Of a DNA stretch of 35,468 nucleotides, positions 1 through 35,468 are shown one piece after another (the first letter of the stretch is position 1; each line of letters starts with the position of its first letter). The notes beneath the pieces are model-generated. The model was not told the DNA's origin. It searched no databases and saw only the letters and a program-made list of their open reading frames with translations. The translations under genes and the position numbers were made by a program. The DNA lies in the NCBI GenBank assembly GCA_021372515.1, contig JAJFUG010000145.1, forward strand, positions 1-35,468, in the 5' to 3' direction. Origin of the DNA: a bacterium. Its GTDB lineage: Bacteria > Gemmatimonadota > Glassbacteria > GWA2-58-10.

Positions 1-322
1 GTCGAATTATTTCCGCTGTCGATCATTTCACCGTCCGTAAAAGCCGTTTGAAATACTTGGGAAAAAATTAAGATACAACTTTTCAGGCTTATTTTCAATA
101 TACTTCCGAGTGTAACGCTGTCAGAAAATTATCTTCTCCGCAAAAACACTTCCTGCGCTCCGGCAAAATTCCGCGAACGTTTCGGCCTCGCCGGGTGTTC
201 TTTCAATGGTGGCCACAATGATCATTATCACGACAATCACGGAAAGGACCGGGAGAGCCGTTCGGCCTGTTGTAAACAGGCGTCCCGGGACCAGGACCGT
301 TGGCAGGAGGGGGTTCAGGTGA
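1..322. other. Left-edge non-coding region downstream of xerC
   Basis: No credible gene is seen in these 322 bases. The region is more A+T-rich than the neighbouring genes for its first 160 bases and carries the predicted minus-strand promoter at 70-98. A perfect 7-bp hairpin with a GTA loop sits at 265-281, just past the xerC stop, but has no T-run, so it is at best a weak transcription end or RNA-stabilising stem. A 10-base perfect palindrome, AATGATCATT, lies at 217-226. Confidence 0.5.
70..98 (-). promoter_or_regulatory. Predicted promoter for a gene off the left edge
   Basis: On the minus strand TTGAAA (98-93) is followed after 17 bases by TATCTT (75-70). It lies downstream of xerC in an A+T-rich patch and points out of the window. 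In Bacillus-type and other genomes xerC is followed by hslV-hslU, so an hslV-like gene is a possible target, but none is visible here. The same TATCTT -10-like hexamer recurs in other intergenic regions of the window. Predicted by eye only. Confidence 0.4.
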
Positions 323-1225
323 TTATTCGCCGCTGCGCGGGTGAGCCTGGCGGTAGACTTTCTTGAGGCGCTCGACAGTGAGGTGGGTGTATTTCTGGGT
401 GGTGGACAGGCTGCTGTGGCCCAACATCTCGGAGATCGCCACCAGGTCCGCCCCGCGGTCGAGCAGGTGCGTGGCGAAACTGTGGCGCAGGGCGTGCGGC
501 CCCAAGCGGCGCGAGTCGCCGGCCAGGGCGCAGGCCTGGCCCACCAGGCGCTCGATGAAGCGCCGGTTGACCCGTCCGCCGCGAGGGCCCAGGAACAGAG
601 GCGACTCGGGACCCAGACGGCCCTCGCTCTTGCGCCGCTCGGCCAGGTAGGCCTGGATCGCCTCGGCCGCCACGCTCCCGAACGGCACGATCCTTTCTTT
701 CGAACCCTTACCCAGCACGCGCACCGTGAGCCGGGAAAAGTCCATCTGGCCCAGGTTCAGGCTGACCAGCTCGCTCAAGCGCAGGCCCGAGGAATAGAAC
801 AGCTCCAGCATGGCCTGGGCGCACAGGCTCCTCAGGCTGCCGTCACCGAACACCTCCAGTAACTGGTCGGCCTGGCCCTCGGTCAGGTACTGCGGGTGAC
901 GTTTCTCGGTCTTGAGCGAGGTCACCGCCGCAGCCGGGTTGGCGCCTGTCTGGCCGGAACGCAGCAGCCAGGCCATGAACCCGCGCACCGCGGCCAGCTT
1001 GCGGTTGATCGTGGTCCGGGCACGTTCCAGACGCGCCAGTCTGGCCAGCCAGGCGCGCACCGTGGTCCGGTCGATCCCGGCCGGGTCGGGCTCCGCCGTG
1101 CCGGTGTACTCACGCACAAAAGCGCAAAACTCGGCGAGGTCGCGCCCGTAAGCGTCAACCGTGTGCGCCGAGTACTTGCGCCGGAGGCTCAGATGACGGA
1201 TGAATTCCTTGACCTGCTGTTCCAC
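323..1225 (-). CDS. xerC: Tyrosine recombinase XerC
   Basis: Site-specific tyrosine recombinase, expected to act with a XerD partner at the chromosomal dif site to resolve dimers. With the GTG start at 1225 the protein is 300 aa, the usual XerC/XerD length, beginning directly in the N-terminal SAM-like DNA-binding domain (about 1-90). The catalytic domain (about 108-295) has the full set: R149 (GLRLSEL), K173 (GKGSKER), H244 and R247 (HALRHSFATHLL), H270 (LGHSS) and nucleophile Y279 (TQKYTH). The frame stays open to a TTG at 1282, but the predicted promoter at 1294-1322 would leave that start almost no leader, so GTG is preferred. The gene follows topA, a neighbourhood known from other bacteria (topA ... 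xerC-hslV-hslU), which argues for a housekeeping recombinase, not a phage or island integrase. Stop TAA. Confidence 0.9.
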   Translation of the reverse strand: MEQQVKEFIRHLSLRRKYSAHTVDAYGRDLAEFCAFVREYTGTAEPDPAGIDRTTVRAWLARLARLERARTTINRKLAAVRGFMAWLLRSGQTGANPAAAVTSLKTEKRHPQYLTEGQADQLLEVFGDGSLRSLCAQAMLELFYSSGLRLSELVSLNLGQMDFSRLTVRVLGKGSKERIVPFGSVAAEAIQAYLAERRKSEGRLGPESPLFLGPRGGRVNRRFIERLVGQACALAGDSRRLGPHALRHSFATHLLDRGADLVAISEMLGHSSLSTTQKYTHLTVERLKKVYRQAHPRSGE

Positions 1226-1293
1226 GTCGCTGCCCCGGGTTGCGGAATCCGGCCGGCTTCTCCGGTCGGCTGGTAACGCCAAGCTTTTAAGTA

Positions 1294-1322
1294 AATAAAC
1301 GGTCTCTGACCGCGATTGTCAA
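1294..1322 (-). promoter_or_regulatory. Predicted xerC promoter
   Basis: On the minus strand a perfect TTGACA (1322-1317) is followed after 17 bases by TTTATT (1299-1294). Transcription would start near 1287, five bases from the upstream TTG codon but about 60 bases before the GTG at 1225, which supports the GTG as the xerC start. It would give xerC its own promoter downstream of topA. Confidence 0.45.
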
Positions 1323-1363
1323 GGGAGCGCCGGCGTGGCCGGATTCTCCGCACTAACCCGCGC

Positions 1364-1431
1364 GATGTAGCGGCAGGCCCCTGTGCCTGCCGTTCCGGTT
1401 TCGGGCGGCCACAGGGGGCCGCCCATACATC
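1364..1431. repeat. Structured palindromic repeat with two complementary-loop hairpins
   Basis: This intergenic element folds as a three-part structure. Hairpin A: 1371-1378 pairs perfectly with 1385-1392 (8 bp) around loop CCCTGT (1379-1384). Hairpin B: 1403-1410 pairs perfectly with 1417-1424 (8 bp) around loop ACAGGG (1411-1416). The two loops are exact reverse complements. An outer stem GATGTA (1364-1369) / TACATC (1426-1431) closes both. It resembles the short dispersed GC-rich palindromic repeats scattered between genes in many environmental bacteria, but only one copy is visible here. It could act as an RNA-stabilising or transcription-ending structure downstream of topA. Confidence 0.7.
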
Positions 1432-1444
1432 CAAATAAGCCAGC

Positions 1445-3805
1445 TCAACCCTTGGGCCCGCCCTCTCCAGACGGGGAGCCGGCGGCGTGGGCCAGCTGCT
1501 CCTCGCTAAACTTACCCTTGCAGGCCTCGCAGTAGATGTAGTGCATGCGGCGGCCGGTCTTCTCGAACAGCGGGCGCGCCCCGCAGGTGGGGCAGACCGT
1601 GTCGATCGGGCGGTCCCAGGAGGCGTAGTCGCAGGCCGGGTAGGCCGTACAGCCCCAGAAAGTCTTGCCGCGGCGGGAGCGGCGCTCGCTCAGCTCACCC
1701 TTGCAGCCCTCGCGCGGGCAGGCGATCCCGGTGGTGACAGGACGGATCTCGCTGCACGCCGGGTAGTTGGTGCAGGCCAGGAACGGCCCGTAGGGACCGT
1801 TCTTGCGGGCCATCGGGCTGCCGCACTTGCTGCATGTCTCGCCGGTCACCTGCTCGGTCACGATCTGGAGGCCGCCGCGCTCATCGCGCTTGAACTGGCG
1901 CGTGTTCTTGCACTGCGGGAAATTGGAGCAGCCCAGGAACTCGCCGTGGCGGCTCCAGCGGATCACCATCGGCGCGCCGCACTGCTCGCAGGCGATCTCC
2001 GTGGAGACAGTGACTTTCTGACGGTTGGCCAGGGCCGTTTCCAGGGCCGGCTTGAAACTGTCGTAGAACTCGTGCAGCACGACGTGCCAGTCCTGCTGCC
2101 CCTCCTCCACCTCGTCCAGACGACCCTCCATCCGGGCGGTGAACTTGACGTTCAGGATCTCGGGGAATTTCTCCACCAGCAGGCTGTTGACCGTAAAGCC
2201 CAGCTCGGTGGGCTTGAGCGCCCCCTTGAGCCGCTCCACGTAGCCCTTGTCCAGGATCGTGCTCATGATCGTGGCATAGGTCGAGGGCCGTCCGATGCCG
2301 TTGGCCTCCAGCTCACGGATGAGCGAGCTTTCCGTGTAGCGCGGCGGCGGCTGGGTGAAATGCTGGTTCGGGGTAACATCGAGAGGCGCCACTTTCTGGC
2401 CCTCCTCGAGCGGCGGCAGGAGACGGTCCTCATCGTTCTCCGGCTCGGACCCGTCGCTGTTGCCGTTTTTGGACTGGGTTTTCTCCAGGCTCTCGTGGTA
2501 GACCCGGGTGAACCCGGCGAAGCGCATAATGCTGCCCACGGCGCGCAGGACAAAGCGCGGCCCGGCCTCGATGTCCACTGTGGTCTGGTCGTAGACCGCG
2601 GCTTTCATCTGGCAGGCGACAAAGCGCGACCAGACCAGGGTGTAGAGCTTGTTCTGGTCGGGGGTGAGGTGGCGGCGCACCTGCTCGGGGCGGCGGAAAG
2701 CGGAGGTGGCGCGGATAGCCTCGTGGGCGTCCTGCACGTTGCCTTTCTTGCTCACGTAATGGATCGGCTTTTCGGGCACGTACTGCTCGCCGAACTCCTT
2801 GGCGATCAGGGCGCGTGCCTCCTCGATGGCGGTCTCGGCCAGGCGGGTGGAGTCGGTTCGCATGTAGGTGATGAGCCCCACCGTGCCCTCGGCGCCCAGG
2901 TCCACGCCCTCGTAAAGGGTCTGGGCCACCTGCATCGTTTTCTTGGCCGGCCAGCCGAAAGTGACCGCAGCCTCGCGCTGCATGGTGCTGGTGATGAAAG
3001 GCGGCGCCGCGCTGCGGCGCTTCTCCTTGCGCTCCACCTGGCGCACCGTGTAGCTGGCGATTGAGCGCAGCTCGGCGGCCAGCGCACCCGCCGTATCGGC
3101 GTCCCGCACCCAGAAACGGTCCTTGCGCTCGGCCTCCGCGTCGGGCCGGGTGACCAGCCGCAGACCGTCCACCGAGTACAACCGGGCCTCGAAACGCTCT
3201 TTCAGCTCGGTGGCCAGCAGGGCCTCGATGCTCCAGTACTCTTTCTGGATGTATTCCTGTATCTCGCGCTCGCGCTCGCAGACCATCCGCACGGCCACCG
3301 ACTGCACGCGCCCGGCCGAAAGCCCGCGCCGCACGGTTTTCCAGAGCAGCGGGCTGATCTGGTAGCCCACCAGGCGGTCGAGGATGCGGCGGGCCTGCTG
3401 GGCCTCGAACAGGCTCTGGTTGAGCGTGGTCGGGTGCTGCATGGCGGCCAGAACGGCGCTCTTGGTGATCTCGTTGAACATCACCCGGTGCACCCGCGCG
3501 CTGTCGCGTCCCAGGATGCCGGCCAGGTGCCAGGCGATGGCCTCGCCCTCGCGGTCCGGATCAGGGGCGAGGAATATCTCGCCGGCCGAGCCGGCGGCGC
3601 GCTTGAGTTCGTTTATGACTTTGTTCTTGCCGGGGATCACCTGGTAAGTGGGCTGGAAATCATTGTCCAGGTCCACTCCCAGCTTCTTTTCCGGCAGGTC
3701 GATCACGTGGCCCATCGACGCGCGCACCTCGAATCCATCCCCCAGGTACTTGCCCAGGGTGCGCGCCTTGGCTGGCGACTCGACTATGACCAGGTTCTTC
3801 GACAT
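1445..3805 (-). CDS. topA: DNA topoisomerase I
   Basis: Type IA topoisomerase that relaxes negative supercoils. The ATG at 3805 is preferred (786 aa): it is preceded by GGGAG at 8 bases and opens directly on the TOPRIM core (SKNLVIVESPAKAR, metal-binding E9). The open frame continues 41 codons upstream without homologous-looking sequence. The TOPRIM acidic motif DPDREGEAIAWHL supplies D82 and D84, and the catalytic tyrosine is Y314 in GLITYMRTDST. The C-terminus carries four Cys4 zinc-ribbon modules: CEQC...CSNFPQC, CSKC...CTNYPAC, CPREGC...CTAYPAC and CPTC...CEAC, as in long bacterial TopA proteins. A low-complexity acidic linker (about 440-460) interrupts the central domain. The gene lies between the smg terminator and xerC. 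Stop TGA. Confidence 0.97.
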   Translation of the reverse strand: MSKNLVIVESPAKARTLGKYLGDGFEVRASMGHVIDLPEKKLGVDLDNDFQPTYQVIPGKNKVINELKRAAGSAGEIFLAPDPDREGEAIAWHLAGILGRDSARVHRVMFNEITKSAVLAAMQHPTTLNQSLFEAQQARRILDRLVGYQISPLLWKTVRRGLSAGRVQSVAVRMVCEREREIQEYIQKEYWSIEALLATELKERFEARLYSVDGLRLVTRPDAEAERKDRFWVRDADTAGALAAELRSIASYTVRQVERKEKRRSAAPPFITSTMQREAAVTFGWPAKKTMQVAQTLYEGVDLGAEGTVGLITYMRTDSTRLAETAIEEARALIAKEFGEQYVPEKPIHYVSKKGNVQDAHEAIRATSAFRRPEQVRRHLTPDQNKLYTLVWSRFVACQMKAAVYDQTTVDIEAGPRFVLRAVGSIMRFAGFTRVYHESLEKTQSKNGNSDGSEPENDEDRLLPPLEEGQKVAPLDVTPNQHFTQPPPRYTESSLIRELEANGIGRPSTYATIMSTILDKGYVERLKGALKPTELGFTVNSLLVEKFPEILNVKFTARMEGRLDEVEEGQQDWHVVLHEFYDSFKPALETALANRQKVTVSTEIACEQCGAPMVIRWSRHGEFLGCSNFPQCKNTRQFKRDERGGLQIVTEQVTGETCSKCGSPMARKNGPYGPFLACTNYPACSEIRPVTTGIACPREGCKGELSERRSRRGKTFWGCTAYPACDYASWDRPIDTVCPTCGARPLFEKTGRRMHYIYCEACKGKFSEEQLAHAAGSPSGEGGPKG

Positions 3806-3900
3806 CCTTATCTCCCGTGACTCAACTTGAAAACCACCGGCGCGCACCCGCACAAGGTTCCACCCGCCCGGTCCGACCGGCGACTGAGGCCCGTAGCGCT

Positions 3901-3944
3901 CAACAAAAACTGCCGGCTTCGCCCTCACTCCGAGCGTCCGGCAG
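3901..3944 (-). terminator. Rho-independent terminator after smg
   Basis: Read on the minus strand, CTGCCGG (3944-3938) pairs with CCGGCAG (3916-3910) and is followed immediately by TTTTTGTTG (3909-3901). It ends the aroC-aroK-smg transcript before topA. A second, longer perfect 10-bp inverted repeat (about 3959-3989) lies between this hairpin and the smg stop but lacks a T-run. Confidence 0.7.
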
Positions 3945-3996
3945 TGCTCTATTCAACCCGGTCCGCACCCGGTGAGGCGCGGACCGGGACAGGGGT

Positions 3997-4512
3997 TCAA
4001 TTGAGGCGGCGCCGCTGCAGCGGACGCAGGCTCTGGTCCTCGAAAGTCTCGAAACCGCTGAAATCATCCGCCTCGGCCAGGCCCTCCCGTGTGGCGTCCT
4101 GGTCCAGGATCAGGTCCATCATCACCCCCTGAAGCTGCTCGCCGCTCTCCACCTCCAGCTCGTTCTCCAGGATGTAGGCGATTATCTCCTCGCACTCCTG
4201 GGGACTGAGCATGCCCATCTCGCGCATCAGCCAGAGATAGCCCTGCGCCCCCGGCCCGATACGCCGGGCCTCGGACTCATCCAGCACCCGGAAAGAGCGG
4301 GCGCGCGACAGGTTTTTCTCGCGCTGGCGCGAATCGGTGCTCTGCGGCTCGAGCTGCAGAAGGTAGGCGTTGATCCCTTTGACTATCTCATCCAGGGTGT
4401 AGCCGCGTTCCATCAGCTCGCGGGTTATCGTGCGCAACTGGCGCTCGAACACCTCGTAGGTGCGGAAGCGGCTGTTCATGTAGGTGATGATCTCTTCTAC
4501 GTTACCCTGCAC
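3997..4512 (-). CDS. smg: Smg/DUF494 family protein
   Basis: 171-aa protein of the DUF494 (Smg) family, whose molecular role is unknown. Family features visible are an N-terminal helical segment (EEIITYMNSRFR), a domain rich in E/R helices, and the conserved C-terminal block SFRVLDESEARRIGPGAQGYL followed by LWLMREMGMLSPQECEEII and an acidic helix ending in LDQD. It starts with GTG at 4512 and overlaps the aroK end by 16 bases, so translation is probably coupled. In Proteobacteria smg sits beside dprA and topA or topA-like genes, so its position just upstream of topA supports the assignment. The terminator at 3901-3944 follows. Confidence 0.85.
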   Translation of the reverse strand: MQGNVEEIITYMNSRFRTYEVFERQLRTITRELMERGYTLDEIVKGINAYLLQLEPQSTDSRQREKNLSRARSFRVLDESEARRIGPGAQGYLWLMREMGMLSPQECEEIIAYILENELEVESGEQLQGVMMDLILDQDATREGLAEADDFSGFETFEDQSLRPLQRRRLN

Positions 4513-5129
4513 TCACATCCTCCGTGGCCGTTATCTGTATCCACTGTCGGGTCCACCCCGGATATCCCATCCGGTCGGCTGCTCCCCGACTGTCGCTCCA
4601 GGGCGGCGATCAACCGTCGCGCCACCGCCCGCACTCCCAGGCCATCCGTATCCACGGCCAGGTCGCACTGCTCGTAGTACCGGCTGCGTTCCTCCAACAG
4701 GCGGCGAATCTCGGCCTCCGGATCCTCGACCTTGAGCAGGGGCCGCACCCGCCCCCGGCTGGAACGCAGCCGGTCCAGCACGGTCTCGGGACTGATTTTG
4801 AGCCAGACCACGCAACTGTGTCTGCGCATCAGGCCGCGGTTCTCGTCGTCGATCACCGCACCGCCGCCCGCGGCCACGATCTGGCCCGGCACGGGCAGCA
4901 CCTCGCGCACCACCTGGCGCTCGATGGCCCGGAACGCCGCCTCGCCGTCCTCCCGGAAAATCCGCTCGATTTTCTTGCCCGCACGCGCGACTATCTGCGT
5001 GTCCAGGTCGACGAACTCCAGGCCCAGCTTGCGCGCCAGCGCCCGTCCCACACTGCTCTTGCCCGAGAACATGAAACCGGTCAGGCTCAGGCTCGGCTTA
5101 CCGAAAAATAGTCTCTGCGGCTGAGTCAT
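4497..5129 (-). CDS. aroK: Shikimate kinase
   Basis: Cytoplasmic ATP-dependent kinase that converts shikimate to shikimate 3-phosphate in aromatic amino acid biosynthesis. The 210-aa sequence has the P-loop GFMFSGKS (18-25), the substrate-binding DLD (41-43), an FRAIE motif with R67, the GGG loop at 88-90, the LID segment SRGRVRPLL (124-132) and the adenine-site R150 region (RSRYYEQ). It starts with ATG at 5129 overlapping the aroC TGA stop (ATGA). About 40 C-terminal residues beyond the core are poorly conserved and run over the smg start. Clustering with aroC confirms the pathway. Confidence 0.95.
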   Translation of the reverse strand: MTQPQRLFFGKPSLSLTGFMFSGKSSVGRALARKLGLEFVDLDTQIVARAGKKIERIFREDGEAAFRAIERQVVREVLPVPGQIVAAGGGAVIDDENRGLMRRHSCVVWLKISPETVLDRLRSSRGRVRPLLKVEDPEAEIRRLLEERSRYYEQCDLAVDTDGLGVRAVARRLIAALERQSGSSRPDGISGVDPTVDTDNGHGGCECRVT

Positions 5130-6331
5130 GAGATTCTTTTTAGATAATTGCGGTAGTTGGCCTCGATGTCAAGTAGGTTCGCCCCGCCGAACGTCTCGAG
5201 GAAAACCGTGGCCAGCTCGATGGCCACCACCGCCTCACCCACCACACTGGCCGCCGGCAGGGCGCAGACATCGCTGCGCTCGGTGGAGGCCTGCACAGGC
5301 TTGCCTGTGGCCAGGTCCACGGTCCAGAGTGGCTTCATCACCGTGGGGATGGGTTTCTTGGCCGCGTGCAGGATTATCGGCTCACCGTTGGACATCCCGC
5401 CCTCGGCGCCCCCGGCGCGGTTGGTCTTGCGCCAGTAGCGGCCGATATGATTCGGCCGTCCGGGTACAGTCTGGCCCGGCTCGCGCAGGAATATCTCATC
5501 GTGCACCGTGCTTCCCGGACGGCGGCAGTTGTCGAACGCGCTGCCCACCTCGGCCCCCTTGACCGCCGGGATCGAGACCAGGGCCCGCACCAGGCGCGAG
5601 TCCAGGCGGCGGTCCCACTGGGTGTAGCTGCCGAGCCCCGGTGGAAGCCCGGTGACCACCACCTCGAAGATGCCGCCCAGGGTGTCTTTCTCTTCCTTGG
5701 CCCGGGCGATCCGCTCGATGATAGCTTTGGTCGCCTCCGGGTCCAGGCAGCGCACATCGCTGCGGTCGGCCAGCTCGCTGATCGCCGCCGGGTCGATCCC
5801 ACAGTCGAAGCTCCAGCCGGGGGCCGACACCTCGCCCAGGGCGATCACGTGCGAGCAGACATGGATGTCGAAATGCGTGAGCAGGGCCTTGGCCACCGCC
5901 CCCACGGCCACGCGCGAGGTGGTCTCGCGGGCGCTGGCGCGCTCCAGCACGTTACGCACATCCGAATGCGCGTACTTGAGCGCCCCGGTCAGGTCGGCGT
6001 GGCCGGGCCGCGGGTTGGTGACAAGTTTCGACGCCACCAGCTCCGGGTCGTTCTCGTCCGGGTTCATCACCCGTTCCCAGTTGACCCAGTCGCGGTTCCA
6101 GATGAGAAGCGCGATCGGGCTGCCCAGGGTGAGCTGTCCGCGCACACCGGCCACGATTTGGCAGCGGTCGCTCTCGATTTTCATCCGGTCGCCGCGCCCG
6201 TAGCCCAGTTGACGGCGGGCCAGGTCGCGGTCGATCTGGGCGGCGGTAAGATTCACTCCGGCCGGGAAATCGTCGATTATGGTGTTCAGGCACTGGCCGT
6301 GGCTTTCGCCAGCGGTGAGGAAACGGAACAT
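5126..6331 (-). CDS. aroC: Chorismate synthase
   Basis: FMN-dependent chorismate synthase, which removes phosphate from 5-enolpyruvylshikimate 3-phosphate to give chorismate. The 401-aa length fits the large form of the family. All three family signatures are visible: GESHG at 8-12, RASARETTSRVAVGAVAK from 131, and ERSDVCALPAASVVGEA from 351. GGMSNGEPI (311-319) is the conserved flavin/phosphate-site loop. The stop overlaps the aroK start, so the two are translationally coupled. The corA-like gene lies 80 bases upstream in the same direction and may share transcription. Confidence 0.97.
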   Translation of the reverse strand: MFRFLTAGESHGQCLNTIIDDFPAGVNLTAAQIDRDLARRQLGYGRGDRMKIESDRCQIVAGVRGQLTLGSPIALLIWNRDWVNWERVMNPDENDPELVASKLVTNPRPGHADLTGALKYAHSDVRNVLERASARETTSRVAVGAVAKALLTHFDIHVCSHVIALGEVSAPGWSFDCGIDPAAISELADRSDVRCLDPEATKAIIERIARAKEEKDTLGGIFEVVVTGLPPGLGSYTQWDRRLDSRLVRALVSIPAVKGAEVGSAFDNCRRPGSTVHDEIFLREPGQTVPGRPNHIGRYWRKTNRAGGAEGGMSNGEPIILHAAKKPIPTVMKPLWTVDLATGKPVQASTERSDVCALPAASVVGEAVVAIELATVFLETFGGANLLDIEANYRNYLKRIS

Positions 6332-6411
6332 CGGTCTGCCTTTGGTTGTGTTGTCTTTTACGCGGGTACAGTCTCCCGCACCTTTATACGGGCCATCCGT
6401 GACTCTCTCAC

Positions 6412-7377
6412 TCAGGCCTTATGTATCGACTTGCGCGTCTGGCCGTCCGGGTAGCGCTCGATTATCCGCACCACCAGCAGCCAAGTCAGCCAGCCGAACA
6501 GCACCATGCCAAGCGTGAAAAGGGAGTACGAAACCCTCCAGTCCATGTTCCCGGTCATCACGGTGAACTCCGACATCCCGAGGATGCTCGCCACCAGGTT
6601 GAGCGGCAGGAACACGATGTTGATCAGGGTCAAGTTCTTGAGCAGGACGTTCATGTTGTTGTTGACAATAGTCCCGCGGGCGTCCATCAGGCCCGAAAGG
6701 ATCGTGCTGTATATATTTGCCTGACGGGCGCACTGCTGGTTCTCCAGCAGCACGTCGTCCAGGAAATCGACCTGTTCCCTGCGCAAAGCGAGTCTGTCCG
6801 CCATGTTCCTGAGCTTGGCCAGCACCGCGCCGTTGGCCTCGATCGCGTCAAGGTAGTACACAAGGCTCTCGCTGAGCGCGAACATCTGCAGCAGGTACTG
6901 GTTCTCCATGGAGGAGGTTATCTTCGACTCCAGGGTGCCGCTGAGCTGCTTGATCACCTTAAGATGCCCGACATAGTGACGGACCGTGTGCAGAAGATAA
7001 CGCAGCAGAAAATCCGTCAGCGAGGATACCCGCTGGAACTCCTTGGCTGAAAACGGGACTGAGCCTTCACTCATGACTATTATCAGATGCTCGTCCTGCA
7101 GGAACAGGCCCATGGATGAGACTTCAAGTTGGAACTGCTCATCGATTGTCGCGCTTTTCGGCTGCTTCCAGATGATTGAGACACGTTCCTGGGCTAACTC
7201 AATGCGCGAGACCTCGTCCGGGTCGAGCGCCGATTCGATGTCGTAAGAATCCAGCCGCAGCTTTTCTGTGAGATAACGCTTCTCATGGTTGTCCGGAGCG
7301 ACATAAACCATGATGTCGCCCTGCTCTTGCGAGTCATCCCGGATCACACCGTTGTCGACCAGTAATACCATCCGCAT
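6412..7377 (-). CDS. CorA-family divalent metal transporter with GMS pore motif
   Basis: 321-aa membrane protein of the CorA metal-ion transporter family: a large N-terminal cytoplasmic domain with a long helical stalk (about 110-240) and two C-terminal transmembrane helices (about 249-268 and 284-306) ending in a basic tail. The canonical periplasmic GMN signature after the first membrane helix is replaced by GMS (267-269, LGMSEF), seen in a divergent CorA subgroup, so selectivity for Mg2+ is uncertain. Start ATG at 7377 is preceded by GGGAGG. A second in-frame ATG two codons later is possible. Confidence 0.85.
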   Translation of the reverse strand: MRMVLLVDNGVIRDDSQEQGDIMVYVAPDNHEKRYLTEKLRLDSYDIESALDPDEVSRIELAQERVSIIWKQPKSATIDEQFQLEVSSMGLFLQDEHLIIVMSEGSVPFSAKEFQRVSSLTDFLLRYLLHTVRHYVGHLKVIKQLSGTLESKITSSMENQYLLQMFALSESLVYYLDAIEANGAVLAKLRNMADRLALRREQVDFLDDVLLENQQCARQANIYSTILSGLMDARGTIVNNNMNVLLKNLTLINIVFLPLNLVASILGMSEFTVMTGNMDWRVSYSLFTLGMVLFGWLTWLLVVRIIERYPDGQTRKSIHKA

Positions 7378-7549
7378 TCACAATCCCTCCCTTGCTGCCG
7401 TTTGCCAATGAATATTCGGTCCGCCGTTTGAAAACTCTGTCACACGGGCATGGCCTGCCGCACCTCTGCATCAAGAAATCCAAACCACCTGAAATTCTCA
7501 TCTATCCTTGGCATCCGTGATTCCGGCGGCCAAATCAATCCCCCTCGAT

Positions 7550-7568
7550 CCCCCTTTTGAAAAGGGGG
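7550..7568. repeat. Short perfect palindrome, probable dispersed repeat
   Basis: CCCCCTTTT (7550-7558) and AAAAGGGGG (7560-7568) form a 9-bp perfect inverted repeat around one base, in the 289-base gap between corA and the histidine kinase. The context, with CCCCTCGATC before it, looks like a small element common between genes in many environmental bacteria. One copy is seen here. Confidence 0.5.
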
Positions 7569-7617
7569 AAGAAAAACCTACACCCGCAACTCCCCCACCC
7601 CGAAGCTTACGAGGTTA

Positions 7618-7646
7618 ATCATAATCGTTCCTGAGCGCAAGCGCAA
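7618..7646 (-). promoter_or_regulatory. Possible promoter for corA (and aroC operon)
   Basis: Minus strand TTGCGC (7646-7641) is followed after 17 bases by TATGAT (7623-7618), about 240 bases upstream of the corA start. The -35 match is weak. The palindrome at 7550-7568 would lie in the leader. Confidence 0.25.
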
Positions 7647-7666
7647 CGCGGGGTTCCACCTGCGTG

Positions 7667-10084
7667 TCAATTCACCCCGGCCGGGGCCTCATCCAGCACC
7701 TTGCGCACGGCACGGGCCAGTTCCTCGGCCTGGTAGGGCTTGGTCAGGAAAGCTTTCGCCCGGGTGAGGATTCCCCGGCGGGCGTCCTCATCGCTGTGTC
7801 CGGTGCAGATTATGACCCGCACCTCGGGCTGTATCTGCTCCAGCCGGGCAAAGGTCATGGTGCCGCTCATGCGGGGCATGGTCAGGTCGAGCACCACCAC
7901 GCCGATGTTGTCCAGCTCGCGGGCGAACACCTCCAGCCCCTCCTGGCCGTCGGAGGCGCTCAGCACCCGGTAGCCGTAGCTTTCGAGGATACGGCAGGCC
8001 AGGTTGCGCACCAGTTCCTCATCCTCCACCACCAGGACAGTCTCGCTGCCGCCCCTGACCGTGGCTGAAACCGGGGTGACCGGCCGGGTCGGTCCGGACG
8101 CCACCTCGGGCAGGTAGATGTTGATCGCGGTCCCGCGTCCCGGCACCGAGTCGATCTCGATGAAGCCGTTGCTCTTGTTGCAGATGATGTTGTAGACCAT
8201 CGAAAGGCCCAGCCCCTGGCCCCTTTTCTCCTTGCCGCGGGTGGTGAACAGCGGCTCGAAGGCCCGGCGTTTGACCTCGTCGGACATACCCACCCCGGTG
8301 TCGCAGAAAACCAGTTGCACGTAGCGTCCCCCGGGCAGGCCGGTGGGGTCCTCATGGCCCAGACTGGTGTAGCCCGAGGCCAGCAGGGCGATGTAGTCCC
8401 CCTGGCGCACCCCGCGCTCGACCACGGCCTGCACGGAATTGGTGCCCAGGTTGAGCAGCACCTGGTGCAGTTCCGAGGGGTCGACCATCACGAAGAACAG
8501 GCCCGGCCCGAAACCGATCCGTTTCTCGATCATGCGGTCGGTGGTCTCGCCCAGCAGCTTGAACACCTCCACCGCGATATCGTAGACATCCGTGCGCTCG
8601 GCGCGCGAGGCGGCGCTGCGGGTCAGGCTCTGGAACTGGCGGATCAGGTCGGAGGCGCGCTGGCAGGAGCGCTCGGCCTCCTGGAGGTACTCGCGCTGAC
8701 GGCCGCTCAGATCGTCCTGGTCCATCTCCATCAGGCTGAGGTTGCCCAGGATGCCGGTGAGCAGGTTGTTGAAATCGTGGGCGATCCCGCCAGCCAGGGT
8801 GCCGAGCGAATCCATGCGCTGGCGCAACTGGAGCTGTTCCTCGAGTTGGCGGATCTGGGTGCGGTCCTCGGCCACCTTGATGTAGTGGGTGATCTCGCCG
8901 CGCTCGTTGATCACCGGCGAGATGGAGGCCGACTCCCAGTACAGCTCGCCGTCCTTACGGCGGTTGTGGAACTCGCCGCGCCAGATCTGTCCCGAGCTGA
9001 TCTGCAGCCAGAGCCGGCGGTAGAAATCGCTCGGGTGGTCGCCGGATTTGAGGATGCGGGGGGCCTTGCCCACGACCTCCTCGGGGCTGTAGCCGGTCAT
9101 CTCGGTAAACTTGGGGTTCACGTACTCGATGCACCCGTCCAGGTCGGTGACCACGATCACGCTGGGGCTCTGCTCTACGGCATAGGAGAGCTTGCGCAAC
9201 TGCTCCTCGGCCTTGCGGCGCTGGGTGATATCCTGGCCCACCTCGAAAATGTGCGACACGCGGCCGGAGTCATCCAACACGGCCTTGCGGGTCCAGAGCA
9301 CCCAGACCCGTTCTCCGCCTCGCGTAACGTTCTCGCACTCGTGCACCGCGTAGCGCTCGGGGCGGGCCAGACGGTCCTCCAGGGCCGAACGGGTGTCCGC
9401 GCCCGTGGAATCGAGCAGCGGGACGATGGTCCCCAGCAGGTGACGTCCCAGTATCTCCTGCTCGCTCCAGCCGAAAAAGCGCTGGGCGAACTCGTTGAAA
9501 AAGGTGATCCGGCCCGCGGTGTCCACCCGCATGATCAGGCTGCCGGAGTGCTCGACCAGGTCGCGGTACTTTTCCTCGCTGCGGCGAAGGGATTCGGCGG
9601 CCTGCTCCTGGGCGGTGATATCGATCACCAGGCTGACCCCGGCCTCCACCTCGCCGTTGCCGCGCAGGATCGGGAAAGCGTTGCCCACCCGCCAGCCCGG
9701 CACACCCTCGCGGTTGCGGTCGTTCCATTTCAGGCCGACATAGCTTTCGCCCTGGAACACACCGTCCACCACCTTTTCCGTGGCTTCCCGGGTGGCCGCG
9801 GTGGCGATCAGGTCGTAAATAAGACGACCGAGCGCCTGGTCCTTGCGGTAGCCGTAGACATCCTCGGCGGCCCAGTTCCAGGCCAGCACCCGCCCCTCCC
9901 GGTCGAAAGAGTAACAGACAATGGGCATGTTCTCGATCAGGCCCCGGTAGCGCGACTCGCTCTCCAGCAGGGATTCTTCCAGAAGGCTCGCCCGGGTAAG
10001 GTCCTTTTCGAGGGAGGATTTCAAGCGACGCAACTCGACCAGCTCGCGAATCATGCTTTCCTTGGTCATCTCGAAATCGTGCAT
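7667..10084 (-). CDS. Hybrid sensor histidine kinase, three PAS domains plus receiver
   Basis: 805-aa soluble hybrid histidine kinase with no transmembrane segment, so it probably senses a cytoplasmic signal. Order: N-terminal coiled coil (about 6-45), PAS1 (45-160), PAS2 (170-290), PAS3 with PAC (300-412), HisKA with the phosphorylated histidine H436 (GGIAHDFNN), HATPase_c with N-box N545/N549, G1 box D595-T-G-V-G and G2 GQGLGLSM, then a C-terminal receiver (682-800) with acidic pair D688/E689, phospho-acceptor D733 (VVLDLTMP) and K782 (TKPY). The kinase core resembles those of the HDFNN class. No separate output regulator lies next to it, so the phosphate target is unknown. Start ATG at 10084, with a GGGGCGG stretch upstream; M6 is an alternative. 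Confidence 0.92.
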   Translation of the reverse strand: MHDFEMTKESMIRELVELRRLKSSLEKDLTRASLLEESLLESESRYRGLIENMPIVCYSFDREGRVLAWNWAAEDVYGYRKDQALGRLIYDLIATAATREATEKVVDGVFQGESYVGLKWNDRNREGVPGWRVGNAFPILRGNGEVEAGVSLVIDITAQEQAAESLRRSEEKYRDLVEHSGSLIMRVDTAGRITFFNEFAQRFFGWSEQEILGRHLLGTIVPLLDSTGADTRSALEDRLARPERYAVHECENVTRGGERVWVLWTRKAVLDDSGRVSHIFEVGQDITQRRKAEEQLRKLSYAVEQSPSVIVVTDLDGCIEYVNPKFTEMTGYSPEEVVGKAPRILKSGDHPSDFYRRLWLQISSGQIWRGEFHNRRKDGELYWESASISPVINERGEITHYIKVAEDRTQIRQLEEQLQLRQRMDSLGTLAGGIAHDFNNLLTGILGNLSLMEMDQDDLSGRQREYLQEAERSCQRASDLIRQFQSLTRSAASRAERTDVYDIAVEVFKLLGETTDRMIEKRIGFGPGLFFVMVDPSELHQVLLNLGTNSVQAVVERGVRQGDYIALLASGYTSLGHEDPTGLPGGRYVQLVFCDTGVGMSDEVKRRAFEPLFTTRGKEKRGQGLGLSMVYNIICNKSNGFIEIDSVPGRGTAINIYLPEVASGPTRPVTPVSATVRGGSETVLVVEDEELVRNLACRILESYGYRVLSASDGQEGLEVFARELDNIGVVVLDLTMPRMSGTMTFARLEQIQPEVRVIICTGHSDEDARRGILTRAKAFLTKPYQAEELARAVRKVLDEAPAGVN

Positions 10085-10164
10085 CTACCGCCCCAGTTCT
10101 CCTCTGTACCAACCCGCCGACCGCCCCGGGCCTCGCCTGGTCCGGACCGACTCGCTCCACCACC

Positions 10165-10180
10165 TCACCTGGCGGGAAAG
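10165..10180. promoter_or_regulatory. TCACCTGGCG motif, copy 1
   Basis: TCACCTGGCG (10165-10174) followed by GGAAAG. In palindrome register this copy reads CTCAC-CTGGC-GGGAAA, a degenerate version of the better copy at 10208-10225 (starts 45 bases apart). It lies in the presumed leader of the histidine kinase. A third copy is at 28244-28253. Function unknown; operator or RNA-level element are both possible. Confidence 0.4.
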
Positions 10181-10207
10181 GTACGACGGATATGCCGAAT
10201 TTATTTC

Positions 10208-10225
10208 TTTCACCTGGCGTGAAAC
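10208..10225. promoter_or_regulatory. TCACCTGGCG motif, copy 2 (palindromic)
   Basis: TTTCAC-CTGGC-GTGAAA is a perfect 6-bp inverted repeat around a 5-base centre, the form expected of a dimeric repressor or activator site, though as RNA it could also form a hairpin. The 10-base core (10210-10219) is identical to copies 1 and 3. Confidence 0.45.
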
Positions 10226-10277
10226 AGCGGGGGACTGTCTGCCATAATGCTTGCCGCAGGAACAAAATCACCAGCTA

Positions 10278-10305
10278 AAGATAGCTCAGCTGTTGATTTT
10301 GTAAA
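10278..10305 (-). promoter_or_regulatory. Predicted histidine kinase promoter
   Basis: Minus strand TTTACA (10305-10300), 16-base spacer, TATCTT (10283-10278). This gives a leader of roughly 190 bases before the ATG at 10084 that contains both TCACCTGGCG copies. The -10 hexamer matches other predicted promoters in the window. Confidence 0.4.
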
Positions 10306-10393
10306 GAGTTAAATTTTCCGCACCGCCCTCACCCTGCCAGGCGCGCCACGGCGAATCAGGCCCGCCCCGGGCGCACTCTGTCTCTCTCCCGGC

Positions 10394-13036
10394 TCAGGGT
10401 GTAGGGGTGCTGTCAGCGCTCTTTTTTTTCTTGAACAGGTTGTTGATGAGCTGCTGGGCGCCTTTTTTCAGGGCATCTTTTTGTTTAGGTGTCGCGCTGT
10501 CGGCCGGGGCCGCGCTGTCGGCGGAGGCCTTTTTCGACGAGCCGGAGAACAACTTGTCGATCTGGCGGCCCAGGGCGTCCTGGACTTTCTCCTGGACCCG
10601 CTGCCTGACCGGGGCGGAATCCCACTTGAACTTGGGCTTGTCCGCGCTGCCCGAAATTTTGAAACCCAGCTCGATACGGCGGTCGGAATCCGAGAGCAAG
10701 GAGGCGATCTCGCCCGGCAGCTTGGCCCGGTACTTGGTGCTCAGGGACTCGTTCAGGTGCAGCCGGAGCGCATAATCCAGGCTGCCGTCGAACCCGAACG
10801 AGCCGTTGGCGCTCCAGTCACCGGCCGAGGTGCTGAGGCTGAGGTTATCCGTGTGCACCCGCCCGTTCTCGAACACCAGCTTGCCGCCCCACTGCTTAAA
10901 CGGCAGGCTGTCCAGCTCGCCCATGCCGCTGAAAGCGGCCAGGCTTCCCAGGAACGGCCAGCCCGAGACTGTCCCGTCACTCAACATATACTCGCCCGCA
11001 CCGCTCAGGCTGCTCAGGATTTTTTCCGTATCCAGGCCCTTGCCGCTCAGCTTGATCCGGGTGTCGATCCTGCCGCTCATGTACTTGCCGATCGAGGCCA
11101 GGGGTGAAACGGCCTGCCCGGCGACGAGGCTCAGGGCGTCCACCTGCACCTCGAACCTCGGCACGCCGTCCGTCCCCAGGCCCAGGCTGCCCCGGCCCTC
11201 GACCCGTCCGCCGTACAGCTCGGCGCTCAGGTTCTGCAGCTCGATCAGGCTGTCGCGCACGCTGAATGCCAGGGCGGCGTTCTGCAGGTCGAAATAACGG
11301 GAAAGCACCAGACGGTCCAGACGGGCGGCGCCGGAGCCGTGGGACAGGGCCAGGGGCAGGACCCAGGCCGAGCCCTCAGGTCTGGCTTTCTCTTTTTCCG
11401 CCGATGCCAGGCTGTCGGAGGCCACGAAATCGAATATGTTGAGCATCGGTCCGCTGAACTCGGCTGTCCAGAGCGGCCCGGCGGAGGCTTTCTCGTCCCA
11501 CAGGGCCGGAAAACCGCTCAGGCTGGCTTTCAGGGTAAGATCGCTCTCCCCGGCGCGCACCCTCGCCTCCAGGCTCGGGATGTCCTGCCCGGCGAATTCG
11601 GCGCTCAGGGTCGGGATGCCGATCCGCTGGGGCAGGGACGGGCCGCTGAGGTAGATGTCGTTTCCGCTCACCCGGCCCGAGACACTGAGCGCAGCGGGCT
11701 TCTCGATCACTCCGCTCAGGGCCAGGTCGGCCTGGAGCTGGCCCTCGCTGGTCCAGCCCTCCAGGGCGGGAACCAGGACAGGCAGGTCATCCAGGCGCAG
11801 GGAGGTTTTAAGCTTTGCCTCCCAGGGCGTGGTCGCGCCCCCCAGTCCGACCCGTCCGCTTACCGAGACCGGGTCGAGGCCGAAGGTGGCATCCAGTTTC
11901 TCCACCCGCAGCTCGCCGCGGCGCAGGGTCAGGCGGGTGTCGATCCCGCCCAGGGGACGGGACAGGCCGGCCAGCTCGGCCTTGGCGTTGGTGATGTCGG
12001 CGCTCAGGCTCCAGTCCAGACTGTCCTGTCCGCCGGGGTTAATGGTCAACTGGCCCGACAGCTCCAGCTCGCCCTGGGTGATCCGCAAGCCCAGCGAGTC
12101 GATAAGCCCCGGCGGCAGCAGAGTGGCGGCGCGGCCCAGGTCGCCGACCTGGCCTTTCCAGGTCAGCGAGCACTCAGGCAGGGCCGCGCGGTAGTCGCTC
12201 ACCCGTCCTCCACCCTCCAGCAGGACCCCGGCCAGCTCCGCCTCCAGATGGTCGATCGCCACCGTGCCGCTGGAGGGGTCGACATCCGCCCCCAGGTTCA
12301 GCTTGAGCGGCAGGCTGCGCTGCACCGCCACACCCCAGGAGGCCCCGGGGGTGGACAGACCCTCCAGGATCAGCTCGAGGGCCAGGCGCTGGCGGGAGCG
12401 GGACTCATCCAGCTTGAGCTGCAGGTCCAGCGGCCCGGCATCCAGGACTACAGGAGTCTCGCCGCTCAGGTCGCGGTAGTGTAGCCGCGCCTGTTCCACC
12501 GAGGCGGCGGCCAGCAGGAACGCAAACCCCGCGCCCGAGGATTTCTCCCCCGGCTCGGTTGCCGCGGTCGTGTCCGACCCGGCCAGGGACTTGAAATTGA
12601 ACACTCCCCCGCGGTCGCGCACCAGGTATACCTCCGGCCGCACGAACAGCAGGCTGCGCACCTCGATACGGCGGGCCAGCAGGGGAAGGAGCTTGAGCCG
12701 CAGGTAGAAACGCTCGGCCTGCACGAAATACGGGCTGTCGTAGCGCGGGTCCTCGCCCACCCGGATGCCGGAGGCGCTGATCGACAGGCCGCGCAGCACA
12801 GTGAAACCGGCGCTTTCCACGCTTACCGTGCGTCCGGTGGCCCGGCTCAGGCGCTCCTCGACCATTCCTTTAAGTGTATCGGGCGGGAAAATGAAACGCA
12901 GCGCCACCAGCAGGATCAGCACCAGAGCCAGCAGGACACCCAGACCCAGCAGAAGGGTCCGCAGGGCTGTCCGCAGAAAGGCGGCTCCCCGGTTGCGCGA
13001 AAACGTCATCTCAGCCCGTGGAAAACCGTGTGGCAT
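10394..13036 (-). CDS. AsmA-family envelope protein
   Basis: 880-aa AsmA-like protein, a family of inner-membrane-anchored periplasmic proteins related to bridge-like lipid carriers and linked to outer-membrane lipid homeostasis. An N-terminal membrane anchor (about 27-50, with LLLGLGVLLALVLILLVALRF) is followed by the AsmA N-terminal pattern (LSRATGRTVSVESAGFTVLRGLSISASGIRV) and a long beta-rich body. The C-terminal AsmA_2-like part includes the SGRIDTRIKLSGKGLDTEKI block near 670 and a repetitive Gly/Leu/Ser pattern. The last about 70 residues are Lys/Ala/Asp-rich and low complexity. ATG at 13036 has GGAG at 8 bases. The presence of AsmA suggests a diderm cell. M10 is an alternative start. 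Confidence 0.85.
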   Translation of the reverse strand: MPHGFPRAEMTFSRNRGAAFLRTALRTLLLGLGVLLALVLILLVALRFIFPPDTLKGMVEERLSRATGRTVSVESAGFTVLRGLSISASGIRVGEDPRYDSPYFVQAERFYLRLKLLPLLARRIEVRSLLFVRPEVYLVRDRGGVFNFKSLAGSDTTAATEPGEKSSGAGFAFLLAAASVEQARLHYRDLSGETPVVLDAGPLDLQLKLDESRSRQRLALELILEGLSTPGASWGVAVQRSLPLKLNLGADVDPSSGTVAIDHLEAELAGVLLEGGGRVSDYRAALPECSLTWKGQVGDLGRAATLLPPGLIDSLGLRITQGELELSGQLTINPGGQDSLDWSLSADITNAKAELAGLSRPLGGIDTRLTLRRGELRVEKLDATFGLDPVSVSGRVGLGGATTPWEAKLKTSLRLDDLPVLVPALEGWTSEGQLQADLALSGVIEKPAALSVSGRVSGNDIYLSGPSLPQRIGIPTLSAEFAGQDIPSLEARVRAGESDLTLKASLSGFPALWDEKASAGPLWTAEFSGPMLNIFDFVASDSLASAEKEKARPEGSAWVLPLALSHGSGAARLDRLVLSRYFDLQNAALAFSVRDSLIELQNLSAELYGGRVEGRGSLGLGTDGVPRFEVQVDALSLVAGQAVSPLASIGKYMSGRIDTRIKLSGKGLDTEKILSSLSGAGEYMLSDGTVSGWPFLGSLAAFSGMGELDSLPFKQWGGKLVFENGRVHTDNLSLSTSAGDWSANGSFGFDGSLDYALRLHLNESLSTKYRAKLPGEIASLLSDSDRRIELGFKISGSADKPKFKWDSAPVRQRVQEKVQDALGRQIDKLFSGSSKKASADSAAPADSATPKQKDALKKGAQQLINNLFKKKKSADSTPTP

Positions 13037-13198
13037 AACCAGTCACTCCAGACTTGCGGGCCAGGCCCGTTGGATGTCTGAGCCGGGCCGGCCGGAAGGT
13101 CGCCCAGGCATTTAACCCATAAAATCGTACAGAGTTAAAATGCTTTGATCGGCCGGACAGCGCAACCATTCCGTGAGACCCAAAGGAGGGAGACGATT

Positions 13199-14443
13199 CT
13201 ATTTATCGAGCTTGTGGAGAAGTTCGGCGGCCCGGTCGCGGCTGCCCTCGAAGTCGGGCAGGCGACGCACGGTCTGCAGACGCTCCCGGGCGCGCAGGGT
13301 GTCCCCGGCCTGAAGATACAGCCCACCGGCAATGAAGTTGGCGGCAGACGGCAACCACTCGGGCTTGATTTGCCCGGCGGATACTATCTCCTCGAATGCA
13401 GCCAGGGCCTCCTCCCGGCGCTCCAGCTTGCCACGGCAGATTCCGATGCGGTAGAGCATGGACCAGCGGGTGAACATGCGGTTGCGGTAGAACGGCGTCC
13501 CCGAGTCCACCCGCTCCAGAACGGCGCGGAAAACGGTCTCGGCCTCGGCGTAATCCTTGTGGCGCAGCAGGATATCACCCAGGCGCCACTGGATGAGCGG
13601 GTTGTCGGGGTAGCGCTGCGCCAGGGAGTGCGCCAGGGCCACGATCGACGAATCCGGCGGCTCGGTCTCGGAGTAGATGTTGAGCAGCATGATCCCGGCC
13701 GCATCCTGCGAGTAGTAGCCCCGCTGGGCGGCCAGCTCCAGGCTCGCCAGGCCGCGGGCGCGGTCGCCCTCGAACCCGTAGACCTCGGCCAGCACCCGGA
13801 CCAGCCGGGGCAGGATATCCGTGAAGTACAGGTAGATGCCCAGGCCCATATAGCTGTCGTAGTACTGCGGGTCGAGAGCCACGGTGCGCTGCACGTACTG
13901 CCAGGCTTTCTTGGCCAGGGGCGCCATGGCCAGCCAGCGGCGGTCGATCAGGGCAAGCAGGGCCTGCTGGCCGTAGACCGCCCCCAGATAAGAAGTGCCC
14001 TCCAGCTCCCCGCCGCGCTGGCTCATCACACGCTCGGCGCGGGCGCGGCACTGGTCGTTGGCCTCCTCGAAGGCGCGCTTGAGCGCGGTGTCGTCGTCCT
14101 CCTCGGGTAGAAGGAACAGCCGCCAGGAGAGCAGGGCGCTGCGGAAAAACGGTCCCGCCGGCCGTCCGGGATGGGCGCGGGTCCAGCGCTCCACCAGCAC
14201 CTCGGCGCTGTCGAGCTTCATGTTCAGCATCAGGGCAGTCGCCTGCTTGAGGGCCGGTTCGTACAGCGCGGTGTCCAGCGGGCTGGCCGGGCCGCTCGGC
14301 CCGGCCAGTGCGACAGCCTGGGGGGAAAAAACTGCCAGCAGAAAAAAACCGGCCCGCAGTAGATTTTTCCCCCGGTACAGGGGGTCGGGATAACGTAAAA
14401 ATATTTTTTTCAGGCGCCCGGAACCGCTCCCCGAAACTAACAT
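13199..14443 (-). CDS. Secreted TPR-repeat protein
   Basis: 414-aa protein of unknown function with tetratricopeptide-like helical repeats. The ATG at 14443 is preferred because GAGGGAAG lies just upstream; the GTG at 14461 would overlap that ribosome-binding site. A positively charged N-terminus and a hydrophobic stretch (about 28-47, LLRAGFFLLAVFSPQAVALA) look like a signal peptide or anchor. TPR-like units are clearest at about 255-385 (PDNPLIQWRLGDILLRHKDY, then REEALAAFEEIV and LQAGDTLRARERL). Earlier helices (DPQYYDSYMGLGIYLYF) also fit the fold. It probably works as a scaffold at the envelope. No enzymatic motif is visible. Confidence 0.75.
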   Translation of the reverse strand: MLVSGSGSGRLKKIFLRYPDPLYRGKNLLRAGFFLLAVFSPQAVALAGPSGPASPLDTALYEPALKQATALMLNMKLDSAEVLVERWTRAHPGRPAGPFFRSALLSWRLFLLPEEDDDTALKRAFEEANDQCRARAERVMSQRGGELEGTSYLGAVYGQQALLALIDRRWLAMAPLAKKAWQYVQRTVALDPQYYDSYMGLGIYLYFTDILPRLVRVLAEVYGFEGDRARGLASLELAAQRGYYSQDAAGIMLLNIYSETEPPDSSIVALAHSLAQRYPDNPLIQWRLGDILLRHKDYAEAETVFRAVLERVDSGTPFYRNRMFTRWSMLYRIGICRGKLERREEALAAFEEIVSAGQIKPEWLPSAANFIAGGLYLQAGDTLRARERLQTVRRLPDFEGSRDRAAELLHKLDK

Positions 14444-14569
14444 TTTTCTAACTTCCCTCACCGTTTACGTCAAGAAATAAATGTCATTGAATCGTGATTT
14501 ACGGTTCAATAAAGCCAACTCAAAGAATCAATGTGAGTTACAACATTTGGTATGGCCTTGAAAAAATAA

Positions 14570-14585
14570 CAACAATATCTTGTGT
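14570..14585. promoter_or_regulatory. NrdR-box-like site
   Basis: CAACAATATCTTGTGT matches the NrdR box consensus (ACACWATATWTWGTGT type) at about 13 of 16 positions. A weaker partner in the same register at 14609-14624 overlaps the -10 element. NrdR represses ribonucleotide reductase operons, usually through paired boxes, so the position fits. The start-to-start distance of 39 bases is not the usual 31-32, which lowers confidence. Confidence 0.4.
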
Positions 14586-14592
14586 TTTTCTC

Positions 14593-14620
14593 TTGACAAG
14601 GCTTCGCCGAACAATATCTT
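14593..14620 (+). promoter_or_regulatory. Predicted nrdD operon promoter
   Basis: Perfect TTGACA (14593-14598), 16-base spacer, TATCTT (14615-14620). It implies a leader of about 210 bases before the nrdD ATG. The second AACAATATCTT repeat overlaps the -10, so a bound repressor there would block transcription. Confidence 0.5.
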
Positions 14621-14836
14621 AAAAAAGCGTCACAGGAAAAGACATTCCGTTGAGGACAGCCTGTGCTCATAAAGTACTCAAGAGACCGCCAGGATGCTTG
14701 AAATCCAGCCATATGAATATAATCGCCGCTCGATAAATAATTGGAATCCGACTAACGCGCAAATGACTATCTATTCTCATTCCCTCGCCGGATAGGACAT
14801 TAGCAGTTAGTACACTTCTGCATGGCGGGAGGTTTC

Positions 14837-17566
14837 ATGCCCTCATCGGTACCGTTTTTGTATTTCAAGAAGCGCAACGGCACGGTTGTCCCGTTCGAGC
14901 CGGAAAAAATCACGCGGGCGGTGGCCCGCGCGGCGGAGGCCGTAGCCCGGCAGGAGGGCGTCCGCGTCGAGAGCGCCAAGTTCGCCGAGGTGACCGAGCG
15001 GGTGATCCTCTACCTCGACGACCCGTCCAGCGAGTACTACGTATTCCAGGACGAAAAGGGCCAGCGCATCCCGGAGATCGAGGATGTACAGGACCTGGTG
15101 GAAATCGTGCTGGCCGAGGAGAAGCTTTCCAGCATCGTGGCGGCTTACAAGCGCTACCGCAAGATGCGCGACCTGGCCCGCCGCAAGATCCGGGTGCGCC
15201 ACGACCACGGCGGGGCGGTGGACCCCACGGACGCCGGGCTGCTGCTGGTCGAATCCCTCACCAGCGAGGTGGTCCATCCCTGGGACCGCGCCAAGATCGT
15301 GCGCCAGTTGATGCAGGAAACGGGCCTGAACAGCGAGATCGCCAACTCGGTGGCCAAGGCGGTGGAAAACCGGGTCATCGGCGGCGAGTTCGCAACTGTC
15401 AACACGGCCCTGATCCGTGAGCTGGTGAACAACGAGCTGATCGACCGGGGGCTCAACGAGCAGCTCAAGGACCTGAGCATCTACGCAGTGCCGCGCGACT
15501 ATGTCGAAACCCTGATGTTCAACAAGAGCAGCGAGAACAGCAACATAGTCAACAACAACCCCGAGGCGGTCAACCTGTCGATCGCCGAGCTGGTGCTCAA
15601 GCAGTGGGCCCTGGAGACGGTCTACAGCCCCGAGGTCAAGCGCGCCCACGACACCGGGATGATCCACGTGCACGACCTGGGCTACCCGCACCGGGTCTAC
15701 TGCTCCAGCCACAGCCTCGAATACATCAAGAAATACGGCCTCACCGGCCTGGAGAACCTGAACACCGAGAGCAAGCCCGCCCGTAGCGCCTCGGTGCTAA
15801 CCGGCCACCTGAACACGTTCCTCGCCTCGATGCAGGCCAACTACGCCGGCGCTCTGGGCATCGGCTACATAAACGTGTTCTACGCCCCGCTGGTCGAGGG
15901 CAAGGACCGCACGCAACTGAAGCAGATCGCCCAGGAACTGGTGTTCAACGGCTCGCAGAACGCGTTCAGCCGCGGCGGCCAGACCCTGTTCCTCGATTTC
16001 AACATCCACAGCGGGGTGCCGGCCTACTTGTGCGCCGTGCCGGCGGTCGGGCCGGGCGGGCATTACATGCTGCGCCGGGCGGACGGCTCCAGGGTGGCCC
16101 TGGAGGAGCGGCGGCTGGAGGCCACCGACTCCCGCGGACACAAGCTGATGGAGCTGGTCCTGCACGAAAGCGAGGAGGACGAGGGCCGGGTGGTGTTCCG
16201 CGAGACGATCAACCCCAACGGTGGGGTGATCGTACCGGACAGGCAGGTGGCTTCCGAGCTGGAATCTCGCGGCGAGCGCCTGGTCACCTACGCCGATTAC
16301 CGCAGCACCGCCCAGGAGTTCGCCCGGGCGCTGCTGGATGTATTCGGTGAGGGGGACCGTCACGGCAAGGTGTTCGAGTTCCCGAAGTGCGATTTCCACG
16401 TGAACGAGGAGTCGTTCAACGACCCCGAGCAGAACGCGATCCTGCACCACGCCTGCGAGCTGGCCAGCCGCAACGGGAGCACCTATTTCGTGTTCGACCG
16501 GGACGAGGTGACCCTGAGCGCCTGCTGCCGCCTGCGCACCACGATCAACGACAACTATATGTTGCTGCACCCGGAGAGCATGCGTTTCTGCGGTTTCCAG
16601 AACGTGACGATCAACCTGCCGCAGGCAGCCTATCGCGCCGCGGGCGAAGGCAGGCGCACGGTGGAGGGGCTGATCGAGGAAGCCCTGTCCACGATGGACC
16701 TGGCGATGGAAGCCCACGTGCAGAAACGCGACAACATCAAGCGCATGATCAGCGGACGGGGACGCCCGCTATGGCAGATCGGCAAGAAGAGCATGGACGG
16801 CTGCCCGTACGTGGACCTGGACGAGTCGACCTACATCATCGGCCTGATCGGCCTGAACGACGCGATCAAGTTTATCACCGGCAAAGAGTTCCACGAGGAC
16901 GAGGCCGCGGTGGAGCAGGGGCTGCGGGTCACGGCCGCCATGTACCTGAAGACCAAGAAACTGGCCGAGAAGCACCGCCTGAAAGTCACCCTGGAGGAAA
17001 CTCCGGCCGAGAGCGCCGCCCGCCGTCTTGCCAAAAGCGACCTGATCTATTTCAACCGTCAGGCGGCCCAGATAGTCAAGGGCTCCATCGAGCAGGATAC
17101 GGTCTACTACACCAACAGCGTGCACCTGGCCCCCGAGGCCCCGGTGAGCCTGGTCGAGCGTATCCGCAAGCAGGCGCGATTCCACTCGATGATCGAGTCC
17201 GGGGCGATCACCCACGCGTTCGTGGGCGAGGAGCGGCCCGACCCTCAGACCATCTACCGCCTGGTGCGCGAGACTTTCTACAAGACCCAGACCGCGCAGC
17301 TCACGGTCAGCCCGGAGTTCACCTACTGCACCGAGTGCAACGAGATCACCCGCGGCCTGCACCAGATCTGCCCGGCCTGCGGCAGCGACAAGACGTTCGG
17401 CGAAACCCGCGTGGTGGGCTATTTCTCGAAGATAGAGAACTGGAACAAGTCCAAGCGCGAGGGCGAGTTGCTCGACCGTCGCCGCGGCAACTATTCAGTC
17501 AACGAGCCGAACGGCGCCAATTCGGCCCTGATCCGCGCGGCCGGCCCGGCCAAGGGAGGTGAGTGA
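14837..17566 (+). CDS. nrdD: Anaerobic (class III) ribonucleoside-triphosphate reductase
   Basis: Oxygen-sensitive glycyl-radical enzyme that reduces ribonucleoside triphosphates to deoxy forms. The second ATG (14837) follows GGGAGG, so it is preferred over ATG 14822; the protein is 909 aa. An N-terminal ATP-cone (about 6-115) is followed by what looks like a second ATP-cone-like unit (about 135-220), then the NRDD catalytic barrel. The likely thiyl-radical cysteine lies in SACCR (C563/C564). The C-terminus holds a zinc site (C831, C834, C845, C848) and the glycyl-radical loop RVVGY with G861. The sequence resembles the Thermotoga/archaeal-type enzymes. It heads a tight operon with a redoxin, its activase and dut. 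The next gene starts inside its stop codon (TGATG). Confidence 0.95.
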   Translation: MPSSVPFLYFKKRNGTVVPFEPEKITRAVARAAEAVARQEGVRVESAKFAEVTERVILYLDDPSSEYYVFQDEKGQRIPEIEDVQDLVEIVLAEEKLSSIVAAYKRYRKMRDLARRKIRVRHDHGGAVDPTDAGLLLVESLTSEVVHPWDRAKIVRQLMQETGLNSEIANSVAKAVENRVIGGEFATVNTALIRELVNNELIDRGLNEQLKDLSIYAVPRDYVETLMFNKSSENSNIVNNNPEAVNLSIAELVLKQWALETVYSPEVKRAHDTGMIHVHDLGYPHRVYCSSHSLEYIKKYGLTGLENLNTESKPARSASVLTGHLNTFLASMQANYAGALGIGYINVFYAPLVEGKDRTQLKQIAQELVFNGSQNAFSRGGQTLFLDFNIHSGVPAYLCAVPAVGPGGHYMLRRADGSRVALEERRLEATDSRGHKLMELVLHESEEDEGRVVFRETINPNGGVIVPDRQVASELESRGERLVTYADYRSTAQEFARALLDVFGEGDRHGKVFEFPKCDFHVNEESFNDPEQNAILHHACELASRNGSTYFVFDRDEVTLSACCRLRTTINDNYMLLHPESMRFCGFQNVTINLPQAAYRAAGEGRRTVEGLIEEALSTMDLAMEAHVQKRDNIKRMISGRGRPLWQIGKKSMDGCPYVDLDESTYIIGLIGLNDAIKFITGKEFHEDEAAVEQGLRVTAAMYLKTKKLAEKHRLKVTLEETPAESAARRLAKSDLIYFNRQAAQIVKGSIEQDTVYYTNSVHLAPEAPVSLVERIRKQARFHSMIESGAITHAFVGEERPDPQTIYRLVRETFYKTQTAQLTVSPEFTYCTECNEITRGLHQICPACGSDKTFGETRVVGYFSKIENWNKSKREGELLDRRRGNYSVNEPNGANSALIRAAGPAKGGE

Positions 17567-17973
17567 TGAAAACTCTGAAGGCCGCGGTGTTCGGCAAACA
17601 GGGCTGCGACAAGTGCGACCTGCTCAAGCGCCGCCTGGGCAAGCTGTTGCAGGAGGAGACCTACGCCGGTTTCGAGATGGAGTACCTCGACCTGGGCACG
17701 GTCGAGGGCCTGATCCGCTTTTCCCAGGCCGAGGTGCTGAACCCGCAACGCGTACCCTGCCTGTTCGTTTACAGTCTGAACGGCGGTGGAAGCGGGCCGT
17801 CCCAAAGCCCGTTGCGCTGCCGCAAAAAAGTGAGCCGCCTGAACGAGGAAGAGGCCGAGATCGAAACCTATCTTTCGCTGGAAACGGATTACCGCACGAG
17901 TGGAGTGATAACCCCCAACGCGATCCGCGAGGTGCTCGACCAGGCGCTTTCACTCCAGGCGGCGGGTGTATGA
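17566..17973 (+). CDS. Glutaredoxin/NrdH-like redoxin of the nrdD operon
   Basis: 135-aa thioredoxin-fold protein with the active-site motif C14-D-K-C17 after the first strand (KAAVFGKQGC) and the cis-proline motif RVP (62-64), here followed by another cysteine, C65. ATG at 17566 overlaps the nrdD TGA and has GGGAGGT upstream; the GTG one codon earlier is less likely. A segment of about 45 residues after the core (GGGSGPSQ onward) is unusual for a glutaredoxin. Placement between the reductase and its activase suggests it supplies electrons to NrdD in place of formate, as shown for some class III enzymes that use thioredoxin-type reductants; here that is inference. Confidence 0.75.
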   Translation: MKTLKAAVFGKQGCDKCDLLKRRLGKLLQEETYAGFEMEYLDLGTVEGLIRFSQAEVLNPQRVPCLFVYSLNGGGSGPSQSPLRCRKKVSRLNEEEAEIETYLSLETDYRTSGVITPNAIREVLDQALSLQAAGV

Positions 17974-18752
17974 TGGGCAACGCCGAAACGAATGTTTGGC
18001 CGTCGATGGGAGCCTGTGCCGCGACAGTATACGAGCCTGAGGATGACAGCCGTCTGAGCCCGGTCTACGCCCTTCTGCGCCGGGTGAGCATGATCGACTA
18101 CCCGGGACGGCTGTGCCGGGTGCTGTTCCTGGCCGGTTGCAACATGCGCTGCGTGTTCTGCCACAACCAGGAGCTGATCCATCCGCAGAAAGAAAGGCTG
18201 AGCTGGGAGCGCCTGGAGGAGATACTTCTCTCCAGCCGGGAGAACTGGGTCGACTCGGTGACCGTGACCGGCGGCGAGCCGACTCTGAACAGTCGGCTGC
18301 GCGAGCTGATCCTGCGCCTGAAAAACCTGGGGTTCAAGGTCAAGCTCGACACCAATGGCACCGCGCCGGAGCGCCTGGCCTCCCTGCTGCCGATGCTGGA
18401 CTGGGTGGCCATGGACTATAAGGCCCCGCTGGAGCGCTACCGCCTGATGACCGGCAGCCCGCAGCTCGAGCTGGAGAACATCTCCCGCAGCGTCGCCATC
18501 CTGCGCGACTGGGAGGGGCCATACGAACTGCGCACCACTGTTGTTCCCGGGCTGCACACGGAACAGGACATCGAGCAGATCTGCCGCGAGCTGGCCGGAG
18601 TGCGGCGCTACGCCCTGCAGGCCTATGTCCCGCCGCGCGATGAGGCCGAGGGGGTGCAGCTCCCGGCGGGACGGACCCCGATCAAGCTGCTGCGCCGGTT
18701 CTACGAGCTGGCCAGCCCGCATTTCCCTGAGACCGTGCTGAGAGGCGGCTGA
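17970..18752 (+). CDS. nrdG: Anaerobic ribonucleotide reductase activating protein (radical SAM)
   Basis: 260-aa radical-SAM enzyme that generates the glycyl radical on NrdD. The [4Fe-4S] motif C57-NMR-C61-VF-C64 follows the typical MIDYPGRLCRVLFLAGC lead-in, and the SAM-binding GGEP lies in VTVTGGEPTLN. The sequence fits the NrdG2-type activases (about 230 aa) more than the short E. coli NrdG. The first about 28 residues are a non-conserved extension. Start ATG 17970 overlaps the redoxin stop (ATGA); ATG 17973 is adjacent and equally possible. An open frame extends upstream across the redoxin gene but is a shadow. Confidence 0.92.
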   Translation: MMGNAETNVWPSMGACAATVYEPEDDSRLSPVYALLRRVSMIDYPGRLCRVLFLAGCNMRCVFCHNQELIHPQKERLSWERLEEILLSSRENWVDSVTVTGGEPTLNSRLRELILRLKNLGFKVKLDTNGTAPERLASLLPMLDWVAMDYKAPLERYRLMTGSPQLELENISRSVAILRDWEGPYELRTTVVPGLHTEQDIEQICRELAGVRRYALQAYVPPRDEAEGVQLPAGRTPIKLLRRFYELASPHFPETVLRGG

Positions 18753-18753
18753 G

Positions 18754-19191
18754 ATGAGTTTGAGATGTGAGCTTCCCTACCAGCTGGATGCCGAGGGTCT
18801 CGAGGAGCCGGGCTATGCCCATCCCGGGGATGCCGGCCTGGACCTGCGGGCTTCCGAGGCTCTGGTGATCGGACCGGGAGAGCGGGCGCTGGCGCCCACG
18901 GGACTGCGGTTCGCCATCCCGGAGGGTTTTGTCGGCCTGATCTGGGACCGTAGCGGACTGGCGGCGCGGCACGGCCTGCACTGCTTCGCCGGGGTGATCG
19001 ACTCGGGCTACCGGGGCGAGGTGAAAGTGGTCCTGGCGAACCTGGGGACCGAACCGTTCAGCGTGGAGCGCGGGATGCGGATCGCCCAGATGCTTGTCCA
19101 GCCCGTGGTCGCGGCCTCACCGCTGCGAGTGGAGAGCCTGGAGGAGAGCCGCCGCGGCGAGGGCGGGTTCGGCAGCACCGGCACGCATTGA
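18754..19191 (+). CDS. dut: dUTP diphosphatase
   Basis: 145-aa trimeric dUTPase, hydrolysing dUTP to dUMP and pyrophosphate to keep uracil out of DNA and feed thymidylate synthesis. All five motifs are present: AGLDLRAS (27-34), RSGLA (66-70, preceded by D where P is usual), GVIDSGYRGEV with catalytic D83 and Y86, RIAQMLVQP (109-117) and the C-terminal RGEGGFGSTG (134-143). It starts one base after the nrdG stop, so it belongs to the same operon, linking dNTP production to dUTP removal. The terminator at 19211-19247 closes the operon. Confidence 0.96.
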   Translation: MSLRCELPYQLDAEGLEEPGYAHPGDAGLDLRASEALVIGPGERALAPTGLRFAIPEGFVGLIWDRSGLAARHGLHCFAGVIDSGYRGEVKVVLANLGTEPFSVERGMRIAQMLVQPVVAASPLRVESLEESRRGEGGFGSTGTH

Positions 19192-19210
19192 GCCTGTAAT
19201 CCATACCTGA

Positions 19211-19247
19211 GGGCCCCGCGGGAATTACCCCTGCGGGGCCCGTTTTT
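19211..19247 (+). terminator. Rho-independent terminator of the nrdD-dut operon
   Basis: GGGCCCCGC (19211-19219) pairs perfectly with GCGGGGCCC (19233-19241), 13-base loop, followed by G and TTTTT (19243-19247). It lies 20 bases past the dut stop. Confidence 0.9.
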
Positions 19248-19273
19248 AATCCGATCCGTGGGAGGGGACACAG

Positions 19274-19648
19274 ATGAAAGACAAGGCCGTCAACCTGAAA
19301 GAGCGTCTGGATAAGATTGTCGAGCTTTGGTCTCCGCGCGTGGTCGGTGAGGTGAACGACACTTACATCAAGCTGGTCAAGATCAAAGGCGAGCTGGCCT
19401 GGCACCGTCACGCGGATGAGGATGAAATGTTTCTGGTCCTCAGGGGAAACCTGCGTATCGAAATGGAAAGCAGCACAGTGGAGCTGAGCGAGGGGGATTT
19501 TTTTGTGGTGCCGCAGGGCGCGCCCCACAACCCGGTGTCGGAGGAGGGCTGCGAGATAATCCTGATCGAGCCCAAGACCACCCGTCACACCGGTGACACC
19601 CTGACCGAGCGGACAAAGAGCATCGCGGAGCAGCTTAAGGCGGATTGA
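19274..19648 (+). CDS. Cupin-domain protein
   Basis: 124-aa single-domain cupin of unknown substrate. The metal-binding motif is visible as H44-x-H46-x4-E51 (WHRHADEDEMFLVL) with H85 in the second motif (GDFFVVPQGAPHNP). Such small cupins are often annotated as mannose-6-phosphate isomerase-like, without proven function. ATG at 19274 has GGGAGGGG upstream. It follows the nrdD-dut terminator and is probably transcribed separately. It is the last GC-rich gene before the A+T-rich island. Confidence 0.85.
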   Translation: MKDKAVNLKERLDKIVELWSPRVVGEVNDTYIKLVKIKGELAWHRHADEDEMFLVLRGNLRIEMESSTVELSEGDFFVVPQGAPHNPVSEEGCEIILIEPKTTRHTGDTLTERTKSIAEQLKAD

Positions 19649-19854
19649 GGCGTATGGGATTATCAACAATTGAATCGCTCTGAGTATTGGTCTAACATCT
19701 ATGTGGATGACCATTGTATTATTCGTAATTTAAATTATACTTTATTGTGGCAATGCAACTCGACTACAACAATCATTTAAATGTCTCAGATTGATAATCA
19801 GTCCCAGTCTTTATTGTGCACAACTTAACAATCCACAAAATAAGGCAATAGTGT

Positions 19855-21429
19855 ATGAACGGGAAAAAGAAACTTGTTGAAGTTTTTAAAACCATAGGTT
19901 TACCTCAATATACATATGTCAAACCGGCGCATTACGGTGAAGTACGTGCTGATGTTGAGCAACCAGGTAAGCACCTTCTCATCGAAGGACCTTCAGGTAC
20001 TGGCAAAACTTGTGTTATATATAAGATTTTTGAAGATCTTAAGTGGACAAATGGAACTGATTTTCTTTATGTAAGTTGTCGAGACGCCAATGCCGAGATA
20101 CAAATAAATAATTTCTTTGAATGCATCTCAAACAGCGTATCCCCATCTTGCCCGATGATCGTTATAGACGACTTTCACCTGTTATCAGTTACTCGAAGGA
20201 TGCAAATAGGCGGTAACCTAAAGCGCCTAAGCGATCGTGCATATGAGCAATCGTCTCCGCCCAAAGCAATATTAATTGGTATCCCAGCAAGCGGAATATC
20301 ACTGCTTTCTGATGCATATGATCTAGGTCCTCGACTAGGTTCATATAAGGTAACAAAAGCAAGTGATAATGAGATAGATCAGCTTATAACCGAAGGTGAA
20401 ATAGCATTGAATATTTTATTTGAGGATCGTGATATCCTCTTGGGTGAAAGTGCTGGTAATTTTTGGCTGGCACAATATATATGCAGCAAAGTATGCGCAG
20501 TTAAAGAGGTTCACGAAACACAGGACGAGGTGAAAATTCTTTCATTTGATTTACTCGGAATCCGTCAACGCCTTATGTCTGAACTTTCTCAACGCTATAT
20601 GCACGTCGCCAAAACGTTTGCCAAAGGTAAAAAGTGGCGCCCTGGCGGGAACAAGCCATATCTAGAGCTTCTTCTTGCTCTGGCGAAGGTTCCTGACTCG
20701 GTTGTAACTTTTGATAAAATATTGAATTTAGTTCCAGACAGACGAAAACCAGGACTCAAGGCAATTCGTTCGCGTATTGCTGAAGTAATTTGGGATCCTT
20801 CAAAAAACATAGATATGAGAAAACACATTGCTTTCGAGTCAGATTCAGGTTTCTCGATAGAGGATCCACTATTCAGGTACTTCCTCTCTAATTTGCAAAT
20901 AAGTGATCTCTATCGAGAAATAGGCATAGAACCTGATAACGTCGAACACTCTAAACTATATACTTATGACATTGGTTTCTCATTTGCGGGTGAAGTGCGT
21001 CTGATAGTTGAGACAATTAATACAGAATTAAAGAATGAAGATGTTGTTACATTCTACGACTATGACCAGCAATCTTTCTTACTTGCGCTCGATCTTGAAA
21101 ATACTCTAAAAAGGATTTATAAAGAATCTTGTAGATACTACCTTGTATTTCTTGATGCAAATTACAGCGAGAAGGTCTGGACAAAGTATGAAAGAGACAT
21201 CATGACAAAGTCTGGGCGCAAAAACCATATTATTCCTATATTACTTGATGAGAAGGGGACTGAGGGTACAGTAGGCATCCCCACAACGATAGGTTGCATT
21301 GACCTTCGGTCACAGTGGGCCTCTATAGTTAAATACGGCGCTGTCAATAAGGACACAAGAGAAATTCTTAGGAATAGGTGCATTATTCCGCTTCTTGAAA
21401 AGCTTGACACTTTCACAACAATCGTTTGA
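19855..21429 (+). CDS. AAA-type ATPase with C-terminal TIR domain, putative antiphage effector
   Basis: 524-aa two-part protein. N-terminal NTPase: Walker A GPSGTGKT (45-52), Walker B MIVIDDFH (101-108), a sensor-like strand AILIGIP (138-144) and a GPR (158-160), resembling ORC/Cdc6-like AAA ATPases. The middle (about 230-350) is helical with a winged-helix-like end (GFSIEDPLFRYFLSN). C-terminal TIR domain (about 369-515): first strand YDIGFSFAGE, then SxxxW...E as S438...W442...E446, where the Glu is in the position of the catalytic residue of NAD+-cleaving bacterial TIRs. Such TIRs deplete NAD+ when triggered by phage. Here the TIR follows the ATPase and no repeat-type sensor domain is seen. 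It stands alone in an A+T-rich island. ATG 19855 has only a weak AAGG upstream. Domain assignments by eye. Confidence 0.75.
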   Translation: MNGKKKLVEVFKTIGLPQYTYVKPAHYGEVRADVEQPGKHLLIEGPSGTGKTCVIYKIFEDLKWTNGTDFLYVSCRDANAEIQINNFFECISNSVSPSCPMIVIDDFHLLSVTRRMQIGGNLKRLSDRAYEQSSPPKAILIGIPASGISLLSDAYDLGPRLGSYKVTKASDNEIDQLITEGEIALNILFEDRDILLGESAGNFWLAQYICSKVCAVKEVHETQDEVKILSFDLLGIRQRLMSELSQRYMHVAKTFAKGKKWRPGGNKPYLELLLALAKVPDSVVTFDKILNLVPDRRKPGLKAIRSRIAEVIWDPSKNIDMRKHIAFESDSGFSIEDPLFRYFLSNLQISDLYREIGIEPDNVEHSKLYTYDIGFSFAGEVRLIVETINTELKNEDVVTFYDYDQQSFLLALDLENTLKRIYKESCRYYLVFLDANYSEKVWTKYERDIMTKSGRKNHIIPILLDEKGTEGTVGIPTTIGCIDLRSQWASIVKYGAVNKDTREILRNRCIIPLLEKLDTFTTIV

Positions 21430-21836
21430 TAGGATTGTCTGTCTACCCAAATGAACGAATGCCATAGAATAGATACTGCTGTAATAGCTGTCAAACAGAT
21501 GATTTAAGGCTTGATTGTACAGCTTTAATCCAATTTATAGATCTTGCGAAATCACCTTTCAATCATTAATGTTATACTTTTTGCAACCATTCATTTTGCA
21601 TAAAATAGATTAATATCTAATTTACTACACGTAATATAAATTAAGGAGAAAGACTACTAATCTCTCTACATTGATTATCCGCTTCTCCTTCATTGCCCTG
21701 TCCTCGTTATCGCATTATATTCAGCCCTTTCCCGCGGCCCGGTCCCATCGCTTAAAGCCGTATTCCCCAGGCAATCCGGCCGCTCGTACCCAAATCGAAC
21801 ACGAAAATCTCAAGCTGTGCTCCGGGAGAACCCTCG
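21430..21836. other. Non-coding tail of the A+T-rich island
   Basis: 407 bases without a convincing gene. Composition changes from A+T-rich to GC-rich at roughly 21,700. It holds a small hairpin TAGAT-TAAT-ATCTA (21606-21619), a TATACT -10-like hexamer (21573-21578) without a good -35, and an AAGGAG (about 21643-21648) with no start codon at the right distance. A 61-codon frame from TTG 21671 overlaps the next gene and is not supported. Confidence 0.4.
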
Positions 21837-24200
21837 ATGGCAAGAATCACGAGTAAAAAGATAATCGCACCCAACACGGTCAGCCTGGAAATACTCTCCC
21901 CCAAAATCGCCCGCAAGAGAAAAGCCGGACAGTTCGTGATCCTGCGCGCCCGCGAGCAGGCCGAGCGCATCCCGCTCACCATAGCCGCCAGCGACCCGCA
22001 GCGCGGCACCATCCGCGTGATATTCCAGATGGTCGGCCATTCGACCCTGGAGCTGGGCCAGTTGCCCGAGGGCGGCGAGGTCTGGGATGTCGCCGGGCCG
22101 CTGGGCCAGCCCACGCATATCGAGAAAGTGGGCGCCGTGGCCGCGGTGGGCGGCGGCATCGGCGTGGCCGTGGCCCTGCCCATCGCCCGGGCCATGCGCG
22201 AGGCCGGCAACCGGGTGATCGGCGTTATCGGAGCGCGCACCAAAGAGCTGTTGATCCTGGAAGAGGAGATGCGCCAGGCCTGCGATGAGCTGCATGTCAC
22301 CACGGATGACGGTTCCTACGGACGGCACGGGTTTGTGACCCAGGTGCTGGACGAGGTGCTGAGCGCCGGCAACCCGGTCGGGCAGGTGCTGGCGATAGGA
22401 CCTGCGCCCATGATGCGCGCGGTGTGCGACCTGACCCGTGAGAGGGGCGTGCGCACCCTGGTCAGCCTCAACCCGATCATGATCGACGGGACCGGGATGT
22501 GCGGCGGCTGCCGGGTCTCGGTGGGGGGCGAGACGCGTTTCGCCTGCGTGGACGGGCCGGAGTTCGATGGGCACCAGGTGGACTGGGACACCCTGGTCAA
22601 CCGTCAGCGCATGTACATCGGCCAGGAGCGGGAGGCGCGCGAACAGTTCGCCGAACGCCACCCCTCGCCGGAGGATCCCTGCCGTCTGGAAGCCCAGATC
22701 GACTCCCTGCCCGCGGAGCAGGCGACCGCGCCGGCTGCCCACGAGCCGTCATCGGCCCCGAACGCCAAGCCCTGGGAGCTGCCCCGTCAGCCCATGCCCG
22801 AGCAGCCCCCGGCCGAGCGGATCAGGAACTTCCGCGAGGTCCCGCACGGTTACACGCCGCTGCAGGCCGTGGCCGAGGCCCGCCGCTGCATGCAGTGCAG
22901 GAAAGCCTCGTGCAGTGTGGGAAAGCTGAACCGCGAAACCGGCGCGGTCGAGGGCGGCTGCCCGGTCGAGGTGGACATCCCGGCCTTCATCGGCCTGATA
23001 GCACAGGGCGATTTCCAGGGCGCGGCCCGGAAAATAAAGGAAAAGAACCTTCTGCCGGCGATCTGCGGACGGGTCTGCCCGCAGGAGGAGCAGTGCGAGC
23101 TGTTCTGCACGGTGGGGGTCAAGGGCGAGCCGATAGCGATCGGTCGCCTGGAGCGTTTCGCCGCCGACTGGGAGCGCAGCTCCGGCCAGGTGGAGCTTCC
23201 GCCTGTCGCCGCTCCCACCGGGCACAGGGTGGCGGTGGTCGGCTCGGGCCCGGCCGGCCTTACCGTGGCCGGCGACCTGGTGCGCCAGGGACACGCGGTC
23301 ACGGTGTTCGAGGCCCTGCACCGCGGCGGCGGAGTTCTGGTCTACGGCATCCCGGAGTTCCGCCTGCCCAAGGAGATCGTGCGCCGCGAGATACAGTTCC
23401 TGGAGCGCCTGGGCGTTAAGTTCGAATACAATTCGGTTGTCGGCAAGCTGGACACCATAGACGAGCTGCTGGGCGAGGGCGGCTACGACGCCGTGTTCGT
23501 GGGTTCCGGAGCCGGGGCGCCCATGTTCCTGGGCATCCCGGGCGAGAACCTCAACGGCGTGTACAGCGCCAATGAGTACCTCACCCGCTCCAACCTGATG
23601 AAAGCCTTCGACTCTGTCTACGACACGCCCATCGCGCTCTCGCGCCGGGTGGCCGTGGTGGGCGGCGGCAACGTGGCCATGGATGCGGCGCGCACCGCGC
23701 TGCGCCTGGGAGCCGAGAAAGTCTCGATAATCTACCGCCGCTCGCGCAAGGAGATGCCGGCCCGGATCGAGGAAATCCACCACGCCGAGCAGGAGGGTAT
23801 CGAGTTCAGCCTGCTCTGCAACCCGGTGCGGGTGCTGGATGACGGCAAGGGCTGGGTGAGCGGCCTGGAGTGCCTGCGCATGGAGCTGGGCGAGCCGGAT
23901 GAGTCCGGGCGGCGGAGGCCGGTGGCGGTGCCGGGCTCGGAGTTCGTGGTCCCGGCGGACACGCTGGTGGTGGCGATAGGAAACGTGCCCAATCCATTGA
24001 TCCCGCAGTCCACGCCCGACCTCAAGCTCGGGCGGCGCGGCACGGTGAGCGCCGACCCGGCCACCGGGGCCACCAGCAAGACAGCAGTGTTCGCCGGGGG
24101 GGACATCGTGACCGGCGCGGCCACGGTGATCCTGGCCATGGGCGCGGGACGCAAGGCCGCCCAGGCCATACACCAGTACCTGGCCGAAAAGAAAAGCTGA
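21837..24200 (+). CDS. Fused NfnA-NfnB type ferredoxin:NADP+ oxidoreductase
   Basis: 787-aa fusion of the two subunits of the NADH-dependent reduced ferredoxin:NADP+ oxidoreductase, a cytosolic electron-bifurcating flavoenzyme. NfnA-like part (1-270): FAD motif RIPLTIA, NAD(P) domain (VGGGIGVA, 104-111) and a [2Fe-2S] site with C222, C225, C237 and likely D217 (DGTGMCGGC ... FACVDGPEFDG). A Pro/Ala-rich linker (about 275-330) leads to an NfnB/GltA-like part: [4Fe-4S] cysteines C351, C354, C359, C375 and C410, C414, C420, C424, FAD motif VVGSGPAG (467-474), and a NADP motif VAVVGGGNVAMDA. The fused form is known in other bacteria, often named as DHODH B subunit/glutamate synthase. The first cluster shows an enlarged gap (359 to 375). 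ATG has GGGAG upstream. Confidence 0.92.
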   Translation: MARITSKKIIAPNTVSLEILSPKIARKRKAGQFVILRAREQAERIPLTIAASDPQRGTIRVIFQMVGHSTLELGQLPEGGEVWDVAGPLGQPTHIEKVGAVAAVGGGIGVAVALPIARAMREAGNRVIGVIGARTKELLILEEEMRQACDELHVTTDDGSYGRHGFVTQVLDEVLSAGNPVGQVLAIGPAPMMRAVCDLTRERGVRTLVSLNPIMIDGTGMCGGCRVSVGGETRFACVDGPEFDGHQVDWDTLVNRQRMYIGQEREAREQFAERHPSPEDPCRLEAQIDSLPAEQATAPAAHEPSSAPNAKPWELPRQPMPEQPPAERIRNFREVPHGYTPLQAVAEARRCMQCRKASCSVGKLNRETGAVEGGCPVEVDIPAFIGLIAQGDFQGAARKIKEKNLLPAICGRVCPQEEQCELFCTVGVKGEPIAIGRLERFAADWERSSGQVELPPVAAPTGHRVAVVGSGPAGLTVAGDLVRQGHAVTVFEALHRGGGVLVYGIPEFRLPKEIVRREIQFLERLGVKFEYNSVVGKLDTIDELLGEGGYDAVFVGSGAGAPMFLGIPGENLNGVYSANEYLTRSNLMKAFDSVYDTPIALSRRVAVVGGGNVAMDAARTALRLGAEKVSIIYRRSRKEMPARIEEIHHAEQEGIEFSLLCNPVRVLDDGKGWVSGLECLRMELGEPDESGRRRPVAVPGSEFVVPADTLVVAIGNVPNPLIPQSTPDLKLGRRGTVSADPATGATSKTAVFAGGDIVTGAATVILAMGAGRKAAQAIHQYLAEKKS

Positions 24201-24232
24201 GCGCCCGGAAAGATCGGCGGATAAACAAATAA

Positions 24233-24263
24233 GCCTCGCGGGGAGTGATTCCCGCGGGGCTTT
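24233..24263. terminator. Bidirectional terminator between nfn and dockerin genes
   Basis: GCCTCGCGGG (24233-24242) pairs with CCCGCGGGGC (24251-24260), one G-T wobble, followed by TTTGTCTT on the plus strand and, on the minus strand, by TTATTTGTTT. It lies between convergent genes and could serve both. Confidence 0.75.
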
Positions 24264-24303
24264 GTCTTAAGACGGCAGCCGCAACCAGGCACCGGGTCCC
24301 GGC

Positions 24304-24954
24304 TCACTTGTGGGACAGGACATTCAGCAGGGCCAGCAGGTCGAACACATCGATACGCCCATCCGCGTTGAAATCGTTCAACCCTCCGCTGTCGTCCCGC
24401 TGTGAGGACAAGGCCCGCAACAGAAATAGAAGGTCGAACACGTCCGCCTTGCCGTTGCCGTCCGAATCGCCGGGGATCGGCGGCACGCCATCGATCCTCA
24501 GCGCGCCGTTCACCCCAAGCGCCGGCAATGGCTGCGCCTGGACATCCACCAGGTTTATCCCCATCAGGCGAAACTGCACCCTCTTGGAATACGCGCCGTC
24601 CTTCACCGCGTATTCGAGAGCGAACAGGGCAGTATCGCCCGGTGCAATCGCCTCGGTAGACAGCTTGTACAGCATCACACGCAGCGTGTCCTTTCGCAGC
24701 GCCCTGGCCACGGTCCAGCCGCTGACCGCGCTCAACCCTTTGACTTCCAGAAAAGTCAGATCGGCGCCCGGCACGGGCACCAGGTCGAACTGGACGCTGC
24801 GCACGGGTTGATCGTTTTTCAGGCTGAGGCGCAGGGTCGCCGTGTCGCCGGCGTCCACGCTCGGGCTGTCGAGATACAGGCTGTTCTGCGCCTGCACTGC
24901 TCCACATACGATCAGAAGCAATCCACTCAGGATAGCTTTGATCTTATATACCAT
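24304..24954 (-). CDS. Secreted cohesin-like/dockerin protein
   Basis: 216-aa secreted protein. A signal peptide (1-22, LSGLLLIVCGAVQAQ) is followed by a beta-rich domain (about 25-155) with the pattern of cohesin-type modules (VDAGDTATLRLSLKNDQPVRSVQFDL) and a C-terminal type I dockerin with two calcium-binding loops, DSDGNGKADVFDLLFLLRAL and DFNADGRIDVFDLLALLNVL. In cellulosomal bacteria dockerins bind cohesins on scaffolds; in FCB-type genomes such modules occur in many secreted proteins of unknown role. ATG at 24954 has GAGGTAAAG upstream. It lies downstream of a larger dockerin protein in the same direction, with a hairpin in the gap. Confidence 0.8.
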   Translation of the reverse strand: MVYKIKAILSGLLLIVCGAVQAQNSLYLDSPSVDAGDTATLRLSLKNDQPVRSVQFDLVPVPGADLTFLEVKGLSAVSGWTVARALRKDTLRVMLYKLSTEAIAPGDTALFALEYAVKDGAYSKRVQFRLMGINLVDVQAQPLPALGVNGALRIDGVPPIPGDSDGNGKADVFDLLFLLRALSSQRDDSGGLNDFNADGRIDVFDLLALLNVLSHK

Positions 24955-24966
24955 CTTTACCTCGCC

Positions 24967-24999
24967 CGCGGGAGGAGGAGCCAGGCTTCCCCTCCCGCG
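24967..24999 (-). promoter_or_regulatory. Inter-gene stem-loop between two dockerin genes
   Basis: CGCGGGAGG (24967-24975) pairs perfectly with CCTCCCGCG (24991-24999), 15-base loop. No T-run follows on the minus strand. The stem ends a few bases before the GAGG ribosome-binding site of the downstream gene, so it may tune its translation or protect the upstream mRNA. Confidence 0.45.
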
Positions 25000-25026
25000 T
25001 CAAACATCGTTTAAGGGTTGGATAAC

Positions 25027-27915
25027 CTATTTCAGCAGGACCATCTTGCGGGTCTGGGTGAAATCGCCGGCCCGCAGACGGTACATGTACACGCCGCTGG
25101 CCACCTTGCCGCCACGGCTGTCCGTGCCGTCCCAGAACACGGAGTACGTGCCAGCCGGGCGCAGATCATCCACCAGGGTGGTGACCAGACGGCCCCGCAG
25201 GTCGAACACCTCCAGGCGGACCTGGACCTCACGGCCATCGGGCACCTGGTAGCTGATCGTGGTCGAGGGATTGAACGGGTTGGGACTGTTCTGCGCCAGG
25301 GCGAAAGCCTTGGGCAGACTGGCCGCCATCCCGGCGGAGGCCATCATCAGCGAGACCTGCTCGATCTTCTGCGGCTCCACGCCCAGGGCCTTGAGCCCGC
25401 TCAGCAGGGTCTTGACCTCCTCGGCCGACATGTCCACCGGCAGATCGCCGGCCGCGGCCAGCAGCGTGCCGCCGGTCCCCAGGATCAGGTTAACGCAAAG
25501 TGTCACATCGTTGTTATTGATCAGACCGTCGTTGTTGATGTCCGCGCAATCCCGTTGTTCATCAGTGGGCGACTGGGTGCCCAGCGCGAACTTGACGATC
25601 AGGGCCAGGTCCAGGACATTCACGCGGCCGTCATTGTTCACATCGCCGGGCATCTCGCAGCCGGCCACCACTATCCGGCCGCTGCCGAGGGTGAACCCCA
25701 CCGAGTCCAGGGAGCCGTCGGCGATCAGCACGTGGCTCAGGCTGAGGGTGATCGTGTCGTGGCGGACCGCGTTTCCGGTCAGGGCGTAGGAAAGGGTGAG
25801 GATATTCCCGCTGCCCGAGGCGATTGTTCCGCCGGAGCCCTCGTAAAACACGACAAACCGTCCACCGCCCGTGGCCGTGGAATCGACCACGCTCCAGCCG
25901 CTCGTGCGGCCGGTGGTGACAGCGTCCAGGAACATGACCTTGTCCGCGGGGCTGGCGCTGACCACGAACTGGCCCACCGACACCGCGGTGCCGGTGTTGT
26001 CCATGAACAGGCCGACCTGGGCGGTCTCGCCCAGGCGCACTGTGGCAGTGTCCGGCTTGAACAGCCACTGTTTGCCGCTGCCGGCCAGCGGCACGGCCAG
26101 GCTGTCCTCATCGCTGTCGTTGCTCAGGATGCAGAGCAGGGCGTTCTGCGCGCCGTGGGCGGTGGGGCTGAAAGCCAGGGCCACTTTCAGGCTGTCCCCG
26201 GCTGCCACCGAGCCGGAGGCGGGGCTGACCGACCAGACCGCCGGGTTGGTGACATAGAGGCTGCTGAGGCTCAGGCTGGCCGTGCCGGTGTTGTGGACGG
26301 TCAGGGTGTCGCGGGCCGTGACGCCCACTGTCACCTCGCCGAAATCGAAAGAAGTGGGCCAGATGGAAATCTCGGGCGCGGGCGTGAATGTGCCCACCCC
26401 TGATAAATATACATTACGAATAATAGATCCGGAGACTACTTTGACTGTATCCAGATACAGCCCTGCGCTCTGCGGAGAAAACTGCACAGTCACCTGGAGT
26501 GAACTATTTGCCGGTACACTTCCCGATCTGGTGCTGACAGTATAGTGCACTCCCTGAGCACAGTAGATTGTGTCGATGGTAAGGGTGGCATCATCGGGGT
26601 TGACTATGTTGAATGTCTTCTGGCTCTGCCCTGATGTCTCCGTAGTGTCACAAACAATAGCCAGGGGATTAACATAAAAAGAAGGCGTCACCATACCGTT
26701 GTTCCTGTAATTGCCCCGCGCCTTAGGCCATCCACCTCCAGCCAGGCCTGTCGACGCAGTAAGGTTTTCTCTGATTGCCATACATCCACCCGAAAGCTCA
26801 TGGCACAGGTAAATCGTACCATCAAAGTCTAAAGATATACCGTAAGTTATAAGATGATATGGGCCGGGCAGATTATAAGTCCACAATAAAGAGTGGCTTG
26901 AAGACGAAAAACAAAACAGTTTGTTACTATGAGAAACATAAAGCGTACCATTGTCACCAATCGTCGGTCCATCGAAACTAGTGACAACCGTGTCGCTGAA
27001 CTGATAAGACCATAGATCGCTCTGCGGAGATGATGGATCTATCGCATGCAGTTTCCTATCGTCCCCAGCAGTGACGTAAATTATTCCGTCGGAGTCCACT
27101 GTAGGTGAGCTGAGCCATTTTGTTCCAAAGCTTCTGGACCAGATTGGGCTGCTCGATCCTTTTGTGTGGTCAAAGGCAAACAATTCACCTGCGATCGTAG
27201 AAATCAAAGCGATACTATCATTTGGAAGGACAACCTCCACTGTGGCACGTGAGGTGGTTGTAAAATTGCCAGTCCATAGCACTGTACCGTTACTCCTATC
27301 CAGCTTAAATACTTTTCCAGGGTTATATAAGGGGTCAGGGTAAGTCGCAACGAATAAATGCCCGTTCCGATCCAGGGAAGGATAACAGTATGCAATACCT
27401 CCAATATTGTACTTTCGCCATTTAGTGCTTCCATCAGGATTAATTGCTACAATCGTAGTGTCCGTAACATAATCGTTTAGGTAGCATGCAAAAAAACAAG
27501 TTCCTTCTTCATCCACGGCGGGCGGCCCGGCGGCATAACCAGTTCCCGGTACAAGCCGCTGCCATTTTTGAGTACCGTTCGAATTATAGCAATAAAGATA
27601 AGGTGAATTAAGATGACTTAAAAAAAGTGACCCGTCTGATCCGATATTTGTATAAAAGCTTTTCGCAATATATGGAGGATCCCAAATTACACTTCCGTCT
27701 TTGCCTAAAGCGTATGTTCTTTCTCCTCCAAAGTACAGGACGCCATCCTCTCCGATTGATGGAGCGAATAAAGCCTGCGTTATGACGCCTTCTGAAGCAT
27801 TTTTAATCCATACCACCTGTGGATTGTACTGAGCTTCCAACTCACCAAACGCCAAGACGCATATGGCGAATAAAGACAGAATGAACATCCCGAAAAATCG
27901 ATTTACGCTTTGCAT
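25027..27915 (-). CDS. Secreted PQQ-like propeller, ASH-like, cohesin-like/dockerin protein with sorting-type tail
   Basis: 962-aa secreted multi-domain protein from ATG 27915, preceded by GAGGA at 6 bases; an in-frame ATG at 27972 lacks this. Order: signal peptide (1-28), PQQ-like beta-propeller (about 35-405, repeated DGxxY and VWxx/LW motifs), ASH-like beta domain (about 410-508), a second ASH-like domain (about 512-612, FGEVTVGVTARDTLTVHNTG), cohesin-like domain (about 618-750), dockerin with two loops (DVNNDGRVNVLDLALIVKFA and DINNDGLINNNDVTLCVNLI), and a C-terminal FlgD-like/sorting domain (about 878-962, NSPNPFNPSTTISY ... SGVYMYRL) typical of FCB secreted proteins. Base composition shifts from A+T-rich in the first half to GC-rich in the second at about 26,400, between the two ASH-like domains. 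Substrate unknown. Confidence 0.85.
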   Translation of the reverse strand: MQSVNRFFGMFILSLFAICVLAFGELEAQYNPQVVWIKNASEGVITQALFAPSIGEDGVLYFGGERTYALGKDGSVIWDPPYIAKSFYTNIGSDGSLFLSHLNSPYLYCYNSNGTQKWQRLVPGTGYAAGPPAVDEEGTCFFACYLNDYVTDTTIVAINPDGSTKWRKYNIGGIAYCYPSLDRNGHLFVATYPDPLYNPGKVFKLDRSNGTVLWTGNFTTTSRATVEVVLPNDSIALISTIAGELFAFDHTKGSSSPIWSRSFGTKWLSSPTVDSDGIIYVTAGDDRKLHAIDPSSPQSDLWSYQFSDTVVTSFDGPTIGDNGTLYVSHSNKLFCFSSSSHSLLWTYNLPGPYHLITYGISLDFDGTIYLCHELSGGCMAIRENLTASTGLAGGGWPKARGNYRNNGMVTPSFYVNPLAIVCDTTETSGQSQKTFNIVNPDDATLTIDTIYCAQGVHYTVSTRSGSVPANSSLQVTVQFSPQSAGLYLDTVKVVSGSIIRNVYLSGVGTFTPAPEISIWPTSFDFGEVTVGVTARDTLTVHNTGTASLSLSSLYVTNPAVWSVSPASGSVAAGDSLKVALAFSPTAHGAQNALLCILSNDSDEDSLAVPLAGSGKQWLFKPDTATVRLGETAQVGLFMDNTGTAVSVGQFVVSASPADKVMFLDAVTTGRTSGWSVVDSTATGGGRFVVFYEGSGGTIASGSGNILTLSYALTGNAVRHDTITLSLSHVLIADGSLDSVGFTLGSGRIVVAGCEMPGDVNNDGRVNVLDLALIVKFALGTQSPTDEQRDCADINNDGLINNNDVTLCVNLILGTGGTLLAAAGDLPVDMSAEEVKTLLSGLKALGVEPQKIEQVSLMMASAGMAASLPKAFALAQNSPNPFNPSTTISYQVPDGREVQVRLEVFDLRGRLVTTLVDDLRPAGTYSVFWDGTDSRGGKVASGVYMYRLRAGDFTQTRKMVLLK

Positions 27916-28200
27916 GGTGTTCCTCACTGTCAGGAGTAGCGCTACAGGCAAAAACATTCTGACCGCACGCAAAAGCCATTATTACAGATATAGTGTCATT
28001 CTTAATGCCCCATGCTTCCTCCTTTCCACGACTGTAAATGTGAAAGCCGAAAAAGCGGCAACCCTTATAACAGACCTGGCGGTAAGATGGGGAATAATCC
28101 TGCGGACGAAACAAACAGGATTATCGGTACGGAATGACTTATGAGACGAGTAAGGGAACACTATGGCAGGCATGGCTCCTCCTTTCCAGGTATGATGTCA

Positions 28201-28236
28201 CCCTGAGTTTTCGAAAAACCCAGGGTTCCATGTGGA
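28201..28236. repeat. Tandem hairpins in leader
   Basis: The stem 28201-28211 pairs with 28215-28225 (two 5-bp blocks CCCTG/CAGGG and GTTTT/AAAAC with one mismatch, loop CGA). It is followed at once by TTCCA-TG-TGGAA (28226-28237), a second perfect hairpin. The first looks like a dispersed palindromic element; only one copy is in the window. Either may shape the leader RNA. Confidence 0.4.
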
Positions 28237-28242
28237 ACAACA

Positions 28243-28259
28243 TTCACCTGGCGGGAGAA
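28243..28259. promoter_or_regulatory. TCACCTGGCG motif, copy 3
   Basis: The 10-base core is at 28244-28253, identical to the two copies before the histidine kinase. On the minus strand it begins nine bases past the TATAAT box, so it covers the expected transcription start and early leader, a classic repressor position. Confidence 0.45.
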
Positions 28260-28267
28260 TACACCTA

Positions 28268-28297
28268 ATTATAAGATTATCGGGATATTAGTGTCAA
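28268..28297 (-). promoter_or_regulatory. Strong predicted promoter of the propeller/dockerin genes
   Basis: Minus strand perfect TTGACA (28297-28292), 18-base spacer, perfect TATAAT (28273-28268). It directs transcription toward the gene starting at 27915 and probably the smaller dockerin gene beyond it. Confidence 0.6.
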
Positions 28298-28450
28298 GAT
28301 ATTTTTCATTAGAAGACTGTTAATTATCTTTCAATAATATCATTTATCACATATTATATCGAATACATAAATCCTAACACTAACTACACTTGCAATCTGA
28401 ATTAACGCCCGCATAACGCCGTCCGCGCCGTGGGGCACGCTCACGTCCAC

Positions 28451-28484
28451 AAAAAAGCCCCGCAGGAATCTCTTCCCGCGGGGC
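28451..28484 (-). terminator. Rho-independent terminator after the UroD-family gene
   Basis: On the minus strand GCCCCGC (28484-28478) pairs with GCGGGGC (28463-28457), followed by TTTTTT (28456-28451). It lies 33 bases past the stop of the methyltransferase gene. Confidence 0.85.
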
Positions 28485-28516
28485 TGCTCGTTGCTTGTTT
28501 CCTATGACCAAATACT

Positions 28517-29719
28517 TCAGTACACCCCCTTCTCCCACGCCGTGTCGAACGCGGCCACGATATTCTCGGGCGGGGTGCCGGCCTGGATGTTGTGGATCGT
28601 GTTGAACACGAACCCGCCGCCAGCGCCGAAAATCTTCACCCGCTCCGCGGCCTGGGCCGCGCAATCCTCCGGCGTGCCCCAGCGCAGCACACCCTGGTTC
28701 TCCACGCCCCCGCCCCAGAAACAGACCCGTCCGCCGTAGGTGTCCTTCAGCCGTTGCGGGTCCATGCCGGCCGCGCTGGTCTGCACCGGGTTTATTATCT
28801 CCACCCCGGCGTCGATCATGTCGCCCAGGAGGTTGAAAATGGAGCCGCAGCAGTGCTGCATGATCTTGAGCCCGGGCGCGGTGCGCTTGATGTGCGCGAT
28901 ATACCTGGCGTAATAAGGCAGGATCAGCTCGCGGTAGAGGCTTGGCGCGGCCATCTCGCCCGACTGCATCCCGAAATCGTCGTTGAACTTGGCGATGTCG
29001 AACGCGCCGCCGGTGGCTTGCCAGTAGAGGTCGAAATTGCGGCACATGCCCTCGACCGCTTTCTCGTTCAGCTCGCGCACATACTCCGGCTCGGTCATCA
29101 GGGTCACCATCCAGTCATCGAACCCACCGTCGCCGGAGCCGAAAAACAACTCCACCTGGGGCAGTTCGCCCACCACGGCGTAACCGGAGCCTCGCCAGAG
29201 CGCGGCCTGGGCCTCCAGGTGACTCAGCTCGGTCTCGGGCAGCTCGGGGATGCTCCAGCGCTCAGGGTCCACATGCGCCGCTCCGGGTCCCTTGACCAGC
29301 TTGTCGAAATAGTAGCCGCCCCGGGGCATGCGGGCCAGCGGCTCGCCGCCGGGCGAGCGGATCAGGAACGAGCCGTCCGGCTCCACCTCCGGCTGAAACG
29401 TGGCGGGCGCCTTGACCCGGGTGCCGTCGCACAGCACCCAGTCGCGCTCGCCCTCCTCCGGCAGGCCGAACGACACCGCGTGCATCCGAAGGGCGACAAC
29501 ATCCGAGTGCATCCGTTCGCGCACCGGCGGCTCGACCTCGGCCAGCATCTGGTAGAGGTCGAACACGTAGGTCCGTCCCCCGCCGATCCCGAGATGTCGC
29601 TTGAGCGCATGGTAGGCCGAGGCCATTATCCCGCTCTGGCGGGTGGCCCCGAAATCGATCGGCAGGCGGTCGGGGGTGCGGTGCTCCACCGCGGCCAGGA
29701 CACGCTCGCGTGAGTTCAT
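28517..29719 (-). CDS. Uroporphyrinogen decarboxylase-family (MtaA/CmuA-like) protein
   Basis: 400-aa protein of the UroD superfamily. It starts with the typical MNSRERVLAAVEHRTPDRLP opening of the branch related to methyltransferases MtaA/CmuA rather than to heme-pathway HemE. The metal-site motif is HCCG (289-292), followed by INPVQ (309-313) and the C-terminal FNTIHNIQAGTPPENIVAA. No corrinoid protein or heme gene is adjacent, so the substrate is unknown. Relatives in metagenomic genomes often sit near sugar or solute uptake genes, as here with a sodium symporter upstream. ATG at 29719 follows GAGGAG at 8 bases. A terminator ends the unit. Confidence 0.85.
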   Translation of the reverse strand: MNSRERVLAAVEHRTPDRLPIDFGATRQSGIMASAYHALKRHLGIGGGRTYVFDLYQMLAEVEPPVRERMHSDVVALRMHAVSFGLPEEGERDWVLCDGTRVKAPATFQPEVEPDGSFLIRSPGGEPLARMPRGGYYFDKLVKGPGAAHVDPERWSIPELPETELSHLEAQAALWRGSGYAVVGELPQVELFFGSGDGGFDDWMVTLMTEPEYVRELNEKAVEGMCRNFDLYWQATGGAFDIAKFNDDFGMQSGEMAAPSLYRELILPYYARYIAHIKRTAPGLKIMQHCCGSIFNLLGDMIDAGVEIINPVQTSAAGMDPQRLKDTYGGRVCFWGGGVENQGVLRWGTPEDCAAQAAERVKIFGAGGGFVFNTIHNIQAGTPPENIVAAFDTAWEKGVY

Positions 29720-29819
29720 CTTCTGTTCTCCTCAGTCTCCGGAATGCGAAATGAAAATACCGGCCGGAAGCGATGCCGGCTCCAGTCAAAGCCGGCTCAA
29801 GCCAACCCGGCCGGGTGAT

Positions 29820-30500
29820 TCAGTCCCGTCCCAGGAAAAATTTCATCTTCCAGGCGCCGTCCGGCTGCTTTTCGAACCCGGTTCGCCAGTCCACCGCGCC
29901 CCGGCAGAAACGCTTGGCCAGGAAACCCTGGCCATCCCCGGGCAGGACCACGCAGGCCCAGGCCGAGTTCCCGTCCCACGGCTGGAGCAGGCGGACGATC
30001 TCCCAGGAGAGCTGTCCGGCCAGCGGAGCGCGCTCATCCGGTGTCTTGTGCACCGGGGCCTGGGCGGCGGTGACGGCGATATAGGATTCCCCATCCAGCT
30101 CCTTGGGCCAGGAAAAGGGCACATAGGGCGCGGCGAACAGCCCCGGCCGGATGAACCCGCCTCCCTGGGCCAGAAGGGTGTCCAGCACGCCCCAGAACGG
30201 GCTGTCCTTCCGCTGGAGCTGAAGTTTCTCCGTCAGCCCCGCCGTGCCCTTGAACGGCTCGAAGCTGTAGAACACCTCGGGCGAAAGGCAGGCGTAGATC
30301 ACCGAGGCGTCTTTCGCCCTGACCGCTGCAACCAGGCTTTTCCTGAAAGCCAGGAACGAGGAATCCTGCGCCGCCTGGTCCAGGAAAGGCAGTGGACGGC
30401 GCCCGGCGGGGCCCTGGGCGGCCAGGGGGCGAAACAAGCCTGCACACAGGCTGGCCAGAAGGATCAGCGATAGCAGCCGGCCTAATCCGTGACGATCCAT
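29820..30500 (-). CDS. Secreted protein with SH3-like C-terminal region, unknown function
   Basis: 226-aa protein from ATG 30500, which has GGGAGG upstream; the frame stays open 20 codons earlier without such a site. Residues 1-29 form a signal peptide (LLSLILLASLCAGLFRPLAAQ). The mid part (about 40-120) has FRKSLVAAVRAKDASVIYACL and FKGTAGLTEKLQL, resembling a small secreted alpha/beta domain. The C-terminal part (about 135-226, VHKTPDERAPLAGQLSWEIV ... GFLAKRFCRG) has the look of a bacterial SH3 domain. I do not recognise a specific family. It lies between the symporter terminator and the UroD-family gene, 100 bases upstream of the latter, and may share a transcript with it. Confidence 0.6.
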   Translation of the reverse strand: MDRHGLGRLLSLILLASLCAGLFRPLAAQGPAGRRPLPFLDQAAQDSSFLAFRKSLVAAVRAKDASVIYACLSPEVFYSFEPFKGTAGLTEKLQLQRKDSPFWGVLDTLLAQGGGFIRPGLFAAPYVPFSWPKELDGESYIAVTAAQAPVHKTPDERAPLAGQLSWEIVRLLQPWDGNSAWACVVLPGDGQGFLAKRFCRGAVDWRTGFEKQPDGAWKMKFFLGRD

Positions 30501-30621
30501 AAAGGTTCCTCCCTGCATGTTTTCAAAGCTTAGGCCGCCAATCGAACGCGGGGCAGACAAAAAGAGGAAACAGGGCCTCGTGATGAAAATTCCGTTCCCG
30601 CGTTCAAGGCGGACTAACCTG

Positions 30622-30651
30622 AAAAAGGCCGCCCTTTGCGGGCGGCCTTTT
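30622..30651. terminator. Bidirectional terminator after the symporter
   Basis: GGCCGCCC (30627-30634) pairs perfectly with GGGCGGCC (30640-30647), loop TTTGC, flanked by AAAAA on the left and TTTT on the right. On the minus strand it lies just past the symporter stop and separates it from the SH3-like gene. Confidence 0.85.
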
Positions 30652-30675
30652 CCTTATCTCACAACGGTCTCGGAC

Positions 30676-32235
30676 TCACCCGATTTGTTTCAGCACAGCA
30701 TGATACCGCTCGATGTCCTCTTTGGCCGGCTTGGCGGTGAACGTACTCACCACCAGCACGGTCATAAGGTTCACCATCACGCCCCAGAACCCGTAATGGA
30801 TCCCCAGCGGGCTGGTCTTGAACGGCAAGCCGAACCAGGCGGGCTTGAACGTGACCAGCAGCACCGCCATGCCCAGCACGATCCCCCAGATCGTGGCCGC
30901 GCGGGTCTGGCCGCGCCACCACAGCGGCCCGATCAGGGCCGGGAACATCTGCATCGCCACTGCCATCGAGATCAGCCCGATCTGCACGATCATGCCGATA
31001 TCCGGCTGGATCGCGATCCAGAGCGAGACCACGCTGGCCAGGGAGATCAGGAAACGCGCCACCCAGACCAGCTCGCTTTGGCCCGCGTTGCGTCGGAAGA
31101 ACGGCACGTAGAGATCCTGGGTGATCAGCGCGGCGAACGAGTGCAGGTTGCCGTTGGCCGTGCTCATGGCCGCGGCCATGATCGTGGTGACAAAGAAACT
31201 GGCCAGCACCAGGGGCAGGTACTTGTGCAGTATCTCCAGGAACACCGTGTCCGGGGTGACATCCGGGAACAGCACCCGTCCGCCCAGGCCGATGAAAGCC
31301 GTGCCGAACACGTAGCAGGCAGTGAGCACGACCGCGAAGATCAGCATGCTGCGCAGCAGGGCCGAGGGGCCCTTGGCGCTGTAGTAGCGCATCCACTGGC
31401 TGGGCGAGGCCATGGTGCCGAAACTTGCCACCAGGGTGAAAGTGAAGATGTACATCACCGGGTACATCCCGGCCGGCCCGGGCAGGGTGATGAAACTGTC
31501 CTTCGGGATCGTGTCGGTCTGGATAGCCGCCACCTGATGGAACAAGCCCTCGACCCCGCCCAGCAGGTACACCGTGATTATCCCGCCCAGCAGCATCCCG
31601 ATCACCAGCAGCCCGCCCTGGAACACGTTGGTCCAGCAGACCGCCCGCATCCCGCCCATGATCGTGTAGACCATGGTGATCGAGGCCAGGAACACCGCCC
31701 CGGCGATGAAGCTGGTCGTGGTGTAGGAGCCGAGTGTCACCATGCCGCCGGAAAGATGGAAGAACCCCAGGTGCACATCGCTCGTTTTGGTTATCACGTC
31801 GAACAGGTAGCCGCCTCCCTGGAACTGGATCACGGCGTAGGGGATCACGTAGACAATGCCCAGCAGCGAAATCAGCACGCGCAGGGCGTCGCTCTGGTAA
31901 TAGTCGGCCACCAGGTCGCTGGGGGTGATGTAGCCGAAACGCTTACCCAGGGCCCAGAGCGGCTTGCCCAGGATCCAGATCAGCGCGCCGCAGATCGGGA
32001 CGTTGAGCATGAAGAACACGAACCCGATGCCGCCCTTGTACAGCATGCCCGGGGCACCCAGCATGGCGAACGAGCTGAAAAAGGTGGCCATGATCGCCAG
32101 GGCGGTTACGATGAAACCCTGGCTGCGCCCGGCGATGTAGAAATCGGAGGCTGTCACCCGGCCGCGCCACCAGGCCACCAGGCCGATGATGAAAGTGATG
32201 AGGATGTAGATGGATATTACGATCAACGGTGTCAT
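30676..32235 (-). CDS. Sodium:solute symporter family protein
   Basis: 519-aa integral membrane protein of the sodium:solute symporter (SSS) family with about 13 predicted membrane helices. The N-terminal TM1 (LIVISIYILITFIIGLVAWW), the ASDFYIAGRSQG loop and the unwound ATFFSSFAMLGAPG segment of the second helix match the family, as does the VYTIMGGMRAVCWTNVFQG block. Substrate cannot be read from sequence; sugars, carboxylates or amino acids are possible. It overlaps its upstream partner by ATGA (32232-32235), implying coupled synthesis of a two-component transporter. It is terminated by the hairpin at 30622-30651. Confidence 0.92.
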   Translation of the reverse strand: MTPLIVISIYILITFIIGLVAWWRGRVTASDFYIAGRSQGFIVTALAIMATFFSSFAMLGAPGMLYKGGIGFVFFMLNVPICGALIWILGKPLWALGKRFGYITPSDLVADYYQSDALRVLISLLGIVYVIPYAVIQFQGGGYLFDVITKTSDVHLGFFHLSGGMVTLGSYTTTSFIAGAVFLASITMVYTIMGGMRAVCWTNVFQGGLLVIGMLLGGIITVYLLGGVEGLFHQVAAIQTDTIPKDSFITLPGPAGMYPVMYIFTFTLVASFGTMASPSQWMRYYSAKGPSALLRSMLIFAVVLTACYVFGTAFIGLGGRVLFPDVTPDTVFLEILHKYLPLVLASFFVTTIMAAAMSTANGNLHSFAALITQDLYVPFFRRNAGQSELVWVARFLISLASVVSLWIAIQPDIGMIVQIGLISMAVAMQMFPALIGPLWWRGQTRAATIWGIVLGMAVLLVTFKPAWFGLPFKTSPLGIHYGFWGVMVNLMTVLVVSTFTAKPAKEDIERYHAVLKQIG

Positions 32236-32513
32236 CGGCCGGCCCCCTTCCCGGAGGCGAGCTCATCCTGCAGCGGTGTGATGTCCACCTCGGTCTCATC
32301 CCGCCAGAGCTTGAGATAGGCGTAGGTTATGATCCAGATCTGCACTATCGCGCCGAACAGGCCCCAGAGGTACAGTATCGGTATCCCGCCGATGAGCAGC
32401 GGGTAGTTCACCAGGTACAGACCCGGACCGTTGCTCAGCAGGAACGCCAGGCAGAACATCCACAGCAGCCGTCTGAACAGCCTTTTCTTTTTCTGTTTAT
32501 CCAACTGTGGCAT
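32232..32513 (-). CDS. Small membrane partner of the sodium symporter
   Basis: 93-aa protein with a basic N-terminus (MPQLDKQKKKRLFRRL), two membrane helices (about 16-32 and 38-64) and a short charged tail. Small two-helix proteins of this kind (DUF3311/YhdT-like) precede SSS transporters in many genomes and are thought to be accessory subunits. It overlaps the symporter start by four bases. A predicted promoter lies at 32585-32612. Confidence 0.75.
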   Translation of the reverse strand: MPQLDKQKKKRLFRRLLWMFCLAFLLSNGPGLYLVNYPLLIGGIPILYLWGLFGAIVQIWIITYAYLKLWRDETEVDITPLQDELASGKGAGR

Positions 32514-32584
32514 ATTTGGGAATACTCCGGTTTAAGGGGAGCACTGCGATGGGTGTGGTTTTTGTGACCGCTCGTGAACGATTC

Positions 32585-32612
32585 AAGATACACCTTTCCC
32601 CACCGTTATCAA
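32585..32612 (-). promoter_or_regulatory. Predicted symporter promoter
   Basis: Minus strand TTGATA (32612-32607), 16-base spacer, TATCTT (32590-32585), about 70 bases upstream of the small subunit start. It is divergent from the lipoprotein promoter in the same 217-base gap. Confidence 0.45.
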
Positions 32613-32634
32613 GATTTTTGGGCCTGGGTTTGAC

Positions 32635-32663
32635 TTGCCGCGAGCGCCGCTTACCTGTATCTT
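32635..32663 (+). promoter_or_regulatory. Predicted lipoprotein operon promoter
   Basis: TTGCCG (32635-32640), 17-base spacer, TATCTT (32658-32663), about 65 bases before the ATG at 32731. The -35 is a partial match. Confidence 0.4.
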
Positions 32664-32730
32664 GATTAGCCTGTGCTTGAAGCTGCCTCCCGGCCGTGCG
32701 TTCCGGCAATCATACCACGGGGAATGACCG

Positions 32731-33807
32731 ATGCGCAGTGGCATCAAATTCAATCTCGCCCTGACCCTCTGTGTCCTCGCCGCGGCCTGCGCCCGGATGG
32801 GCGCGCCCACCGGCGGGCCGGAGGACAAAACCCCGCCGCGGGTGGAAAGCATCGTACCGGCCCCGGACTCCACCGGCGTGGACCGTCACAGCCGGGTGAG
32901 CCTCACGTTCAGCGAGGGTGTGCGCCACCAGGAGGCCGAGCGCCTCATCCACCTGACCCCCGCGGCCGGGCGGCTGTTCTTCGACTGGCAGGGCCGTACC
33001 GTGCACCTTCGCCCGGCCGACAGCCTGCGCGCCGATATCACCTACCGGGTGAGCCTGGAGCCGGGCCTGACCGACCTGCACCGGGTCAAGGCCGACAGCG
33101 CTTTCGAAAGCTGGTTCTCCACCGGGAGCCGTTTCTCGCCCGGACGGCTGAGCGGGCGGGTGTTCTATCGCGACTCCCTGGTGATCGGGGCGCTGATCTG
33201 CGCGGTCTCCGCCGCCGACACCGGCCTGGCTTTCGACTGCCGCAGCGATTCCTCGGGCCGCTGGAGCCTGCCCTACCTTCCTTTCGGCTCTTTCCGGCTC
33301 AACGCCTACCACGACCGCAACCGCAACCGGCGTTTCGATTTCAGCCGCGAGGAGGGTCTGGACACCCTGGCCGCTGCGAGCGCCGAACCGACTGTGCTCG
33401 ACCTGCGCCTGGCCCTGGCCGACACCACCGCCCCGCTCCTGCTCACGGTCAGCGTGATAGACTCGCTGCGCCTGGGCCTGGCGTTCGATGACTACTTAGA
33501 CAGCCTGCAAACGTTCGACCCCGCGTCTTTCAGGCTCTGCGCCGGGGACTCCGCCGGCAAAAGGGTCGAGATTCAGGCCGCGCACCTGGACAGCCTGGAC
33601 CATCACCGTGTGCTGCTCGGCCCGGCTGCGCCGCTGGAGCCGGACGCCCGCTACTGGATCAAACCCGGCCCCCTGGCCAACGAGGCCGGCCTGCGTCTGA
33701 GCGAGGCGGCCCCGGGCAAGGAATTCACGTTCAAGAAAGAGGCCCCGGCCGGAGCGCAGACAGGCCGCAAGCCTCAGGGGCAGCAGCCGGGGGGACGCCA
33801 GAGATGA
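32731..33807 (+). CDS. Ig-like domain lipoprotein
   Basis: 358-aa predicted outer-envelope lipoprotein. The signal peptide ends in a lipobox with C20 (VLAAAC), and the mature start ARMGAPTGGPEDKTPPRV carries the PTGGPxDxxPP signature of Ig-like (Big_5 type) lipoproteins common in Bacteroidetes and relatives. The Ig-like domain spans about 36-132 (VSLTFSEGVRHQEAERLIHL); a second beta region (135-235) resembles a carboxypeptidase-regulatory-like fold, and a further Ig-like segment follows at about 240-340. The C-terminus is Gln/Gly/Arg-rich. ATG is preceded by GGGG. The next gene overlaps its stop by ATGA, so the two form an operon. Role probably in surface assembly or motility; unproven. Confidence 0.8.
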   Translation: MRSGIKFNLALTLCVLAAACARMGAPTGGPEDKTPPRVESIVPAPDSTGVDRHSRVSLTFSEGVRHQEAERLIHLTPAAGRLFFDWQGRTVHLRPADSLRADITYRVSLEPGLTDLHRVKADSAFESWFSTGSRFSPGRLSGRVFYRDSLVIGALICAVSAADTGLAFDCRSDSSGRWSLPYLPFGSFRLNAYHDRNRNRRFDFSREEGLDTLAAASAEPTVLDLRLALADTTAPLLLTVSVIDSLRLGLAFDDYLDSLQTFDPASFRLCAGDSAGKRVEIQAAHLDSLDHHRVLLGPAAPLEPDARYWIKPGPLANEAGLRLSEAAPGKEFTFKKEAPAGAQTGRKPQGQQPGGRQR

Positions 33808-35468
33808 GAACCGCAACGCTGTTCATCCTGCTAAGCCTCGCCCTGCCGATGGGCCTCGCCGCCCAGTGGACCCAGTTCGCCGAGACCAACCGCGTGCGGG
33901 CCGCCGAGATGTCTCCGGACAGGACCGCGCTCTGGTGCGCCACCGGTGGGGGGCTGGTCCGCTACGACACCGTGCGCCACCTGTGGCGCTCTTTCGGCCG
34001 CAACCAAGGCCTTCCCGCCACCGACCTCAACGCCCTGCTGGTAATGCCGGACGGCTCTCTGATACTCGGCAGCGAGGAGATGGGCCTCATCCTCGGCACA
34101 GGAAGCGGGCGCTGGACCCGCGCCGGGTCGTTCGACGGCCTGCCGGGCGAGCGTGTGCTATGCCTGGCCCGCCCCGCCGGGAGCGATGACTTTCAGTTCT
34201 GGGCCGGCACCGGCTCCGGAGCGCGACAGTTCAGCCTGGAGGACGGGACGGTAAGCCCGGTGAGCGGCAGCCGGATCCTGCTGGAAGACGCCGTAGTCTA
34301 CGATATAGCCTGCGCGGCGGACGGCGCGGTCTGGTTCGCCTCAAGCACCGGGCTGTGGCGCTTGAGCGCGGACGGTTCCCTGCGTCGTTTCGGCGCGTCC
34401 GAGGGCGTGGGTGCGCTGGGTGTGACCGCGGTGGAGGCCGCAGCCGACGGTTCCCTGTACGCCGCCTGGCGCGATACGGTCAAAGTCATGGCCGGCGAGC
34501 TTTTCATCCCGGACAACGCCCCGAACGGCCGCCGCGCGGTGACCGCCCTGCGCTCTCTGGAGGCGGAGGCCGCTTCCCCGCGCCTGGCCCTGGCCGCCGG
34601 GGGCCATCTCTACCTGCGCGGAGCGCAGGGCTGGAGCGAGGCGCAAGCACCGGCAGCGGTCACGACCCTGGGCCCCTCCCTGGAGACTGACGGCCTGCCG
34701 GTGGCGGGCACGGACGGCGCCGGGCTGCTTCTGCCCGAGGCGGGCGGGTACAGCGCGCTCAATTTCCCCGGCCCGCTCTACAATCTGCTCACCCGCGTGG
34801 CCGTGGACAGCCGCGGAACGGTCTGGTGCTCCAGCGCCAGCGACGCCACGCCGCGCGCCGCGGTGGGGGTGAACCGCTGGGACGGCAACCTCTGGACCCA
34901 TTTCAGCGAGGCCAACAGCCCCCTGCTCATGAACATGATCGCCTCGCTCAACGCCGGGCCGGACGGACGGATGTACCTGGGCACCTGGTTCGGACCGACC
35001 GTAATCGGCAGCGGGGGGTTCAACATCCTGGATGACCACGGCACGGCAGACAGCACGGATGACCACTGGGAGACATACACCGCCAACGAGACCCCGCTTT
35101 CCATGGGCGTGATCCGCGGCGACATGGCTTTCGACTCCTCCGGCGGAGTCTGGGTCGGCAGCCAGTTCAACCAGAACCAGCCCGGCGGTCTGGAGCGTTT
35201 CGACACGAAGAACCTCACCTTCAGCAGCTACGCCGGGGCGCTTTCCGAGCGGGCCGTGCGCTGCGTGGCCGCGGACGGCCTTGGCAACATCTGGATCGGC
35301 TACCAGACCGGCGGCCTGGGGGTGATCCCCGGCGGGTTCGAGGGCGGCCTGGCCCCGCGCCAGGTGAGCTCGTTCACCACCGCCCTGGGCCAGGTGGGCG
35401 TGCTGGACATGGCGGTCGACCCGGCCAACCGGCTGTGGATTGTCACCCCGGCCACGGCGGTGGTGCTC
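33804..35468 (+). CDS. Secreted beta-propeller protein, partial at right edge
   Basis: At least 555 codons without a stop, running off the window. ATG 33804 overlaps the lipoprotein stop (ATGA). A signal peptide (1-20, LFILLSLALPMGLAAQ) precedes repeated propeller blades with motifs such as RTALWCATGGGLVRYD, GAVWFASSTGLWRL, GTVWCSSA, GGVWVGSQFN and GNIWIGYQTGGLGVI, matching the two-component regulator propeller type. Similar propellers occur in periplasmic sensors and in the type IX secretion protein PorZ. Since the C-terminus is missing, neither kinase output nor a sorting domain can be judged. Coupling to the Ig-like lipoprotein suggests an envelope function. Confidence 0.8.
   Translation, partial: MRTATLFILLSLALPMGLAAQWTQFAETNRVRAAEMSPDRTALWCATGGGLVRYDTVRHLWRSFGRNQGLPATDLNALLVMPDGSLILGSEEMGLILGTGSGRWTRAGSFDGLPGERVLCLARPAGSDDFQFWAGTGSGARQFSLEDGTVSPVSGSRILLEDAVVYDIACAADGAVWFASSTGLWRLSADGSLRRFGASEGVGALGVTAVEAAADGSLYAAWRDTVKVMAGELFIPDNAPNGRRAVTALRSLEAEAASPRLALAAGGHLYLRGAQGWSEAQAPAAVTTLGPSLETDGLPVAGTDGAGLLLPEAGGYSALNFPGPLYNLLTRVAVDSRGTVWCSSASDATPRAAVGVNRWDGNLWTHFSEANSPLLMNMIASLNAGPDGRMYLGTWFGPTVIGSGGFNILDDHGTADSTDDHWETYTANETPLSMGVIRGDMAFDSSGGVWVGSQFNQNQPGGLERFDTKNLTFSSYAGALSERAVRCVAADGLGNIWIGYQTGGLGVIPGGFEGGLAPRQVSSFTTALGQVGVLDMAVDPANRLWIVTPATAVVL

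Follow-up and report, generated by a model that had tools for sequence, protein, structure and literature searches.

The window analyzed here, a stretch of 35,468 nucleotides, contains two genes on the minus strand that flank the element under study. Upstream lies topA, encoding DNA topoisomerase I (1445–3928; Pfam Topoisom_bac, 408.9 bits, together with Toprim and Zn_ribbon_Top1), and downstream a xerC/xerD-type tyrosine recombinase gene (323–1282; Pfam Phage_integrase, 135.4 bits), which we take to be xerC; the start codons of both genes are not certain. The element occupies 1364–1431, separated from the topA stop codon by 13 nt. Past it in the direction of topA transcription is a terminator-like hairpin with a T-rich tail (1299–1313, minus strand), a consensus match only, with one such site found versus 0.2 expected in shuffled sequences.

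Both hairpin stems of the element are perfect. Its left stem pairs CGGCAGGC (1371–1378) with GCCTGCCG (1385–1392) around the loop CCCTGT (1379–1384), its right stem pairs GGGCGGCC (1403–1410) with GGCCGCCC (1417–1424) around the loop ACAGGG (1411–1416), and an outer stem joins GATGTA (1364–1369) to TACATC (1426–1431). A preliminary description of this DNA had reported two perfect 8-bp stems, reverse-complementary loops, and a 6-bp outer stem, all correct to the base, and had taken them for a three-part symmetry. The two stems and loops of that symmetry are exact, but the arrangement is really a two-part one, namely one unit and its inverted counterpart. On the opposite strand the right half has the same make-up as the left, with a tag, a stem, and the loop CCCTGT. 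The outer stem is composite: three of its six pairs are GTA/TAC from the GTAG...CTAC tags and three come from the flank. Among the 40 genomic copies described below, the three flank pairs, from the innermost outward, form in 32 (alignment column 6), 20 (column 5), and 12 (column 4), and by these counts the left flank GAT (1364–1366) and the right flank ATC (1429–1431) lie outside the repeat unit.

The unit itself, which is very probably a REPIN and belongs to what we term family A, spans 1367–1428 in a layout common to the 40 copies, and is matched by our covariance model R1 at 1361–1432 with 79.8 bits. It consists of a left REP (1367–1392, plus strand) with an intact GTAG tag (1367–1370), a variable spacer of 10 nt (1393–1402) that differs in sequence and length among copies, and an inverted right REP (1403–1428, minus strand) ending in the degenerate tag ATAC (1425–1428; consensus CTAC), which reads GTAT inward. 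This tag is one of only three differences between the window copy and the 52-nt arm consensus, and with its consensus right tag lost the window copy may be poorly mobile. The loop is common to both arms and oriented oppositely in them, so the loops necessarily complement each other; this complementarity results from the arrangement and would be seen wherever a single unit is paired with its inverse.

A dispersed family in the genome

The preliminary description had judged the symmetry too exact for chance. RNA folding of 96 nt gave z = -2.64, with equal stability in 1 of 200 shuffles, and chance is excluded mainly by recurrence: an 86-base query returned 40 BLAST matches in the organism's own 4.87 Mb genome, with E values from 4.6e-39 to 1.6e-8. 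That description had also named the lack of any other copy in the genome as a result that would speak against a mobile repeat, and other copies clearly exist. In the alignment of the 40 copies, the arms are constant, whereas the spacer and flanks are variable. The R1 model yielded 119 matches in the same genome, many of which are duplicates of one place, since a nearly symmetric element is matched on either strand; the 87 R1 matches listed for this genome correspond to at least 53 distinct places, with a sister family B and mosaic elements included.

Both tags (GTAG/CTAC) are intact in 24 of the 40 copies. A pyrimidine precedes GTAG in all 24 and a purine follows CTAC in 23 of them, and a direct repeat at the ends is absent from 23, the remaining copy having one of 2 nt. 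The absence of a target duplication fits single-strand HuH transposition, as in IS200/IS605. According to a crude gene call, 33 copies lie outside open reading frames and 7 inside, one of the former (C159:16819) being really inside a RAYT gene that the gene call had missed.

The position of the window copy could suggest that it serves topA itself, as a cis-acting RNA of the topA transcript whose double hairpin is kept for the stability of the mRNA 3' end or for attenuating read-through into xerC. Its place immediately past the stop codon and before the terminator-like site, in the topA direction, is consistent with such a role, as is the crude gene call for the family as a whole, which places 19 of the 40 copies between co-directional genes and 12 between convergent ones, besides the 7 within open reading frames and 2 called divergent, these being the two C159 copies beside the missed RAYT gene. 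A similar preference for convergent or co-directional neighbors is described for published REPs in the main text of PMC3733652. Against this role, R1 found no match in the topA–xerC gap or its surroundings in any of four syntenic relatives of the same family, the same element recurs at many other loci, no T-run follows the hairpins, and window positions 1–4000 are devoid of Rfam matches at E up to 1. We therefore consider a functional RNA after topA, which the preliminary description had also entertained, to be improbable. Given its absence from all four relatives' gaps, the element was probably gained in this lineage, behind topA. The TopA tails of the relatives are 57–64% identical to the one in the window, which is too diverged to recognize an exact empty site, and a fifth relative has topA without a xerC-like neighbor. 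Covariation in homologous topA–xerC gaps, which the preliminary description had proposed to look for, cannot be scored there, as none of the four syntenic gaps contains a copy. The topA gene of one relative (L216, in G001) includes a run of undetermined residues, reflecting an assembly gap or masking.

Two hairpins, rather than one fold, supported by covariation

A second reading of the symmetry is that the CCCTGT/ACAGGG pairing is itself the functional contact of an RNA that acts by kissing loops or as a switch. In the window copy the loops complement each other exactly, as would be expected of such a contact, and the calculated energy of the extended fold, in which the left arm pairs with the right, is comparable or lower in most copies: among the 33 of 40 copies that could be scored, the extended fold is the lower one in 31 with RNA parameters and in 27 with DNA parameters. 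Since this is the case for most scored copies, the two-hairpin clover is not favored by energy; the core of the window copy itself, by the same type of calculation, folds as two hairpins. Covariation, on the other hand, speaks against the contact. Not one pair of the extended fold is changed on both sides in the 40 copies, 500 of 500 shuffles are equal or better in this respect, and loop variants are uncompensated, with column pair 22–55 being U-A in 21 copies, U-G in 12, and unpaired in 7. As arm-to-arm pairing lacks compensatory change and the complementarity of the loops is automatic for an inverted pair with a shared loop, a kissing-loop RNA is unsupported and, in our estimation, very unlikely. 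It is within each hairpin that compensation occurs. The outermost pair of the left stem, for example, is G-C in 27 copies, C-G in 7 (including the window copy), U-A in 1, G-U in 1, and unpaired in 4, and covariation thus supports two separate hairpins.

A resident RAYT with the repeat in its reading frame

The preliminary description had raised a link to a REP-associated tyrosine transposase. Such a gene is present on contig C159 of the same genome, and it contains the same repeat in frame. The encoded protein displays the motifs MPNHIHG, LWQRGYYE, and YILNNP, and between its HuH and Tyr motifs, residues 94–114 (VGAAPCGRPDNTGQAQGPAPT) are the translation of a family A REPIN in phase 0. This embedded copy agrees with the consensus at all 52 arm bases, as do only six of the 40 copies including itself, and it attains the top R1 score; another family A copy lies just 3' of the gene.

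The protein scores above the cut-off for Y1_Tnp. Its match to NCBIfam NF047646 (REP_Tyr_transpos) amounts to 66.7 bits in two stretches, below the cut-off of 80, and is presumably split by the in-frame REPIN. A single-sequence search of the PDB returned nothing at 0.001, and an alignment profile of the protein matched the REP-bound E. coli TnpA_REP structure 4er8 at 1.3e-6. The same profile weakly matched a TRAP transporter chain (E 0.005), which was set aside as implausible. An AlphaFold model (mean pLDDT 79.8) matches the ISDra2 and IS608 transposases as well as 4er8, and in this model the REPIN-encoded stretch is predicted to be a low-confidence loop (pLDDT about 50) leading from the HuH strand at 81–88 to the helix at 117–139. 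With the motifs NH[IFV]H, WQ, and YIxNNP and a REP in frame between HuH and Y, the protein has the features of RAYT subclass 2.4 / group 4 and appears from its sequence to be of this type. It is scarcely credible that family A derives instead from an ordinary IS200-type insertion sequence, as a non-autonomous form unconnected with any RAYT, for while the genome does encode a 146-aa IS200-type transposase on contig C18 (NCBIfam transpos_IS200, 151.5 bits), that contig holds not one of the 40 BLAST copies, two of which are instead associated with the C159 RAYT, in its frame and immediately 3' of it, and GTAG tags with inverted doublets are features of REPs.

Interpretation and relation to known systems

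Taken with the results above, we are highly confident that the element is a REPIN, i.e. a miniature, non-autonomous pair of inverted, GTAG-tagged REP hairpins, and that family A owes its spread through this genome to a resident RAYT/TnpA_REP, a single-tyrosine HuH nuclease of the type of subclass 2.4 / group 4. The evidence consists of the copy number, the tags, the covariation of two hairpins, the RAYT gene with its in-frame consensus copy, and the absence of the element from the gap of relatives; the inverted REPs with a short spacer, their many dispersed and mostly non-coding copies, and the REPs at the RAYT gene are all characteristic of REPINs. A short non-autonomous palindromic repeat, as first surmised, is thereby borne out by the many copies and the compensatory stem changes.

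By analogy with other RAYT groups, several inferences can be made regarding its mobility. Firstly, when the DNA becomes single-stranded, for instance behind a replication fork, the two arms would fold as a clover. Secondly, a RAYT dimer would read the GTAG guides together with the hairpins and nick nearby, and the strand would then be inserted elsewhere without duplicating the target. The alternative long hairpin might correspond to a non-substrate state, following a proposal by Bertels and Rainey (2011), who describe two folds for REPINs, a long hairpin that is stable and a clover that is less so, and suggest the latter as the RAYT substrate (PMC3116915). One such copy would have landed just behind topA, where it is now probably a passenger in the topA 3' untranslated region.

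The REPINs of Pseudomonas fluorescens SBW25 in the same paper resemble family A in having two inverted REPs, a less conserved spacer, a dispersed distribution, and a linked RAYT, and the long-hairpin and clover folds possible for them are the very alternatives that had been noticed in the window copy. Unlike them, the arms of family A differ in stem and share the loop, and its cognate RAYT carries a copy in its own frame. This latter trait is found in the account of Quentin et al. (2018), whose text describes subclass 2.4 / group 4 proteins with NH[IFV]H, WQ, and YIxNNP and a REP between HuH and Y that leaves the tnpA_REP frame undisrupted, "long" and "double foot" REPs, and a dedicated REP family per tnpA_REP type where a genome holds several (PMC6006769). 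The REPs studied here resemble these "long" and "double foot" REPs of subclass 2.4, of which the "long" kind has, according to that text, three G-C pairs at the stem base. Because in-frame REPs of a RAYT subclass have already been published, neither the REPIN nor the embedded copy is new in kind. What is added to that account, as far as its text extends, is a new genome with new REP sequences and several RAYTs, each with a different embedded REP, two of which have exact dispersed matches to an arm or over the full length.

The GTAG families in the text of Di Nocera et al. (2013) likewise exhibit a GTAG tag, opposite dimers, positions downstream of genes, and occasional in-frame copies (PMC3733652); family A is likened to their 24 families by general features. 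Corneloup et al. (2021) report that two RAYT groups co-evolve with their REPs and that group 3 REPs cannot be altered at certain positions of the loop (PMC8266576). The E. coli TnpA_REP/REP system and the group 3 REPtrons treated there use a GTAG guide plus hairpin as substrate, as would be expected here, whereas E. coli REPs require a stem bulge and the stems of family A are perfect; none of the three duos tested in that text belongs to group 4 (PMC8266576).

Other RAYTs and REP types in the same genome

Further RAYT genes or gene pieces occur on contigs C164, C4, C149, and C133. Those of C164, C4, and C149 each contain a different hairpin at the same place in the hinge. Two dispersed copies, L196 (C176:7186-7247) and L046 (C45:10139-10200), match the hinge REPIN of the C164 gene (L187) without a difference over 52 nt. 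The C149 hinge is of the type GGGCACG-N6-CGTGCCC, a double-foot REP family with 100 matches in the genome and with paired changes in the center (GGCATGCC, GGCGCGCC, GGTGCACC, GCTGCGGC). Another pattern, GGGCGGGTTTNAAACCCGCCC, occurs 25 times in this genome, where no intact RAYT carrying it was seen. The C133 piece (L190, C133:1-240) stops at the contig edge just before the hinge, and a repeat perhaps broke the assembly there. In two mosaic elements, L199 (C144:17196-17264) and L200 (C151:14541-14607), an arm of the GGGCACG family is joined to a family A arm, much like bacterial interspersed mosaic elements. In the open-access papers searched, no report was found of several RAYTs per genome that each hold a different embedded, matching REP.

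Embedded REPs in RAYTs of many phyla

Of the 11 genomes that gave a RAYT hit, 8 also contain R1 matches, versus 0 of the 30 that gave none (Fisher p 1.7e-6), an association partly due to shared ancestry, as 6 of the 8 genomes represent one family; the other 3 of the 11 RAYT-positive genomes lack an R1 match. For a broader view, 80 RAYT loci from many phyla were fetched, the best 80 of 562, of which 76 were analyzable and 4 were skipped by a motif filter. A perfect hairpin of at least 8 bp is present in 61 of the 76 hinges, compared to 154 of 3304 control windows drawn from these loci and 2 of 76 when the remainder of the gene is considered, and a hairpin tagged with GTAG or CTAC in 53 of 76, compared to 72 of 3304 and 1 of 76, although the share of REP-bearing hinges is inflated to an unknown degree by the ranking of the loci with a query that contained REP-encoded residues. 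The tag is mostly read in one codon phase: GTAGGGRC is in phase 0 in 40 of 46 cases, in phase 1 in 6, and never in phase 2, where it would create a TAG stop.

At least three Watson-Crick pair types are used at every stem position from 5 to 8 in a set of 68 distinct arms; these arms were chosen as hairpin-forming, which renders their pairing circular as evidence, but not their diversity. The commonest loops (CCCCGT, CCCTGT, and CTTGT) share C..GT, and a further common loop, CATG, is of the palindromic double-foot type. A RAYT tree, built without the hinge, includes 73 of the 76 loci, 57 of them with a tagged arm. For these 57 genes RAYT distance correlates with arm distance (Mantel r 0.48, p 0.001), and the tree requires 4 changes of loop class, versus a shuffle mean of 19 and minimum of 11; as with the survey, the selection of loci exaggerates both figures by an unknown amount.

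Embedded copies with and without a dispersed population

The notion that every embedded REP has a dispersed family was not upheld by pattern searches with GGGCAACCNCNNGGGGTTGCCC and GGGCGGGTTTNAAACCCGCCC in 54 genomes. The pattern GGGCAACCNCNNGGGGTTGCCC is present in 10 of them and in the chosen RAYT hinge of 8; in 6 of these 8 the embedded copy is the only exact copy in the genome, in 2 there is one further copy, and the two other genomes have one copy each and a chosen hinge without the pattern. GGGCGGGTTTNAAACCCGCCC is present in 15 genomes and carried by 4 chosen RAYTs, with the embedded copy alone in one carrier genome and accompanied by 1, 3, and 44 more in the other three. The remaining 11 genomes have no copy in the chosen hinge. 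In one of these, G001 (22 copies), GGGCGGGTTTNAAACCCGCCC is carried by an additional RAYT, L202; in another, G055, the pattern occurs 84 times and the fetched RAYT hinge (L131) carries another sequence. RAYT/REP specificity as measured by these pattern searches is therefore only partial. In a second test, covering at most 20 kb around each RAYT, its own embedded core recurs at 12 of 62 loci, compared to the 1.5 expected without specificity.

It is less expected that several genomes keep the RAYT-embedded copy alone, and no report of embedded REPs without dispersed copies was found in the open-access papers searched. Such a copy may be kept for its own sake, its dispersed copies may have decayed, or the enzyme may act on arms with other stems. 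Conceivably, the REPIN within a RAYT gene is a resident seed rather than a chance insertion, such that gene and DNA substrate move between phyla together, founding a dispersed population in some hosts and persisting as the sole copy in others, while protein recognition and embedded REP change together, the loop (C..GT) being read by base and the stem as a structure. We hold this idea tentatively and regard it as rather doubtful; the 6 of 8 genomes with no other exact copy are compatible with it but do not prove it.

A striking double hairpin is thus explained without a new RNA, and the genome offers a test bed, as it encodes several RAYTs of the subclass with a different REP in each frame and with dispersed families matching at least some of them, by which RAYT/REP specificity and the origin of REPIN populations become directly testable. 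Annotators should also be aware that what looks like a VGA...APT peptide in a protein of this kind (GTAGGGGC... and ...GCCCCTAC) is a translated REP. Multiplied REP arms in the RAYT frame can be found in the hinges of L177, L173, L134, and L155, and that of L177 comprises three GTAGGGGTTCAAAATATTGAACCC units.
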